Source of the DNA: Veillonella criceti
Lineage (GTDB): Bacteria > Bacillota > Negativicutes > Veillonellales > Veillonellaceae
DNA: 64,000 nt
NCBI RefSeq assembly: GCF_900460315.1
Contig: NZ_UHIO01000001.1
Span: forward strand, 1,378,501 to 1,442,500
Direction: 5' to 3'
Shown in pieces: positions 1 through 64,000 of the stretch. Every line of letters starts with the position of its first letter. Position 1 is the stretch's first letter. The notes beneath the pieces are model-generated. The model saw nothing but the letters and a program-made list of their open reading frames with translations, was not told the DNA's origin and ran no database searches. The position numbers and the translations under genes were made by a program.

Positions 1-336
1 GACAGCTGCGTAGCCCACTGCGGAAATCGCAATCGCTACGTTTGCAATTACAAGCGAAATGGCATAAGCATAATTTGCCATAAAATGTCCGGTTTTGCCA
101 AAACTATACTCTGCATAGCCCCCCATGCCACCACTTTTAGTTGTGAACATACCACACTGTGCAAAGATATGGGCCAATACTAAAGACCCTACGGCTGTAA
201 TCAGCCAAGACAAAACGGAAATGGTTCCTACTTCTGCAAGTTTAGTAGGTAACATAATAATCCCAGCACCCATCATATTCGCTGCAACGAGCGTGGTCAA
301 CTGGAATACAGACATTTTTTTAGCGGTGGTTTTCAT
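1..336 (-). CDS. potE: PotE-like putrescine/ornithine antiporter, N-terminal part (cut by window edge)
   Basis: This is the first 112 codons of an APC-superfamily amino acid/polyamine transporter; the rest lies before position 1. The translation has the N-terminal pattern of PotE: NMMGAGIIMLPTKLAEVGTI, then a second hydrophobic helix and the GGMGGYAEYSFGKTG loop. These are family-typical for the putrescine-ornithine exchanger of the inner membrane. The ATG at 336 is preceded on the minus strand by AAAGGGG, which supports this start. A related basic amino acid or polyamine exchanger is possible, since only the N-terminus is visible. Confidence 0.8.
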   Translation of the reverse strand, partial: MKTTAKKMSVFQLTTLVAANMMGAGIIMLPTKLAEVGTISVLSWLITAVGSLVLAHIFAQCGMFTTKSGGMGGYAEYSFGKTGHFMANYAYAISLVIANVAIAISAVGYAAV

Positions 337-889
337 GTATCAATCCCCTTTCTATGTAGCTCAACATCTACAACTTAACTAAGTGAACCGCTATCGATAT
401 CAGTCCTTGCGGTTGTGCGTGGATGTGATATCGCATGTAACGTATTTCTATTTTTTATTGACGACTTATTCTAACATCTATTAGAAAATAATAAAAGTCT
501 TTTTTTCAATATAAAAAGTCCAACAAAGCTAGACGCCGTCTAATTCGGCACCTGTTTTTCTGAACTGAATTCTCAAAGTAGGCATTAACACTACTTTTTT
601 AGTTTTTTCATAGTCTATTTCTACCATTGGCGGACACAAAATTGTTACACGAATTGAATAATTCTTTATAAACCAACTATTTAAAACGAGGAGAACTCAT
701 TTTATCCATAATAAGTTTTAATTTTAGTCTATTTTTTCCTATGCCAATTAGGTATTTTCAAGGCCTATTACGAAATAATTATGACTTTTTTCGAAGCAAC
801 AGTGTCTATATCCACTCCAAAAGTACACAAAATTCAATGAATTTTATAAGAAATTTCTATTGGCTTATAATTTCACAGTTTGTTAACTA
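337..889. other. Intergenic region with possible potE promoter
   Basis: No gene was found here. On the minus strand a plausible promoter is TTGAAA (504-509) and TCTAAT (480-485) with an 18-bp spacer, giving a leader of about 140 nt for the transporter. That leader contains an inverted repeat AACCGC/GCGGTT (385-417, about 19-nt loop). The remainder is AT-rich and I see nothing else supportable. Confidence 0.3.
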
Positions 890-894
890 AAAAA

Positions 895-936
895 GAGAGA
901 GTCATTGATTAATATATTCCTCAATGACTCTTTCTT
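895..936 (-). terminator. Intrinsic terminator of argG-argH-HD operon
   Basis: An 11-bp perfect inverted repeat (AGAGTCATTGA at 898-908 with TCAATGACTCT at 921-931) is followed on the minus strand by a T-rich run. It lies about 20 bp after the HD-protein stop codon. Confidence 0.85.
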
Positions 937-953
937 TTTATGCTAAACCGACC

Positions 954-1547
954 TCAACCAACTTGTTGATTATATTCAGTTATAATATGATCTTCCATCG
1001 CTTGCATAGCCGCTAATGTTTTACTCAATAATTCATCTAACTCCCAGCCCAATCGATCTGCCCCCGCTTTAATTACATCACGAGAGCAACCAGCTGCGAA
1101 TTTTTTATCTTTGAATTTTTTCTTTAAACTCTTAAGTTCCATATCCTTAGTCGATTTAGAAGGACGCATCAAGGCGGCCGCCCCAATAAGACCGGTTAAT
1201 TCATCAGCTGCAAACAAGACATTTTCCATCAATTCTTTTGGTTCCCAATCGATGCAAATACCATAACCATGGCAACAAATTGAATATACCATATCATCAG
1301 CTACGCCAGCTTGTTTTAACAACGCTTGTGCTTTCACACAATGTTCTTCAGGATACATTTCAAAATCTAAATCATGTAATAAGCCAACTTGTGCCCAATA
1401 ATCAGCCTCTTCAGTAAAACCTAGTTGTTCCGCATACCAACGCATAACCGCTTCTACGGTTAAGGCATGTTGAATATGAAATGGCTCTTTATTATATGTT
1501 TTTAACAATTCTAAGGCCGTTTCACGACTTAACGATGGTGTATGCAT
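954..1547 (-). CDS. HD-domain protein (HDIG-type putative phosphohydrolase)
   Basis: The protein of 197 residues belongs to the HD metal-dependent phosphohydrolase superfamily. Visible motifs are HIQHALTVEAVM, GLLHDLDFE with the HD pair, and a later CHGYG histidine, all as in stand-alone HDIG proteins of Firmicutes. The substrate is unknown. I chose the ATG at 1547 over a longer reading because it starts one base after the argH stop and is preceded by GGGGAGGG within argH, implying translational coupling. It is the last gene of the argG-argH unit, but nothing in the sequence shows that it acts in arginine synthesis. Confidence 0.8.
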   Translation of the reverse strand: MHTPSLSRETALELLKTYNKEPFHIQHALTVEAVMRWYAEQLGFTEEADYWAQVGLLHDLDFEMYPEEHCVKAQALLKQAGVADDMVYSICCHGYGICIDWEPKELMENVLFAADELTGLIGAAALMRPSKSTKDMELKSLKKKFKDKKFAAGCSRDVIKAGADRLGWELDELLSKTLAAMQAMEDHIITEYNQQVG

Positions 1548-1548
1548 A

Positions 1549-2970
1549 TTAAACCCTCCCCAGTTGATCAGCCCATGTTGCCAATTGTGCTTCTTCTTCC
1601 TCGATTTGAGCTGCTCCCACTTGCCGTTGACGCGCCACACATTCAGGCGCCGTACCACTGTAATTTTTACGGCCAGCTACGCAAGCTTCAATCGTAATAG
1701 CTTCTAATATATCCGCTTCAAATACAGGGGAAATCTTTTTAAAATCCTCTACTGTCAAATCAAGCAATACACAATGATTTTGAATACAATGTTGCACCGC
1801 TTCCCCCACAATTGCATGTGCTTCGCGGAAAGGAACCCCTTTTTTGGCTAAATAATCCGCCATATCCGTAGCATTGGAGAAATCATTAGCTAATACTGCA
1901 TAAGTACGTTCTCCATTTACTTTCATCTGGCGCAACATATCTGCCATAATGGATAAGGCAAAATGTAAAGTATCAACCGCATCAAAGATACCTTCTTTAT
2001 CTTCTTGCATATCTTTATTATATGTAAGTGGAAGGCCTTTCATTGTAGTCAATAAGCCCAATAAATGGCCATAAATACGTCCCGTTTTACCACGAACAAG
2101 CTCACACACATCAGGATTCTTCTTCTGTGGCATAATACTAGAGCCTGTACAATGTGCATCGTCAAGTTCAACAAAACCAAATTCGGTGCTCGACCAAATA
2201 ATAAGTTCTTCACTTAAACGGCTTAAATGCATCATAACAGTAGAAGCAAAATGCAAAAATTCAAGTACATAATCACGGTCACTAACTGCATCCATACTAT
2301 TTTCGTAAATTTTACTAAATGCCAATAGTTCTTGCGTATAGGCTTGATCAATTGGATAGGTAGTTCCTGCTAAAGCCCCTGCACCTAAAGGCATAACATC
2401 AGCATGTTTATAAATCAATGGCAAATGATCAAAATCACGTTGAAACATAGAGAAATAAGCCATCATATGATGACTAAATAAAACTGGCTGCGCCCGTTGT
2501 AAATGCGTATACCCCGGCATAATTATATCTTGATGTTTTTCAGCTACCTCAAGCAACGCTTTTTGTAGATTAACAAGCAATTCACCCATATGAACGACCG
2601 TTTTACGGACATACATATGAAGATCTACAGCACATTGATCATTACGGCTACGTCCTGTATGGAGCCGTCCACCAGCTTCACCAATGGCATCAGTTAATCG
2701 TTTTTCAATATTCATATGAATATCTTCCAAGGCCACGGAAAAGTCGAAAGTGCCTGCTTCAATCTGTTTTTGAATGTCTGTTAAGCCAGCTACAATATCA
2801 TTACAATCAGTTTGTGAAATGATACCTTGTTTTGCTAGCATCTTCGCATGTGCTTTACTACCTGCAATATCTTCCGCATACATACGGGCATCAAAAGCGA
2901 TAGAGGACGTAAAGTCCTCTACCGCTTTGTCAGTCCCCTTTGTAAAACGGCCACCCCAAAGTTTAGCCAT
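1549..2970 (-). CDS. argH: Argininosuccinate lyase
   Basis: The 473-residue protein splits argininosuccinate into arginine and fumarate, the last step of arginine biosynthesis. It carries the aspartase/fumarase superfamily signature GSSIMPQKKNPD, preceded by HTGRSRNDQ and TYTQELL-type helices, and is full length. The start codon lies directly next to the argG stop (2971), with AAGGCAGG upstream inside argG, so the pair is translated together. The product fumarate can enter the fumarase/fumarate pathways encoded elsewhere in the window. Confidence 0.97.
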   Translation of the reverse strand: MAKLWGGRFTKGTDKAVEDFTSSIAFDARMYAEDIAGSKAHAKMLAKQGIISQTDCNDIVAGLTDIQKQIEAGTFDFSVALEDIHMNIEKRLTDAIGEAGGRLHTGRSRNDQCAVDLHMYVRKTVVHMGELLVNLQKALLEVAEKHQDIIMPGYTHLQRAQPVLFSHHMMAYFSMFQRDFDHLPLIYKHADVMPLGAGALAGTTYPIDQAYTQELLAFSKIYENSMDAVSDRDYVLEFLHFASTVMMHLSRLSEELIIWSSTEFGFVELDDAHCTGSSIMPQKKNPDVCELVRGKTGRIYGHLLGLLTTMKGLPLTYNKDMQEDKEGIFDAVDTLHFALSIMADMLRQMKVNGERTYAVLANDFSNATDMADYLAKKGVPFREAHAIVGEAVQHCIQNHCVLLDLTVEDFKKISPVFEADILEAITIEACVAGRKNYSGTAPECVARQRQVGAAQIEEEEAQLATWADQLGRV

Positions 2971-4182
2971 TTATTTACCTGCCTTTTCTTTCATCAATGC
3001 ATTAATTTTAAGTGGTAATCCGAAGAGATTAATGAACCCTTCTGCATCAGCTTGATTATATACATCATCTTCTTCAAATGTAACAAATTCCTGATTATAT
3101 AAGGAATAAGGAGATGTAGCACCAGCACTGATAATATTACCTTTATATAATTTCAAGTTAATCGTACCTGTTACTGTTTTCTGTGTTTCATCAACAAATG
3201 CTTGTAACGCTGCCATTAATGGTGCAAACCACATACCATCATATACAAGTTCTGCATATTTATTAGCCACTAATTCTTTGTAATGGTAAGTAGCCCGATC
3301 AAGGCAAAGGTATTCTAATTCACGATGGGCATACATGATAATAGCTCCACCTGGATTTTCATACACGCCACGGGATTTCATACCCACTAAACGGTTTTCA
3401 ACAATATCAACAATGCCGACTCCATTAGCCGCACCCAATTCATTTAATGTTTGTAATAACTCAAGTGGTGTGCCCGCTTTACCATTAACAGCCACTGGCA
3501 CCCCTTCTTTAAATTCAATCGATACTAGAGCTGGGGTATCAGGTGCTTCTTCTGGAGATTTACAAACTAAATGCACATCATTTTTAGGTGCATTTGCAGG
3601 ATCTTCTAAGTCGCCACCTTCATGCGATAAATGCCATACATTTTGATCCATACTATAAGGATGAGATTTAGTCGCTACTACTGGAATATCATGTTTAGCT
3701 GCAAATTCCATGCAATCTTCACGAGATTTCAAATCCCATTCACGCCATGGGGCAATAATTTTAGTATTAGGTGCTAATGCTTTAATCGTCAACTCAAAAC
3801 GTACTTGGTCATTCCCTTTACCAGTAGCGCCATGAGCAATCGCATCCGCCCCTTCTTGCTTAGCCACTTCTACTAATTTTTTAGCAATCAACGGACGGGC
3901 AAAAGAAGTCCCTAATAAATATTTGCCTTCATATACGGCACCAGCTTTGACAGTTGGCCAAATATAATCAGCCACGAATTCTTCTTGTACATCTAAAATA
4001 TAGGCTTTAGAGGCACCTGATTTAATGGCTTTCTTTTCAACGGCCGCATAATCTTCTGGTTGACCAAGATTACAGCAAACAGCAATAACTTCACAGCCAT
4101 AATTTTCTTTAAGCCAGGGAATAATAACAGACGTATCAAGACCACCGGAATATGCTAATACTACTTTTTTAATGTCACTCAT
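2971..4182 (-). CDS. argG: Argininosuccinate synthase
   Basis: The 403-residue enzyme joins citrulline and aspartate with ATP to give argininosuccinate. The N-terminal PP-loop [12 protein letters not shown] and the later [13 protein letters not shown] segment are diagnostic. I place the start at the ATG at 4182 because GAGGTG lies six bases before it; an in-frame GTG nine bases upstream would put the ribosome site inside the gene. argG is the first gene of a three-gene unit with argH and the HD protein, and its promoter carries an ARG-box-like palindrome. Confidence 0.97.
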
Positions 4183-4238
4183 TATAAACACCTCAACTTG
4201 CTTTTCATTAAAATGGATTTCTCTATTTCATGTGTAAC

Positions 4239-4267
4239 ATTATACATACTAACGAATATTAATGCAA
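4239..4267 (-). promoter_or_regulatory. argG promoter overlapped by ARG-box-like operator
   Basis: On the minus strand TTGCAT (4262-4267) and TATAAT (4239-4244) are 17 bp apart. The palindrome TGCATTAATATTCG (4253-4266) overlaps the -35 box and matches the ArgR/AhrC consensus TGAAT-W4-ATTCA at all but two positions. A closely similar core (CGAATATTAAT) is found before argC. Repression by an ArgR-type protein is inferred from position and consensus. Confidence 0.65.
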
Positions 4268-4293
4268 GTATTTTTGTAAAAATATACAGAAAT

Positions 4294-5106
4294 TTATTTT
4301 TGTTTAAGTTTATACTGCACTAAACCATACGTTTCCCCATTCACAGATGAAAAGTGATGCGTTTCAACACTCCCATTAAGACCACTAACAGCCCCCAGCA
4401 CAAACGCTGCTGTACGCAAGGAATAATCTTCTTCTGCCGGATACCCTAACTCTTGCAAAATACGTGGCTGCTGATCACCTAATGCTTGCATAATACCAAT
4501 ATTTACATCTAAATTTTTATCTACACCATTAACCCAATGATTAGGTAATAAATTAGCGCTCCCAATAACGGCTACGCGACGCCCTGAAGATTCAGCCGCT
4601 AACTGAACAACTCGCCCAAAAGTATATAACTCTTCATAGCTTAAACGCCCCATTGTAAGGCGAACAATTTGCTTATTAGTCAACCCTTGTTCTGATAGGA
4701 AATGAAGTGGAATCGTAGCCGTATGATGTAATAAATAGTCATCCGTTGAAATAATCGGTAAACTATCCAAAATACTCGTCAAGGGAATGCCCATGCGTTC
4801 ACTTTGAAGTTGTAATGCCTGATTAAACACACTATCTGTTTCAAGGCCTACAGTAAATGTAGTCCCATTCGTCAAAGGAATAGCCCCTCGCAAACGCGCT
4901 TGTGGGCTAAAACCTAAAGCATCATTTAGCGTCAATTGATAACGGCTTAATATTAAAATAGTTTGCGGTTTGCTTGCTTTAATCGCCTGTGCCGCTTGTT
5001 CCATAGCACCTATGACTTCATTATATGAACCACGATCTGCTGCTACCGCTTCATAATAACGCAAAGGTGCCGGCCAATAAGAAACACTAACGATACGCCC
5101 CTTCAT
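4294..5106 (-). CDS. LigB/MEMO-fold protein, probably lacking the metal site
   Basis: The 270-residue protein resembles COG3885 proteins (class III extradiol dioxygenase LigB fold, related to AmmeMemoRadiSam component domains). This rests on the order of a N-terminal strand, a helix with KPQTILILS and a hydrophobic core ending in an HHFSSVNGETYG segment. The usual metal-binding positions are replaced: SYWPAP stands where family members have an HPP-type motif, and LSRYQ where they have SPH. The start at 5106 is set by AAGGAGG six bases upstream. The gene lies 111 bp before argG, between which a separate promoter exists. The function is unknown. Confidence 0.55.
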   Translation of the reverse strand: MKGRIVSVSYWPAPLRYYEAVAADRGSYNEVIGAMEQAAQAIKASKPQTILILSRYQLTLNDALGFSPQARLRGAIPLTNGTTFTVGLETDSVFNQALQLQSERMGIPLTSILDSLPIISTDDYLLHHTATIPLHFLSEQGLTNKQIVRLTMGRLSYEELYTFGRVVQLAAESSGRRVAVIGSANLLPNHWVNGVDKNLDVNIGIMQALGDQQPRILQELGYPAEEDYSLRTAAFVLGAVSGLNGSVETHHFSSVNGETYGLVQYKLKQK

Positions 5107-5349
5107 AGAGACCTCCTTGTTAACACTTGACACTTAATTTAGAAATGTATATCACAATAATCAATTTTCATATTAATACAATTATAGTATTAATTTTATT
5201 TTACTCTATTTTACTATAAATTAATTTTTATTTCATCTGTATGAAGAAAGAAATAACCTTTTTTCATGTACAATTTCTTTTTACCAAATATATGATAACT
5301 ATGCATAAAAAGGACTAGCTTATTTTCTAACATATGGTATGATAGAGCC

Positions 5350-6282
5350 ATGAAACTTCTATTTAAATTATTACTAACACTTATCGTATTAGGGCTTGGC
5401 TTATACTGGTTTGCAGGCTATACCCCTGAAGACACTAATACACCTCGAAGCCCTCATACACAGCGCGAAGAATCTCTTGAATCTACAGAAGACCAACTAA
5501 GTCGTACAGAGCGTATTAATCGTTTATTCCATTTTAAAGAGGCTGTACAAACAGCCCTTCATAACCGTGTGCCTCAAAATCAACAAGTGAAAGGAGACCA
5601 AATTAGCACACACTTAAAAGAAGCGCTCGTAGCAACAGAAGACAAACGCTTTTATGATCACGGCGCTATTGATGTATTTGGTATTGGCCGTGCCTTTTAT
5701 ACCAATGTGACAGCTGGTAAAACCGTAGAAGGCGGTAGCACCATTACGCAACAATTAGTAAAAAACCTATTTCTATCATCAAAACGAATTATGTCGCGTA
5801 AAGTAGAGGAAGTTATTTTAGCGTATTTAATGGAATACTATTATACCAAGGATGAAATCTTAGCCATGTATTTAAATACAATCTATTATGGCAATGATTA
5901 TTATGGTATTTACCAAGCTAGTAACGGTTATTTTGACACTACACCGGCCCATTTAACCTTAGGCCAATCAGCCTTATTAGCGGGTTTACCACAAGCCCCA
6001 TCCTACTATAATCCTATTAAAAATTATAAAGTTGCCAAAGAGCGACAACGAACGGTGTTAACCTTAATGGCACAACAAGGAATCATTTCTAATCGCGAAG
6101 CAGATAAAGCCTATTATTCAAATTTACAATTAACTAGTGGCGAGACGGACTCTACTGATTATTCAAATACAGAACTAGAGTCTAAAACAACAACAGATTC
6201 TAATTCTACTTCACGTACAAGTAAATCAAGTCACCCCTCCAGCCATTCCTCATCCCCCGATAAATTCAGTCTTGATGAGTAA
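5350..6282 (+). CDS. Monofunctional peptidoglycan glycosyltransferase (GT51)
   Basis: The 310-residue protein polymerises lipid II into glycan strands at the outer face of the membrane. It has one N-terminal membrane helix (about residues 3-23), then a GT51 domain with catalytic glutamate in ATEDKRFYDH (E97), GGSTITQQLVKN (128-139) and the NTIYYGNDYYGI motif. There is no transpeptidase domain; the chain ends with a Ser/Thr-rich, probably disordered tail. The ribosome site is weak; a TATGAT at 5338-5343 sits close to the ATG, so a very short leader is possible. It could also be described as a truncated class A PBP, but the length suits mtgA-like enzymes. Confidence 0.85.
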   Translation: MKLLFKLLLTLIVLGLGLYWFAGYTPEDTNTPRSPHTQREESLESTEDQLSRTERINRLFHFKEAVQTALHNRVPQNQQVKGDQISTHLKEALVATEDKRFYDHGAIDVFGIGRAFYTNVTAGKTVEGGSTITQQLVKNLFLSSKRIMSRKVEEVILAYLMEYYYTKDEILAMYLNTIYYGNDYYGIYQASNGYFDTTPAHLTLGQSALLAGLPQAPSYYNPIKNYKVAKERQRTVLTLMAQQGIISNREADKAYYSNLQLTSGETDSTDYSNTELESKTTTDSNSTSRTSKSSHPSSHSSSPDKFSLDE

Positions 6283-6305
6283 TAAACACCATAAATTCCA
6301 TATGT

Positions 6306-6346
6306 AAAAAAGTCTACGCTCCATAGATTGTGTGCGTAGACTTTTT
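6306..6346. terminator. Bidirectional terminator hairpin, copy 1
   Basis: AAAAAGTCTACGC (ending 6319) pairs with GCGTAGACTTTTT (6334-6346), flanked by A and T runs. A nearly identical element lies at 7102-7140 on the other side of the XRE gene. Confidence 0.85.
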
Positions 6347-6479
6347 ATATTACACTTACTATGAAAGACGTCTTTAAATTGCTATCTTGCTAACAACAAT
6401 TAGTTTTAATTTTAGCACAATCATTAAAACAGCAAAGATAAATTAACTATAAATTTATTGTCCCCAAACAGGAGTTATT

Positions 6480-7073
6480 ATGGATACAGAAAAAATTGGA
6501 CAATTGATTTCTCAATTGCGCAAGGAAAAACAATTAACACAACAACAATTAGCTGAGGCACTTCATATCACCAACAAAACCATATCTAAATGGGAATGTG
6601 GTAAAGGCATTCCTGATATCACACTATGGGAGCCATTAGCCCAACTATTAGGCGCAGATATCTTAAAACTTTTACAAGGAAATTTATCACTTAATACTAT
6701 AGATACTGGTAATATACGTCGTTTAAAAATATTTGTATGCCCTCATTGTGGTAATATTCTAACTAGTACTAGCACAACTACGATTACCTGTTGCGGACGC
6801 TCACTGACAGCCCTAACAGCTATGTTAAATGATACCACTCATAAACCAAACGTAATTAGTATTGACGGTGCTAACTATCTAACTTTTACTCACACCATGA
6901 CGAAAGAAGAATATATATATTTTGTAGCTTATATATATGACGATTTTATTTGGCTACAAAGATTATATCCAGAACAAGAACCAGCTATACAATTACCTCG
7001 CTTAAAGCGTGGCGGAAAATTATTAGTCTATTGTTTAAATCACGGTCTTTTTTCCTATCAGCATATAATATAA
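6480..7073 (+). CDS. XRE-family regulator with desulfoferrodoxin-like C-terminal domain
   Basis: The 197-residue protein starts with a Cro/C1-type helix-turn-helix (about residues 7-60, QQQLAEALHITNKTISKWE). A second domain follows with CPHCGN and CCGR cysteine pairs (about 88-104) and a HTMTKEEYIYFVAYIYDD segment, ending in CLNHGLF. This arrangement occurs in Firmicutes regulators whose C-terminal part resembles desulfoferrodoxin. Metal binding and redox or metal sensing are inferred. It is a single-gene unit between two copies of the same terminator hairpin, with GGAGTTATT before the ATG. Target genes are not evident. Confidence 0.75.
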   Translation: MDTEKIGQLISQLRKEKQLTQQQLAEALHITNKTISKWECGKGIPDITLWEPLAQLLGADILKLLQGNLSLNTIDTGNIRRLKIFVCPHCGNILTSTSTTTITCCGRSLTALTAMLNDTTHKPNVISIDGANYLTFTHTMTKEEYIYFVAYIYDDFIWLQRLYPEQEPAIQLPRLKRGGKLLVYCLNHGLFSYQHII

Positions 7074-7101
7074 ACTTACAATTTTAAATTTATATAACAA
7101 T

Positions 7102-7140
7102 AAAAGTCTACGCTCCATAAATTGGATGCGTAGACTTTTT
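7102..7140. terminator. Bidirectional terminator hairpin, copy 2
   Basis: AAAAGTCTACGC (7102-7113) pairs with GCGTAGACTTTTT (7128-7140). It ends the XRE gene on the plus strand and the selenium operon on the minus strand, and repeats copy 1 almost exactly, including the CTCCATA loop start. Confidence 0.85.
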
Positions 7141-7174
7141 CATTAGTCAAGTAAAGTAGTGCCATACGAATTAT

Positions 7175-7429
7175 CTATAGCACAGTTAATTTACTACACT
7201 TTTTCGCAGCTCGATCATACTCATATACACCAGAATGCGATACCCGCGCCTCTTTTAAAACGGCAAGGACTCGTACTAAATCATCTTTAGCACATAAAAT
7301 ACATAAACCACACGCATGATGTAAAACTGCTGGTGTCGGAATTAATTGCAACTTAATATCAGCTGCTTTTAATACTTTCTCAGCCTTGGTAGCAAAATAA
7401 TAATCTGTAAAAACAATTAAAAGCTCCAT
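7175..7429 (-). CDS. DUF3343 protein (putative Se/S carrier)
   Basis: The protein of 84 residues fits the DUF3343 family, whose members frequently accompany selD/yedF genes and are described as putative Se/S carrier-like proteins. Visible features are ELLIVFTDYYFATKAEKVLKA and the HHACGLCILCA segment with three cysteines. The ATG at 7429 is chosen because GAGGA lies eight bases upstream; five codons earlier there is an ATG without such a site. It is the last gene of the selenium operon. Its exact role is not known. Confidence 0.75.
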   Translation of the reverse strand: MELLIVFTDYYFATKAEKVLKAADIKLQLIPTPAVLHHACGLCILCAKDDLVRVLAVLKEARVSHSGVYEYDRAAKKCSKLTVL

Positions 7430-7465
7430 ACGCAGTGTCCTCATATAATCGATTATTCAATATTT

Positions 7466-8161
7466 TTATAGCGTTATCATTGACTCCATCATCATGGCAT
7501 CTGTAACAGCATATAAATTTGTAATAGAACCGACTGCCACTTTTTCTTTTAAGCCATAAAAATCTAAACAAATGCCACAAGCTGCTATTTCAACCCCTGC
7601 GTCAACCAATTTCTGAAGATTTTCTAAATGTTCAGATTCTTCGGTTACCATTTTAACACCACTATTGATAAAGAATACTTTAGCTGGCTTTACGTCCGCC
7701 TCGGTTAAACAAAACCAAAAGGTCTTCATCAATGTGCGACCTAATTCTTGATTACCTTCTCCTAAGTAATCTTTGGTTGCCAACAATACTTTACCGCCCA
7801 CTGAGGCTGGTGTATCTAACATGGCCATAGTAGCCGGTGTTTCTACCAAAGTCACACCATCACCTATTGGAGTTTCATCTGTAACAGTAACAGGTATTAA
7901 TGTTACATAAAAATCAGCCCCATCAGCCGTTATCGTTACATTACACTGACGAGATTGCCCAAATTTAGCTACATTATCACGACTTACTTCATTATCTACA
8001 ATAGTCGTAAATACAGCGCCAGGATGGTCTTCCATAGCTTTTTTCGTTTCAATTACTGGCGTTGGACATAATGAACCACGCACATCCACTACTATATTAT
8101 TAGCACCTACTAAGGCTGTATTAACTATTTTGTTATTATCTTTATTTAACATATACTGCAT
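7466..8161 (-). CDS. yedF: YedF-type selenium metabolism sulfurtransferase-like protein
   Basis: The 231-residue protein joins a TusA/SirA-like N-terminal domain with the conserved CPTP motif (LCPTPVIETKKAM, Cys32) to a DsrE-like domain ending in CGICLDFYGL. This matches the sulfurtransferase-like selenium metabolism protein YedF family. It overlaps the end of selD by 20 bases, so the two are translationally coupled. AAAGGAG lies three bases before the ATG at 8161 and twelve before a second ATG at 8152; either may be used. A role in selenium delivery is inferred from the family and neighbours. Confidence 0.82.
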   Translation of the reverse strand: MQYMLNKDNNKIVNTALVGANNIVVDVRGSLCPTPVIETKKAMEDHPGAVFTTIVDNEVSRDNVAKFGQSRQCNVTITADGADFYVTLIPVTVTDETPIGDGVTLVETPATMAMLDTPASVGGKVLLATKDYLGEGNQELGRTLMKTFWFCLTEADVKPAKVFFINSGVKMVTEESEHLENLQKLVDAGVEIAACGICLDFYGLKEKVAVGSITNLYAVTDAMMMESMITL

Positions 8162-9182
8162 ACTCTCCTTTCACTGCAACATGACCAATATGGCGTGCCT
8201 GTGTCAGCCCTGCCTGCTTTAATGCCAATAACAAAGCATCCCTTTCCTCAGCAGGTACGGCTAACAATAATCCTCCTGACGTCTGCGGATCATAACAAAT
8301 ATCACTCCACACAGGAGCCAATTTTTCAAATCCGGTCACCGATGTAATGGCCTTACGATTGCCATAAGTCGCCGCCGGCACTAAGCCCATTTCAGCAGCT
8401 TCAATAGCGCCAGTAAACAAAGGCAATGCTTCCGTTTGAAGCACAATAGATACGCCACTGCCCTCTGCCATTTCACAACTATGACCAAGCAAACTAAAGC
8501 CCGTAATATCTGTACAGGCATGTACAGTAAAGGCTTGTGCCATCTCACGAGCCTCTTTATTTAAGGTCCCCATACTCTGAGTAGCTTCCTCTGTTCCAGC
8601 CTGAAATAAATCCCCTTTCAAGGCTGTACTCATAATACCCGTGCCCAGCGGTTTCGTAAGAATCAATACGTCACCAACTTGCGCCCCACTATTACGCCAT
8701 ATGTTATGAGGATTCACATGACCAGTCACGGACATACCAAAAATAGGAGTTTCATTTTCAATACTATGGCCCCCCACGACTACAACCTGAGCTTCTTTTA
8801 ATACGCTCATAGCGCCTTCTAAAACAGCAGTCAATGCACCTTGCTCTACCAAAGGCACGGGAAATCCTACTAAATTCATAGCCGTCAGTGGAGTACCTCC
8901 CATAGCATATACATCACTCAAGCTATTGGCTGCTGCAATTCGACCAAACAGATATGGATCATCCACAATAGGCGTAAAAAAATCAACAGTCTGTACCAAC
9001 GCCATGTCATTACTTATTTGATATACACCTGCATCATCAGAGCCTTGCATATTAACCAAAACAGATTCATTGGTTGGGAATTCTAAGCCAGTTAAGACAG
9101 ACTGCAAAATGTGAGGACCTAACTTACAGGCACAGCCACCTTTAGCAGCATAATTCGTCAATTTAACCAAATTACTCACCAC
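8142..9182 (-). CDS. selD: Selenide, water dikinase (selenophosphate synthetase)
   Basis: The 346-residue enzyme makes selenophosphate from selenide and ATP. The catalytic segment is GGCACKLGP, with Cys17 and Lys20 at the same numbers as in the E. coli enzyme, so the active site is cysteine rather than selenocysteine. AIRS-type motifs GSDDAGVY and VVGGHSIENETP follow. The GTG at 9182 overlaps the end of the DUF951 gene; GTG at 9179 and a TTG at 9173 are alternatives. Downstream partners are yedF and DUF3343. No selA, selB or tRNA-Sec is seen in this window, so the selenium end product is undetermined. Confidence 0.93.
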   Translation of the reverse strand: MVSNLVKLTNYAAKGGCACKLGPHILQSVLTGLEFPTNESVLVNMQGSDDAGVYQISNDMALVQTVDFFTPIVDDPYLFGRIAAANSLSDVYAMGGTPLTAMNLVGFPVPLVEQGALTAVLEGAMSVLKEAQVVVVGGHSIENETPIFGMSVTGHVNPHNIWRNSGAQVGDVLILTKPLGTGIMSTALKGDLFQAGTEEATQSMGTLNKEAREMAQAFTVHACTDITGFSLLGHSCEMAEGSGVSIVLQTEALPLFTGAIEAAEMGLVPAATYGNRKAITSVTGFEKLAPVWSDICYDPQTSGGLLLAVPAEERDALLLALKQAGLTQARHIGHVAVKGEYAVYVK

Positions 9183-9438
9183 CTAAAGGGTCTACTTTAC
9201 CATTTGCCGGAGTCTGTGCATTCGCTCCATCTAAGGTCCCTTCTTGCACTACACGACTAACAATTTTCTTTACAGCTTTCTCAAACTTAGGACGAGCAAT
9301 CATCACTTGATGCCCACAACCACGACACACTATGGTAAAGTCAGTACCAATACGACGAACTTCCCATTCATCACTACCACAAGGATGTGATTTTTTCATT
9401 TTCACCACATCACCTACATAATATCGTACAAATGCCAT
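9172..9438 (-). CDS. DUF951 family protein
   Basis: The 88-residue protein contains a DUF951 core: YYVGDVVKMKKSHPCGSDEWEV, RIGTDFTIVCRGCGHQVMI and PKFEKAVKK. Two cysteine pairs could hold a metal. Family members are about 60-70 residues, so the C-terminal 20 residues are an extension. The start at 9438 is fixed by AAGGAGG; longer readings lack a ribosome site. It is the first gene of the selenium operon and overlaps selD by 11 bases. The function is unknown. Confidence 0.75.
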   Translation of the reverse strand: MAFVRYYVGDVVKMKKSHPCGSDEWEVRRIGTDFTIVCRGCGHQVMIARPKFEKAVKKIVSRVVQEGTLDGANAQTPANGKVDPLGGE

Positions 9439-10000
9439 AGTTGCCTCCTTAACCACATTCACCACTACTACGTCCAATAATTCTAAATACATTCAATACT
9501 ATAGCCATCCTATGTAAGGTGCTATTCTCTATACGTATATCTTACTATTTTGATTCTTTTATACTTTATATTATATACTGAATCAAACTTTATGCGTACT
9601 TTTTTCTACTATTGAAATAGTTTCTACTATACACTATGTATGGTATATAAAAATATATTCTGTACTACACGTAGTAGATTTCTTTTTTAATTCCTACTAA
9701 AATTTAGGATATTCTCATTGAACTTCTTTACAAAGCGATATCAATTCTCATTTACACAAACAGCTTAATTATCCCTTTATCCAGTAACGAATATCCCAAA
9801 ATGCCAGCAAAATCAAGCATTGATAAACATTATCAAATAAATATTTTTTGACTCTTTTCGATTTTAGCACTTGATTTTCTCATTTTCATAGTCTATAATG
9901 TAATCAACAATGATTATTCATTAGTTTGAATTGTTGTAAACATTATAAAGTGTATTTCTAAGCTATTTAATTTTTTACTTCATTTTGTAAGTACATTATG
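9439..10000. other. AT-rich intergenic region between selenium operon and rubrerythrin
   Basis: No gene was found. The short inverted repeat AATGA-TTAT-TCATT (9909-9922) is loosely like a PerR/Fur half-box arrangement, and ACTAC-AC-GTAGT occurs near 9663. Promoters for both flanking units must lie here, but I could not fix the boxes. Confidence 0.3.
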
Positions 10001-10022
10001 ATTGTAGTAAAGTTACTACAAT
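10001..10022. promoter_or_regulatory. 22-bp palindrome before rubrerythrin
   Basis: ATTGTAGTAA (10001-10010) and TTACTACAAT (10013-10022) form a perfect inverted repeat with a 2-bp centre, ending just before the AAGGAGAG ribosome site. It is a likely operator; the TACTACA/TGTAGTA-like half-sites recall BlaI/CopY-type boxes, but the regulator is unknown. Confidence 0.55.
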
Positions 10023-10039
10023 AAGAAGGAGAGATTAAC

Positions 10040-10588
10040 ATGTCTGAATTAAAAGGTACAAAAACAGAACAAAATTTACAAGCCGCTTTTGCTGGTGAAT
10101 CCCAAGCTAACCGCAAATATACTTACTACGCTTCTGCAGCTCGCAAAGCTGGTTTAAACAAAATTGCTGATTATTTTGAAGAAACTGCTTTGAACGAAAG
10201 CGCTCATGCTAAAGTATGGTTCAAATTATTGCATGGTGGCGACGTAAACGCTGATGTAGTTGTCAACTTAAAAGATGCAGCTGCTGGTGAAAACTACGAA
10301 CACACTGAAATGTACCCTGAATTCGCTAAAGTAGCAAAAGAAGAAGGCTTCACTAAAATTGCTTACTTATTTGAACAAGTTGGTAAAATCGAAGCTCGTC
10401 ACGAACAACGTTATCTTGACTTGGTAGAATATGTAAATGGTGGCCGTGTATTCAAACGCGAACAGCCAGTAGCATGGATTTGTGCAAACTGTGGTTACAT
10501 TCATGTAGGTACAGAAGCTCCTCAAGTTTGCCCAGTATGTGCTCACCCACAAGCATTCTTCTCCCAACACATCGAAACAACTTTATAA
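10040..10588 (+). CDS. rbr: Rubrerythrin
   Basis: The 182-residue protein reduces hydrogen peroxide in anaerobes. A ferritin-like diiron domain (AGESQANRKYTYYA, EETALNESAHAKVW, EQVGKIEARHEQRY) is followed by a rubredoxin-type domain with CANCGY and CPVCAHP that holds one iron. The length and domain order are typical. AAGGAGAG lies well before the ATG. It is a single-gene unit preceded by a perfect 22-bp palindrome and followed by hairpins and a strong terminator; strong codon bias suggests high expression. Confidence 0.96.
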   Translation: MSELKGTKTEQNLQAAFAGESQANRKYTYYASAARKAGLNKIADYFEETALNESAHAKVWFKLLHGGDVNADVVVNLKDAAAGENYEHTEMYPEFAKVAKEEGFTKIAYLFEQVGKIEARHEQRYLDLVEYVNGGRVFKREQPVAWICANCGYIHVGTEAPQVCPVCAHPQAFFSQHIETTL

Positions 10589-10758
10589 TTTAAAACAAAC
10601 TGTGCCATACACAGTACTCAAGTGAGCTATTCATTATAAAAGCAAGTGCTAATTTTTACATAATCAAGTGTTCTATTACTGATTTAACTTTAGTCCCTAG
10701 CATATGAGGAATAAGTATTTCCTTCCTATTATATATTTTGAAAGTTCAATTAGTACTA

Positions 10759-10800
10759 ACGCCAAGTGGCGTCCTATATGATTTGAAACCAAGTGGTTTC
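10759..10800. other. Two small hairpins with AAGTGG cores
   Basis: ACGCCAAGTGGCGT (10759-10772) and GAAACCAAGTGGTTTC (10785-10800) are consecutive short inverted repeats sharing a CCAAGTGG core, in the 3' region of the rubrerythrin transcript before the terminator. They may stabilise the mRNA; this is inference. Confidence 0.45.
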
Positions 10801-10815
10801 CATAGTAACAGTACG

Positions 10816-10845
10816 AGAAAAAGCCCCCAATTGGGGGCTTTTTCT
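10816..10845. terminator. Bidirectional terminator between rbr and modC
   Basis: A perfect palindrome AAAAAGCCCCC/GGGGGCTTTTT lies between convergent genes; it ends both units. Confidence 0.93.
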
Positions 10846-10856
10846 TATATTATCTA

Positions 10857-11486
10857 CTATTGTGTCCCCTTAAGGACACCCTTTTCAAAATACCAATGAT
10901 TATGACCCACTATTTGTGCTTCCTCCTCATCATGAGTCACCCACAAGCAAGGAATATTCCACTCTTTAATAATGTCCACAATATCAGCTTGCACTTGATG
11001 ACGCAATGTCCAGTCTAATGCAGATAAAGGCTCATCGAGCAACAATATACAAGGCTTAGCATACAAAGCTCGGCCTAAAGCTACCCGTTGCTGTTCACCA
11101 CCAGATAACTTACCAGCTTTCGTATGGCTATATCGCTCTAGTTGTAGCCGTTCCATAATCCGGGCCAACAAAACTTCATCGCCTCGTTTACTATACGTAA
11201 TATTTTGCAAAACACTCATATGAGGAAAAATAATATTCCCCTGTGGCATATATCCAACCTGACGCTGTTGTGGCTTTAAAAAGATTTTTTCAGATTTATT
11301 AAACCAATATACATCATCCTGCTTAATATAACCGCTCTTAGGTTTTATTAAACCAGCCAAACTCTTGATTAATGTGGATTTGCCATTACCCGATGCACCG
11401 GTTAGTGCCGTAATCCCTGCACCAAGAGAACCTGCTCCTTGTATTAAAATAGTAGGCCGTTGTACGGCTATATCAAAACATATCAT
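10857..11486 (-). CDS. modC: Molybdate ABC transporter ATPase
   Basis: The 209-residue ATPase has Walker [10 protein letters not shown], signature [15 protein letters not shown] and Walker B ILLLDEP followed by a switch histidine in VTHDEEE. It powers molybdate import. It lacks the C-terminal MOP/TOBE domain of E. coli ModC and so is a short version. It follows modB by 11 bases, with AGGAGG before the ATG. The imported molybdate is needed by the NarGHI nitrate reductase encoded later in the window. Confidence 0.88.
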
Positions 11487-11497
11487 ATCCGTACCTC

Positions 11498-12166
11498 CTA
11501 GCGTTCTTCTTCATATTTAAACAATGACCCCTTCGTAATAAAATGTACAGTCCAAAGGAGGCCTAATGTAAGTGCACAAATATAAATAACTAACTCAAAA
11601 GCTCCCGCATAATCGCCAAACTCTACTAATGAATAAATGGCTAATGGCATCGTTCTAGTTACACCAGGAATATTGCCAGCAATTAATATAGTGGCGCCAA
11701 ATTCTCCCAGGGCGCGACTAAAAGCCAAAATGCTCCCTGTCAAAATTCCTTTCCAAGCCAAAGGAATAGAAATTGTTAAAAAGATACGCCACTCCGAAGC
11801 CCCTAATGTACGAGCTACATCTTCTACTGAAGAATCAATAGAACCTAATGCCGTGCGCACCGTTTGATAAAATAAAGGAAACCCAATAATAGAAGAGGCC
11901 AGAATCGCGCCTACTTTAGAAAACACCACTTGCCAGCCATACATATCTAACCAAGCACCCAACGCACTTCCAGGTGTAAATACTAATAATAAGGCAAATC
12001 CCACTACCACAGGTGGCAATACAAGTGGCAGGGTCACAATCGAATCGATTAACGCTTTACCAGGAAAGCGATACCGTTTCAAAATATAACAAAGCAATAA
12101 GCCCCCTATGACTATATTACAGAGAGCAATGCTTGCTACCTCTAGCGATAGCCATAAAGGGCTCAT
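11498..12166 (-). CDS. modB: Molybdate ABC transporter permease
   Basis: The 222-residue membrane protein has about five to six helices and the permease coupling loop [25 protein letters not shown], followed by [19 protein letters not shown], which is characteristic of ModB. It sits between modA and modC in one operon. AAAGG lies upstream of the ATG at 12166. Confidence 0.92.
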
Positions 12167-12202
12167 ATTTAATAACCTTTCTTATACTATGTCTAATTTA
12201 CA

Positions 12203-13006
12203 CTACTTAGCACTATTATCGATACTTGTAAAACCATATTTTTGTAAAATTTGTTGTGCTTCTTTACTGGTTAAATATTCATAAAATTGCTGTGCTAATT
12301 CATTGTCATATTTAGTTACGAGCGCAATTGGATAACGAATGGGATCATGACTATCACTCGGCGCTGTAGCCACTATTTGCACACGATCTTTTAAATCAAT
12401 GGCATCTGTTTTATATACAAAACCTGCATCGGCAGAGCCTTCAGCCACATATGCAGCTACGGCCTTAACATCTTTAGCATACACAATCTTACTTTCTACT
12501 TGATTCCAGAGATTCAATTTAGTCAATGCCTGCTTCGCATATTTACCAGCCGGTACTGTCTCAACGGTCCCTAAGGCTAGGCGATTCACACTGGGCACTT
12601 GTTCTAGCGTAATTTGTGGTTTATCTTTAGGAACAATTAATACTAATGAATTAGATATTAATGGTTTCACTTTTGTTACTAAATTCTTTTCCTGTAACTG
12701 ATGCATATTTTTCTCATCAGCAGAAATAAAAATACTTGCTGGTGCTCCATTTTCAATTTGTTGGCGTAAAGTACCAGAACCACCAAAATTAAGCGTAATC
12801 TGAGTCGGATCTAAATGACGCGATTTAATAAAATTATCCTTTAATTCATTAGCTGCTGCTTGTAAACTAGCTGCAGCCGATACAGTGATGGATTCTGATT
12901 TAGTTGCTTGTGCCGCCTTCTGATCATTAGACGAGCCCCCACAACCAGACACCGCTAAAGCCATAGCACTCAAAGCTACCATAAGCCACATTCTGTACCG
13001 TTTCAT
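12203..13006 (-). CDS. modA: Molybdate-binding lipoprotein
   Basis: The 267-residue protein starts with a lipoprotein signal peptide ending in a VSGC lipobox (Cys22), then a periplasmic-binding domain: SAAASLQAAANELKDNF, FGGSGTLRQQIENGAPASIF, FISADEKNM and the late YVAEGSADAGFVYKTDA. These are ModA family marks. AAGGAGG precedes the ATG. It is the first gene of modABC; no ModE-type operator was recognised upstream. Confidence 0.92.
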   Translation of the reverse strand: MKRYRMWLMVALSAMALAVSGCGGSSNDQKAAQATKSESITVSAAASLQAAANELKDNFIKSRHLDPTQITLNFGGSGTLRQQIENGAPASIFISADEKNMHQLQEKNLVTKVKPLISNSLVLIVPKDKPQITLEQVPSVNRLALGTVETVPAGKYAKQALTKLNLWNQVESKIVYAKDVKAVAAYVAEGSADAGFVYKTDAIDLKDRVQIVATAPSDSHDPIRYPIALVTKYDNELAQQFYEYLTSKEAQQILQKYGFTSIDNSAK

Positions 13007-13311
13007 GTAAATTGCCTCCTTACTTTGCTAAATTACACTACCTAACTTAGCTTTTTACTTCTAACATCTACCCTGCTATTCTACTACGCCTAGTAAAATA
13101 ACTATTTGTAAATTCATTATACTCTATTTATAAGATAAATGTAATATAAAGCCCCTCTTTAAAATGCCAATTTTTCCTTACTCATCTAACCATATAAAAA
13201 AATATCAACTCATCAATATATTTACCATCCTTTTAGTTGTTTTTTATATTGCAATTGCGTTATAGTATAAATGAAACATAGTGTAATAGAAATGTAAAGG
13301 AGGCCATTCTA
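13007..13311. promoter_or_regulatory. Divergent promoter region modA / AEC transporter
   Basis: On the plus strand TATAGT (13262-13267) preceded by TTGTTT with an 18-bp spacer is a plausible promoter for the AEC gene. No clear modA promoter or molybdate riboswitch could be identified. Confidence 0.35.
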
Positions 13312-14289
13312 TTGTCATTATTTCTGCATATCTTCTGGACAAGTGTCGTTCCAATTTTAGTCTTAGTGGCTGTAGGCTTTATTTTGGATAAAAATTTCAA
13401 TCTTGACTTACGCTCATTGAGCAAATTAAATTTTTTTATTTTGCTCCCAGCCTATGTATTTAGGTCTCTATATACAGCTCATCTAACAACAGAAAGTATT
13501 GGCATTTCAGTATGTGCCTTTATTATTTTATTCTCCAATAGTTTTATGGCCTTAGGCGTCTCCAAATTTTTTGGCTATGATCGAAAAAAGACGCAAATCG
13601 TACGCAATGCCACCATGTTTAATAATGGTGGTAACATTGGGGTGGCCATAGCTACCTTCGTGTTCTCCAATATGCCCTACATTGTTGATGGGCAAACACC
13701 GTACTTAGAAGCTGGCATCGTAGCCGTTATTGCTACATTTATTATTCAGACTATCTTCTGTAATACTTTAGGCTTTTATCAAGCTGGCTCCGGCCTTTTA
13801 ACACGCCACGATGCGCTAAAACTCGTATTCCACATGCCTGTATTATATGCGGCCCCAGCCGCTTTGTTAGCGCGCCTAATTCCCTATGATTTAACAACAT
13901 TAGTCCTATGGTCTCCACTCAACATCTTTGCCAGTGCTTTTGTTGGAATGGCCATGATTACCTTAGGCGTTCAAATGAGTCGTACTCCTTATAATTTCTT
14001 CAAAAAGGATGTTATGGTAACAACGTCCTTACGACTAATCGGTGGTCCTATTCTCGCCTGCGTCGTTATGCTACTATATATCTTCCTTTATAAACCAGTG
14101 GATCCTATAGCAGCACAAGCTATTATTATTACTTATAGCGTACCATCAGCTGTTAATACAGCCCTCATTGCTTTTGAAATGAAAAACAATCCAGAATTTG
14201 CTACCCAGGTAGTTATGTCAACAACATTACTCTCCGCCATAACCATGCCGTTAGCCATTCTCTTTGCTTATTATACCTTCCCTATTTAA
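13312..14289 (+). CDS. AEC-family (auxin efflux carrier-like) transporter
   Basis: The 325-residue protein is built of about ten membrane helices and carries the AEC family pattern: an N-terminal LFLHIFWTSVVPILVLVAVG helix, NFFILLPAYVFRSLY, a central FNNGGNIGVAIATF motif and a C-terminal YSVPSAVNTALIAFEM. Bacterial members export malate, malonate or related acids; the substrate here is unknown. The start is TTG at 13312, eight bases after AAAGGAGG. It is a single-gene unit with its own terminator. Confidence 0.85.
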   Translation: MSLFLHIFWTSVVPILVLVAVGFILDKNFNLDLRSLSKLNFFILLPAYVFRSLYTAHLTTESIGISVCAFIILFSNSFMALGVSKFFGYDRKKTQIVRNATMFNNGGNIGVAIATFVFSNMPYIVDGQTPYLEAGIVAVIATFIIQTIFCNTLGFYQAGSGLLTRHDALKLVFHMPVLYAAPAALLARLIPYDLTTLVLWSPLNIFASAFVGMAMITLGVQMSRTPYNFFKKDVMVTTSLRLIGGPILACVVMLLYIFLYKPVDPIAAQAIIITYSVPSAVNTALIAFEMKNNPEFATQVVMSTTLLSAITMPLAILFAYYTFPI

Positions 14290-14295
14290 TGTTGC

Positions 14296-14311
14296 TGTGA
14301 TTAATATCACC
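14296..14311. promoter_or_regulatory. Crp/Fnr-like palindrome after AEC gene
   Basis: TGTGAT-TAAT-ATCACC matches the palindrome found before narG and narK at all but one position. It lies right after the AEC stop codon, before the terminator, and no promoter is placed suitably, so its role is doubtful. Confidence 0.3.
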
Positions 14312-14326
14312 TAATACCATACTATC

Positions 14327-14362
14327 AAAACACCGTTAGCTTTAGCCAACGGTGTTTTTTTA
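14327..14362 (+). terminator. Terminator of AEC transporter gene
   Basis: AACACCGTTAGC (14329-14340) pairs with GCCAACGGTGTT (14345-14356) with one mismatch, followed by a T run. Confidence 0.9.
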
Positions 14363-14504
14363 TACATTTTTATAGTTTTAAAAGCTAAAAAAGAACCATT
14401 ACTCTCCCCTTCATTTTAGTGATATCAATGAAGATAATTACATAATATCATATTTCATATTCTTAAGTAATATATAGACTTTCGTGTATTTTTATAATTC
14501 AATA

Positions 14505-14578
14505 TTGCATTTTTATTCCTCAAAGGTGTATAATTTCAACCATAGAATTTTTATACACATTAAACGAATATTAATTCC
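14505..14578 (+). promoter_or_regulatory. argC operon promoter and ARG-box-like operator
   Basis: TTGCAT (14505-14510) and TATAAT (14529-14534) are 18 bp apart. The palindrome CGAATATTAATTCC (14565-14578) matches TGAAT-W4-ATTCA except at its two outer bases and lies just downstream of the expected start site. A weaker second copy, TGCATATTTAATTA, lies at 14663-14676. Arginine-dependent repression is inferred. Confidence 0.65.
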
Positions 14579-14696
14579 AAATTATATTTAAAGATTCACA
14601 TAATTAAAGCTAACAATTCGTCGTGAATCGCTAACTACATAAAAAGTATATACATATATACATGCATATTTAATTAGGTATTAGAGGTGTTTCATC

Positions 14697-15734
14697 ATGA
14701 TCAAAGTAAGTATTATTGGCGCCACTGGCTATGCAGGCGCTGAATTAGTCAAATTATTATTACAACATCCAAAAGTAACATTAACCCACGTAACCTCTGA
14801 AAGTCATCAGGGCCTAGCACTAAGCGAAGTCTATCCCCATTTATTCGGACTGACTAACTTAATCTTAGAAAGCCTCCAAAACTTACCCACTATCGCTAAT
14901 GATAGTGATTTTATCTTCATCGCCTTGCCTCATGGTCACGCTATGAAAGTTGGCCTAGCTTTACAGGATACCCCCGTCCGAATCATCGATTTAGGTGCAG
15001 ATTATCGTTTCAACGATACCACAATCTATGAAACCTGGTACCATGTGCCTCATACCCATCCCAATGCACCTAGCGTATACGGATTAGCCGAGTTAAATCG
15101 TGAAGCCATTAAAACCGCCAAAATCATCGGCAACGCGGGGTGCTATACAACAGCTTCTATCTTAGCATTAGCCCCCTTAATACAACATAAACTCATCGAT
15201 ACAAACTCAATAATCATTGATGCCAAATCAGGAACCTCTGGTGCCGGACGGTCACCGAAACAAGATACACACTATCCTGAATTTTATGATGCCTTTAAAG
15301 CCTACGGTGTAGCCACTCATCGGCATACACCTGAAATAGAACAAGCTTTAAGTGATTTAAACGGAGCTCCTTTACTGATTAACTTCACACCGCATCTAGT
15401 TCCTATGAGTCGCGGTATTTTAGCTACAGCCTATGCAACATTACATGCCAAAGTTACAGATGATGACGTAACAAAAACCTTTGAAACAATGTATGGTAAG
15501 GAACCCTTTGTCCGATTACGAGGTGAAGGGGCCTACCCTAATACAAAATATGTACGCGGTTCCAATTTCATTGATTTAGGTTGGCATATAGATCCACGAA
15601 CGCACCGTGTCATTGTTCTCAGCGCTATCGATAATTTAGTAAAAGGCGCCGCTGGTCAAGCCATCCAAAACTTAAACATTGCTTGTGGTTACGAAGAAAC
15701 AACTGGCTTACAACTAGTTCCTATGTATCCATAA
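14697..15734 (+). CDS. argC: N-acetyl-gamma-glutamyl-phosphate reductase
   Basis: The 345-residue enzyme reduces N-acetylglutamyl phosphate to the semialdehyde with NADPH. The N-terminal nucleotide motif GATGYAGAELVKLL, the catalytic cysteine in GNAGCYTTASILAL and the SGTSGAGRSP segment are diagnostic. It is the first gene of argCJBDF. GAGGTG precedes the ATG. The upstream operator is shared in type with argG. Confidence 0.97.
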   Translation: MIKVSIIGATGYAGAELVKLLLQHPKVTLTHVTSESHQGLALSEVYPHLFGLTNLILESLQNLPTIANDSDFIFIALPHGHAMKVGLALQDTPVRIIDLGADYRFNDTTIYETWYHVPHTHPNAPSVYGLAELNREAIKTAKIIGNAGCYTTASILALAPLIQHKLIDTNSIIIDAKSGTSGAGRSPKQDTHYPEFYDAFKAYGVATHRHTPEIEQALSDLNGAPLLINFTPHLVPMSRGILATAYATLHAKVTDDDVTKTFETMYGKEPFVRLRGEGAYPNTKYVRGSNFIDLGWHIDPRTHRVIVLSAIDNLVKGAAGQAIQNLNIACGYEETTGLQLVPMYP

Positions 15735-15827
15735 GACGTTTAAACAATTACGAAATCATATATAGCTACTCCTCTTATGACAGTAGCCATTCCCCATAAC
15801 TTTTTCACGACCAAGGAGGTCTTTCCT

Positions 15828-17048
15828 ATGAAACAAACCATTACTTTAGATACAATGTCTCACGGTGTTACCTATGCCAAAGGATTTCAAGCCATCGGCA
15901 TCCAAGCTGGTTTAAAGAAAAGTGGCAAACATGACTTAGCTCTTATTTATACCGATAAAAAAGCAGCCGTAGCCGGCACTTTCACCCAAAATAAAGTAGC
16001 CGCAGCGCCTGTCTATGTCTCCAAAGAAACCGTGGCAACTGGTACCGCTCATGCTATCATTTCTAACTCAGGTTGTGCCAACGCTTGTACCGGTGCGCAA
16101 GGCTTAGCCGACGCACACACTATGGCCAAAGCAACCGCTGAAGCTCTTCATTGTTCACCAAATGACATCATCGTCGGTTCTACAGGTATAATTGGTCAAC
16201 AACTACCAATTAACGATATAACTAAAGCCATTCCTACCTTAGTCAATAGCTTATCCTTTGAGGGTACCGAATTGGCAGGCAAAGCTATCCTTACAACGGA
16301 TACTTACTCTAAAACTGCAAGCACACATTTTACAATTGACGGCAAAGACATTCATATGGGTGCCATTGCTAAAGGTTCCGGTATGATTCGTCCTAACATG
16401 GCAACTATGCTTTGTTACATCACCACCGATATCGCTATTACGCCTACCCTCTTACAAAAAGCCTTACACGCCTGTGTTAATAAATCATTTAACATGATTT
16501 CCGTAGACGGCGATATGAGCACTAATGATATGGCCATTGTACTCGCTAATGGAGCCGCTGAAAATACACTTATTGATACAGAAAACAGCGATTTTTACTT
16601 GTTCCAAGAAGCCCTCATGGCTATCACTGTGTCGCTTGCTAAACAAATTGCTGCCGATGGCGAAGGGGCTAGTAAATTTATTACTATCAATGTCGAAGGA
16701 GCCACTGATTTCGAAAACGCTAAATTAGTAGGTATGACCATTGCGAACTCACCGCTCGTAAAAACAGCCTTCTTTGGTGAAGATCCAAACTGGGGCCGCC
16801 TTATCTGTGCAGCTGGTTACGCCGGAGCGCCTATGAATCCTGATACTACAGTTCTAAAAATTGGTGGTATTATCATTTTTAAGAATGGCATGGGTGCCGT
16901 TTATAACGAAAAGAAACTCCAAGATATTATGAGTGCTCATGATATTACGGTCACGGTAGAACTCGACGAAGGAGAGGCCCAAGCTACTGTTTGGACCTGC
17001 GACCTAACCTATGATTATGTAAAAATTAATGGTGAATATCATACCTGA
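15828..17048 (+). CDS. argJ: Bifunctional ornithine acetyltransferase / N-acetylglutamate synthase
   Basis: The 406-residue precursor cleaves itself before Thr193 in RPNMATMLCYITTD; the threonine becomes the nucleophile that moves acetyl from N-acetylornithine to glutamate (cyclic pathway). The N-terminal KAAVAGTFTQNKVAAAP and the later DGEGASKFI and GEDPNWGRLI motifs are typical. I chose the ATG at 15828 because AAGGAGG lies seven to eight bases before it; an ATG 17 codons earlier lacks one. No argA or argE is in the window, consistent with ArgJ doing both steps, but whether it uses acetyl-CoA cannot be seen. Confidence 0.96.
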   Translation: MKQTITLDTMSHGVTYAKGFQAIGIQAGLKKSGKHDLALIYTDKKAAVAGTFTQNKVAAAPVYVSKETVATGTAHAIISNSGCANACTGAQGLADAHTMAKATAEALHCSPNDIIVGSTGIIGQQLPINDITKAIPTLVNSLSFEGTELAGKAILTTDTYSKTASTHFTIDGKDIHMGAIAKGSGMIRPNMATMLCYITTDIAITPTLLQKALHACVNKSFNMISVDGDMSTNDMAIVLANGAAENTLIDTENSDFYLFQEALMAITVSLAKQIAADGEGASKFITINVEGATDFENAKLVGMTIANSPLVKTAFFGEDPNWGRLICAAGYAGAPMNPDTTVLKIGGIIIFKNGMGAVYNEKKLQDIMSAHDITVTVELDEGEAQATVWTCDLTYDYVKINGEYHT

Positions 17049-17155
17049 TACGGCCGTCATACAACCTAGCTTGCTATGATCCCTCTTATCCATAACACAT
17101 AATAACATCTAGCATCCATACATAGTCATATCCATTCTCTGAAAGGAGCCTTCCT

Positions 17156-18109
17156 ATGATTAACGAACTTAACGATATTAATATAGCCACGGTCCATAAC
17201 CCTGCTGAAATCGCTGCCCATACTACCTTGAGTGCCGCTAGCAAAGCCTCCATCCTAATTGAAGCTCTCCCCTATATTCAAAAATTCGCCGGTAAGACAA
17301 TGGTCATCAAATATGGTGGCAATGCTATGATTAGCGAAGAACTAAAAAATAAAGTCATGCAAGACATTGCCCTCATGAAATGTATTGGCATTCGCCCTGT
17401 CCTCGTCCATGGTGGTGGCCCCGATATAACAGATTTTTTAGAAAAAATAGGCAAAACTAGCACTTTTGTAAGTGGTTTACGGGTAACTGATGCAGAAACA
17501 GTAACAATTGCCCAAATGGTATTAGGCGGTAAAATCAACGCTGAAATTGTAAGCCGTCTAAACAGCCTTGGCATCCCTGCCATCGGTCTCACTGGTAAAG
17601 ATGCCAATCTATTAAAAGCCCATAAGAAACTAGCAGAAATACATGAAGCCAATGGCCAAACCAACCATGTAGATATTGGTTTTGTAGGTGAAGTAACTGC
17701 TGTCAATACACAGCTCATCAATGATTTACTCGATAATGGATATGTACCCGTCATTTCACCAATCGGTGCTGGTAAAGGTGAAACAACCTACAATATCAAT
17801 GCAGACTATGTAGCAGCCGAAGTAGCTGGTGCCTTAGGGGCTGAAAAACTCCTCATGTTAACTAACACCAAAGGAATTTATACCTCATTAGATGACCCAA
17901 AATCCTTTCTATCGAGTATTCCTCAAGCTGAAGCGACTATCATGATTGAAAACGGTACCATCCAAGGGGGGATGATTCCTAAAGTGGAAGCCGTATTACA
18001 CGCCCTCCAGTGTGGCACAAAACGAGTTAGTATCATCGACGGTCGCGAGCCACATGCCTTATTACTCGAACTATTCACCAATAAAGGAATTGGTACTGAA
18101 ATTATTTAA
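17156..18109 (+). CDS. argB: Acetylglutamate kinase
   Basis: The 317-residue amino acid kinase phosphorylates N-acetylglutamate. Motifs are VIKYGGNAM near the start of the fold, VLVHGGGPDI and INADYVAAEVAGALGA. The N-terminal extension of about 40 residues before the fold, containing an ASILIEALPYIQKFAGK helix, is as found in hexameric, arginine-inhibited ArgB forms, so feedback inhibition is a reasonable inference. GAAAGGAG precedes the ATG. The stop is 11 bases before argD. Confidence 0.96.
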   Translation: MINELNDINIATVHNPAEIAAHTTLSAASKASILIEALPYIQKFAGKTMVIKYGGNAMISEELKNKVMQDIALMKCIGIRPVLVHGGGPDITDFLEKIGKTSTFVSGLRVTDAETVTIAQMVLGGKINAEIVSRLNSLGIPAIGLTGKDANLLKAHKKLAEIHEANGQTNHVDIGFVGEVTAVNTQLINDLLDNGYVPVISPIGAGKGETTYNINADYVAAEVAGALGAEKLLMLTNTKGIYTSLDDPKSFLSSIPQAEATIMIENGTIQGGMIPKVEAVLHALQCGTKRVSIIDGREPHALLLELFTNKGIGTEII

Positions 18110-18120
18110 GGAGGTTTCCC

Positions 18121-19317
18121 ATGAATACAACCGATATTATAACTCACGATAAAACTGACTATTTCCCCGTCTTTGCACGGTATAACATTGTTCTTGACCA
18201 TGGCGAAGGGCCATTCTTATACGATGCTAATGGCAATAAATATTTAGACTATTTAGCGGGTATTGCTGTTAATATAGTTGGTCATAACTATCCTCCATTA
18301 GTAAACGCTATTACGGAACAAGCGAGTAAAATGATCCATTGTTCCAATCTCTACTACACAGAAGTCCAAGCAAACGCTGCTACTAAGCTCAAAGCTTTGA
18401 GTGGCATGGACAAAGTGTTTTTTGCTAACTCAGGCGCTGAAGCTAATGAAGGCGCCATCAAACTAGCCCGTAAATACGCTACAGCTAAAGACCCAGAAAA
18501 AATCCAAATTATTTCAGCCCTTCATAGTTTCCACGGTCGTACCATCGCTACACTAACTGCTACGGGCCAAGACAAATATCATCAAGGTTTCGGTCCCTTA
18601 CCAGCTGGCTTTGACTATGTGCCCTATGGCGATATAGATGCCCTTACTGCTAAAGTCACAGATAAAACATGTGCTATCTTATTAGAAGCAATTCAAGGGG
18701 AAGGAGGCGTACATGTCCCTCCTGCCCATTACTTACAAGCAGTAAAGGATCTTTGCGACAAACACGATGTGCTTCTCATCATCGATGAAATACAAGCTGG
18801 CATGGGCCGAACTGGTAAATTTTTTGCCTATCAACATTTTGGCATCCAACCAGATATTGTAACACTCGCCAAGGGCCTAGCTGGTGGTGTCCCTATTGGA
18901 GCCTTTCTAAGTACTAATAAATTGGCTCATACCTTTAAAGCAGGCGATCACGGCTCCACCTTTGGTGGTAATCCTCTAGCTTGTGCCGCCGCTAATGCTG
19001 TATTAACTGCCATTGAAACCGAACAGCTCATGGCAAATGCTACAACGGTAGGCGATTATCTACTAGAACAACTACTTCATTTAAAAACACGCTATCCTAC
19101 ACTTATCACCGATGTACGTGGTAAAGGACTCATGGTAGGCGTAGAACTCACTAAACCAGGTCGGGATATTGTGAATGACAGCTTACAAAAAGGGCTCATC
19201 ATTAATTGTACGGCAAACACAGTTCTTCGTTTTGTCCCACCACTAACTATCACAAAAAAACATGTTGACCAACTCATTTCCATATTAAATGACGTATTAC
19301 CAACGCATGTAGGATAA
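18121..19317 (+). CDS. argD: Acetylornithine aminotransferase
   Basis: The 398-residue class III PLP aminotransferase turns N-acetylglutamate semialdehyde into N-acetylornithine. Visible are YLDYLAGIAVN, FFANSGAEANEGAIKLAR, the IIDEIQAGMGRTGKFFAY stretch and the PLP lysine in TLAKGLAGGVPIGAF. AAGGAGG at the end of argB precedes the ATG, so it is coupled with argB. Confidence 0.95.
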   Translation: MNTTDIITHDKTDYFPVFARYNIVLDHGEGPFLYDANGNKYLDYLAGIAVNIVGHNYPPLVNAITEQASKMIHCSNLYYTEVQANAATKLKALSGMDKVFFANSGAEANEGAIKLARKYATAKDPEKIQIISALHSFHGRTIATLTATGQDKYHQGFGPLPAGFDYVPYGDIDALTAKVTDKTCAILLEAIQGEGGVHVPPAHYLQAVKDLCDKHDVLLIIDEIQAGMGRTGKFFAYQHFGIQPDIVTLAKGLAGGVPIGAFLSTNKLAHTFKAGDHGSTFGGNPLACAAANAVLTAIETEQLMANATTVGDYLLEQLLHLKTRYPTLITDVRGKGLMVGVELTKPGRDIVNDSLQKGLIINCTANTVLRFVPPLTITKKHVDQLISILNDVLPTHVG

Positions 19318-19430
19318 ACTTGACTATACATAGGTCACTATATCAAATGTAGCCGCTATAGTAAATTTGACCTCTATTACTTTACTTTTTAATACTAACC
19401 ACAGTAACTATCTTAGCAAAGGAGCAACTT

Positions 19431-20357
19431 ATGAAACACGGTGACGATTTTATTTCTATCCACGATCTTACTACTGAAGACATATGGCAACTATTAGATT
19501 TAGCCGCTGATTTAAAACAAAAACAAAAAGCAGGCATTCCTCATCCTTTTTTACAAGGCAAAACACTCGGTATGATTTTTGAAAAATCGTCTACCCGTAC
19601 TCGTGTATCCTTTGAAACAGGTATTTACCAATTAGGAGGGCAAGGACTCTTTCTTTCTAGCCGCGATTTACAAATTGGCCGTGGTGAACCAATTAAGGAT
19701 ACAGCCCGTGTACTATCCCGTTATGTAGATGGCATTATGATTCGTACCTTTGCTCATGATACAGTATTAGAACTTGCCCAATATGCTGATGTGCCTGTCA
19801 TCAATGCACTGACAGATTTATTACACCCATGTCAGGCTATGGCTGATATGATGACAGCCATGGAATATAAAGGTAATGATTTAGCCGGCAAAAAATTAAC
19901 ATTTATTGGTGATGGTAATAATATGGCCCATTCTTTAATGTTTGCCTGTGCCAAACTCGGTATGCATTTCACTTTTGCTGGCCCTAAAGGCTACGAACCC
20001 AATAAAGAAATTATTGAATTAGCCGCAGCTGATGCTAAAAAGTCAGGTGGTTCTATTGAAATTCTAAATGATCCAATGTTGGCTGCTGAAAATGCCGACA
20101 TTTTCTACACAGATGTATACGCTAGTATGGGCCAAGAAGATGAATACGAAGCACGGCTTAAGATTTTCAAAGGATTTCAAGTCAACAAAAATGTTCTTAG
20201 CGTAGCACAACCCGATGCCATTGTTATGCATTGTTTACCCGCCCATCGAGAAGAAGAAATCACTGACGAAGTCTTCGAAGAACAAGCACAGGTTATCTTT
20301 GACGAAGCAGAAAATCGCTTACATATGCAAAAAGCCATTATGGCTACTATTATGTAA
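19431..20357 (+). CDS. argF: Ornithine carbamoyltransferase
   Basis: The 308-residue enzyme makes citrulline from ornithine and carbamoyl phosphate. The carbamoyl-phosphate site STRTR, the LLHPCQAMADM motif and ornithine-site HCLPAHREEEI are all present. It ends the argCJBDF unit; AAAGGAGC precedes the ATG. Its product goes to argG-argH at the other end of the window. No carbamoyl phosphate synthetase is seen here. Confidence 0.96.
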   Translation: MKHGDDFISIHDLTTEDIWQLLDLAADLKQKQKAGIPHPFLQGKTLGMIFEKSSTRTRVSFETGIYQLGGQGLFLSSRDLQIGRGEPIKDTARVLSRYVDGIMIRTFAHDTVLELAQYADVPVINALTDLLHPCQAMADMMTAMEYKGNDLAGKKLTFIGDGNNMAHSLMFACAKLGMHFTFAGPKGYEPNKEIIELAAADAKKSGGSIEILNDPMLAAENADIFYTDVYASMGQEDEYEARLKIFKGFQVNKNVLSVAQPDAIVMHCLPAHREEEITDEVFEEQAQVIFDEAENRLHMQKAIMATIM

Positions 20358-20437
20358 TACACAATATGTATAGCCCCCAACAACTCGTGCTCTCCCTTTC
20401 ATTAACCTAACTATGTCTCGCCAGAATTTCCTTTTTA

Positions 20438-20491
20438 TTGTAAACCATATTAAAATTGTAGGTTGATAAAATAAACCTCCCCTTGTATACT
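20438..20491 (+). promoter_or_regulatory. bioY promoter with BirA-like operator
   Basis: TTGTAAACC (20438-20446) and GGTTGATAA (20461-20469) are separated by 14 bp and match the biotin-repressor box TTGTTAACC-N14-16-GGTTAACAA with three mismatches in total. The right half overlaps a -35 TTGATA (20463-20468), with -10 TATACT at 20486-20491 (17-bp spacer). Confidence 0.7.
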
Positions 20492-20524
20492 TAGAACTAG
20501 GTATAGTAAGAGGAGGTTATTTCT

Positions 20525-21088
20525 ATGAAAACACGTTTATTATTTCGTGCAGCTTTAATTATTGCCTTATTAGCCGTAGGTGCACGCATTCAAATTCCAT
20601 TACCTTATTTTGATTATTACACATTGCAATTTACTTTTGTTTTACTCGCCGCTGTCATTTTGCCACCCCGTTATGCTTGGGGTTCTGTAGGCACATACGT
20701 GCTTATGGGACTCATTGGTATTCCTATTTTTGCTGGCGGTGGTGGTCTTGGTTACATTGTCCGCCCTAGCTTCGGCTACTTAATTGGTTTTATCTTCACC
20801 GCTGGTATTCTTTCTTATTTGAAACATCAATACCAAATTCACAGTCGCAAAGGTTATTTTGGCCTTAATTGTTTAGGTATTTTTATCACCTATCTTTTTG
20901 GTCTATCTTACAAAATTGCCATGTTAGCCTTATATTTAAACCAAGCAGTACCATTAGATGATATTTTTCATGTAGCTATCGCCTTTGATATTCCAGCCGA
21001 CTTTCTCATGATTATCCTCTTATCGGCCGCTGAAGTGCCTATTGTAAATGCACTCCAAAGTTTAAACCAACGTGCTTTAACACATTAA
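20525..21088 (+). CDS. bioY: BioY biotin transporter substrate-binding component
   Basis: The 187-residue membrane protein has about six helices and the BioY pattern: ALIIALLAVGARIQIPLP, TLQFTFVLLAAVILPPRYAWGSVGTYVLMGLIG in two parts and the RPSFGYLIGF motif. It captures biotin and works alone or with an ECF module encoded elsewhere. The BirA-like operator right over its promoter supports the biotin role independently. GAGGAGG precedes the ATG. Confidence 0.9.
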   Translation: MKTRLLFRAALIIALLAVGARIQIPLPYFDYYTLQFTFVLLAAVILPPRYAWGSVGTYVLMGLIGIPIFAGGGGLGYIVRPSFGYLIGFIFTAGILSYLKHQYQIHSRKGYFGLNCLGIFITYLFGLSYKIAMLALYLNQAVPLDDIFHVAIAFDIPADFLMIILLSAAEVPIVNALQSLNQRALTH

Positions 21089-21162
21089 ACATGTGTATCT
21101 TCAATAAAAAATATCTACATACCGAGAAAGATTATAGTACTCAAATAAAATCATATTGACTT

Positions 21163-21200
21163 AACAGGCCACGATTCTAAGTTAAGAATCGTGGCCTGTT
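21163..21200. terminator. Bidirectional terminator between bioY and DODA gene
   Basis: A perfect 16-bp inverted repeat (AACAGGCCACGATTCT at 21163-21178 and its complement at 21185-21200) with a 6-base loop between convergent genes. Confidence 0.9.
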
Positions 21201-21218
21201 TATTCATTACACTCTATA

Positions 21219-22106
21219 TTATAATCCCCAAGTTAAGCTTGTCATACTTAAACTACCCCACACATAATCGTGTGAACTTATAGTTAAGGGTTGTAAAGAT
21301 AATTCTTCAATATTACCTGTACCTAATACAGCACCTAAACAATAGTATAAAGGCGCTAAATGATCAGGTGACTCAGCCGCAACCTGAGCACCTGGCAAGC
21401 GTTCCCAGTACAGAGCTCCCACTAAATCATTCTCTTTAGTTGGATCTAATTTACGTAATAAAGTTTCTTCAAAATTTTCTGCCTGAGGTAATGCTGTATT
21501 GCCCATATTAGGATCAATTAACCGTAAGTTATGAACAATATCGCCACTCCCCATAATAAGTACACCTTCATCTCGTAGCGATGACAACTTTTGACCTAAA
21601 GCAAACCATTGACGAGCATCCACTTTATAATTCACTGATAACTGCACTACTGGAATATCAGCTTGTGGAAACATTTTCAATAATGGTGCATAAGCACCAT
21701 GATCATAGCCACGATTCGTTTTAACAGTTACTTCACTACCTAATGCATGTTGTATCTGCTGAATTAGTGCTTCTGATGTATGAGCTGAATATTGCAACGC
21801 ATAAATAGGATCAGGAAATCCATACATATCATAAATCATAGCTGGTTTTTCATCACCTTGTACATAACTCCCAGCCGTATACCAATGCGCTGAAATCATT
21901 AAAATCGCCTTAGGTCTAGGCGTAATGTTTGCAATTGCTTCCCATTCCTTAGTCCAAGGATTTTCTTCGATTAAATTCATAGGAGAACCATGCCCAATAA
22001 ATAAAACTGGCATACGTTTACTTGTAGACTTCATTACGCCCTCTGGCGACATCGCTTCTACTGGAGTTTTTTCATTGATATTTTTAGTTTGACCTTCTAT
22101 TGCCAT
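21219..22106 (-). CDS. ygiD: DODA-type extradiol dioxygenase (YgiD family)
   Basis: The 295-residue protein is a class III extradiol ring-cleavage dioxygenase of the 4,5-DOPA dioxygenase group. Metal-site motifs LFIGHGSPMN and MISAHWYTAG with histidines, GYDHGAYAPL and MGSGDIVHNL are all present, in contrast to the LigB-fold protein at 4294-5106. The native substrate in this anaerobe is unknown. The ATG at 22106 follows GAGAGGTG; residues before the fold (about 32) are an extension. Single-gene unit. Confidence 0.85.
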   Translation of the reverse strand: MAIEGQTKNINEKTPVEAMSPEGVMKSTSKRMPVLFIGHGSPMNLIEENPWTKEWEAIANITPRPKAILMISAHWYTAGSYVQGDEKPAMIYDMYGFPDPIYALQYSAHTSEALIQQIQHALGSEVTVKTNRGYDHGAYAPLLKMFPQADIPVVQLSVNYKVDARQWFALGQKLSSLRDEGVLIMGSGDIVHNLRLIDPNMGNTALPQAENFEETLLRKLDPTKENDLVGALYWERLPGAQVAAESPDHLAPLYYCLGAVLGTGNIEELSLQPLTISSHDYVWGSLSMTSLTWGL

Positions 22107-22337
22107 ATTAAACACCTCTCAAACTCTGTCACTCATCACATAAGGTATTAAATTATATCTTATTAACATACACTCTATATTGCTACCATTTATACTATTA
22201 CAACACTATTATAAAATGTAACTTTAAATATTACAAGTATATTTTTTGTTAATCATAGCGTTCCTCATAACCTAACTATAAAAGTCATTTTTTACATTAA
22301 GCTTTAGTATGGCATACAACAACAAACGCCAACACAT

Positions 22338-24864
22338 ACTTCAATAGTCTTGCACCCATAAGCACAAGACTATGCCAGGTCAGCCATGGATTAATCCGTA
22401 TAAAACTTCAATCCACTTGCACTCATAAGCACAAGACAATGCTACACGACGTACACGCGTTAAAATATCCCCTCTTCAATCCACTTGCACTCATAAGCAC
22501 AAGACTGTTAGTTTCATGCGACTTGATTACACTACTCAAAACTTCAATCCACTTGCACTCATAAGCACAAGACTAGCGATTGCAAGCGACAAACATCAGG
22601 CAATTAGAACTTCAATCCACTTGCACTCATAAGCACAAGACTGGTAAATATCCAGCAAACAAAACTGAAACAATCACTTCAATCCACTTGCACTCATAAG
22701 CACAAGACTTCTTTTTGCCGTGTGAACAGATATTTTTCTCCCACTTCAATCCACTTGCACTCATAAGCACAAGACTTGAGCTGGCAAGTGATTTAGATGA
22801 GGCAGCAGAAACTTCAATCCACTTGCACTCATAAGCACAAGACCGAATTTTTAATGTACCAAAAACTTATACCATGGAACTTCAATCCACTTGCACTCAT
22901 AAGCACAAGACTCGTGGGTGGTGTGCTTATTGTTGGTTAGCTTTTTACTTCAATCCACTTGCACTCATAAGCACAAGACTCTTCATCCTTAGCTTCCAGC
23001 TCTTTTATTACATACTTCAATCCACTTGCACTCATAAGCACAAGACTACTTAGAGGAAATATCATTACTCAAATTAGATTACTTCAATCCACTTGCACTC
23101 ATAAGCACAAGACGTAGAACTTATACCAATATGAGTGAAGATTGGGAAACTTCAATCCACTTGCACTCATAAGCACAAGACAAGCATTGGCGTGCCTGCG
23201 CTCTTGAGTTGTTTGTACTTCAATCCACTTGCACTCATAAGCACAAGACGCGTTTTAAACCCTGTTTATATCCTTCTGCAACAGACTTCAATCCACTTGC
23301 ACTCATAAGCACAAGACAACTCAAAAGATAAATCAAAGGGTAGCCGTACTAACTTCAATCCACTTGCACTCATAAGCACAAGACGTGAAATAGTTGGTGG
23401 TAGTGCAGAGCATGGAAAACTTCAATCCACTTGCACTCATAAGCACAAGACTGTGTCTTAACCATGAGTACGCAGGTATTCAAAGGACTTCAATCCACTT
23501 GCACTCATAAGCACAAGACCCTATGCCTTGTTCACCTTTAAGAGTGAGAACGACTTCAATCCACTTGCACTCATAAGCACAAGACGAGAGCGCAAGCACG
23601 CCAATGCTTACGCTCCAGTTACTTCAATCCACTTGCACTCATAAGCACAAGACTAGTCTTTGGCTTAGCTTTTATCTTAATATCTAGACTTCAATCCACT
23701 TGCACTCATAAGCACAAGACGGACTTGCAAAAACTTGTAAGTCCTATTTTTGGCACTTCAATCCACTTGCACTCATAAGCACAAGACGGAGACTACAACT
23801 ATGAAAACTTGGAAAATCACAACTTCAATCCACTTGCACTCATAAGCACAAGACACGGACACGCAATTATGCAACAGTGGTTTACCCTACTTCAATCCAC
23901 TTGCACTCATAAGCACAAGACTTACATTGACGACTTCGGATTAACGGTTGAGCATACTTCAATCCACTTGCACTCATAAGCACAAGACACGTCGGCACCA
24001 TAAACATAATCGGAGAGGGGTGACTTCAATCCACTTGCACTCATAAGCACAAGACGTTACTTACGCCCCACCGTGGAGGCGTAAGCTATACTTCAATCCA
24101 CTTGCACTCATAAGCACAAGACCTATATATGGTACCGTCGTGGAGCGACAATAGCAATACTTCAATCCACTTGCACTCATAAGCACAAGACGCAAGATGA
24201 GGACATGACTAGCTATATGAAGTTAACTTCAATCCACTTGCACTCATAAGCACAAGACAAATATGACGCAAAACGTGTAGGGCAGAGAACTAACTTCAAT
24301 CCACTTGCACTCATAAGCACAAGACAGGAAATAAAGCGTCTTATTTATGGAGATAATGCAACTTCAATCCACTTGCACTCATAAGCACAAGACGTACCTG
24401 ATAGTAATCGTATTTATATTCGATAAAACTTCAATCCACTTGCACTCATAAGCACAAGACACCAATCGAAATATCAAGTAAATGACAAAGGTCAAACTTC
24501 AATCCACTTGCACTCATAAGCACAAGACTTGTACCCACAAAGTGGTTAAACGCGTCTTGTAAACTTCAATCCACTTGCACTCATAAGCACAAGACTATGA
24601 AAAAGAAAGATGTAATTAATTATATCCATACTTCAATCCACTTGCACTCATAAGCACAAGACAAAACTCGGTGGCTTTAAATTAATCAGGCGGGTGACTT
24701 CAATCCACTTGCACTCATAAGCACAAGACCTATGGATTAATACGGAGTTAACAAGTTGCGAAGACTTCAATCCACTTGCACTCATAAGCACAAGACGAGA
24801 GCTAGAGCTGATGCAAAACGTGCAGGACAAAACTTCAATCCACTTGCACTCATAAGCACAAGAC
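22338..24864 (-). CRISPR. Type I-C CRISPR array, 38 repeats of 33 bp and 37 spacers
   Basis: As written on the plus strand each repeat begins ACTTCAATCCACTTGC and ends CATAAGCACAAGAC; in the transcribed (minus) sense it begins GTCTTGTG and ends GTGGATTGAAGT, the type I-C 3' handle. A hairpin CTTGTGC/GTGCAAG with two wobbles can form. I counted 38 repeats at a period of about 67 bp, spacers being 33-36 nt (mostly 34-35). The repeat at 22338-22370 is degenerate (AGT for CCA, one further change), marking the distal, oldest end; the repeat at 22473 differs in its first base. The leader and cas2 lie at the high-coordinate end, so the newest spacer is 24797-24831. Confidence 0.99.
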
Positions 24865-24973
24865 AGCTATATATAGTAGTAAAAGTAACTATACACAACA
24901 AAACTACAACTTATCATTAATATTTTTTATAAAAATTTTCCTATTATAATCATATAATTATTAAATACATCAA
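24865..24973 (-). promoter_or_regulatory. CRISPR leader with probable array promoter
   Basis: This AT-rich stretch lies directly upstream of the first repeat in the transcribed sense. TATAAT (24943-24948) with TTGATG (24968-24973, 19-bp spacer) would start pre-crRNA about 70 nt before the first repeat. Confidence 0.6.
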
Positions 24974-24978
24974 GAATT

Positions 24979-25023
24979 GGTGCGAAACTATTTATATTTT
25001 ACAATCCATCTAACCTTCGCACC
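24979..25023. terminator. Long-loop hairpin upstream of the CRISPR leader
   Basis: GGTGCGAA (24979-24986) pairs with TTCGCACC (25016-25023) around a 29-nt loop. It is a relative of the hairpin at 25300-25347. It lacks a strong T run, so termination is uncertain. Confidence 0.4.
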
Positions 25024-25141
25024 TCAAAATATAAAATAATAAAAATAGTAACATACTGTTAACATTATTACTTACTATTTCTTAATCCTTACATATATGC
25101 ATAAGACACTATTTCTATAAACGCCATATTAGAAATTAACG

Positions 25142-25163
25142 ATTTCAATCCTCTTAAACACAT
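25142..25163 (-). repeat. Degenerate CRISPR-repeat fragment between cas2 and leader
   Basis: ATTTCAATCCTCTTAAACAC matches the first 22 bases of the plus-strand repeat at about 17 positions, including an exact TTCAATCC. The rest of the repeat is not recognisable. It may be a relic or a chance match. Confidence 0.35.
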
Positions 25164-25293
25164 TTTTAAAACCTAAAAATTGGATACGGCTACACGATTA
25201 ATATCAATATCCCCTCTTACCTACATTTATAATATAGCTATATAGTAACTAATAATTATAAATACTACCACTCATAATAAATTATCAACATAC

Positions 25294-25347
25294 AAAAAAG
25301 AGTGCGAAATGTATTTAGTTTTAACAAACAACTTACCTTTCGCACTC
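25294..25347 (-). terminator. Terminator of the cas operon
   Basis: GAGTGCGAAA (25300-25309) pairs perfectly with TTTCGCACTC (25338-25347); on the minus strand a T6 run follows. It lies 34 bp after the cas2 stop codon. Confidence 0.75.
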
Positions 25348-25381
25348 CATCACAATGAATTTTTAGCCTATACAAATCCCC

Positions 25382-25672
25382 CTAAATAATCATAGGGCCT
25401 TCCACATCATAGGAACGATCTTGCCCCATAGTTTCAATGCTACTCTTATAATTTTTACCTAAACGGTAAAAGCGAAGATTATCAACCTCATCATCAATAA
25501 TTTTTTCCAACTTATGCTTTAATAGACGAAATTGACCCTCATCAACACTACATTCGAATACCGAATTTTGAACTCGTTGCCCATAATCAAGACAAACTTT
25601 AGCCACCTGACGTAACCTTCGTCGCCCAGCTGTACTTTCTGTGTTGATATCATATGTCACTAATACATACAT
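25382..25672 (-). CDS. cas2: CRISPR-associated endoribonuclease/integration factor Cas2
   Basis: The 96-residue protein has the Cas2 start MYVLVTYDINTE with the conserved Asp8, the RLRQVAKVCLDYGQRVQNSVFEC segment and a RFYRLGK strand. It dimerises and bridges Cas1 dimers during spacer integration. It is the last cas gene, next to the leader, with a 33-bp gap to cas1. Confidence 0.97.
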   Translation of the reverse strand: MYVLVTYDINTESTAGRRRLRQVAKVCLDYGQRVQNSVFECSVDEGQFRLLKHKLEKIIDDEVDNLRFYRLGKNYKSSIETMGQDRSYDVEGPMII

Positions 25673-25705
25673 GCTATCACTTCCAGCCTTTTCAGTCTCA
25701 ACACA

Positions 25706-26737
25706 TTATTTCCACATAAATGGAGGATACGCATCTAAATCGCCTCTCAAAAAACGAGCATATAGAAGTGCTTGTACAAAGGGTACCAATCCCCATGGAA
25801 TCTTCTCCTCTAAAAATGGATGAACTAAGGTTTCCTTTTTACGCTCTTGCCATTTAGCAATTACAGTTCGTCGAGCTTCATCATTCATCAAGACAGCTCC
25901 ATTACTTTCCTCTGAAAAGTCTTTATCATTAATAACTTTACGGTTAATTATTGACAGCACAAATCGATCTACTAATGGCGAACGCAATTCTTCTAACAAA
26001 TCTAAAGCAAATGAAATTCGTCCGGGCCTATCTACATGCATAACCCCTGCATACGCATCTAACCCTACTGACTCTAAAGCGCTAGCCACATCATTAGCTA
26101 AAACACTATACATAAAAGATAATAACGCATTAGCTCGATCTAATGGTGGTCTACGCGACCGTGTTGTAAATTGAAACGCTTCCTTTTGATTTAAAATCAT
26201 ATCATCAAAAACACTGAAATATTCAGACTGGGCCACACCTTCAATACCACGTAAATGTGACATATTTGTAGCAGACATACATTGCTTACTATAAGCTGTT
26301 AATGTATTAGAAATACTTTTTAAATGATTCGTATCAAGTCGTTCACTATACTGTCTAATATATCGTTCTAGTGTCCATTTTTCATTATAAATCTTAGCTG
26401 TAATCACATGCTTGGCTACTACAAGGGCGCGCTCTGCATCATCACATAACCGATATTGCTCACGCCGTAATAAAATATTACCTTGTGACCGACCTTGCAT
26501 ACGACTAATCAAACGACCATGGCTTGTCATAAAAGCAATTCCTATGCCTTGCTCCATGCAACGTTCTAATAACTTAGGACTAATGCCGCTATATGCAAAC
26601 GTCACAATATCTTGAATATTATGCAACGGGTAACGGCCTAATATCTCGCCTTCTTTTTTCAAAACTACATTTTCACCAGCAGTTGCCAAATAAATATCAG
26701 GAGTCATTATATATAATGTATTTTGAAGTACTTTCAT
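25706..26737 (-). CDS. cas1: CRISPR-associated integrase Cas1 (type I-C)
   Basis: The 343-residue protein inserts new spacers at the leader end. The N-terminal MKVLQNTLYIMTPDIYLA and the metal-site region SHLRGIEGVAQSEYF, RPPLDRANALLSFMYSVL and ALESVGLDAYAGVMHVDRPGR match subtype I-C Cas1. Its ATG overlaps the cas4 stop by four bases, so the two are coupled. Confidence 0.97.
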   Translation of the reverse strand: MKVLQNTLYIMTPDIYLATAGENVVLKKEGEILGRYPLHNIQDIVTFAYSGISPKLLERCMEQGIGIAFMTSHGRLISRMQGRSQGNILLRREQYRLCDDAERALVVAKHVITAKIYNEKWTLERYIRQYSERLDTNHLKSISNTLTAYSKQCMSATNMSHLRGIEGVAQSEYFSVFDDMILNQKEAFQFTTRSRRPPLDRANALLSFMYSVLANDVASALESVGLDAYAGVMHVDRPGRISFALDLLEELRSPLVDRFVLSIINRKVINDKDFSEESNGAVLMNDEARRTVIAKWQERKKETLVHPFLEEKIPWGLVPFVQALLYARFLRGDLDAYPPFMWK

Positions 26738-27405
26738 TCTGCCAACCGCCTTTGCATATATTCTGTTGCCGATTTCACCTTGTTTAATTCAGGCAAACAG
26801 ATAGTTTGTAATGAGCAGGCCTTACAACGTTTAGTCACCTTTACTCTAGGTGTATATTGCCGTTCATAGTATTGATTCATTTCACTAACCATTTGCTTAA
26901 CATAATCACGTATAGCCTTTGTAATTGGAACTATTTCACGACGCCTCGTTTCATGATAAAACAATGCGCCTTCTGTAATTTCAATACCCAACATTTCTTC
27001 TAAACACAGAGCTTGTGCTACAACTTGCAATTGATCACTTAAGTCTTCTTTCGATTTACCACGCTTATATTCTACTGGAATAACCTTATATTTGGCATCA
27101 TATTTACTAAAATACTCACCTGTATCAGACTCTATGAGTTCCACGGCATCACAAATACCACGAATTTCTAATGCATGAGAGATAACCGGCAACGAACGGA
27201 GTACCCGTTTGTTGCCAATTTTCTCATCTGTTTTACCAGTATCTACATTTTCATGCTTAATACTCCCGTCAATGGTAAAAAAATTATCTGCCCATGCTTG
27301 CTCAATATGAATTAATGCCCATTGTCTACGACAAAATGCAAAATGTTGAATACCTGCGATTTGTAAATAATCATCGTCTCGTGTCATACTATCACACTTA
27401 TTCAA
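26734..27405 (-). CDS. cas4: Cas4 exonuclease (type I-C)
   Basis: The 223-residue RecB-like nuclease trims prespacers and selects PAM ends with Cas1-Cas2. Iron-sulfur cysteines are in FCRRQW near the start and CKACSLQTICLPEL near the end; nuclease residues lie in DAVELIESDTGEYFSKYDAKYKV and VEYKRGKS. Only codons TTG (27405) or ATG (27387) are available for the start and neither has a good ribosome site; the TTG lies inside an 11-bp tandem repeat that spans the cas7-cas4 junction. The start is therefore uncertain. Confidence 0.93.
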   Translation of the reverse strand: MNKCDSMTRDDDYLQIAGIQHFAFCRRQWALIHIEQAWADNFFTIDGSIKHENVDTGKTDEKIGNKRVLRSLPVISHALEIRGICDAVELIESDTGEYFSKYDAKYKVIPVEYKRGKSKEDLSDQLQVVAQALCLEEMLGIEITEGALFYHETRRREIVPITKAIRDYVKQMVSEMNQYYERQYTPRVKVTKRCKACSLQTICLPELNKVKSATEYMQRRLAE

Positions 27406-27439
27406 TACTTATTCAATACTTATTCAATACTTATTCAAT
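27396..27439. repeat. 11-bp tandem repeat (four units) at the cas7/cas4 junction
   Basis: ACTTATTCAAT occurs four times in perfect tandem. On the minus strand it covers the cas7 stop codon, the intergenic gap and the first possible start codon of cas4. Confidence 0.95.
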
Positions 27440-28279
27440 GATTTCAACAGTGAGACCATCCGCCTTATAGCTAGCTAACTTATCTTCATTAAGTGTGATT
27501 TCATAGTCATCGAAACTACGTGGAGCGCCTTCAGCTAAATGTTTTACTTCTACTAAATTATGAACATGTGCTGTCGATGTACAACCTGATTTATTAGGAT
27601 GTGTAAACCAATATAACCGTTCTACAGCCATGCTACCTTCTGGGCGAGCCGAGGACATATCATTTTCAAATAAAGTTTTTAGTGCCTCTTTCACAAGCTC
27701 TGCATCCTCATCTGTGAAACCTGTTTTTTCTGCAAAATAACAGTTAATACTACCACATACTTTATAAACGCCATATTCAACGAAATATTTTGTACCCATT
27801 GTATCGGAAGAACGTTTACCAACTTCAGCATTCATCCCGTTTGTACTTCGCGTAATTTGCATAGTAATAACATCTACTACATCAAGACTTTTACCACGGC
27901 TAATAGAGACAGGTCCACGAATCCCAATAGAGCGTTTTTGAAACGTCATAACTTGTCCAAACGCACGCACATCAAGCCAAGTTTCACAAGATTCTTTCAC
28001 TACATCTTCAGTGCTTACTTTGTCATTAAATTTATTAGTGAAACGAGCTTCTAAAGAAGAAAATCCATCATCAATTCGTTCTTGAGATTTTACAAAAATT
28101 TCATGCCCTGTATCTTGAAAGCGATTGCGCAATTTACGTTTAATAGCCACATCAGATACTTCCCCATAGCCATCATAATCAGAACGAGGGGTATTTCCCA
28201 TTAAAGGATCCCCATTAGGATTGGCCCCATTTACAGAAAAGAATAAAACGAAATCAATTTTTTTACTTAATGTACTCAT
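27431..28279 (-). CDS. cas7: Cascade backbone protein Cas7c (Csd2)
   Basis: The 282-residue protein forms the crRNA-binding filament of the type I-C Cascade. Diagnostic features are the N-terminal FFSVNGANPNGDPLMGNTPR, WLDVRAFGQVMTFQ and the RGPVSISRGKSLDVV loop, then TRSTN. It lies 69 bp after cas8c, with AGGGAGGTAC before the ATG. The stop codon is inside the 11-bp tandem repeat. Confidence 0.96.
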   Translation of the reverse strand: MSTLSKKIDFVLFFSVNGANPNGDPLMGNTPRSDYDGYGEVSDVAIKRKLRNRFQDTGHEIFVKSQERIDDGFSSLEARFTNKFNDKVSTEDVVKESCETWLDVRAFGQVMTFQKRSIGIRGPVSISRGKSLDVVDVITMQITRSTNGMNAEVGKRSSDTMGTKYFVEYGVYKVCGSINCYFAEKTGFTDEDAELVKEALKTLFENDMSSARPEGSMAVERLYWFTHPNKSGCTSTAHVHNLVEVKHLAEGAPRSFDDYEITLNEDKLASYKADGLTVEIIE

Positions 28280-28348
28280 AGTAGTACCTCCCTAATCATT
28301 ACTCTATCAACTTAAATTAACATTTATCATTTATACTATAGCGGTTCC

Positions 28349-30361
28349 TTATTCAACAGCACTTTCTTGTTCCACCACTGTATTTTCTGCCTTTTCTTTC
28401 TTAGTATAGAAAAGTTGTTTTTGAGCATAATAACCTAGTATAAAATCTTCTTTTAACACAGCTCTTGCTACACTTGTACTACCAGCTTCAGCTTCTCTAA
28501 TTCCATTATAGATTTCAGTAAGTAAATTACTATACATTATTTGAAGGCCATATTTTCGTTTTTTCAAACTATTTTGATACGGCATACTTTTTCGCTGTAA
28601 TAAAGTAGCAATTTGTAATGGACGACTCTGCATAGCACTCCACAATCGCTCTGCGTTCGTTATACGTCCTTCACTTTTACTATTACTGGACATAGCGTCC
28701 ATTTCTAACTTTTCATAAGTCGCTAACAAACGACCATACAAGAAACTGCGTGAATTTTCCATACGCAAAGCCCCCTTCTCATCAAAAACTTGGTATCCTT
28801 TATCTGCTTTATGTTTCTTTATAATGCTACAACAACGATTTAGTGCTGCATCCCAAAATTTATCATAGGATTCTCTATTTTTTAAACGATTAACTGCAGT
28901 CTGAAAAAAATCACTAGGCAATGGTCTACCGGTTAATACACATGGCAAAAGTCGTTCTAAATTTTTACGTACTACCTTCTTTTGCTGACAAACAATACCC
29001 TTATCGCCCTCTTCACCATAAGTGTAATTAATCAACTTTCGTAAACTAGGCGCTTGCATAATACGCGACTGAGTTCTCACATCCCAATACGGCCAAGCTA
29101 AATCAATATACCACTGCTGTGCCCGTTCTTTAATATCGGAAATAACAAAACTTTGAAAATATTTCACCGACATACGACCATTACTGCTTTTTTCAATAAT
29201 CAAAACGCAGAAATATTTATCGCAGTCATCTGTCTCACGCATTCCTTCACCAGCAAAGTACTTATTTATTGCTGGTACTAAATGCTCAATGAATATGTCG
29301 CCATGATTCGAAGAATTATTAGGCGCCTCTTCATCATTTGCATTGTCATCATAGTCATTATCGTAGTCATCATAATCATCATCATTTACACTATTTACTT
29401 CTTGATCTTCAAAGAAAGGAGCTTGAGCCGCCAACAAGTCATAAGATAACCAAGATACACAATAGGAATTTTCCCCTAAATAATACTTATACTTATCACT
29501 ATCTAATAAAAACTTTAACATGTTATGAATCTTTTGCGAAGTTTCATAGCCAATATGAATAATTTGTTCCCCATCTGTAAAACGGCCAAAATATGTATCC
29601 TTATGATTACTAATACTGATTAACTTAGCTTTACCAACAAGACCTCGATGCGTACTAATACAATACATCTTTTTGCCAGCAATATCACAATACTCTTGTT
29701 CAGGCTGTGCTTCATTTTGAGCGGTTACATAATCAATATACAACTGGTGAAATTCCTTATCTTGCGAAACAGTGATAATACCTTTATCAGCATAAGCAAT
29801 TTCAAAGGTAATAAATAACTTAGCCAAATCAACCTTCGTTACCTTACCTTCTGTTTCATAAATTACCGTTGAACCCTCTAGAGTATATGCCTGACCTTGC
29901 GTTACATTATTGGCTATATCTTCAAGAAGTGTATTTCCTCTCACGTAGCGATAAATGGCTTCAAACGCAATATTTTGCTTATTATGTTGCTGTAAAAATG
30001 CTTTTATATCATCTTGCACTTCAAAATACAATCTATTCTTTTCAATCCCTTTTTTAGAGCCATCGCTAACTAGATAACTGACTTCATCACAAATAGGATG
30101 GGGCGCAGCGTTTGTTGTCCGATTAATAGACCCTTCTGTCACAGGAAATACAATATACTCGTTTTGTGCCAAATAATCCCCATTTATTAAGCGTCCCTCT
30201 TCATTTAAAGTAATTACAAAGATATCTTTACCAGTTGCTGATTTTTTATTACTGTGATACAGAGGTAACAAATTAGGTTCTTTCATATTGTCACTATTAT
30301 CTACAATCCCTCGTTTAAGGGCTTGATCGTAAGTAGTTAATAGTACCTTCAATAAATTCAT
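28349..30361 (-). CDS. cas8c: Cascade large subunit Cas8c (Csd1) with acidic insertion
   Basis: The 670-residue protein recognises the PAM and recruits Cas3. The I-C large-subunit pattern is seen in LLTTYDQALKRGIVDNSDN, CISTHRGLVGKAK, CVSWLSYDLL and the C-terminal GRLLATYEKLE and ADKGYQVFDEKG regions. An internal initiation site producing a Cas11c small subunit is known in this subtype and may exist here, but I could not fix it. Residues about 318-349 are almost purely Asp/Asn/Tyr/Glu and look like an added disordered loop. It overlaps the cas5 stop by four bases. Confidence 0.95.
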   Translation of the reverse strand: MNLLKVLLTTYDQALKRGIVDNSDNMKEPNLLPLYHSNKKSATGKDIFVITLNEEGRLINGDYLAQNEYIVFPVTEGSINRTTNAAPHPICDEVSYLVSDGSKKGIEKNRLYFEVQDDIKAFLQQHNKQNIAFEAIYRYVRGNTLLEDIANNVTQGQAYTLEGSTVIYETEGKVTKVDLAKLFITFEIAYADKGIITVSQDKEFHQLYIDYVTAQNEAQPEQEYCDIAGKKMYCISTHRGLVGKAKLISISNHKDTYFGRFTDGEQIIHIGYETSQKIHNMLKFLLDSDKYKYYLGENSYCVSWLSYDLLAAQAPFFEDQEVNSVNDDDYDDYDNDYDDNANDEEAPNNSSNHGDIFIEHLVPAINKYFAGEGMRETDDCDKYFCVLIIEKSSNGRMSVKYFQSFVISDIKERAQQWYIDLAWPYWDVRTQSRIMQAPSLRKLINYTYGEEGDKGIVCQQKKVVRKNLERLLPCVLTGRPLPSDFFQTAVNRLKNRESYDKFWDAALNRCCSIIKKHKADKGYQVFDEKGALRMENSRSFLYGRLLATYEKLEMDAMSSNSKSEGRITNAERLWSAMQSRPLQIATLLQRKSMPYQNSLKKRKYGLQIMYSNLLTEIYNGIREAEAGSTSVARAVLKEDFILGYYAQKQLFYTKKEKAENTVVEQESAVE

Positions 30362-31155
30362 TCACTGTCACCTCCTTCAGCTTCATACAAAGCCAGCTCC
30401 TCATCTGCAGGGATATATCGTATATCTTTTAACTTAGGATATGGTCTTAATTTATGGGTAATTTCACACTCTTCAGGACGTTTAAACGTAATAACTCCAT
30501 CACGCATAAAAATAGATGTAAAATTAGAATATAAATGACCATCCGTATATGACTGTGTCACACCTTTTTGCCGTGGTTCCCGTTTATCTTGATTAGCAAA
30601 ACCAGGATAAATAAAGGAGTGAAACATAATTCCATAAGACACATCACCCGTCTTTACTGGCTTTAGCGCCTCATACTCATTTTGGCGTAATCGTTCAACA
30701 TATCCTAAACATTCCCTCGTACCTAAGAAAATATCCCGACGGCCACCTTTACTCATAGAACGTAAAATAATCTGCTCATGCTTTATTTCATCCCAATCTT
30801 TTTTCATATCAGGAAATTGTTCATTCCACTCAAAGTGAAACTTAATCGCATAGGCCACATCTTTTAAATAGGTAAAATACGATAAATCTTTATTGGGAAT
30901 GCCCGTTTTACTATCTGATGTTCCTAAAGGCAATAAAATACCTCTCGTTTCCATTTTTACAGGATTTAGTACCTTTAATTCATCGATTACGTAGTAAATA
31001 CTAGGCTTCCAATAAGAAGCTTCCACAATACCTTTTAACGCTTGATATGTCGGCACTTGGTAAGTGAACTTTTCACCGCCCCCTTTTGACATAGGATCCG
31101 TAAATAAAGCATACTCACCATATACCTTCATATAAAATGGTTTGGATTGAAACAT
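30358..31155 (-). CDS. cas5: crRNA-processing Cas5c (Cas5d)
   Basis: The 265-residue protein replaces Cas6 in subtype I-C: it cuts pre-crRNA below the repeat hairpin and caps the 5' handle. Visible are MKVYGEYALFTDPMSKGGGE, YQVPTYQALKGIVEASYWKP and GTRECLGYVERL. The absence of cas6 in the locus is normal for this subtype. It follows cas3 by 13 bases. Confidence 0.96.
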   Translation of the reverse strand: MFQSKPFYMKVYGEYALFTDPMSKGGGEKFTYQVPTYQALKGIVEASYWKPSIYYVIDELKVLNPVKMETRGILLPLGTSDSKTGIPNKDLSYFTYLKDVAYAIKFHFEWNEQFPDMKKDWDEIKHEQIILRSMSKGGRRDIFLGTRECLGYVERLRQNEYEALKPVKTGDVSYGIMFHSFIYPGFANQDKREPRQKGVTQSYTDGHLYSNFTSIFMRDGVITFKRPEECEITHKLRPYPKLKDIRYIPADEELALYEAEGGDSE

Positions 31156-31168
31156 AGCATCCCCTCCT

Positions 31169-33907
31169 CTAGTAAATCAGTGTTTCCATTTCACCCTTTA
31201 TAAAACCTTTTTTGCCATCATAATCTTGCTTTTGCAAGATACAAATTTGTTTATCTAACTCCCAAGACACTGTACAGTCATTAATCATATCACGACGAAT
31301 GGAAATGGTATATCGTTGTAACCGACGTAAAACTTGTCTTAATTCTTTATAAATATCATCTCCCGACCAAGTAGTAATTTGACCCAAGATATCATATAAC
31401 TTATTTAATAATGCGCTGCATTCTTCACTCTCATATGGCACAATAACAGTTACCGTATTATCATCAATCAGTCTAAAATTGTCTCCAGCTGTACGGAAAC
31501 TTTGCTTTAAGATAGGATTTATCTTACTTCTTATTTTCTTACCACTTAATAAGGCTCTTACAAGATCAGCTTCTGATGCTGTTTTTTGAGAAAATTCATC
31601 ATAAATACGTTGATTGGTACTTAACAAATCTAACATGGTTAACTTTATCTTATTTCCTTTAAATTTAATTTCATATTTTAATGCATCACCATCTTTATTT
31701 TGTAAATTTCTATACAATTCTTTATTATAGGCCACTAATAATTCATTAATAGAATTCGTCATCGTAAAGCTTGAATCCTCTTTATTAAAAATCCAATTAT
31801 GTATATCTATTCTATCCAATATCGATTTAGTGGCTGTCCGGGCCATTTGAAACAAAGGAAGATAACTTAATTTTTCTTCCTTATAATTCATAATATACAC
31901 TAAACCTTTTCGTTGCTTTTTTCCTTCACGATTACAACGTCCTGCTGATTGAATAATACTATCTATCCCAATTAATGAGCGATATACCACATCAAAATCT
32001 ACATCTACCCCCGCTTCAATCAGCTTTGTACTAATACAAATAAGACGTTGATTACTTTCTCCTTTACGTAAAGCTTTTAATTGAGATTTTATCTTAACAA
32101 TATAATCTAAACGGTGAGCTGCACACTGATTTGTTGTTAAATTATATAAAGAAATATCTTCTGTTTGTCCACTACCAATCAAAGCTACTTCTAACGCCTC
32201 ATACAAGGTAGTCACTGCTTTCTTAGTATTAACTACTACTAAAATACTTTGCTCTGACTGAATCCGTTCTAAAAGATGATTAATTAATCCTTCTGTCGAT
32301 AATGTAGCTTGATGGTTTTTGCCTAATAAACTTCTGTATTCCACTCGTGAAAAAATCTCATTAGTACTATTTTCTTTAGAGGTTAATTCAATCAACGGTA
32401 CTTCCGTACCCTTAGCAAAGGTACGATAACCATAAATACAAGGATAACTTAACACCGCGCTCTGATCATAGCCAGGTGGCGTAGCCGTACAATGAATCAA
32501 AGTTACGCCTGCCATCTTAGTTAAAAAATTCATCATTAAATTATAGTTATAAATTATCTCAGGAGGCAAACTTTGAATTTCATCAATTATGATTGTTGAG
32601 TTTATCAATTTACAGAATCGACGAATTGAAGCCGCGCGACTGGCAAACAATGTATTACTAAGTTGTACAATCGTAGTTAAAACAACAGGAATCTCCCAAG
32701 ACTCACGTAAATAATTTACATAACTATAGTCCTCGTCCTCTGTATATGAGTTTTCTAAAACTTGCTCATCACCTAATGTTTTTTCTTTATAATCATCAAT
32801 AATGTTTGAATGGTGTTCTAAAATATAACTTTCTATGTCTGCTCTAGTCCCCCTTGCCGTTAAAACATCTTTAATTTCTTGCGCATTTTGCTCAAGAACA
32901 GATAAAAAGGCGGTCGTATAGAAAATCCGCTTCTTATTGAAATGTTTAGCATTTTCAATAGCAAATCTTAGCGCCGCATACGTTTTACCTGAACCTACTG
33001 GCATATCTAATTTAAAATTCCCTTGTTTACATTGAACGGCTTTTTCCAACACCTCATCCGCTAATGCTGTCCGCACACGATTTAATTCATTACTCGGCGC
33101 ACCCAATTGTTTATAAAAGTTTGTAATTTGCTGACTCAACTCATCCCAAACAGTTTGCGTTTCTTCTTTACTATAGCGTTTATCCATAATATCTCGACCA
33201 AAATTAGCAGAGTCATAAATGTCACTTTCTTTCAAGATCGATAAGATCAATCGTGCTTGATAAGCCTCATAAGTAGCTTTTGCAATAGTACGTTCCACCT
33301 TATTGACCTTAGGATCATATTCCTGAAGTAATTCTTCTTTCAATGCATCCCATTTTGCAAATTCCTCATACCCTTGAATGAATAATTCCTCTAAAGTTTG
33401 ATGATAATTTTCTACTAACCAATCATTTAACATGGTAAAAAATTCTTGCTCTTCTTCTTTATTTTCACCATAATTTTTTTGATATTCATTAATACGATAT
33501 ATAAACTTACATGAATTATCTTTAAATATATCAAAAAGGCCATGATGAGCTAAGATTGCATACTGCATGATTGCCAAATATAGTTTGCGTTGTCTCTGTT
33601 CACTTTTAGAAATAACTATTTGTTTTTCTTGTCCATTTTTCCAAACTGACTGGCTCACTTCTTTTAAATATCGAGCACCAGTATTGGAGTGAATAACTTT
33701 ACCTTTTGTTTCACCATTAATATAGCTTTGAAAAGCCGTTGTCGCCTTGCCTGAATCATGTAGCAGTCCTACTAAGAAACACATTGTTGGTATACCAATC
33801 TCTTGCCCCATTTTTTTAGAATACTCTGCACAATTTTGTAAGTGTTCAAATATGTATTGTGTTTTAACTTCTTTGTTATACATATTAGCATGAACTATCA
33901 TATTCAT
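31169..33907 (-). CDS. cas3: Cas3 helicase-nuclease (type I-C)
   Basis: The 912-residue protein degrades target DNA after Cascade binding. The N-terminal HD nuclease has VGLLHDSGKATTAF (His50-Asp51) and AHHGLFDIF (His121-His122). The helicase part has Walker A MPVGSGKTYAALR (about 302-314), the DEIQSLPPE box, TATPPG and the IIQSAGRCNREG motif VI. It is the first gene of the operon. GAGGAGG precedes the ATG at 33907, and a promoter lies about 40-70 bp upstream. Confidence 0.97.
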   Translation of the reverse strand: MNMIVHANMYNKEVKTQYIFEHLQNCAEYSKKMGQEIGIPTMCFLVGLLHDSGKATTAFQSYINGETKGKVIHSNTGARYLKEVSQSVWKNGQEKQIVISKSEQRQRKLYLAIMQYAILAHHGLFDIFKDNSCKFIYRINEYQKNYGENKEEEQEFFTMLNDWLVENYHQTLEELFIQGYEEFAKWDALKEELLQEYDPKVNKVERTIAKATYEAYQARLILSILKESDIYDSANFGRDIMDKRYSKEETQTVWDELSQQITNFYKQLGAPSNELNRVRTALADEVLEKAVQCKQGNFKLDMPVGSGKTYAALRFAIENAKHFNKKRIFYTTAFLSVLEQNAQEIKDVLTARGTRADIESYILEHHSNIIDDYKEKTLGDEQVLENSYTEDEDYSYVNYLRESWEIPVVLTTIVQLSNTLFASRAASIRRFCKLINSTIIIDEIQSLPPEIIYNYNLMMNFLTKMAGVTLIHCTATPPGYDQSAVLSYPCIYGYRTFAKGTEVPLIELTSKENSTNEIFSRVEYRSLLGKNHQATLSTEGLINHLLERIQSEQSILVVVNTKKAVTTLYEALEVALIGSGQTEDISLYNLTTNQCAAHRLDYIVKIKSQLKALRKGESNQRLICISTKLIEAGVDVDFDVVYRSLIGIDSIIQSAGRCNREGKKQRKGLVYIMNYKEEKLSYLPLFQMARTATKSILDRIDIHNWIFNKEDSSFTMTNSINELLVAYNKELYRNLQNKDGDALKYEIKFKGNKIKLTMLDLLSTNQRIYDEFSQKTASEADLVRALLSGKKIRSKINPILKQSFRTAGDNFRLIDDNTVTVIVPYESEECSALLNKLYDILGQITTWSGDDIYKELRQVLRRLQRYTISIRRDMINDCTVSWELDKQICILQKQDYDGKKGFIKGEMETLIY

Positions 33908-33946
33908 TAAAGAGCCCTCCTCAAAATTACCATTATCTTATGTCAC

Positions 33947-33975
33947 ATTATATCTCTATTATTCTAAAAATGCAA
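33947..33975 (-). promoter_or_regulatory. cas operon promoter
   Basis: On the minus strand TTGCAT (33970-33975) and TATAAT (33947-33952) are 17 bp apart, giving a leader of about 35 nt before cas3. It lies just downstream of the terminator of the small RNA unit. Confidence 0.65.
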
Positions 33976-33985
33976 TCTTAAAATC

Positions 33986-34120
33986 CAAAAAGAAAAAGTT
34001 CGTATCAAAATTGATACGAACCCTTCTTAATTGTAAATTAAATCCATATAAGCATCCTTCAATCCACACCGCCAAAGCGGAGACATAGGAGTAAACTCCC
34101 TATTACCTTTCAGTAATTCT
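33986..34120 (-). ncRNA. Candidate CRISPR-repeat-containing small RNA upstream of cas3 (CreR/CreA-like)
   Basis: This minus-strand unit has a promoter TTGAAG (34151-34156) and TACAAT (34127-34132) with an 18-bp spacer. The predicted RNA begins near 34120 and carries two short hairpins (34102-34117 and 34086-34102). A 29-nt element follows (34084 down to 34056) that begins GTCT, contains the hairpin CCGC-TTTG-GCGG and ends GTGGATTGAAG. Both ends equal those of the array repeat, with a different stem. Exactly 35 nt follow (34055-34021), the length of array spacers, and then a perfect 10-bp terminator hairpin (33999-34020) with T runs. The design repeat-spacer-terminator is that of single-repeat Cas-guided regulatory RNAs. 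I found no match for its seed with a TTC PAM in the local promoters. An alternative is the 19-codon ORF at 34027-34086. Confidence 0.6.
34027..34086 (-). CDS. Possible 19-residue peptide overlapping the repeat-like element
   Basis: An ATG at 34086, nine bases after GGGAG, opens a 19-codon frame beginning MSPLWRCGLK and ending with TAA just before the terminator. It runs through the repeat-like element and the spacer-like stretch. It could be a leader peptide or toxin-like peptide, or coincidence. I recognise no family. Confidence 0.25.
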   Translation of the reverse strand: MSPLWRCGLKDAYMDLIYN

Positions 34121-34213
34121 ACCTAAATTGTAACACAGAAGTTTTAACGACTTCAAACTTTCAATATATACATTTTAATATGAACCTTTTATATAACCTA
34201 TCATACAAAAACA

Positions 34214-34237
34214 CAGCAGGCCTATACAAGCCTGCTG
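34214..34237 (-). terminator. Terminator of the DASS transporter/hydratase operon
   Basis: CAGCAGGC (34214-34221) pairs with GCCTGCTG (34230-34237), followed on the minus strand by a T-rich run, shortly after the transporter stop codon. Confidence 0.85.
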
Positions 34238-34243
34238 CGTACT

Positions 34244-35656
34244 TTACCATAAGCCTAACATATGCCACCAAGCGGAACCTATGCCAAACCAAATTATTAT
34301 ATTAATAACAGATACTTGAAAACCTAACTTCCACCACATCGACTGCGATACGTAGCCAGCGCCAAAGTAAATTGGTGCCGGAGCTGCTGCATAGTGTGTT
34401 AATGACATACACAAGTTAGAAGCAAAGGCAAATACTAACACAGCCAAATACACGGGTGCTCCAGCTGCCACAGCAATCGTAATAAAAGCGGAATACAGGG
34501 CGGTAATGTGAGCGGTCAAACTTGCAAAACCATAATGAATATAAAAATAGATAAGCAATAAAATAGTCAAAGTAGCTAACCAAGATACACCAACTAAAGC
34601 ACTACTGATATGAACTGACATCCAATCAATGATACCCGTCTTAGCAAGTTGACCAGCTAAGCCTACTAAAGTGCCCATCCAAATCAACGTATCCCAAGCA
34701 CCTTTTTCATCTAATACGTCTTGCCATGTCAATATCTTCGTAATCAACATACTCGATACGCCTAATAGGGCCACTACAGTCGCATGAATACCCGTAATAT
34801 TCGAAGTACTCCATAATAATAAAGCGCCTATAAAAATAATAGCTACCAATTTTTCAGCAGAACTCATCGGGCCCATATCCACTAATTCTCGCTGTGCTAA
34901 TGCTTGTGCTTCTGGCGTTTTTTTCAACTCTGGTGGATACACCTTATACAAATAATATGGCACTACGGCTAAAGCAATCAGCCCCGGTACTATAGCGGCC
35001 AAAGCCCAAGTCCCCCAGGACATATTAATACCTAATGCTTGGCTAGCTAATAAGATAGCCAATGGATTACCGGCCATAGAGGTCATAAACATAGCTGATG
35101 TTATCGTATTGCCTTGATACTCTGCTTGCATCAAAAAGGCCCCTACACGCCGTGGATTCTTATCTGGTTCAGAATCAAAAGCTGAAGCTAACCCCCTAAC
35201 GATAGGAAATAAAATACCTCCAGCACGTGCTGCATTGGAAGGTGTAGCCGGACTAATAATTAAATCGCTTAAAATAATAGTATAAGCTAACTTTAACGTA
35301 CTTGTTCCCATTTTAGTAATTAACCAAAATGCAATACGTCGCCCTAACCCAGTTTTTATAAAACTTTTGGCAAATAAAAATGCCGCTACAATTAACCAAA
35401 TACTACTATTACCAAAACCAGCTAACGCTTGGCTCGGTTTTAGAATATTTGCTAATTGAGTAATGGTAATACTAATAAATGCAATAGCCCCTATAGGTAA
35501 TGGCTGCAATATAAAGCCAATAATGGTACTTAAAAATATCGCTAGCAAATACCAAGCCTGCGTCGTGAGCCCTTCTGGTACTGGCAAAACAGCAATTCCT
35601 ACCCCTACTATGATAGGAACTATCCAAGACGCTATTGTTTTACTCCTATTGTTCAT
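34244..35656 (-). CDS. DASS-family dicarboxylate/tartrate transporter
   Basis: The 470-residue membrane protein has about 12 helices and belongs to the divalent anion:sodium symporter family (CitT/TtdT group). The SNT-type motif is visible in SPATPSNAARAGGILFPI and a matching second half-site in SLTHYAAAPAPIYF. It likely exchanges C4-dicarboxylates such as tartrate, malate, fumarate or succinate. It is the third gene after the two hydratase subunits, so it probably imports their substrate. The start has a weak AGGGAT site. Confidence 0.85.
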   Translation of the reverse strand: MNNRSKTIASWIVPIIVGVGIAVLPVPEGLTTQAWYLLAIFLSTIIGFILQPLPIGAIAFISITITQLANILKPSQALAGFGNSSIWLIVAAFLFAKSFIKTGLGRRIAFWLITKMGTSTLKLAYTIILSDLIISPATPSNAARAGGILFPIVRGLASAFDSEPDKNPRRVGAFLMQAEYQGNTITSAMFMTSMAGNPLAILLASQALGINMSWGTWALAAIVPGLIALAVVPYYLYKVYPPELKKTPEAQALAQRELVDMGPMSSAEKLVAIIFIGALLLWSTSNITGIHATVVALLGVSSMLITKILTWQDVLDEKGAWDTLIWMGTLVGLAGQLAKTGIIDWMSVHISSALVGVSWLATLTILLLIYFYIHYGFASLTAHITALYSAFITIAVAAGAPVYLAVLVFAFASNLCMSLTHYAAAPAPIYFGAGYVSQSMWWKLGFQVSVINIIIWFGIGSAWWHMLGLW

Positions 35657-35719
35657 AACTATCCCTATCTTTACCTAATTATAAAGTTTTATCATTACTC
35701 TCAACAAGGACACGCTCTA

Positions 35720-36271
35720 CTAATCCCGTTTATATTTAGGTACTTCTTGCTTCTGCAATACATTCCCTTCTGTATCAATACCCACAATAACGCGGTAACG
35801 ATCAAAATATAATTTTTTAATCGACTCAGTCCCTAACTCAGGATACAGTACAATCTCAGCAGATTTAACACGAGCTGCATTAATAGCTGACGCACCACCA
35901 ACACCTAATAAGGATACGCCACCATATTGTTTACACAAATCAGCTACATAAGGAGCTCGGTCACCTTTGCCCAAAAAGGCAACAACGCCTAATTGAAACA
36001 TCATTTCCACAAAAGGATCCATACGTGCAGCGGTCGTAGGACCATTTGAATTAAATACTTGACCTGGCTGAGGTGGACATGGACCAGCATAATATACTAA
36101 TTGATTGGTCCAATCTAATGGTGATTGTTCCCCTGCATCTAACAAATCTTTAATTCGTTTATGAGCTGCATCACGACAAGTATATACATAGCCGGATAGA
36201 TATAAAACATCGCCTACTTTTAATTGTTTCACAAATTCTTTAGTTAATGGTAATTGTACGTCCCGTTCCAT
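35720..36271 (-). CDS. Fumarate/tartrate hydratase class I, beta subunit (first pair)
   Basis: The 183-residue protein corresponds to the C-terminal beta part of class I fumarases or TtdB. Family marks are VGDVLYLSGYVYTCRDAAHKR, YYAGPCPP, the SNGPTTAARMDPFVEMM segment and FLGKG. AGGAGG overlapping the alpha stop region drives translation. Together with the alpha subunit it hydrates fumarate or dehydrates tartrate; which one cannot be told from sequence by eye. A second pair at 48291-49715 is about as long, but with different details. Confidence 0.85.
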   Translation of the reverse strand: MERDVQLPLTKEFVKQLKVGDVLYLSGYVYTCRDAAHKRIKDLLDAGEQSPLDWTNQLVYYAGPCPPQPGQVFNSNGPTTAARMDPFVEMMFQLGVVAFLGKGDRAPYVADLCKQYGGVSLLGVGGASAINAARVKSAEIVLYPELGTESIKKLYFDRYRVIVGIDTEGNVLQKQEVPKYKRD

Positions 36272-36280
36272 AATAGCCTC

Positions 36281-37123
36281 CTAAATAACTTCACTTGCTT
36301 GACGTGCTGCATTACATTGGAAATTAATAGCTACTGGTAGTGCTGTAATATGCACACCATGGTAATCAATATGTACATCTAACGCAGTTACAGTACCGCC
36401 CATACCAATAGGCCCAATGCCTGATTTATTAACAGCTTCCAAGAATTCTTCCTCTAATTCAGCATAATATGGATTCGAGTTACGTTCACCAATAGGACGA
36501 AGCAATGCTTTCTTAGCCATCCAAGCACAAGTATCCATAGTACCACCTACACCTATGCCAATAATATATGGTGGGCAAGGATTACCGCCTACTTTAGCTA
36601 CGGTTTCAAGTAAGAATTGTTTAACCCCTTCTTTACCTTCACCAGGTAGCAACACTTTAAAAGCACCCATATTTTCACTACCGCCCCCTTTAGGCATAAC
36701 GGTTACTTTTACTTGATTGCCTGGCACAATTTCAACATGTAACATGGCCGGTGTATTATCATTGGTGTTTTCACGATTTAATGGGTCTGCTACTACCGAT
36801 TTACGTAAATATCCATTAGTATAACCACGTCTTACCCCTTCATTAACAGCGTCTTCTAATGGCATACCTTCCCAACATACTTCCTGACCACATTCTAATA
36901 GCACAACAGCTACACCTGTATCGTGACAACATGGCAATTGTTCTTTTTTAGCAAATTCACCATTTTCAACAATAATTTCTAATGACTGTTTTCCAATGGG
37001 GGATTCTTCAGTTTCTAACGCTTTGCGAAAAGCATCCATTACATTATCATTCAATTCACAACATGCTTTAATACATAATTTTTCAATGACAGGAATTAAG
37101 GCTTCTGTCTGTAATACTCTCAT
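36281..37123 (-). CDS. Fumarate/tartrate hydratase class I, alpha subunit (first pair)
   Basis: The 280-residue subunit carries the 4Fe-4S active site. Its three cysteine ligands are in PCCHDTGVAVV, NPCPPYIIGIGVGGTMD and NFQCNAARQ. It is the first gene of an alpha-beta-transporter operon. AGGAGG seven bases upstream selects the ATG at 37123. It is transcribed away from a LysR regulator, which probably controls it in response to the substrate. Because of the DASS transporter and LysR gene, an L-tartrate dehydratase (TtdA) is as likely as a fumarase. Confidence 0.87.
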   Translation of the reverse strand: MRVLQTEALIPVIEKLCIKACCELNDNVMDAFRKALETEESPIGKQSLEIIVENGEFAKKEQLPCCHDTGVAVVLLECGQEVCWEGMPLEDAVNEGVRRGYTNGYLRKSVVADPLNRENTNDNTPAMLHVEIVPGNQVKVTVMPKGGGSENMGAFKVLLPGEGKEGVKQFLLETVAKVGGNPCPPYIIGIGVGGTMDTCAWMAKKALLRPIGERNSNPYYAELEEEFLEAVNKSGIGPIGMGGTVTALDVHIDYHGVHITALPVAINFQCNAARQASEVI

Positions 37124-37340
37124 GTTAGACCTCCTAATACGCAATACACTAAACCTTTACTAACTACTTATAACGACTTTCGTTGGCATAATCATAACAA
37201 CTGTATAACTTTTTGTGAAATATGTTATAATAATTATGCAATAAATATAATTTATACCACTAAATTTAATTTATGTTTTATGTATTTTTACATCTATCAA
37301 TTTTTACATCCTAAATATATCCAATACGAAGAGGTCTTAT

Positions 37341-38222
37341 ATGGAGCTAAAACAATTAGAATTTTTTATTTCAGTAGCTGAATTGGGTAATATGACTAAA
37401 GCAGCCCAACAACATTATGTATCACAACCTAATATCACCGTGGCTATAAAAAAATTAGAAGACGAATTAGGCGTTGCATTATTTAAACGGGAATATAAAA
37501 AAATGACCTTAACAGAAAAAGGTCATCTGTTTTACAACTCTATAAAGCAAACACTAGCACAACTACAAAATGCCGTAGACGAAATCAAAGATGAACAACA
37601 TAAGCTCTCTGGTACTGTTACCATTGGAATCCCGCCTATGATTAGTGCCTACCTATTTACACCTTTACTCGAACATTTTAGACAAGAATATCCGCAATGG
37701 GAGCTCAATGTCCTAGTAGAAGGCTCAGCCGGTGTATCTGAACGAGTGCTAGCCGAAGAAGCTGATTTAGGCATTGTCATTATCGATAACATATCCCCTA
37801 AGCTAGAAACTGTGCCCCTCTTTAAAAGTGAACATAAATTGTGTATCCCCAGCGAACACCCCTTTCATTCCCTTTCGCAAGTTCCTTTTGCCCTACTAAA
37901 AGAAGAATCCCTCATCTTAATGAAAATAGATTCTGTTCACCGCAAAAATGTACTCTCTCACTGTGAAGCCTGCGGCTTTTTGCCCAAAATTGTACTATCC
38001 TCCAACCAAATAGAAACTAACATTGATTCTGTATCTAAAGGAGTGGGATTATCCTTTCTACTAGATATTGCTAAGTTAAATAGAAATGATGTGAAATTAA
38101 TTTCTATGGATCCACCCTTAACAGTTACCATCGGTTTAGTTTGGCGTAAAAATAAATATCTGTCCTATGCTATGAAAGATTTAATTAATTTTATTAAACA
38201 TATTTCCTTTACACAACACTAA
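37341..38222 (+). CDS. LysR-family transcriptional regulator
   Basis: The 293-residue protein has the LysR N-terminal winged helix (MELKQLEFFISVAELGNMTKAA, SQPNITVAIKKLEDELGVALF) followed by a substrate-binding co-inducer domain (VTIGIPPMISAYLFTPLLEHF). It is divergent from the hydratase-transporter operon (217-bp gap), the usual layout for a LysR regulator of the neighbouring operon. The inducer is probably a C4-dicarboxylate (inference). Confidence 0.92.
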   Translation: MELKQLEFFISVAELGNMTKAAQQHYVSQPNITVAIKKLEDELGVALFKREYKKMTLTEKGHLFYNSIKQTLAQLQNAVDEIKDEQHKLSGTVTIGIPPMISAYLFTPLLEHFRQEYPQWELNVLVEGSAGVSERVLAEEADLGIVIIDNISPKLETVPLFKSEHKLCIPSEHPFHSLSQVPFALLKEESLILMKIDSVHRKNVLSHCEACGFLPKIVLSSNQIETNIDSVSKGVGLSFLLDIAKLNRNDVKLISMDPPLTVTIGLVWRKNKYLSYAMKDLINFIKHISFTQH

Positions 38223-38326
38223 CGAGTCCCACTATATGCCTTATTTTCAATAATCTAAGCATAAATTGGATTATAGGATAAAAATTCATAACATAAATAC
38301 GAGGTTTACAACATATAATTAACCAT

Positions 38327-38377
38327 AAAAAAGACGATTGCCTAAGGATATAGTCCTATAGACAATCGTCTTTTTTT
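38327..38377. terminator. Bidirectional terminator between LysR gene and rubredoxin
   Basis: AAAAAAGACGATTG (38327-38340) pairs with CAATCGTCTTTTTTT (38363-38377) between convergent genes. Confidence 0.9.
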
Positions 38378-38418
38378 GATTACATGATAAATACATTATC
38401 ATATATTAGAAATATCTA

Positions 38419-38556
38419 TTACATTCTTTCAAACTTATCTTTAGGTACACCACAAGTCGGGCATTCCCAATCAGCTGGTAAATCAGCAAATTTTACCCCT
38501 TCAGCCGCTTCATCATACACATAGCCACATACAGTACATACATATTTTTCGTTCAT
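38419..38556 (-). CDS. Rubredoxin
   Basis: This 45-residue protein has the two rubredoxin cysteine motifs, [10 protein letters not shown] and [11 protein letters not shown], which hold one iron atom; it shuttles single electrons. The start at 38556 follows AAGGAGG by nine bases. It lies 54 bp after the FAD-binding protein gene and shares its terminator, suggesting a redox pair; it could also feed the rubrerythrin encoded at 10 kb. Confidence 0.95.
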
Positions 38557-38610
38557 AAGTCATTCCTCCTTAGGAATAAAAAAATAAATATATAGCAACT
38601 TGTACAATCC

Positions 38611-40089
38611 TTATAAATCACCCATAATTTCCTTGGCAATCACATAGCCTTGAGTATAATTATGGCCTAGATTTAAGCCAAACACATCCAGTGGATAGTC
38701 AGTACTCCCATAGAAGTTACCAGCTACATTACCAGCTGCATAGAGCCCTTCAATCGGCTTATCTTCAGTATCTAATACTTGAGAGCGTTCATTGACGACC
38801 ATCCCCGAACAGGAAACGGTAAAACGAATACGACGATGCGTACCGTAGAACGGTGCTTTAATGACTGGACACAATAATTCCTTAGCAACACCAAATTCTA
38901 AATCTTGTCCTTTGGCCGCCATTTCATTGTATCGTTGTACGGTAGCCACAAAGGTTTTAACATCTTTAATTTTAAGTTTTTCTGCTAATTCTTCTAGGGT
39001 ATCTGCTTTAAAAGTAGCAATTAAGCCGGGCACAACGCCTGTATGTTCCACATCTTCTTCAGGCATCCATTTCTTAATCGACTCAAAATCTTCATAGCCA
39101 TAGCCCATACTTTTAGCCTGTTCTATATAGTTGCTGTCAAAAATTTGACAATAATGGCCCTGATCTCCCTTGCTAGTTAAATAACAATTCATCAATTCCA
39201 TACCGACAGATTCATCACAGAACCGCTTACCATTAAGTTTCACCCGCAAATATGGAGAATCCATCATAGAAGCCGGTCCAGAGTCCATATCATGAGCCAT
39301 CTTCGTATGACCCACATTTTCCATACGACCGCCAGCCCAAGCAATCATCTTGTGACCATCACCATCATAGCCAAAACGCTTACGTCCTAAATTATCCATA
39401 TCAGGCAAATAATAATGCATCATTTCATCATTATTCGCATAATCACCAGTAGCCACTACAACGGCTTTTTTCGCATTCAATTGCATATATCCGTCTGTTG
39501 ATTTTGCAATGACTCCTGTAACACGCCCCGTTTCATCTTGCACTAACTGTTCAGCCGGTGTGCCATAATAAATGTCTACACCTTTTTGCTTGGCTAACGT
39601 ACAAATAGCTTTCATACCTTGGCCTGTATTATAGGGTTTAGGCCCAAATACACAAGTTGTAAAGGTCAACTGCAAACCATGGCGTTTCAATAAAGGTTCA
39701 TGGACTGACGTACCTACGTCTTTTACTTGTGCCCCTGCTTCTTTAGCCAATTCAATCGTACAACGTACCGCTTCCCCTGAATGCTGTGCCCACATGTCGA
39801 TTAAACCACGCTTAGCACGATGATCAGCAGCCGCTTCTAATAGTGTCACTAAACGTTGTACATCATAAGGATTACTTTCTTCTAAAATAAGCCCTGCACC
39901 AAAATTACCACCAGCCATAGCTGATTTCAACTTTTGTACAATCGCTACCTTAGCCCCTAATTCAGCCGCCTTAAACGCACAAGGAATACCTGGAGACCCG
40001 GCTCCAATTACGACAATATCATACTCTTTAACAGCCTTGATATCTGTAATCGGATCAGGCTTAGCAAAAAATGATAATTGCCCATTCAT
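38611..40089 (-). CDS. FAD-binding fumarate reductase/succinate dehydrogenase-type flavoprotein
   Basis: The 492-residue protein has a dinucleotide-binding motif DIVVIGAGSPGIPCAFKAAELG in its N-terminal region, a capping domain with NGKRFCDESV, and a C-terminal FAD site GLYAAGNVAGNFYGSTDYPLD. It is related to soluble flavoprotein reductases of the FrdA/KstD/UrdA group acting on enoate-type substrates. No signal peptide or heme domain is seen, so it is cytoplasmic. I chose the ATG at 40089, eight bases after GAGGTA, over an ATG two codons upstream. The downstream rubredoxin may be its electron partner. The substrate is unknown. Confidence 0.8.
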   Translation of the reverse strand: MNGQLSFFAKPDPITDIKAVKEYDIVVIGAGSPGIPCAFKAAELGAKVAIVQKLKSAMAGGNFGAGLILEESNPYDVQRLVTLLEAAADHRAKRGLIDMWAQHSGEAVRCTIELAKEAGAQVKDVGTSVHEPLLKRHGLQLTFTTCVFGPKPYNTGQGMKAICTLAKQKGVDIYYGTPAEQLVQDETGRVTGVIAKSTDGYMQLNAKKAVVVATGDYANNDEMMHYYLPDMDNLGRKRFGYDGDGHKMIAWAGGRMENVGHTKMAHDMDSGPASMMDSPYLRVKLNGKRFCDESVGMELMNCYLTSKGDQGHYCQIFDSNYIEQAKSMGYGYEDFESIKKWMPEEDVEHTGVVPGLIATFKADTLEELAEKLKIKDVKTFVATVQRYNEMAAKGQDLEFGVAKELLCPVIKAPFYGTHRRIRFTVSCSGMVVNERSQVLDTEDKPIEGLYAAGNVAGNFYGSTDYPLDVFGLNLGHNYTQGYVIAKEIMGDL

Positions 40090-40411
40090 ACACATTACCT
40101 CTTTTCAAAACAGAATGTAATTCTTAAAATAAGAATCTTAAAAATACAAACGTCGAATACAAAGGTACTATATTCATCTTTATTGTACGCCTTATAACGA
40201 AAAATATCAATATGATGTAATAGAATCAAATGCTAACCCTGCATACCTCATTATAAACTACTTCCAAATCTGACGGTACACATTCATATTGCCAATTATA
40301 TTTTAATATTATTTCTAACTATATTTTGATATTATTTCTCATATAAAGTATGATATACTAAATATGTACATTGTCCTATAAAAAATATTCTGCTAACAAG
40401 GAGATATAATT
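40090..40411 (+). promoter_or_regulatory. Promoter region of PPOX gene with 23-bp direct repeat
   Basis: TTGATA (40326-40331) and TATGAT (40349-40354) are 17 bp apart. A direct repeat, ATATTTTAATATTATTTCT at 40298 and ATATTTTGATATTATTTCT at 40321, has a 23-bp period, and its second unit overlaps the -35 box. A regulator binding the repeat is possible. Confidence 0.6.
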
Positions 40412-40783
40412 ATGTTACCTGAGAAATTTTTTGAAGTTTTAAAATATGAAGGTGTAGTATCCATTACAACTTGGAGCGATAATGAAGCCCATGTAACCAA
40501 CACCTGGAACTCCTACTTAAAAGTCAAGGAAGACGTATTACTCATTCCTGCAGCTGGCATGACATCCACTGAAGCTGACATTCAAAACAATAATCGAGTT
40601 ATTGTTACTTTAGGAGCACGCGAAGTTGAAGGCTTCAACGGCTATCAAGGAACAGGATTCCGCCTTGAAGGTACCGCTAATTTTATAGCTGATGGTCCTA
40701 TTTATGATGAAATGTATGCTGACTTTCCTTTCTTGAAACGCGTATTAGCCATAAATATCGAATCTGCTAAACAACTTTTATAA
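40412..40783 (+). CDS. Pyridoxamine 5'-phosphate oxidase-family flavoprotein
   Basis: The 123-residue protein fits the FMN-binding split-barrel (PPOX) superfamily: a short helix, then strands VVSITTWSDNEAHVTNTWNSYLKV, LLIPAAGM, and VIVTLGAREVEG with GTGFRLEGTANF. Such small members are often flavin-dependent reductases of unknown substrate. AAGGAGAT precedes the ATG. Single gene with own promoter and terminator. Confidence 0.75.
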   Translation: MLPEKFFEVLKYEGVVSITTWSDNEAHVTNTWNSYLKVKEDVLLIPAAGMTSTEADIQNNNRVIVTLGAREVEGFNGYQGTGFRLEGTANFIADGPIYDEMYADFPFLKRVLAINIESAKQLL

Positions 40784-40825
40784 TCTCGCCTAAGTCCTTC
40801 TATACTTTTAAAATTTTTATACTAC

Positions 40826-40881
40826 AAAACGCTGTAATCGAACTATTGACTATACTATCTCAGCTTTGATTACAGCGTTTT
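40826..40881. terminator. Bidirectional terminator between PPOX and MBL genes
   Basis: AAAACGCTGTAATC (40826-40839) pairs with GATTACAGCGTTTT (40868-40881). Confidence 0.85.
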
Positions 40882-40905
40882 GTTTTATTATATTATATTA
40901 ATAAC

Positions 40906-41766
40906 TTATAGATTGACTGTTTCACCATCTTCGGGAATGACAACTTGGTCGTTTAATTTCATACCATCTACATATTTTTTCATATCCTTACGACTAGTAG
41001 CTGTATGATTAACTGTATCCATATGTACAGTCAAAATTTTAGCATTTGGTGCTAAGTTAGCCGCTTTACCTACATCTTCAGTGCCCATAATGATACTATC
41101 TTCATATCCTAACACTTTGGCATAACCAGTGTTCATGATCATCACATCTGGATTATATTTATTAATAGATTTTGTTACTTCTGCTGTCCAAACAGTATCC
41201 CCCACTAAGTATACTGTTTTTTCATTTGGCATAGAAAATACGACACCCATCGCTTCACCAAGATTAGCCCCCAGTGCTTTATTTTCATACATTTCTTCAG
41301 TACCATGGGAACCATTGCGATGAGTCATAGTTACACCACCAAAAGTAGCACTTTCACTAAGTACGCGCACATCTTTAAAACCTTGCTTCTGAATTAATCT
41401 TTGATCATCTGTATGCTGAACATAAATAGGTATATTTTTATCTATACTTTGTGCCGCCACGTCATCCCAATGATCTAAATGTGTATGTGTTACAACAACA
41501 GCATCTACATCTTTTAAAATTTCATCAATAGACATTGGTAAATCTACTAACGGCATTCTCTGAGTTTCATTAAAACTGCCTTCAAAGCCAGGGTGACTAT
41601 TTTTAGCTGCAAAAAATGGGTCAATTAAAATCGTTGTATCATTGTATGTTAATTTCCCCGTTGCATTCCGAATATGTTCATATGAACTATCTGCGGATGC
41701 AGTAAATCCCCAAGTTGTTAAAACCGCAGCGGCTAATAAAGAGGCGCCTATTTTTTTTAATTTCAT
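40906..41766 (-). CDS. Secreted metallo-beta-lactamase-fold hydrolase
   Basis: The 286-residue protein has a cleavable signal peptide (residues 1-25, ending ASA) and a metallo-beta-lactamase fold with VTHTHLDHW (His94, His96, Asp98, His99), YLVGDTVW and a late VHMDTVNHT histidine. It resembles UlaG/RomA-like MBL hydrolases rather than true beta-lactamases. It acts in the periplasm. AAAGGAG precedes the ATG. The divergent TetR gene and two palindromes between them suggest regulated expression. Confidence 0.85.
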   Translation of the reverse strand: MKLKKIGASLLAAAVLTTWGFTASADSSYEHIRNATGKLTYNDTTILIDPFFAAKNSHPGFEGSFNETQRMPLVDLPMSIDEILKDVDAVVVTHTHLDHWDDVAAQSIDKNIPIYVQHTDDQRLIQKQGFKDVRVLSESATFGGVTMTHRNGSHGTEEMYENKALGANLGEAMGVVFSMPNEKTVYLVGDTVWTAEVTKSINKYNPDVMIMNTGYAKVLGYEDSIIMGTEDVGKAANLAPNAKILTVHMDTVNHTATSRKDMKKYVDGMKLNDQVVIPEDGETVNL

Positions 41767-41822
41767 AACTATAACTCCTTTGACGTTTCACATATAGTTT
41801 CAAATTACAATGTATTAAAATC

Positions 41823-41839
41823 TATCTCATAGTGAGATA
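41823..41839. promoter_or_regulatory. Palindrome 1 in MBL/TetR intergenic region
   Basis: TATCTCA-TAG-TGAGATA is a perfect 17-bp inverted repeat close to the MBL gene and is a candidate operator. Confidence 0.5.
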
Positions 41840-41854
41840 CTCTTTTCTATGGAC

Positions 41855-41881
41855 TTAGTATAGCAATAATTGCTATACTAA
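41855..41881. promoter_or_regulatory. Palindrome 2, probable TetR operator
   Basis: TTAGTATAGCAAT (41855-41867) and its exact complement (41869-41881) flank one central base: a perfect 27-bp palindrome, a size and symmetry typical of TetR-family operators. Confidence 0.65.
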
Positions 41882-41970
41882 ACTCAACAAATATGAACAG
41901 ACTGTCTATTAAATTGACACATTGTATACTTTTGTATAGTTTTATACGCTTTACAAATAAAGGAGCCCTA

Positions 41971-42597
41971 ATGAACCAAAAACCCATGAGCCGCAAAGAA
42001 TATACACGCCACCAGATTAAAGAAGGCCTGCTTTATGCTTTAACACAAGACTCATTTGATACATTAACCATTTCTAAAGTGAGTCAATTAGCTGGCATAA
42101 CACGAGCCACATTTTATTTGCACTACGCCAATTTAACAGAAACGCTTTCAGATTTGCTAGATGATGCCATTTCAGCAGCAGGCCCTACTGACAATCACCA
42201 AAACAATCTATTAATTATTAATCAAACGTTACAAGCGGCCAGCACTATAGAAGAGTTACGTCAAGCCTATGATTCTATTTTTCATAAATTACCATTGTGT
42301 CAAAGAGTTTCAGCTGATACCAAATATATTCCTCTTTTTAAAGATACAACCTTAAGTGAATATATTATTCATAATTTGTACTATAAAGAGCAATCTGTCC
42401 AAGTACAAAACATAGCTACACAACTTAATATACCAACAGCTATTGCTACCTCTATATTCCTATTTTGTGTCCACGGCTTATACGCAATCAATCAACAATA
42501 TAATTGGCAACGAAGTGATGACTGGCTAAAAGCACAAAAAGCACTATTTCAGTTTATGACAAAGGGCCTAACTAGTTTAAAAAACTTTACATTTTAG
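41971..42597 (+). CDS. TetR/AcrR-family regulator
   Basis: The 208-residue protein starts with a TetR helix-turn-helix (YTRHQIKEGLLYALTQDSFD, then LTISKVSQLAGITRATFYLHY with the HYANL turn). The C-terminal ligand domain is not recognisable. I use the ATG at 41971 because AAAGGAG lies seven bases before it; a longer in-frame reading lacks a ribosome site. It faces the MBL gene and probably represses it and itself through the palindromes between them. Confidence 0.88.
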   Translation: MNQKPMSRKEYTRHQIKEGLLYALTQDSFDTLTISKVSQLAGITRATFYLHYANLTETLSDLLDDAISAAGPTDNHQNNLLIINQTLQAASTIEELRQAYDSIFHKLPLCQRVSADTKYIPLFKDTTLSEYIIHNLYYKEQSVQVQNIATQLNIPTAIATSIFLFCVHGLYAINQQYNWQRSDDWLKAQKALFQFMTKGLTSLKNFTF

Positions 42598-42638
42598 AAA
42601 TGCTTACGTCTAAAACGCATAAACACATAAATAAAAAA

Positions 42639-42668
42639 TACAGCACAAGGCTTTCACCTGTGCTGTAT
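42639..42668. terminator. Terminator between TetR gene and tRNA-Thr
   Basis: ATACAGCACA (42639-42648) pairs with TGTGCTGTAT (42659-42668); on the minus strand a T6 run follows, so it ends the tRNA transcript and possibly the TetR gene. Confidence 0.85.
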
Positions 42669-42681
42669 CTATGTTTCACTA

Positions 42682-42757
42682 TGGAGCCGATAGCAGGATT
42701 TGAACCTGTGACCTACTCATTACGAATGAGCCGCTCTACCAACTGAGCTATACCGGC
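42682..42757 (-). tRNA. tRNA-Thr (anticodon CGT)
   Basis: The minus strand folds as a cloverleaf: acceptor GCCGGTA with TATCGGC (one wobble), D-arm GCTC/GAGC, anticodon stem GCTCA/TGAGT with loop TTCGTAA (anticodon CGT, reading ACG), T-loop TTCGAAT, and an encoded CCA end. The outer pair of the T-stem is mismatched. Confidence 0.95.
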
Positions 42758-42845
42758 ATGTCTACTTTGTTATTTTAGCGGATTTCACTCCAAACGTCAA
42801 GAAAAATACAATTTTACTAAATCACCTCAATAAATTATTCCATTA

Positions 42846-42882
42846 AAAAAGGCCGAGTTACACTCTGTGTACTCGGTCTTTT
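42846..42882. terminator. Terminator of lemA-TPM unit
   Basis: CCGAGT and ACTCGG arms around a TACACTCTGTGT inner part are flanked by A6 and T5 runs, about 40 bp after the TPM gene. Confidence 0.85.
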
Positions 42883-42923
42883 TCACGTTACCACAATTAA
42901 ATACTAAACACTAAACAATCTAA

Positions 42924-43745
42924 TTACCAACCTCGACCAGCACCTCCACCACCACCGGAGCCACCACCAAAGCCTCCACCTCGACCGCCAGATCCGCCGC
43001 CAAAACCACCGCCTCCGCGACCTCCACCAATCGAAATATGAGCCAACAAAAAGCGTGTAATGGCGCCACCGAAGAAGAAAAAGTCAAGAATAAGAAAGAG
43101 AATTACACCGCCACCAATGTACATCACTTCTTCATCGGAAAGTTCATCAGAATTAGCTGGACGCCGATTCCCCTCTTTCACGACACCTTTCATTTCCTTA
43201 CTTATATCGGGATACACAATTTGAACCGTTTGCCAAACCGTAGCAACTATGCCACTACCATATTTCCCGTCTCTAAAATAGGGTAGAGCATACGTATCCA
43301 ACAGCTGGCCTACTTTAGCATCATTCAAATCGCCTTCTAAACCATAGCCAACGGATAAATAAACACGTTTATCCTCCGTAGCTACAGCCATCACAAAACC
43401 ATCATTTTTATTGCCATGGCCAACACCCCATCCGCGTAAAACAGTTAATGCATAATCAGCTGGCGCTTGCTCCCCAAAAGTAGGTACAACAACGACTGCT
43501 AATTGCCCTTTCCCCGATTTATCAAATTGAGTGCCTATGGCATTTAAAGTTTGAATCTCTTGCTGTGACAGCACCTTTGCCTGATCAACTACATATTGCC
43601 CCGTTGGTGGTTTCGCTGGAATCTCAGCATATACTACATTGATTAGCAAACTAAGTAACATCAATACTAACCAAAGTATTCGAGTGCTTTGGCGAATCTT
43701 ATCATAACCTAGACCCTCGCTCACCCTATTTACGTTACAAGACAT
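42924..43745 (-). CDS. TPM-domain (YgcG-like) membrane protein
   Basis: The 273-residue protein has an N-terminal signal/anchor (about 24-41), an exported TPM domain (VVDQAKVLSQQEIQTLNAIG, VVVVPTFGEQAPADYAL, GVGHGNKNDGFVMAVA), a second membrane helix near residue 215 and a C-terminal tail made almost only of glycine with some Ser, Arg and Phe. The same order is found in YgcG proteins, whose genes usually follow lemA, as here. The role at the membrane is not established. AGGAGG precedes the ATG. Confidence 0.85.
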   Translation of the reverse strand: MSCNVNRVSEGLGYDKIRQSTRILWLVLMLLSLLINVVYAEIPAKPPTGQYVVDQAKVLSQQEIQTLNAIGTQFDKSGKGQLAVVVVPTFGEQAPADYALTVLRGWGVGHGNKNDGFVMAVATEDKRVYLSVGYGLEGDLNDAKVGQLLDTYALPYFRDGKYGSGIVATVWQTVQIVYPDISKEMKGVVKEGNRRPANSDELSDEEVMYIGGGVILFLILDFFFFGGAITRFLLAHISIGGGRGGGGFGGGSGGRGGGFGGGSGGGGGAGRGW

Positions 43746-43807
43746 GCTGACCTCCTAACCTTATTCATAGTATTTAGAGCTAGTCTAATAGCCCTGAAGG
43801 ATAAGTT

Positions 43808-44362
43808 TTAGAAAGATACGGTAGGCGCAGCCTGTGCACTTTCATCAGCTTGGAAATAAGCTTTTTGTTGGAACCCAAACATACCTGCATAAATCGATGT
43901 TGGGAATGTACGTACTTTCGCATTATAACCACGAACTACGTCATTATAATCCTTACGAGCTACAGCAATTCGGTTTTCAGTACCTGCTAATTCATCTTGC
44001 AAGGCTCTAAAGTTTTGATCTGCTTTTAAATTTGGATAGTTTTCTGTAATCATAAGCAAACGACTTAACGCATTCGATAATTCGCCATCAGCCTGGGACA
44101 TTTCTTCCACAGAGCGGGCACCACCTAATTTAGCACGTGCATCGGATACCGCTTTAATAGCCTCTTGTTCATGAGATGCATAACCTTTTACCGTATTTAC
44201 TAAGTTTGGAATTAAATCATTACGACGTTGCAATTGGGTCTGAACTTGAGCCAACTGATTATTCGTTGTTTCATCCATTTGTACCAAACCATTATAGCCA
44301 CTTACCAACCACACTGCCATGACCGCAATAACTGCAATCACAATAAGCCATGTCTTTTTCAT
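43808..44362 (-). CDS. lemA: LemA family protein
   Basis: The 184-residue protein has an N-terminal membrane helix followed by a helical LemA domain: YNGLVQMDETTNNQLAQVQ, QLQRRNDLIPNLVNTVKGYA, AVSDARAKLG, AENYPNLKA-type segment and NRIAVARKDYNDVVRGYN. It is the first gene of a two-gene unit with the TPM protein. The function is unknown in detail. GGGAGG precedes the ATG. Confidence 0.92.
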   Translation of the reverse strand: MKKTWLIVIAVIAVMAVWLVSGYNGLVQMDETTNNQLAQVQTQLQRRNDLIPNLVNTVKGYASHEQEAIKAVSDARAKLGGARSVEEMSQADGELSNALSRLLMITENYPNLKADQNFRALQDELAGTENRIAVARKDYNDVVRGYNAKVRTFPTSIYAGMFGFQQKAYFQADESAQAAPTVSF

Positions 44363-44516
44363 TCTTGTCCTCCCAAAATTTAATCTTCATCGTTCTTCGA
44401 ATATTCATAACAAACAATATATCGAATTATATCGTATATATTTTATTATACTATATAATCCACTCTTTGTAATACTCTGTATGATGCTCTTTTTAATATA
44501 TAGGCCCCTTTTTAAA

Positions 44517-44558
44517 CCTAAAAAAATCTACGCCTTTGTAAACAATAAAGACGTAGAT
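44517..44558 (-). terminator. Terminator of corA-like gene
   Basis: ATCTACG (44526-44532) pairs with CGTAGAT (44552-44558); on the minus strand a T7 run follows. Confidence 0.7.
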
Positions 44559-44630
44559 AATCTGTAGGACTCACCGTATTAAGTTAAATATTGATTCAAA
44601 GATTCGCAATACACAAACTAATCTAACTTC

Positions 44631-45587
44631 TTACAAGAAATCATTTTTCCATAAGAGAATCCCTGCAATAAACGTTGCTAACAAGGCAATGCTTACTACA
44701 AACATAAAGCCTTCGCCACCGAGCTCTTCAAATGGAACGGGCACATTAACGCCCCACAAGCTAAAAATAACGGTTGGTACAGCCAAAATAATCGTAACAG
44801 CGGCCAACAATTTCATGACCATATTTAGGTTATTAGAGATAATCGATGTAAACGCATTCATCATATTCATCAGAATATTGGAATACATTTCAACCATTTC
44901 AATAGCCTGTTTATTTTCAATAATAACGTCTTCTAACAAATCTTCGTCTTCTTCATACATTTTAAGTAGATGACGTACATCTTCATGGCTCCGAATCCGT
45001 AAAATGCGCTCCATTACAGTACCATTCGTTTTTAAAGCGGACGTAAAATACGTCATGGATTTCTGTAACTCTAGCAATTGGAAAAAGTCTTTATTTTTAG
45101 TGGTATGACGTAATTGGATCTCAATATCATCCGTACGACGATTGATTTGTTGTAAATATCGTAAGAACAAAGTCGCCGTACGATACATAATTTGAAATAA
45201 GAATCTTGTTTTCTTATAAGTATAAAATGTAGCCACTTGATTATTCAAGAAAGGATACATAACCTCTGACTCTTCTAAACAAACGGTAATAAAAAAGTCT
45301 GGTGTCAAAAAAATACCGAGTGGTACCGTATCATAACTATCGCTACCACGCAAGGCAGGAATGTTGATAACGACAAAGATATAGTTTTCTTCAATTTCCA
45401 CGTGCGAACGTTCTTCCATATCCAAAGCAGTTTTCAAAACGTCCGTAGGGATTTCCGTCATAATATTGACAAGCGCCAGCTCATCGGGGTCAGGATTCAC
45501 CAAGTTAATCCACGAGCCCTTTGTTGCATCAGCTACTGTTGTATCTGATATTAGCTCGCCGTCTTCATGTTTGTATACCGTGAGCAT
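44631..45587 (-). CDS. CorA-family divalent cation transporter with GVN motif
   Basis: The 318-residue protein has a large cytoplasmic N-terminal domain, a long helix region and two C-terminal membrane helices. The CorA signature GMN at the end of helix 1 reads GVN (SLWGVNVPVP). The acidic loop following it, FEELGGEG, is in the expected place. It probably carries magnesium or another divalent metal. The ATG at 45587 follows GGGAGGTGG; an ATG six codons upstream would place that site inside the gene. Confidence 0.85.
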   Translation of the reverse strand: MLTVYKHEDGELISDTTVADATKGSWINLVNPDPDELALVNIMTEIPTDVLKTALDMEERSHVEIEENYIFVVINIPALRGSDSYDTVPLGIFLTPDFFITVCLEESEVMYPFLNNQVATFYTYKKTRFLFQIMYRTATLFLRYLQQINRRTDDIEIQLRHTTKNKDFFQLLELQKSMTYFTSALKTNGTVMERILRIRSHEDVRHLLKMYEEDEDLLEDVIIENKQAIEMVEMYSNILMNMMNAFTSIISNNLNMVMKLLAAVTIILAVPTVIFSLWGVNVPVPFEELGGEGFMFVVSIALLATFIAGILLWKNDFL

Positions 45588-45681
45588 ACGCCACCTCCCA
45601 TTCATTTGCTTATTCTTTATACTTCATCATATCCAACCAAAGTAGGATTCGTCAAGTATAGAATCAGTGAAACAAGCATAA

Positions 45682-45732
45682 AAAACGCTCTTAGGACATA
45701 TTATACACATTGTCTTTTCCCAAGAGCGTTTT
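45682..45732 (-). terminator. Terminator of metal P-type ATPase gene
   Basis: AAAACGCTCTT (45682-45692) pairs with AAGAGCGTTTT (45722-45732), with a T run on the minus strand. Confidence 0.8.
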
Positions 45733-45812
45733 AACCATAGGAGCGAAGCAAAAATTTAATAGAAATCACAATCGGACTTAATGGCTAATCCTTACTACGT
45801 GCCTACCACTAT

Positions 45813-47909
45813 TTATTGTTTATACAAAATACGAATTGAATTTAAAATACAAAGAATGGACACTCCTGTATCAGCAAATACAGCCACCCACATATTGGCA
45901 AAACCAAACAATCCTAAGATCATAACCAAAATCTTAACACCTAAGGCTACCACTACATTCTGCCAAGCAATCGAAATTGTATTGTTAGCAATATTAAATG
46001 ATTCCACTACAGAACTTATACTTGGGCGCATATACACTACATCGGCTGCTTCAATAGCTGCATCGGCGCCACTGCCCATAGCACCGCCTACATCAGCGCC
46101 TGCCAATACAGGGGCATCATTTATCCCGTCGCCAACAAACATTGTCGAGCCATATTCTTGTCGAAGTTCTTGCATAACGCTCAATTTATCAACTGGTAAT
46201 AACTCAGCGCGGACAGCACTAATACCAGCCTCTTTTGCCATATAATCAGCACCTGCTTTTGTATCGCCAGTGAGCATAATAGTAGCAAGTCCTCGCTTAG
46301 TTAGCGCTAAAATAGCCTCTTTAGTATCCGTCTTTAATTTATCTGAAATCAAGATAGAGCCCGCATATTGGCCATTAATAGCAACCAATACTTCACTGCC
46401 ATAAGCAGTAGACTCTGTAGGATATCCAGTAATCTGAAGTTCTTCCATGAGACGACGATTACCAACAGCTACCGTATCCCCCTTCACAATCCCGGTCATA
46501 CCACGACCAGAGAGTTCAGCCAACTCCTCTACACTAGCAATAAACATATTCCGTTTTCTTGCTTCATTAGCGATACTAACGGCGACTGGATGTGTGGAAC
46601 GCACTTCTAAAGCAGTTGCATGAGATAAGACAGACAACTCATCAAAGCCATCAGCACTATCAATTGACTGGACCGCAAATTCACCCGTCGTAATAGTCCC
46701 TGTTTTATCCATTGCAATTGCCTTCACCTTAGTTAAGGCTTCCATAGATAGACCACCTTTAAATAAGATTCCTACACGAGAACCACGGCCAATACCCGAG
46801 AAAAATGCCAAGGGCACACTCAATACTAGCGCACAAGGACAACTAATAACGAGGAAGGTCAACGCTGTATAGATCCAGTAAGACCAATTCCCTGTTATTA
46901 GAGAAGGAATAACTGCTACTAACACAGCTAATACAACGACTATAGGCGTATATACACGAGCAAAACGCGTAATAAAACGATCCAATTTAGGTTTAGTAGC
47001 GGCTGCATTTTCTACAGCATCTAAAATCCGCGTTACCATAGAATCTTTTAATTCTTTATCAACACGCATTAGAATTCGACCACTCTGATTAATACAACCC
47101 GATAAAATTTCAGTACCAGGACCCGCTTGTGCTGGCACTGGCTCACCGGTAACCGGTGCTGTATCGATGCGCGTTGTCCCTTCCATAACCGTACCATCTA
47201 AAGGGATCCGTTCTCCAGCTAATACTTCAATCGTCTGACCAATCCGCACATCTTCGGGGTTAACTAGACCTGTCTGGCCTTGAGCATCCACCACCCGGAC
47301 TTGTTCTGGCCGCATATCAATAGCCTCCATAATCGCTGAGCGACTACGTTTCGTTGCTTTTTCTTCAAAATACGTACCGATGCGATAAAAAAGCATAACC
47401 CCTACGGCTTCAGACGTTTCACCAATAAACAATGCCCCAAGGGTGGCCACACTCATCAAGAAGTTTTCATCAAAAATCTGTCCAGAAACAATATTCTTTA
47501 TGGCGGTCCATAAAATGCTCCAACCTAATAGCAAATAAGTGGCTACTAATATACCCCATTCAATGGACTTTGGAATTCCATCAACTAAAATATCAATCAG
47601 CATAACGATGGCACCAATAATAATTGGAATTATACTGCCTCCATGGTCATGCGCATGATCATGGGCCTGTTCACCTTTTGCTTTACGCTGATAAACCTGT
47701 ACTTCCACGCCGTCTTCAACAGCATCACAAATGCCTTGAATTTCTGAAACTAAAGCTGTCGTGTCTGGTACCGTCGAGGTAATCCGCAATTGTCCCGTAC
47801 CAATCGAAAAAGAGGCTGCACTAACCGTTTCTAATTTCTTAATTCGGTCTTCAATTTTAGCAGCACAGTTCGCACATGTTAAATTTTTAAGTAATAAAAT
47901 CCGTTCCAT
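45813..47909 (-). CDS. cadA: Heavy-metal P1B-type ATPase (Zn/Cd/Co type)
   Basis: The 698-residue pump exports metal ions using ATP. An N-terminal HMA domain has TCANC (Cys12, Cys15), followed by a His-rich linker HDHAHDHGG (about 83-91) typical for zinc. Membrane helix 6 has the SCPCALVLSVP motif; the phosphorylation site is DKTGTIT, with TGDTKAG and GDGINDAPVL later. The CPC motif with the His linker points to Zn/Cd/Pb rather than copper; cobalt cannot be excluded. GAGGAG precedes the ATG. The promoter carries an ArsR/SmtB-like operator but no regulator gene is adjacent. Confidence 0.9.
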   Translation of the reverse strand: MERILLLKNLTCANCAAKIEDRIKKLETVSAASFSIGTGQLRITSTVPDTTALVSEIQGICDAVEDGVEVQVYQRKAKGEQAHDHAHDHGGSIIPIIIGAIVMLIDILVDGIPKSIEWGILVATYLLLGWSILWTAIKNIVSGQIFDENFLMSVATLGALFIGETSEAVGVMLFYRIGTYFEEKATKRSRSAIMEAIDMRPEQVRVVDAQGQTGLVNPEDVRIGQTIEVLAGERIPLDGTVMEGTTRIDTAPVTGEPVPAQAGPGTEILSGCINQSGRILMRVDKELKDSMVTRILDAVENAAATKPKLDRFITRFARVYTPIVVVLAVLVAVIPSLITGNWSYWIYTALTFLVISCPCALVLSVPLAFFSGIGRGSRVGILFKGGLSMEALTKVKAIAMDKTGTITTGEFAVQSIDSADGFDELSVLSHATALEVRSTHPVAVSIANEARKRNMFIASVEELAELSGRGMTGIVKGDTVAVGNRRLMEELQITGYPTESTAYGSEVLVAINGQYAGSILISDKLKTDTKEAILALTKRGLATIMLTGDTKAGADYMAKEAGISAVRAELLPVDKLSVMQELRQEYGSTMFVGDGINDAPVLAGADVGGAMGSGADAAIEAADVVYMRPSISSVVESFNIANNTISIAWQNVVVALGVKILVMILGLFGFANMWVAVFADTGVSILCILNSIRILYKQ

Positions 47910-48016
47910 TATTGACTCCTCGTGTGTCTGTCGATACTAAAATAATGATATAAATTTTGTGTCAGTAGGTAACTTAACCTCTATGTATTAAACATCTTAT
48001 GTGCCTTACTTTTCTT

Positions 48017-48081
48017 AACATATGAACAATTATTCATATGTTTTATACTCTTATTATATATATTCCCTTGACACTTGTCAA
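48017..48081 (-). promoter_or_regulatory. Metal ATPase promoter with ArsR/SmtB-type operator
   Basis: On the minus strand TTGACA (48076-48081) and TATAAT (48053-48058) with a 17-bp spacer are a consensus promoter. AACATATGAA (48017-48026) and TTCATATGTT (48033-48042) form a perfect 10-6-10 palindrome just downstream of the start site, the usual form for CzrA/SmtB-type metal sensors. Confidence 0.75.
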
Positions 48082-48144
48082 TATAAGAGGAATTGCTTAT
48101 AAAATTTTATCATATTTAATATATTTAGAGCCCATATAACAAAA

Positions 48145-48168
48145 ACACGGCTTTATTAAAAGCCGTGT
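48145..48168 (-). terminator. Terminator of second fumarase pair
   Basis: ACACGGCTTT (48145-48154) pairs with AAAGCCGTGT (48159-48168); a T run follows on the minus strand. Confidence 0.8.
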
Positions 48169-48290
48169 CATGTGTTTGTCTAGTATAACTAGCATTTGTT
48201 GGAATGCCTTAGTGTTTCTATATTATGTGTCTATATAAGCAGTGACTACATTGCCCATACTCGTAATCGTGCGCCTTATATAGTTTATAA

Positions 48291-48851
48291 TTAGTCTTCT
48301 TGACGATATGGTTCTTGACCAAGTTTGTAGAAGTCATTACCTTCGCTGTCGATAACTACGATAGCTGGGAAGTCTTCAACAGTTAATTCAGCCAAAGCTT
48401 CTGGACCTAAGTCACCATAAGCAATAACTTCATATTTTTTAATGGATTTTGCGATTAAAGAAGCAGCACCACCAACAGCAGCAAAGTAAGTTACGCCGTT
48501 TTTCTTCATGGATTCAACAACTTCTTTAGAACGAGAACCTTTACCAATCATGCCTTTAATCCCTTGATCAAGCATTGTTGGTGTGTAAGCATCCATACGA
48601 CCAGATGTTGTAGGACCAGCTGCACCAATTGGATCACCAGGTTTTGCTGGGGATGGTCCAAGATAATAAACGATTTTATCATGCCAATCGATTGGCAATT
48701 CTTCGCCACGAGCTAATGCTTCTGTCATAACTTTATGAGCAGCATCACGAGCGCTATAAATTTTACCAGTAATCAACACGCTGTCGCCAGCACGAAGTGT
48801 TCTGGATACTTCTTCAGTTAATGGTGTGGTAATGTGTTTAGTTTCAGCCAT
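48291..48851 (-). CDS. fumB: Fumarate hydratase class I, beta subunit (second pair)
   Basis: The 186-residue protein is the beta part of a two-subunit class I fumarase: AGDSVLITGKIYSARDAAHK, YYLGPSPAKPGDPIGAAGPT and the TSGRMDAYTPTML segment. The ATG at 48851 follows AGGAGG. It lies 21 bp after the alpha gene. Codon use is strongly biased towards frequent codons, unlike the first pair, suggesting a highly expressed housekeeping fumarase in the succinate-propionate route. Confidence 0.88.
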   Translation of the reverse strand: MAETKHITTPLTEEVSRTLRAGDSVLITGKIYSARDAAHKVMTEALARGEELPIDWHDKIVYYLGPSPAKPGDPIGAAGPTTSGRMDAYTPTMLDQGIKGMIGKGSRSKEVVESMKKNGVTYFAAVGGAASLIAKSIKKYEVIAYGDLGPEALAELTVEDFPAIVVIDSEGNDFYKLGQEPYRQED

Positions 48852-48872
48852 TGTAATCTTCCTCCTCAAACA

Positions 48873-49715
48873 TTAAATGATTTCTTCAGCATGACGGCTT
48901 GCATGGCAGCAAATTGTCACGGCTACAGGAAGACCAGCAATATGAGTAGCAGCCCATTCGATATTAACTGCTAACGCTGTAGTGGTACCACCAAGCTGAG
49001 GTCCAATACCAGTTTTGTTAATCATTTCTAACAATTCTTCTTCTAATTTAGCATATTCTGGCATGTCGTTACGTTTTTTAGTAGAACGAAGTAATGCTTT
49101 TTTGGAAAGCAATGCTGCATAGTCCATAGTACCGCCGATACCAACGCCAAGAACCATTGGAGGGCAAGGGTTAGGACCTGCTTTTTTAACAATTTCCATA
49201 ACAGCATTTTTAACGCCTTCAACACCATCAGCTGGTACAAGCATTTTAACGCCAGATTTGTTTTCAGAACCGAAACCTTTAAGTTCCATGTCAATTTTAA
49301 CTTTATCGCCAGGAACAATACGAGTGTAGATAATGCAAGGTGTATTGTTACCAGTGTTTTTACGATTGAATAAAGGTTCTGCTACTACGGATTTACGTAA
49401 GTACCCTTCTACATAACCTTTAGCAACACCTTCTTGAACAGCTTCTTCTAAGTTGCCGCCTTCGAAGTGTACATCTTGACCAACTTCTAAGAATACGATG
49501 GTATAACCAGTATCTTGGCAGATTGGACGATCTTCTTCACGAGCAATTTCAGCATTTTTAATAATTTGGTCTAATACAACACAACCTACTGGAGATTTTT
49601 CTGTTTCACGACCTGCTTTTAAGCCTTCATATACATCTTGTGGTAAATAGTAAGCCGCATTTTTACACATTTGGGCTACTGTTTCCGTCACTTTTGCTAC
49701 ATCGATAGTACGCAA
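48873..49715 (-). CDS. fumA: Fumarate hydratase class I, alpha subunit (second pair)
   Basis: The 280-residue subunit holds the 4Fe-4S cluster through cysteines in PICQDTGYTIVF, NPCPPMVLGVGIGGTMD and TICCHASRHAEE. The start is TTG at 49715, seven bases after GGAGG. With the beta gene it forms an operon with one terminator. The lack of an adjacent transporter or regulator, and the biased codons, separate it from the tartrate/fumarate pair at 35.7-37.1 kb. Confidence 0.9.
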   Translation of the reverse strand: MRTIDVAKVTETVAQMCKNAAYYLPQDVYEGLKAGRETEKSPVGCVVLDQIIKNAEIAREEDRPICQDTGYTIVFLEVGQDVHFEGGNLEEAVQEGVAKGYVEGYLRKSVVAEPLFNRKNTGNNTPCIIYTRIVPGDKVKIDMELKGFGSENKSGVKMLVPADGVEGVKNAVMEIVKKAGPNPCPPMVLGVGIGGTMDYAALLSKKALLRSTKKRNDMPEYAKLEEELLEMINKTGIGPQLGGTTTALAVNIEWAATHIAGLPVAVTICCHASRHAEEII

Positions 49716-50471
49716 AGTAATCCCTCCTCAACTTAAAACGAGTTTTCTGATGACTTAATCATAGCACACATGACAAACCCTTTCAAACAAGTCCTATGCA
49801 GTTTAATCAAGTATTTATGTCTAGTGATATTAATTCTCAAAACTATAAAATTAAAGATACTTACGATAGTTTATGTATTTAAAAACTACTATATAGGTGT
49901 TCATTATAATTCTTATATGTATCAATATGCAGTAAATATACATGCCTATGAAGTTATCTACAATACAAACAAGTAATAACTCCTAACCTTTACATCTTCT
50001 CCACTCTTATAACTCGATATTACTAAAATTCTCCATACTATATACATACGTTTTCTCTGCACATACTATACAAAGAGAGAGATTCATTACACAAATACAA
50101 TGACCCATTAACTGGCATTAAGCACCTTACAGTTGCCAACTATATCGAAATCCCTATTTTTATTATTGATAATAATTACCAATTAATTATTTTATTTCAC
50201 GCTTTTTGACGGTATTCAAATTTAAAAATGGACTTTTCGACCTATTTTTTTGACGTTTTACGGACACCTATACTCAATTGGTATAGCCTATTCCCCTTTT
50301 TTATCATTAATCTATGATGAAAAAATAGGGTTTCACAACCAAAAGTTATGAAACCCTATATTCTTACAAATTAATCAAATATTTCAATTGTAATCCACTT
50401 AGCAAATGATGTTATAACCACATCAATAATTAGAACTTTATTTAATAGCCCTTAGCTAACCTATTCAACAA
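49716..50471. other. Long AT-rich intergenic region
   Basis: No convincing gene was found in these 756 bases. It must hold the fumA promoter and carries the narI-side terminator. An inverted repeat CTATAC/GTATAG with a TCAATTG centre lies at about 50268-50286. A GATAATAATTACCA stretch near 50166 is only weakly Fur-box-like. Confidence 0.4.
50326..50358 (-). terminator. Terminator of narGHJI
   Basis: TAGGGTTTCA (50326-50335) pairs with TGAAACCCTA (50349-50358); a T6 run follows on the minus strand. Confidence 0.88.
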
Positions 50472-51134
50472 CTATCGCTTCCGATATACAATGGCACTAC
50501 GATTCAAATAACGGAATGGGAAACTCAAGCAATGTACCAAACGACTAAATGGGAAAATAATACATACAATCATCCAAGATAACATATGTGCTTTAAAAAT
50601 AGGCGGAATGTTGAGCATTAGTTCGGGCTGAGGCTGCATAATCAAAAGACTTCGGAACCACGGCCCAATATACGCACGATAATTAAAAGCACCATCGGCA
50701 TTCATCATCGTTCCTAAAAAACCTGTCAAAATGGTAATTCCTAAAAAAGCAAAGAGCCACACATCCATGGACGATGTATTGACTTTCATATACGACGTAC
50801 CAAAACGGCGTTTCATAAGCAACAAAAAGCCAACCACTAACAAAATACCAGCAAGGCCCCCAATATAAAGAGCCCCTGCATGATAAAGATGCTCGTCTAC
50901 CCCTACCATTTCAGTCACTTCTTGCGGTACCAAGATGCCACCTACATGCCCCAAAAATACTAGCAATAAAGCAAAGTGGAACAAAGGACCAGCAATCCGC
51001 AATTGTTTTTTCTCTAAAAACTGACTTGATTTTGTCGTCCAATTGCGCTCTGATACCGTATAACGCACCGCCGACCCAATGATTAAAAAGGTAAACGCTA
51101 TATACGGCAAGGCGACCCATACAAATTCACTCAT
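50472..51134 (-). CDS. narI: Respiratory nitrate reductase gamma subunit
   Basis: The 220-residue membrane protein is the cytochrome b subunit that takes electrons from menaquinol. Five helices are visible, with histidines in PLFHFALLLVFLGHVGGI and KAHMLSWMIVCIIFPFSRLVH that fit the two heme b sites. The ATG overlaps the narJ stop by four bases and follows GGAGGGG. It is the last gene of narGHJI. Confidence 0.93.
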   Translation of the reverse strand: MSEFVWVALPYIAFTFLIIGSAVRYTVSERNWTTKSSQFLEKKQLRIAGPLFHFALLLVFLGHVGGILVPQEVTEMVGVDEHLYHAGALYIGGLAGILLVVGFLLLMKRRFGTSYMKVNTSSMDVWLFAFLGITILTGFLGTMMNADGAFNYRAYIGPWFRSLLIMQPQPELMLNIPPIFKAHMLSWMIVCIIFPFSRLVHCLSFPFRYLNRSAIVYRKR

Positions 51135-51703
51135 CGTGTAGTCCCCTCCCAACGTTCAATAACTTGTAAAATCACATCTAAAATAAAAGCTTGTACCTGT
51201 CGACTATCAATCAGACGTTGTCGCAAAACCACTAAGCTTTCTTTACTATGAGCCAAAATAGGCAATGCCTCAGGTACACTCAAAGTGCTACAAAGTTCTA
51301 ATAAAGCGGGCACATAATCAGGCAACTCTCTAGCTACATCAAAGCCATGCTTTTGATAAAACTCTTTATACACTAATAGTTCTGCCGCTTGTTCTTCTGC
51401 ATTAGTCGCATCATATGACGTCAAATACATATTAGTATTGCCACTAAAATCAAACACACGCACATATTCATCCTCGTATTCGCGCTGTGTTTGACTCGTG
51501 ATGTATTCTACAACCGAACCTAAACTCTCCTTTATCGGCCCCTCTGACCAAGCCGATAATTCAGCCTCTAATTCGTTTAATGCCGACCACCAAGTTTCAC
51601 TAGGATAACTTAGTAAATACGCACATACTTGTAACACGTCTTGTTCTGTATACAACCGTTGTGTTGCCGCAGATGCTTGTGTTGGCGCCACCGTATTATT
51701 CAT
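51131..51703 (-). CDS. narJ: Nitrate reductase assembly chaperone
   Basis: The 190-residue protein is the dedicated chaperone (TorD/NarJ family) for insertion of the molybdenum cofactor into NarG. Typical helices are VCAYLLSYPSETWW, YVRVFDFSGNTNMYLTSY and LPDYVPALLELC. The ATG at 51703 follows AGGAGG and overlaps the end of narH by eight bases. Confidence 0.92.
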   Translation of the reverse strand: MNNTVAPTQASAATQRLYTEQDVLQVCAYLLSYPSETWWSALNELEAELSAWSEGPIKESLGSVVEYITSQTQREYEDEYVRVFDFSGNTNMYLTSYDATNAEEQAAELLVYKEFYQKHGFDVARELPDYVPALLELCSTLSVPEALPILAHSKESLVVLRQRLIDSRQVQAFILDVILQVIERWEGTTR

Positions 51704-53168
51704 GGCAACCACCTCCTGAACAACCACTAGCACCGGCACTTCCAGAGCAGCCACCAAAGGCGCAATCACTAAAACCACCTACGCCTTGATGCAATCGTTT
51801 TTCTTCTTGTGAGGCATTCATACCAGCAGGAATTCTAAAGCGATCCTTATACTTAGCTACCCCTAATAAGCGGTACATATCATATAATGCATGAGGGCCA
51901 TATTTTTCATCAAACTCTGTAGTCGCTTCCCCACGTGTACGCTGTTGCATATAGCGACGCAAATCTAATAATGTATCTAACACACGACGTATTACCACTT
52001 CATTGCCAGCTGACAACAATTGTGCTAAATACGCTACAGGAATACGCATGGCTTCCGCTTCAGGAAAATGTACGGATGACGCTTGTTTATGTAGAATAGG
52101 ACTCATTGGTGGCACGTACCACACCATAGGTACTGTGCGATATTCTGCATGGAGAGGCAACGCAATCTGCCATTCTTTAATCAAGCGATATACCGGTGAC
52201 TCTTTAGCCGCTTTTAACCAATTCTCTGGTATTCCCTGTTCACGAGCCATTTTTACAATGTCTGGGTCATGTGGATCTAAAATAACATCTAGCATATTGC
52301 CATAAATATCCTGTGAATTTTCAGTCGCTGCTATATCAGCCACTTTATCCAAATCATATAGTAGTACCCCTACATAACGCATGCGCCCTACACAAGTATC
52401 AGCACAAATTTGAGGTAACCCATTTTCTAGACGCGGATAACAGAACACACATTTTTCAGCTTTATTGGTCTGCCAATTATAATAAATCTTTTTATAAGGG
52501 CAAGCCGGTACACAATGGCGCCAACCGCGACATACATCCTGTGAAATAAGAACTACTCCATCTTCGTCACGTTTATAAATGGCCCCTGAAGGACAAGCCG
52601 CTACACAAGCAGGATTTAAACAATGATTACAAAGACGTGGCAAGTATTTCATAAAAATATCGTGGAAGTCAAGCGCAATATTTTGCCCTATGTTTTGCAA
52701 GTTTACATCAGCTCGAGCAGTACTACCTCCAGCCAAATCATCTTCCCAGTTAGGACCCCATTCAATCTCCATTTTCTCTTTTGTAATCAACGAACGGGGG
52801 CGTGCTACTGGTTGATTGTTTTTACGCTTAGAATGAATCAATGTTTCATAATCATACGTCCAAGGCTCAAAATAATCTTTCAATTCAGGTTGTTCAGGGT
52901 GAAAAAAGAGTTTCATTAAGCGATTGCCTTTGGAACCAGTAGCTAATTCCAGCTTGCCATTCTTTAACACCCAACCGCCTTTCCAGCGATTCTGGTCTTC
53001 CCAATGTTTCGGATAACCTATACCAGGCTTCGTTTCCACATTATTAAAATACATGTATTCGGCCCCTTCACGGTTAGTCCACGTATTTTTACAAGTAATC
53101 GAACAGGTATGACAGCCGATACATTTATCTAAATTCATGACCATGGAAATTTGTGCTTTAATCTTCAA
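51696..53168 (-). CDS. narH: Respiratory nitrate reductase beta subunit
   Basis: The 490-residue iron-sulfur protein passes electrons from NarI to NarG. Four cysteine groups are seen: CIGCHTCSITCKN, CNHCLNPACVAACP, CRGWRHCVPACPYKK (with the tryptophan of the 3Fe-4S cluster) and CVFCYPRLENGLPQICADTC. The C-terminus is rich in Cys and Gly. I chose the TTG at 53168 (MKIKAQISMVMNLDKC), which follows AAGGAGG in the end of narG and gives the family-typical N-terminus; it overlaps narG by 11 bases. Confidence 0.95.
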   Translation of the reverse strand: MKIKAQISMVMNLDKCIGCHTCSITCKNTWTNREGAEYMYFNNVETKPGIGYPKHWEDQNRWKGGWVLKNGKLELATGSKGNRLMKLFFHPEQPELKDYFEPWTYDYETLIHSKRKNNQPVARPRSLITKEKMEIEWGPNWEDDLAGGSTARADVNLQNIGQNIALDFHDIFMKYLPRLCNHCLNPACVAACPSGAIYKRDEDGVVLISQDVCRGWRHCVPACPYKKIYYNWQTNKAEKCVFCYPRLENGLPQICADTCVGRMRYVGVLLYDLDKVADIAATENSQDIYGNMLDVILDPHDPDIVKMAREQGIPENWLKAAKESPVYRLIKEWQIALPLHAEYRTVPMVWYVPPMSPILHKQASSVHFPEAEAMRIPVAYLAQLLSAGNEVVIRRVLDTLLDLRRYMQQRTRGEATTEFDEKYGPHALYDMYRLLGVAKYKDRFRIPAGMNASQEEKRLHQGVGGFSDCAFGGCSGSAGASGCSGGGCHE

Positions 53169-56100
53169 GCCAATCAACCTCCTTCATCTTACGCACTACC
53201 ACAAGCATGTCGCGTTGATTACCGGTAGGTCCGTAATAGTTAAACCCATAACTTAATTGTCCATAACCACCAATCATATGGGTTGGTTTCATATGAATAC
53301 GCGTTGGCGTATTATGTGTACCGCCCCGGCCACCAGTCAAACTAGTGCCAGGTACATTAATATGACGATCTTGCGCATGGTGCATATACACTAGCCCTCG
53401 TGGAATACGTGGCGTCACTACCGCCCGCGAAGCCACTACACCATTGCTATTGTATAATTCAATCCAATCATTATCGGTGACGCCAATTTCATTGGCATCG
53501 TCCTCGTTAAGCCATACGGATTGACCACCACGGAATAAGGTAAGCATCTGTGGCGTATCAAAGTACATACTATGAATGCTCCACTTATTATGAGGCGTTA
53601 AATATTTGAGTGTAATTTCTCGAGTGCCATCATTTGGCAGAGCTTCTCGCATAGGCGCATAAGCTAAGATTGGTTTATATGTAGCCATTTGTTCGCCCCA
53701 TTCCGCCATCATATCATGATCTAAGAAATAGGATTGACGCCCTGTAATGGTACGGAATGGCATGAGTAATTCCACATTATTCGTAAACGGCGTATAACGG
53801 CGATTATCTTTACCATTACCAGTAAAAATCGGCGTGCTAATAACCAAGCGTGGTTGAGCCACAATATCTTCAAAGGTAATGTGTTCACCACTACGGCCAC
53901 CTGTCATTTTGGTTAAATCCGTAAGGCCTGTTAATTCTTCCGCCTTAGCCCAGCTCTTATGTGCAACGGCCCCATTCGTAGCAGAAGACATGGTAAGTAC
54001 CGCTTGGCAAGCTTGGTACGCATCTTCAATCGAAGGACAACCAATCCCTACATCACCAGTAGCAACCTCCGTCATATTACCGGCCTTAACACCACCTAGA
54101 CTAGCATCACGAATCACACCGTTACGAGCCTTTAATTCTTCATACTGCTCACCAATATTGACAGCAATCCCATGAGCGCCTACGGCTCCATTCGCTAAAT
54201 TAGGACCTAACGCACGTTGTTTTTCAAAAATACGCGTATAATCACGCGTCACTTCTACCAGTTGAGGCATTGTTTTACCTGGAATTGGTTCACATTCACC
54301 ACGGCTCCAATCCTTCACCACTCCACCTGGTTGCGCTAATTCTGCTTCAGAATCATGTTGCAAAGGCATCGCCACCATATCACGGTATACAGGCATATTC
54401 ACTTCTTTTGCTAGTTTTGAAACGGCTTTGCCTAAAGTTAAGAATATATCCCAATCGGTCTTAGCTTCCCAACCTGGATCAACAGCAGGCTGGAAAGGAT
54501 GCACAAACGGATGCATATCGGTTGATGACAAATCTGTCTTTTCATACCAAGTTGCGGTCGGTAATACAATGTCAGAATATAAAGCAGACCCAGCCATGCG
54601 GAAGTCTAAATCAACCAGCAAGTCCAACTTGCCTTCACCTGCCTGTTCACGCCACTTAATTTCTGTTGGTTTTGCTACAGGCTCGTTATTTTCTAAAAGG
54701 CCATTTTTCGTACCTAACAAATGTTTCATAAAATATTCGTGCCCTTTAGAAGACGAAGTAATTAAATTTGCCCGCCATACTATAAGATTGCGCGGGAAGT
54801 TTTCTGGTGCATCTGGATCTTCCACAGCAAAGCTTAATTCTTTCTTCTTTAATTGCTCGGCTACAAACGTTTTTACATCGCCAAACTCTGTAAGACCTGC
54901 TTGTTTAGCCTCCTCAAAAATAGCTGCTCCACTTTTATTAAAGGTTGGATAGGAAGGCAACCAACCAAGACGAGCCGCTAATACATTATAATCACCTACA
55001 TGACGATATCGTGGCGATGCCAATGGCGATACTAAATCATCTGTATCCATTTCATCAGTACGCCACTGATCCGTAGCGAAATAGAAAAAAGACGTACCAT
55101 TTTGTAAACGAGGAACTGGCTGCCAATCTTTAGCACTCATAATAGCGCCCCAACCTTCAGCAGGACGAAGTTTCTCCTGGCCTACATAGTGCGCCCAACC
55201 GCCACCATTTTTACCTTCACAAGCACAGAATAGTACAAGGTTCAATACAGCGCGATAAATTACATCCGCATGGAACCAGTGATTGATACCACCACCCATA
55301 ATAATCAGGGAACGACCACCCGTAGCAATCGCATTATCTGCAAATTCACGAGCTGTATGAATCACCATGTCTGGTGCAATGCCGGTATATTTTTCTTGCC
55401 AAGTTGGGGTAAATGGCGTATCACTGGTGTAGTCCGTATTAACAGCACCACCTAAACCTCGGTCTACGCCATAATTAGCAAGTAGTAAATCATAAACTGT
55501 CGTTACATACACCACGCCCTCACGGGTATGCAACCGTTTCACTGGCACATGACGGTCTAATGTTTGCTTGTCATCTAAATGGCCAAAAAACGGCAATGTA
55601 ACTGCCTTAATCTCATCTTTACTATCAATAAAGGAGAGTACGGGATTAATCGGTGCTCCATTTTCACTATTTTCAAGCTTCAAGTTCCACTTTGACTTAT
55701 CGCTCCAACGATGCCCCATTTGACCATTAGGAATCACCAATGAATCAGTCGTTTCATCTAATACATAGTACTTAAATTCACTATGTGCGGACTTGTCGCC
55801 CATCGTTTTAGCTGTTAAGAAATGGCCCGCCACTAACTTGCCATCTTGTTCTTCTAATTGCACGAGGAATGGAAAATCCGTATATCGTTTGGCATAGTCC
55901 ACAAACATAGGCGTCGTATTATCTACATAATATTCTTTTAAAATAACATGTCCCATAGCCATAGCAAGAGCGCCATCAGAACCCGCTTTCACATTCAACC
56001 AAGTGTCCGCAGCGGTAGTCGATTCCGCATAATCAGGGGATACGGAGATAACCTTAGTGCCTTTATAACGTACTTCTGTTAGAAAATGAGCATCTGGCGT

Positions 56101-56880
56101 ACGAGTCTGAGGAACATTGGACCCCCAAGTCATAATATAGCCTGCATTATACCAGTCACTACTTTCCGGCACATCCGTCTGATCACCCCACACTTGAGGA
56201 CTAGCTGGTGGCAAATCGGCATACCAATCATAGAAACTAAGGCAGGCACCACCCATAAGGTTCATGAAACGAGCGCCTGCTGCATAGCTAATCATAGACA
56301 TAGCTGGAATTGGTGAAAACCCAAAATTACGATCTGGGCCATAGGTCTGCACGGTATATAACATAGAGGCCGCTGTAATTTCTGAGGCTTCTTCCCATGT
56401 AGAACGGACAAAACCGCCCATACCACGAGCCGATTTATAACGTTTCGCTTTTTCTGGGTCTGTCACAATCGATTTCCAAGCTTCTAACGCATTAGGATAT
56501 TCTTTTTTAGCGGCACGCCACATATCCGCCAATTCACCACGTACATACGGGTATTTCACCCGCAAAGGGCTGTACATATACCATGAAAACGATGCCCCGC
56601 GCGGACAACCACGAGGCTCAAAATCTGGCATATCTGGACTTGTTTCAGGATAATCATGATTCTGATTTTCCCAAGTGACAATGCCATTTTTGACAAAAAC
56701 ATTCCAACTGCAAGAACCTGTACAGTTAACGCCATGTGTTGAACGCACTACTTTGTCGTAAGACCAACGATTGCGATACATGGATTCCCAGTCACGGCCT
56801 CCTTCATAAATGGCTTGATGACCTGATTCACTTTTATTTTTAGGTGCTAAATAGGAAAATTTCTTAAAGAACGTGTTCAT
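53158..56880 (-). CDS. narG: Respiratory nitrate reductase alpha subunit
   Basis: The 1240-residue catalytic subunit reduces nitrate with a molybdo-bis(MGD) cofactor. The FS0 cluster ligands are His49, Cys53, Cys57 and Cys92 (HGVNCTGSC and PRGCPRG). The Mo region reads GGACLSFYDWYADLPPASP, including the aspartate expected to ligate Mo. No Tat signal is evident by eye; the start has the length normal for NarG. AAGGAGG precedes the ATG. It is the first gene of narGHJI and its promoter has a Crp/Fnr-like site. ModABC in this window supplies its metal. Confidence 0.97.
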   Translation of the reverse strand: MNTFFKKFSYLAPKNKSESGHQAIYEGGRDWESMYRNRWSYDKVVRSTHGVNCTGSCSWNVFVKNGIVTWENQNHDYPETSPDMPDFEPRGCPRGASFSWYMYSPLRVKYPYVRGELADMWRAAKKEYPNALEAWKSIVTDPEKAKRYKSARGMGGFVRSTWEEASEITAASMLYTVQTYGPDRNFGFSPIPAMSMISYAAGARFMNLMGGACLSFYDWYADLPPASPQVWGDQTDVPESSDWYNAGYIMTWGSNVPQTRTPDAHFLTEVRYKGTKVISVSPDYAESTTAADTWLNVKAGSDGALAMAMGHVILKEYYVDNTTPMFVDYAKRYTDFPFLVQLEEQDGKLVAGHFLTAKTMGDKSAHSEFKYYVLDETTDSLVIPNGQMGHRWSDKSKWNLKLENSENGAPINPVLSFIDSKDEIKAVTLPFFGHLDDKQTLDRHVPVKRLHTREGVVYVTTVYDLLLANYGVDRGLGGAVNTDYTSDTPFTPTWQEKYTGIAPDMVIHTAREFADNAIATGGRSLIIMGGGINHWFHADVIYRAVLNLVLFCACEGKNGGGWAHYVGQEKLRPAEGWGAIMSAKDWQPVPRLQNGTSFFYFATDQWRTDEMDTDDLVSPLASPRYRHVGDYNVLAARLGWLPSYPTFNKSGAAIFEEAKQAGLTEFGDVKTFVAEQLKKKELSFAVEDPDAPENFPRNLIVWRANLITSSSKGHEYFMKHLLGTKNGLLENNEPVAKPTEIKWREQAGEGKLDLLVDLDFRMAGSALYSDIVLPTATWYEKTDLSSTDMHPFVHPFQPAVDPGWEAKTDWDIFLTLGKAVSKLAKEVNMPVYRDMVAMPLQHDSEAELAQPGGVVKDWSRGECEPIPGKTMPQLVEVTRDYTRIFEKQRALGPNLANGAVGAHGIAVNIGEQYEELKARNGVIRDASLGGVKAGNMTEVATGDVGIGCPSIEDAYQACQAVLTMSSATNGAVAHKSWAKAEELTGLTDLTKMTGGRSGEHITFEDIVAQPRLVISTPIFTGNGKDNRRYTPFTNNVELLMPFRTITGRQSYFLDHDMMAEWGEQMATYKPILAYAPMREALPNDGTREITLKYLTPHNKWSIHSMYFDTPQMLTLFRGGQSVWLNEDDANEIGVTDNDWIELYNSNGVVASRAVVTPRIPRGLVYMHHAQDRHINVPGTSLTGGRGGTHNTPTRIHMKPTHMIGGYGQLSYGFNYYGPTGNQRDMLVVVRKMKEVDWLED

Positions 56881-56904
56881 GCTGTGTCCCTCCTTATTAC
56901 TTTC

Positions 56905-56947
56905 AGCATACCAAAGGAGGCCTTTAGGTTATGTGATTTTAATCACA
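56905..56947 (-). promoter_or_regulatory. narG promoter with Crp/Fnr-like site
   Basis: TGTGAT-TTTA-ATCACA (56932-56947) is a perfect palindrome. A -10 box TATGCT (56905-56910, minus strand) lies 32 bp away centre to centre, which puts the site near -41.5, the class II activator position. No good -35 box exists, as expected for an activated promoter. Confidence 0.75.
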
Positions 56948-57015
56948 CAAGATAAATAAATTTAATCCATTTAGACACGTTCCGTTAAATTCTCTAATAA
57001 ACCACTTACATACGT

Positions 57016-57041
57016 AAAAAAGCCGGTGCCAAGACACCGAC
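57016..57041 (-). terminator. Terminator of crp/fnr-family gene
   Basis: On the minus strand GTCGGTG pairs with CACCGGC (one wobble) followed by T6. Confidence 0.8.
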
Positions 57042-57108
57042 TCTAAAATACCTTAAATATATTTTTTAGTTTCTTACTCACAATATGTATATACTCATAG
57101 CTCAGGCC

Positions 57109-57789
57109 CTATGTTAATGAATCTGCTGGTACCAATATTTTAAAATGATTCTTCTCAAATTCGATTAAGCCATCTGCTTGCATACGCGATAACTCCCGCG
57201 TAAGGGCACTGCGATCGACACACAAGTATTCGCTTAAAGCCACTCGACCTAGAGGCACATCAAATTCCATACGCCCCCAAGCTTTGGCCATATACGAAAA
57301 ATACGCCATCAATTTATCACGCAAATTACGCTTCGATACAATTTCCAGTTTTTGTAAAATACGTACATTTTTATCAGCTACCAAAGTCATAATATTTTGC
57401 ACTAACTGACGATAAGGTCCTACATCTTTAGACGCAAAGGCTAATAATTTATCAAAAGGAATATAAAGAGCCGTTACATCTGATGCTGCATAAAAGTTAA
57501 CTAATGATACTTGATTAGAGCTACAAGCAAAAGATTCGCCAAATAAGTCGCCACGATTCATAAAAACTAAAATGGAACGATTTCCCCATATGTCTTCGCT
57601 CATCATATGAACGGTACCTTTAATAATCACGCTAACACAGCGAATTTCTTCTTCGGCTAAGGTAATATAGCCCCCTTTTTTAAAATGTTTGCTATATGCC
57701 CCTATACTCTTTATTACATCATTAAATTCTGTTTCTTGTAATCCGTGAAAGGCTCGTAATTCTTTCACCATTTCAAACGTATACTTCAT
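57109..57789 (-). CDS. Crp/Fnr-family regulator, likely activator of nar genes
   Basis: The 226-residue protein has a cyclic-nucleotide-type beta-roll (about 25-120, FKKGGYITLAEEE, GDLFGESFACSSN), a dimer helix, and a C-terminal winged helix (LGRVALSEYLCVDRSALTRELSRM). It lacks the N-terminal cysteine cluster of FNR; its three scattered cysteines are unlikely to hold 4Fe-4S, so the signal (redox, NO, nitrate or heme) is unknown. The recognition helix SRSALTREL-like differs from E. coli FNR. It lies between narGHJI and narK, whose promoters share one palindrome. The ATG at 57789 follows GAGGTG. Confidence 0.87.
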   Translation of the reverse strand: MKYTFEMVKELRAFHGLQETEFNDVIKSIGAYSKHFKKGGYITLAEEEIRCVSVIIKGTVHMMSEDIWGNRSILVFMNRGDLFGESFACSSNQVSLVNFYAASDVTALYIPFDKLLAFASKDVGPYRQLVQNIMTLVADKNVRILQKLEIVSKRNLRDKLMAYFSYMAKAWGRMEFDVPLGRVALSEYLCVDRSALTRELSRMQADGLIEFEKNHFKILVPADSLT

Positions 57790-57937
57790 ACGTAGCACCT
57801 CAGCCTTATTCTATATCCCGACCAACGCCCTTTCCCTATAAGCATTAATATATTTATTATAGCACATTCGTTACTGCATATCGAAGCTTTTCTATAACAA
57901 CCTATTCTCTCGCCATTTTCTAACAATCTTTTAGTTT

Positions 57938-57980
57938 CGTGATAAATATCACATACAAGGCCTTTTATTTTTCTTATACT
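57938..57980 (+). promoter_or_regulatory. narK promoter with Crp/Fnr-like site
   Basis: CGTGAT-AAAT-ATCACA (57938-57953) is followed by a -10 box TATACT (57975-57980), again 32 bp centre to centre as at narG. The start site would be near 57987, giving a leader of about 245 nt. Confidence 0.72.
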
Positions 57981-58065
57981 CCAATTAGACAAGGACATTT
58001 CATCCTGTCGTACCCTATATAGATAGACGCTAACAACCCTACAATCCTATTTGCGCCTCATCTAT

Positions 58066-58143
58066 TGGCAACCTAGATTGTCGAATCCTAAACCTAATAA
58101 ACATAATGAATATTAACCCTATTTCCCCAGTCTAGGCTTGCCA
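58066..58143 (+). ncRNA. Structured element in the narK 5' leader
   Basis: TGGCAACCTAGATTG (58066-58080) can pair with 58128-58143 over 15 base pairs, with one bulged C (58137) and one G-U pair, closing a 47-nt internal region. A run CAGGGGC follows the helix. It lies wholly inside the predicted narK leader. I do not recognise it as a known riboswitch class. Confidence 0.5.
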
Positions 58144-58233
58144 CAGGGGCTTATTTATTTTAACTTACTATTTTTACCAATATATTTCTAATCGATTAAT
58201 ACTATGTTATTAACACCGAAAAGGAGCCTATGT

Positions 58234-59571
58234 ATGTCAACAACGTCCGACCGTACCGCTTCACTGAGTCGCCGCGAAATCCTAGCTCAGTGGCAGCCAG
58301 ACAATGAACAATTTTGGAATCAATATGGGAAAAAAATTGCAAAACAAAATCTAATTGTATCGACCATTGCCTTAACCATTTCTTTCTGTGTATGGACTTT
58401 ATGGTCAACAATTGCTGTTAAACTTAACGCCATAGGTTTTCATTTTACCGATGAACAGCTTTTTACCCTAGCAGCCATGCCCGGCTTAGTAGGCGCTACA
58501 GGACGCTTAATTTATACCTATATGCCAGGTATCCTAGGTGGCCGAAACTGGACATTTTTCGCTACAGCCCTCTTACTCATTCCATTATGGGGCTTAGCTC
58601 AGGCATTGCAAGATCCTACTACCTCTTATGAAACCTTTTTCATCTATGTAGCCTTATTAGGCATTGCAGGCGCTAACTTTTCTTCTTCTATGGCCAATAT
58701 CGGCCACTTCTTCCCTCGTTCGCAACGGGGTACCGCACTCGGCATCAATGCAGGGATAGGTAATTTAGGGGTATCTATTATCTTTCTCATGGCGCCAATC
58801 GTAATGGGTATGACAATCTTTGCGCCTTTAGTAGGATCCCCTCAAACGATGCAAGATGGGACTATTTTATTCTTACAAAACACTTGTTATGTAGGTATTA
58901 TTCAAATATTAATCACCTTAGGTCTTATTGCGAAATACATGGATAATTTACCATTGCCCAAACAAAGTCCGTCCTCTATGATGAGTATCTTTACTAATAA
59001 ACATACTTGGATTATGACTTGGATTTATACTTGTGGCTTTGGTGCTTTTATTGGTTTTTCCGTAGCTCTTAGTTTATTAGTACAAAAAGAATTCCCTGAA
59101 ATTGCCTTTGCTTACGGTGCTTTCTTAGGGCCTTTCATCGGCGCAGGGATTCGACCTGTTGGTGGCTGGCTCTCTGATAAAATCAATAGCGGTACGACCA
59201 TTACCTTATGGTCATTAGTCGGCATGCTCATCGGCGCTATTTTCATTATGTACGGAATAACAGCCCATAACTTTATTATTTTCTTCTGTGCCTTCTTGTT
59301 CTTATTCTTCATGACAGGCCTTGAAACAGGGGCTTCTTTCCGCATGATTCCCTATATCTTTACTAATGGGATGCAATCTTCCTTAGTAACCGGTTTTACC
59401 GCTGCTATCGGTGCCTATGGCGCCTTCTTTATACCAAAAGTATTTGGCTGGGCTTATAGCACCTATCAGTCCGTTATGCCAGCTTTCTACATCATTCTAG
59501 TCTTTATGGTAATTACTATTTTCTTAACCTATTGGTTCTATGCTCGCAAAGCAGCTGGCATGAAATGCTAA
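58234..59571 (+). CDS. narK: Nitrate/nitrite transporter (NarK family)
   Basis: The 445-residue MFS protein has 12 predicted helices. NarK/NNP marks are the conserved arginine stretch MPGLVGATGRLIYTYMPG, the nitrate signature region GIAGANFSSSMANIGHFFPRSQRGTALGINAGIGNLG in helix 5 (in parts) and ETGASFRMIPYIF later. It imports nitrate or exchanges it for nitrite, serving NarGHI. The ATG at 58234 follows AAAAGGAG by seven bases. It is divergent from the regulator gene. Confidence 0.93.
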   Translation: MSTTSDRTASLSRREILAQWQPDNEQFWNQYGKKIAKQNLIVSTIALTISFCVWTLWSTIAVKLNAIGFHFTDEQLFTLAAMPGLVGATGRLIYTYMPGILGGRNWTFFATALLLIPLWGLAQALQDPTTSYETFFIYVALLGIAGANFSSSMANIGHFFPRSQRGTALGINAGIGNLGVSIIFLMAPIVMGMTIFAPLVGSPQTMQDGTILFLQNTCYVGIIQILITLGLIAKYMDNLPLPKQSPSSMMSIFTNKHTWIMTWIYTCGFGAFIGFSVALSLLVQKEFPEIAFAYGAFLGPFIGAGIRPVGGWLSDKINSGTTITLWSLVGMLIGAIFIMYGITAHNFIIFFCAFLFLFFMTGLETGASFRMIPYIFTNGMQSSLVTGFTAAIGAYGAFFIPKVFGWAYSTYQSVMPAFYIILVFMVITIFLTYWFYARKAAGMKC

Positions 59572-59668
59572 TCCCTGTGTATCTTACATTTTTACACCAA
59601 ATCATCAACTCAAAATTAATACTTAATAGCTAACACTAATAGTTAACGGAAAATTATTATTAATTGTA

Positions 59669-59726
59669 TTGACATCGATAATCGTCTATGTTATGATATG
59701 CACATAGCAACGGATAATTATTATAA
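59669..59726 (+). promoter_or_regulatory. dps promoter with PerR-like box
   Basis: TTGACA (59669-59674) and TATGAT (59692-59697) are 17 bp apart. GGATAATTATTATAA (59712-59726) just after the start site matches the PerR box TTATAATNATTATAA at 13 of 15 positions. Confidence 0.75.
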
Positions 59727-59850
59727 ATTAAAAATAATTCCTTGTTATATTAATTAAATTTGAATACTTAACTCTCTATTAAGAGCTAACAAATAGTATG
59801 ATTGAAAGCGACTGATGCCTTATCAGTCACATATTTAGGAGGAAACAATT

Positions 59851-60285
59851 ATGAAAAATGTACAAGAAGTTAACAAATATTTAGCAAATTTAGCCATCTG
59901 GAATGTAAAACTACATAACCTTCATTTCAATGTAGTAGGTTCTCAATTCGTACCAACTCACGAATACCTTGAAAGTGTATACGATAATGCTTTCGAATAC
60001 TACGATGCCGTAGCCGAACTTCTAAAAATGAAAGGCGAAGAACCAGTAGTTCGTGTATCTGAATACTTAAAAATTGCCTCTATCGAGGAATTAGATGGTC
60101 GTAATTTCAGTGTCAAAGAAGTATACGAAATCCTTCAAGGAGATTTCAAACTTATGTCTGACTTAGCCTTAGCTATCCGTAGTGCTGCTGATGAAGAAGA
60201 TAACTTTGCTTTAGTTTCTCTTATGGAAGATCACTTAGCTTATTATGAAAAACAACTTTGGTTTTTACGTGCTAGCTTAGCATAA
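59851..60285 (+). CDS. dps: Dps-family ferritin-like protein
   Basis: The 144-residue protein forms a 12-subunit shell that stores iron and protects DNA from peroxide. The family pattern is KYLANLAIWNVKLHNLHFNVVG, followed by HEYLESVYDNAFEYYDAVAE, giving the intersubunit ferroxidase ligands His, Asp and Glu. AGGAGG precedes the ATG. A PerR-like box in the promoter fits a peroxide response. Confidence 0.93.
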   Translation: MKNVQEVNKYLANLAIWNVKLHNLHFNVVGSQFVPTHEYLESVYDNAFEYYDAVAELLKMKGEEPVVRVSEYLKIASIEELDGRNFSVKEVYEILQGDFKLMSDLALAIRSAADEEDNFALVSLMEDHLAYYEKQLWFLRASLA

Positions 60286-60330
60286 ATCAAAATCCTTTAT
60301 GCCTAACCATATAACGAAACCTTAACATAT

Positions 60331-60371
60331 AAAAGGTGTAACCGAATTCTCCCATCGGTTACACCTTTTTT
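60331..60371. terminator. Bidirectional terminator between dps and AKR genes
   Basis: AAAAGGTGTAACCGA (60331-60345) pairs with TCGGTTACACCTTTT (from 60355), followed by T. Confidence 0.9.
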
Positions 60372-60419
60372 GATTTGTATTATTTTGTATTACATCTCTA
60401 GTGAGATTTCAATCCAACC

Positions 60420-61397
60420 CTATTTATCATTAGGCACTGGAATTGGCCCCATCATTTTATGTGGTACATATAATTCATCTAAATACGTTACTTCTTCAGT
60501 AGTTAATTTTACAGTCAGTGCTTTTACAGCATCCTCTATATGCCTTGCTTTGGTAGCCCCTACAATCGGCGCCGTAATCCCTTTAGCCCATTGCCAAGCC
60601 AAGGCAATTTGTGACATTGTCACTTCATGCGCACTCGCTAATTCTGCCACTCGTTGCACAATTGGTAAATCCTGTGTTTTGGTACTATCATATTTTCGTT
60701 TTGCAATTGTATCAATCTCACTGCGCTTTGTCTGTTCCTGCCAATTTATACGAGCTAAACGACCCCCTGCTAATGGACTATAGGGCATTAGCATAACACC
60801 TTGTTGCTTACAAAGCGGAATCATTTCACGCTCTTCTTCCCGATACAATAAATTATAGTGATTCTCCATAGCCACAAATGGTGTCCAACCATGACGTTCC
60901 GCTACCTGTTGCATTGTATGGAATTGAAACGCAAACATAGAAGAGGCCCCTAAAGCCCTTACTTTTCCTGCTTTTACTAAATTATGTAATGCCTCCATAG
61001 TTTCCTCAATCGGCGTTTCATAATCAAAACGATGAATAATATATAAATCAAGATAGTCCGTGCCTAAACGTTTCAAAGAACCATCTATTTCACGAGCAAT
61101 GGCCTCTTTTGACAATTTGCCATCATTAAAATAGACCTTACTAGCAATAGCCACTTGATCACGAGCTACCAATTTTTTAAGTGCCCGCCCCAAATATTCT
61201 TCACTCGTCCCATCGCCGTATTGATTGGCTGTATCAAAAAAATTAAGACCTAGTTCAAGGGATAACTTAACCATATCATGAGTCTCTTCTGGATTTAAAC
61301 TCCACTTTTGACCAAGCACATCTTTGCCAAAACTCATGCAACCTACGGTAATTGGTGAAATTTTAATATCTGTAGTAGGAATTGTGGTGTAACGCAT
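60420..61397 (-). CDS. Aldo/keto reductase
   Basis: The 325-residue NADPH-dependent TIM-barrel reductase has the catalytic tetrad visible in NFFDTANQYGDG (Asp, Tyr), AIASKVYF (Lys) and YIIHRFDYE (His), and a C-terminal cofactor site GITAPIVGATKARHIEDA. The group is YajO/AKR-like; the substrate is unknown. The ATG at 61397 follows AAAGGAG. Single gene. Confidence 0.92.
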   Translation of the reverse strand: MRYTTIPTTDIKISPITVGCMSFGKDVLGQKWSLNPEETHDMVKLSLELGLNFFDTANQYGDGTSEEYLGRALKKLVARDQVAIASKVYFNDGKLSKEAIAREIDGSLKRLGTDYLDLYIIHRFDYETPIEETMEALHNLVKAGKVRALGASSMFAFQFHTMQQVAERHGWTPFVAMENHYNLLYREEEREMIPLCKQQGVMLMPYSPLAGGRLARINWQEQTKRSEIDTIAKRKYDSTKTQDLPIVQRVAELASAHEVTMSQIALAWQWAKGITAPIVGATKARHIEDAVKALTVKLTTEEVTYLDELYVPHKMMGPIPVPNDK

Positions 61398-61594
61398 ACA
61401 GACTCCTTTCATTATGAACGTTAGTTAAATTTATATTAGCTTAACCTGTCTAAAACCTATGATTTTATTACTTTTATTATACTAAAAGGATTTATCTATT
61501 AGCTAGAAATAGTTTTTACTATTAGCCTAAAAACCAAAAAATACTAAATAAAAAAATCTTACCCTTAAAAATAATATTGTGGCCTTTCCCTTAA

Positions 61595-62380
61595 TTATTT
61601 ATTAAGATGAATACTATCTACCGAAGCACCGTATAAATCAAAAATAGATAAAATATCATCCCATATAGCATTCCAAAAACCTATTTCATAATAATTAGTA
61701 AACAATTTTATCACTTGAATATCAATAAATAACAAAAATATTCCTACCAAAATAAAACCTGTATAACGATGTATAGTAAATATGTGCGCATCAAAGAAAA
61801 GTTTAATTGAACCTACAAAAGCCATAATAAATCCAATAATAGCAAATGCCCATGTCGCTAAAGCCTTTATAATCATTTGAATCATAAAGTTGAGTATATC
61901 GCCTACACTATCAACTTCTAATGTAGTTTTATCCAAATATAACATATAAGAAATGCCATAAGGTATCACTAAAATCCCAACAGAAGCAATAATGACTCCC
62001 ATTAACTTTAATAATAATATCTGCCACGAAGTTGCTTTAGTTACCATAGCCGACCACAAAAGCCATAAAAACTGAAAGATTAAAAATGCAAAACTATATA
62101 ATAATAAAGTAAATGTAATACCTCTAGCAAGAAATGATATTAAAAATTTCCCTACCCAAAATAAAAATTTAGTTTCAAAAAATCCCCAATGCATACTTAA
62201 CCATGTTTCAAGTATGTTAAATCCATAAAAATATAGCCACAAGAAAAGCAAGCAACCTGCATTTCCCATCAAAAGCAGTAATACAATCTCTTTCAGATCT
62301 TGAATCCCTTTCGAATTCCATCTAAACACTATGAAGTAACTCCCTCCTATAATACGCACATTTCGAATATTTAATTTCAT
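61595..62380 (-). CDS. Unrecognised polytopic membrane protein
   Basis: I do not recognise this protein of up to 261 residues. About six hydrophobic helices are seen, rich in Phe, Leu and Ile, separated by short polar loops; there is no enzyme motif. The ATG at 62380 has no ribosome site; a GTG 17 codons downstream is preceded at 12 bases by TAGGAGGG and is an alternative start. It is divergent from a secreted protein gene. High AT content marks this region as accessory. Confidence 0.6.
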   Translation of the reverse strand: MKLNIRNVRIIGGSYFIVFRWNSKGIQDLKEIVLLLLMGNAGCLLFLWLYFYGFNILETWLSMHWGFFETKFLFWVGKFLISFLARGITFTLLLYSFAFLIFQFLWLLWSAMVTKATSWQILLLKLMGVIIASVGILVIPYGISYMLYLDKTTLEVDSVGDILNFMIQMIIKALATWAFAIIGFIMAFVGSIKLFFDAHIFTIHRYTGFILVGIFLLFIDIQVIKLFTNYYEIGFWNAIWDDILSIFDLYGASVDSIHLNK

Positions 62381-62473
62381 AAAAATTTCACGTTTCTGCT
62401 TTTAAAATGATATACTAAAATTATAATATTTTCAATTTTAAAAGTTTTTATAGTAATGAATGGAGGCTGTATG

Positions 62474-63103
62474 ATGAAATATTTCAACAAATTTAAATGG
62501 ATTCCTTTATTATCATTTGTTTGTTTTCTAAGTTTTACCTCATTAAGTTTCGCTCAAATTACTTACCAAGGCAACTATTCACTCCGTTATCCTGTTTATA
62601 AATTTATGGAACCAGAACCTAATACAATCAAAACAAATGATGGTAAAATTACTGCAGAACTCACAGAACACGTATTTTCTTTATATATCAACAAAAAGAT
62701 TGCTCAAATCATTCCACTTGAAAATTTTAATAGCGGGCAAGCTCTTATTTCTGCTTTTCATGATGATAAAGCTAATCGAAATTTCTATTCAGTCACAATA
62801 ATTAATTTTGGTGCTAAAATGCCAAACCCAACTTATTTATTCACTTCATATCCTAAATCCCCATCCTCTGAGCTTCTAACACTAATAGACACCAAAGACT
62901 ATTACAACCCATTTAGCCAAGATAGCGCTCCAAGCTCTAGCTATTTTGCAATTACACCTGATAATCCCAACGTTTTGATTCTTGAACATGTAAAAAATAA
63001 TTATAAAATGCAATATAGATATGCCCTAACCTGGCATGAAAAAGATTTTAAATTTACATATGAAGATCTAGGCTATATGCATGAAGATAGAAATGATTAT
63101 TAA
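62474..63103 (+). CDS. Unrecognised secreted protein
   Basis: The protein of 209 residues begins with a signal peptide (KYFNKFKWIP, then a hydrophobic core and SLSFAQ, cleavage near residue 27). The rest is soluble with repeated beta-rich segments (ITYQGNYSLRYPVYKF, KITAELTEHVFSLYIN) and no motif I recognise. GGAGG seven bases before the second of two adjacent ATGs favours 62474. It is probably periplasmic or surface-located. Confidence 0.65.
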   Translation: MKYFNKFKWIPLLSFVCFLSFTSLSFAQITYQGNYSLRYPVYKFMEPEPNTIKTNDGKITAELTEHVFSLYINKKIAQIIPLENFNSGQALISAFHDDKANRNFYSVTIINFGAKMPNPTYLFTSYPKSPSSELLTLIDTKDYYNPFSQDSAPSSSYFAITPDNPNVLILEHVKNNYKMQYRYALTWHEKDFKFTYEDLGYMHEDRNDY

Positions 63104-63139
63104 ACATATATAGCCTATCTTCACAATTCAATAAATATT

Positions 63140-63178
63140 AAAAGGCACTATTATAGAGATTTTATAATAGTGCCTTTT
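63140..63178. terminator. Bidirectional terminator between convergent genes
   Basis: AAAAGGCACTATTATA (63140-63155) pairs with TATAATAGTGCCTTTT (63163-63178). Confidence 0.88.
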
Positions 63179-63216
63179 AAGTATATATACCAAATAGTCA
63201 AAAACAATTAAACCGC

Positions 63217-64000
63217 TCAATTATCTTCTATCTGAATTTCTTCATCTTTCATGAAATGCTCAAAACTATTAATTGGTGCAAAATCAATATTAATCAAACT
63301 ATAATCATTTTTCTTTCTCCATAATCGTACAGAGTCAGTGCCTTTCTTTTCAAGCCAAGCTCTAGTAACTAAAGTCCTTTCTTTTAACCCTAATACATCT
63401 ATCAATAACCATTGCCCTAATGCAGCTTGGCTATAAGGCTTCCCAGTCTCAGGATCACGTTCTGTTTGACTACCTGATTGAAAGGCCTTCATATTATCTT
63501 GAGTCAGTAAGCCTGGTATAACTTTACCATTAGGTAACTTTAGATTAAATCTTATTTTAAGATTTTTACGCTCTTCCTTTGTAGCATTTTTATATTCTTC
63601 TAAAAATGCTAATATATTTTTACAAAAAAAGTCAGGATATTTTCTATGAAACTCAATTGGAATAGGAATATATACTTCATTTAATGGTCTTAGCCCACCA
63701 TTTTTAGTTTTAGGTGCTGCATTCCATGCATTTAAACCAGATTTTTCAGCTACTTCTCCAGTATCATATGAATATAGTGGCAAATAAGCTTCTACAATTT
63801 CATCCTTTTTTACTACTGAATAAAAATTAATAGAATCAGTATAAAGCACATCATAAGATTGAAGTAAAAAGTCAAATGGATCATCTACAATATTAACATC
63901 AAATGAATTAATAATCTCTGTTCCCGTCGATTCACCATCAAAGTATTGCCAAATTTGGGAGTCGCTAAAAGTAAACCGATATTTCTTATGACCATCAGAC
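63217..64000 (-). CDS. Probable NgoFVII-family restriction endonuclease, C-terminal part (cut by window edge)
   Basis: The reading frame stays open to the window end; about 260 codons are visible, the N-terminus lying beyond position 64000. The visible part resembles the C-terminal DNA-binding region of NgoFVII/BfiI-type enzymes: KSGLNAWNAAPKTKNGGLRP, NEVYIPIPIEFHRKYPDFF, FNLKLPNGKVIPG and the ALGQWLLIDVLGL stretch. In that group a phospholipase D-type nuclease domain precedes a B3-like DNA-binding domain. The nuclease motif itself is not within the window. A methyltransferase partner would be expected beyond the edge. Confidence 0.6.
   Translation of the reverse strand, partial: SDGHKKYRFTFSDSQIWQYFDGESTGTEIINSFDVNIVDDPFDFLLQSYDVLYTDSINFYSVVKKDEIVEAYLPLYSYDTGEVAEKSGLNAWNAAPKTKNGGLRPLNEVYIPIPIEFHRKYPDFFCKNILAFLEEYKNATKEERKNLKIRFNLKLPNGKVIPGLLTQDNMKAFQSGSQTERDPETGKPYSQAALGQWLLIDVLGLKERTLVTRAWLEKKGTDSVRLWRKKNDYSLINIDFAPINSFEHFMKDEEIQIEDN

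Follow-up and report, generated by a model that had tools for sequence, protein, structure and literature searches.

The narK gene of the window (the whole 64-kb stretch of DNA analysed here) appears to be preceded by a narrow, lineage-specific, structured leader at the 5' end of its mRNA, which may act in cis by attenuation gated by a helix designated P1; this reading is tentative, and we hold it at a little short of even. The helix first reported from this leader, H2, is predicted to be one part of a larger fold comprising the hairpins H0 and H1, H2 itself and, in two species, P1. The predicted helices exceed chance, the two-species fold is conserved beyond what column shuffles give, and H1 covaries on a hand alignment. 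We have filed the leader as a narrow new case of structured mRNA leader and not as a riboswitch; of known types of expression platform, a plausible terminator was found in Veillonella intestinalis alone. Veillonella are commensals which reduce nitrate, and the narK leader offers a concrete place to study how nitrate/nitrite traffic is controlled after an FNR-type promoter has fired. Being confined to some species of a single genus, it could further illustrate the gain and loss of leader RNAs.

The comparisons rest on a genus set of seven, made up of the window genome and the named species nearest to it: V. intestinalis, Veillonella sp. R32, V. seminalis, V. ratti, Veillonella sp. KGMB01456 and V. 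magna. In the window narK is a plus-strand gene, whereas narG and a gene for a Crp/Fnr-family regulator run in the minus direction. The narK product matches NarU (E 4e-98) and TIGR00886 (E 3e-78), both below the curated cut-off, and also MFS_1, while the regulator is 97% and 96% identical to its counterparts in Veillonella sp. R32 and V. intestinalis, respectively. The position of the palindrome upstream of narK is the usual class II spacing. Both GTGATNNNNRTCAC and TATACTCCA, the latter from the -10 region, were found upstream of narK in all seven genus genomes, and the ribosome-binding sequence AAAGGAG recurs in six of the seven narK leaders, V. magna having AAAGGGG. A simple sigma-70 scan did not list the narK promoter, as is to be expected since this promoter lacks a -35 box; the start at 57987 is a predicted one. 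Given that start, H2 lies, as had been proposed, inside the narK leader, with 90 nt between it and the ATG at 58234. At the V. magna locus (5548–12001) narK and the Crp/Fnr gene are kept, and no narG match turned up within 5.5 kb past the latter.

Table 1. Features of the narK leader and its surroundings (positions in the window).
Feature	Position	Strand	Basis or remark
Crp/Fnr-family regulator gene, divergent from narK	57109..57789	-	cNMP_binding and HTH_Crp_2 over cut-off
FNR/Crp-type palindrome GTGATAAATATCAC	57939..57952	+	centre at -41.5 from predicted +1
-10 box TATACT	57975..57980	+	predicted transcription start ~57987
H0, 5'-terminal hairpin GACA(A)GGA...TCCTGTC	57988..58009	+	pair probability ~0.85 in the window's leader; begins at predicted +2
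P1 5' strand CCCT, predicted to enclose H1 and H2	58013..58016	+	p 0.53 in the window's leader
Seven CCTA (transcript strand), clustered more densely than anywhere else in the window	58014..58121	+	7 in 125 nt; next separate site 5
H1 hairpin, conserved loop CCCTACAAYYCTW at 58037-58049	58019..58065	+	pairs in three species
H2, reported helix; core 58072-58080 with 58128-58136	58066..58143	+	5' arm in three species, both arms in two
P1 3' strand AGGG, then T-rich stretch CTTATTTATTTT	58145..58148	+	sequence and two-species consensus
Shine-Dalgarno AAAGGAG of narK	58220..58226	+	read from sequence
narK, NarK/NarU-type nitrate/nitrite transporter gene	58234..59571	+	profile matches

H2 is exactly the 15 bp helix that had been described, with arms TGGCAA-CCTAGATTG and CAGTCTAGG-C-TTGCCA giving 6 + 9 pairs, a single bulged C at 58137 and one T-G wobble. 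The sequence-only reading had called such a helix unlikely by chance, a statement which stands for helix energy and fails for pair count and for the plain folding of 78-nt windows, where H2 is not extreme. When helices of at least 15 pairs, with at most one interruption, G-U pairs allowed and a span of at most 100, were counted, the 64-kb window held 21 on the plus strand and 107 on the minus strand, where 12 shuffles averaged 10.2; by pair count alone H2 is not rare. At a helix energy of -17.8 kcal/mol or better, the counts were 11 (plus strand) and 44 (minus strand) against a mean of 0.4 per shuffled 64 kb (20 shuffles), and some of the other strong plus-strand helices, e.g. 60331–60369, resemble terminator repeats by eye. 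The span 58066–58143, which was picked for its folding, has a minimum free energy of -20.7 kcal/mol (z -5.6, 0/200 shuffles); among overlapping 78-nt windows on both strands 731 of 15,982 fold as well, and among those matched in GC content 93 of 5,440.

One might suppose that H2 arose by chance or is fading, with selection acting on H0 and H1 alone or on sequence alone. Pair count by itself predicts some 10 helices of this kind in 64 kb, and H2 shows no compensatory changes: both arms occur in only two of the seven genus species, where eight of the nine core pairs are identical and the ninth is a one-sided change (G-U vs A-U), and the Veillonella sp. R32 leader lacks the 3' arm, its 9-nt 5' arm being identical. 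However, the energy of H2 was reached in only 2 of 1,000 shuffles of the narK leader, and two species have retained both 9-nt arms although, over leader positions 176–225, they agree in just 21 of 50 columns. We consider a fortuitous or decaying H2 unlikely. A downstream partner for the orphan 5' arm of Veillonella sp. R32 was sought and rejected; the best duplex (-16.6 kcal/mol) lies far inside the gene and is probably due to chance, the arm-pair duplex in the window's species being -23.7 kcal/mol.

Evidence for the wider fold comes from alignments of two kinds. The covariation counts for H0 and H1 derive from a hand alignment of three species, the same alignment having been fitted to the structure. 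Out of 21 pairs, 10 are invariant, five show compensatory change (four in H1, one in H0) and seven are broken in one species. H0 is the best kept helix, with six invariant pairs; its one compensatory pair is also broken in the third species. In H1 conservation lies more in the loop (10/16 invariant columns) than in the stem (10/28), and for H0 and H1 as a whole, stem (22/42) and unpaired (20/43) columns are equally conserved. The consensus fold of this alignment scores z -10 (0/1000), a value not used as proof because of the fitting. MAFFT alignments, which were not fitted to structure, gave z -4.9 (0/500 column shuffles) for the first 190 nt of the window genome and V. intestinalis, with a consensus containing H0, P1, part of H1 and H2, and z -2.9 (10/1000) for the 114 columns of all three species, in which H0 is in register and H1 is not. 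These column shuffles preserve column types, not dinucleotides. In its own sequence the H1 of the window's species is weak (z -1.6; 35/500 shuffles fold as well). P1, with strands CCCT/AGGG in the window's species and TCCCCT/AGGGGA in V. intestinalis, is predicted with six pairs and p 0.95 in the latter, and is not predicted in the Veillonella sp. R32 leader.

A separate 7.4-kb alignment of two species was scanned in slices, with 60 shuffles per slice and slices having more than 60 gaps in one alignment row left out. The leader stretch scored z -6.6, a value reached by six of 220 slices, all of them over 60294–60502 or 56888–57112, where terminator-like repeats are seen by eye. Overlapping leader slices gave -4.8 and -4.6 on the plus strand vs -2.6 and -4.0 on the minus strand, so that in slice 58025–58211 the opposite strand also scores (-4.0 vs -4.6). 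Folded singly, the leaders were equalled by 5 (window's species), 1 (V. intestinalis), 0 (Veillonella sp. R32), 8 (V. seminalis), 83 (V. ratti), 173 (KGMB01456) and 104 (V. magna) of 300 shuffles. The proposal that H2 belongs to a leader RNA is in this way supported for a structured narK leader, through the kept promoter motifs, the two-species fold and the covariation of H1, and is not supported for H2 itself, which has no compensatory change, one of the two outcomes that had been named beforehand as refuting it.

The leader was found in three of the seven genus genomes (the window genome, V. intestinalis and Veillonella sp. R32), each time only before narK. The three share approximately the first 115 nt from the predicted start, and the other four genus species do not. 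Common to all three are the H2 5' arm CCTAGATTG and, after it, GAAYCCTAAAC; the Veillonella sp. R32 leader is 88 nt shorter, and neither the T-rich stretch nor the 3' parts of H2 and P1 are present in it. A 22-base motif taken from the H2 5' arm matched, with three mismatches allowed, only the narK leaders of these three genus genomes. A covariance model, R1, consisting of H0, H1 and the H2 5' arm gave 113–130 bits for the three narK leaders, and its best score elsewhere in 28 family genomes was 20.7 bits (E 0.44). Among 61 genomes of the order (the 28 family genomes included) it found, under stricter filters, no further match at E ≤ 0.1, and none of the 54 order genomes outside the genus has the leader. 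Plain DNA searching with the leader proved insensitive, missing that of V. intestinalis, and a plasmid collection held no match to it. Upstream open reading frames were also considered and rejected; by eye, none is kept between species.

Homology to the leaders of V. seminalis, V. ratti, KGMB01456 and V. magna was rejected, there being no CCTA and no common arms. The first three of these have a common sequence of their own and possible hairpins (a GAAATAAATC loop and an AGCCG/CGGCT helix). E. coli ompA mRNA has a 5'-terminal stabilising hairpin, to which H0, beginning at the predicted +2, is similar; unlike ompA, the narK leader continues after H0 with a larger fold containing a conserved loop. 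One alternative is a passive leader, in which 5' hairpins, chiefly H0, would only protect the mRNA, the exact fold would matter little and leaders would differ from species to species. The place of H0 and its standing as the best kept helix agree with this, as do the leaders of V. seminalis, V. ratti and KGMB01456, unrelated and yet with predicted hairpins. However, the consensus fold of the latter three leaders is within chance (z -1.2, 61/500), and the three species show little or no variation in the H1 loop and in CCTAGATTG..GAA.CCTAAAC, a constancy for which a mere stabiliser has no need. We regard purely protective hairpins as somewhat unlikely; a leader that did nothing but stabilise would be ordinary.

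What is conserved could instead be the array of CCTA (CCUA) repeats, recognised by a protein either in the RNA or, downstream of the promoter, in the DNA, the hairpins displaying the array or arising from it. The whole leader of the window's species has eight copies (reached in 2/2000 shuffles) and that of Veillonella sp. R32 six (43/2000); three copies stand at matching places in the three leaders and two more in the window's species and Veillonella sp. R32. Against this, the five copies of V. intestinalis are no enrichment (255/2000 shuffles reach that number), the spacing is irregular, the other four genus leaders have none, and there is no candidate protein. A protein-bound array is, in our opinion, improbable. 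Across the whole window CCTA occurs 260 times vs 148 for TAGG.

The attenuated leader which we favour would operate as follows. Transcription would start near 57987 from the FNR-type promoter, and the first ~160 nt would make up H0 and, in the two species where P1 encloses H1 and H2, a three-way junction. A ligand or a protein on the conserved stretches (CCCUACAAYYCUW in the H1 loop, and what follows the 5' arm of H2) may stabilise the junction, with the P1 3' strand AGGGG as the putative switch. In V. intestinalis that strand has another possible pairing, which would give a terminator hairpin ahead of seven U: its sequence contains CTCCTC-AAA-GGGGAG, then TAATTTTTTT, and this hairpin and P1 are mutually exclusive. 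For an RNA ending at the T run the predicted energies are -44.3 kcal/mol with P1 vs -38.3 kcal/mol with the alternative hairpin, the P1 state being favoured. The layout in V. intestinalis corresponds to that of an attenuator having the junction as its antiterminator.

No such terminator was found in the window's species. The remark that H2 itself is not a terminator was sound, a simple scan of 57850–58300 for loops of 3–8 having returned no terminator-like site, and the best forced alternative is worse by ~14 kcal/mol (-39.3 vs -25.5). We therefore infer attenuation for V. intestinalis; in the window's species the arrangement may be derived, fading or put to a different use, and the role of its fold would lie in mRNA stability or in elongation, unless it is a remnant. 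Exchange of strands between P1 and a terminator is the general architecture of attenuator riboswitches. The V. intestinalis junction resembles these in that its closing strand could alternatively form a terminator, and the narK leader differs from them in that it has no recognised aptamer or ligand, that the window's species has no terminator and that just three sequences carry it.

It is scarcely credible that the leader belongs to a known class, be it a riboswitch in Rfam (the Mo-cofactor one or another) or a nitrate antitermination leader bound by ANTAR, such as that of Klebsiella nasF. Rfam, a collection which includes the Mo-cofactor motif, matched in the window only a tRNA elsewhere; at E up to 5 it gave one chance-level match (a plant-virus IRES, on the other strand), and with the three leader loci two chance-level matches. 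As described in PMC3369931, ANTAR nitrate leaders (Klebsiella nasF/NasR) are leader RNAs with alternative hairpins upstream of nitrate genes. A leader RNA ahead of a nitrate gene, narK, is common to both systems, and the genome does encode one ANTAR protein. The ANTAR leaders have two small hexanucleotide-loop hairpins (A first, G fourth) before a terminator, and the window's leader is without them: with stems of at least three pairs none was found in the window's species or in Veillonella sp. R32 (V. intestinalis has two 3-bp candidates), with stems of at least four pairs none in the seven genus leaders, and no second hairpin overlapping an intrinsic terminator was detected in 57850–58300 with loops of 3–8. 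The ANTAR gene is, moreover, ~1 Mb from nar, beside a sensor-kinase-like gene (by eye). No NIT domain was found, a weak absence as control genomes gave none either. The single ANTAR match of the genome is in a response-regulator-like gene (7–2130 of its own locus), which by eye is also upstream of a groES-like gene.

A riboswitch-like leader which directly senses nitrate, nitrite or a related signal, and so gates narK without NarX/NarQ-type kinases, is very unlikely in our estimation. The profile search found no HisKA_3 kinase in the window genome (7 of 14 control genomes matched) and no GerE match over cut-off, only two weak ones; the NarX/NarL-type route therefore looks absent. PMC8199190 places all nitrate/nitrite-sensing kinases in the HisKA_3 class, and the missing kinase also counts in favour of the leader described above as our preferred reading. 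Nitrate or NO could, however, be perceived by the Crp/Fnr protein encoded next to narK, in which case a sensing RNA would be unnecessary. In V. dispar, according to PMC10100942, narK is up in early stationary phase. None of the papers searched mentioned a nitrate or nitrite riboswitch, a narK leader or a nitrate-responsive RNA, and among the titles and abstract openings listed none dealt with a Veillonella narK leader.

Lastly, a Dps-like gene (59851–60285 in the window) follows narK at its 3' side in all three leader-carrying species. It was not found in the stretches after narK examined in V. seminalis, V. ratti and V. magna, that of KGMB01456 being too short, and phylogeny alone could account for its co-occurrence with the leader. 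Before this gene, at 59681–59868, the two-species consensus fold is strong in the minus orientation (z -6.25; plus strand, -2.4), and a hairpin, GACTGATGCCTTATCAGTC, is seen by eye shortly upstream of its ribosome site.
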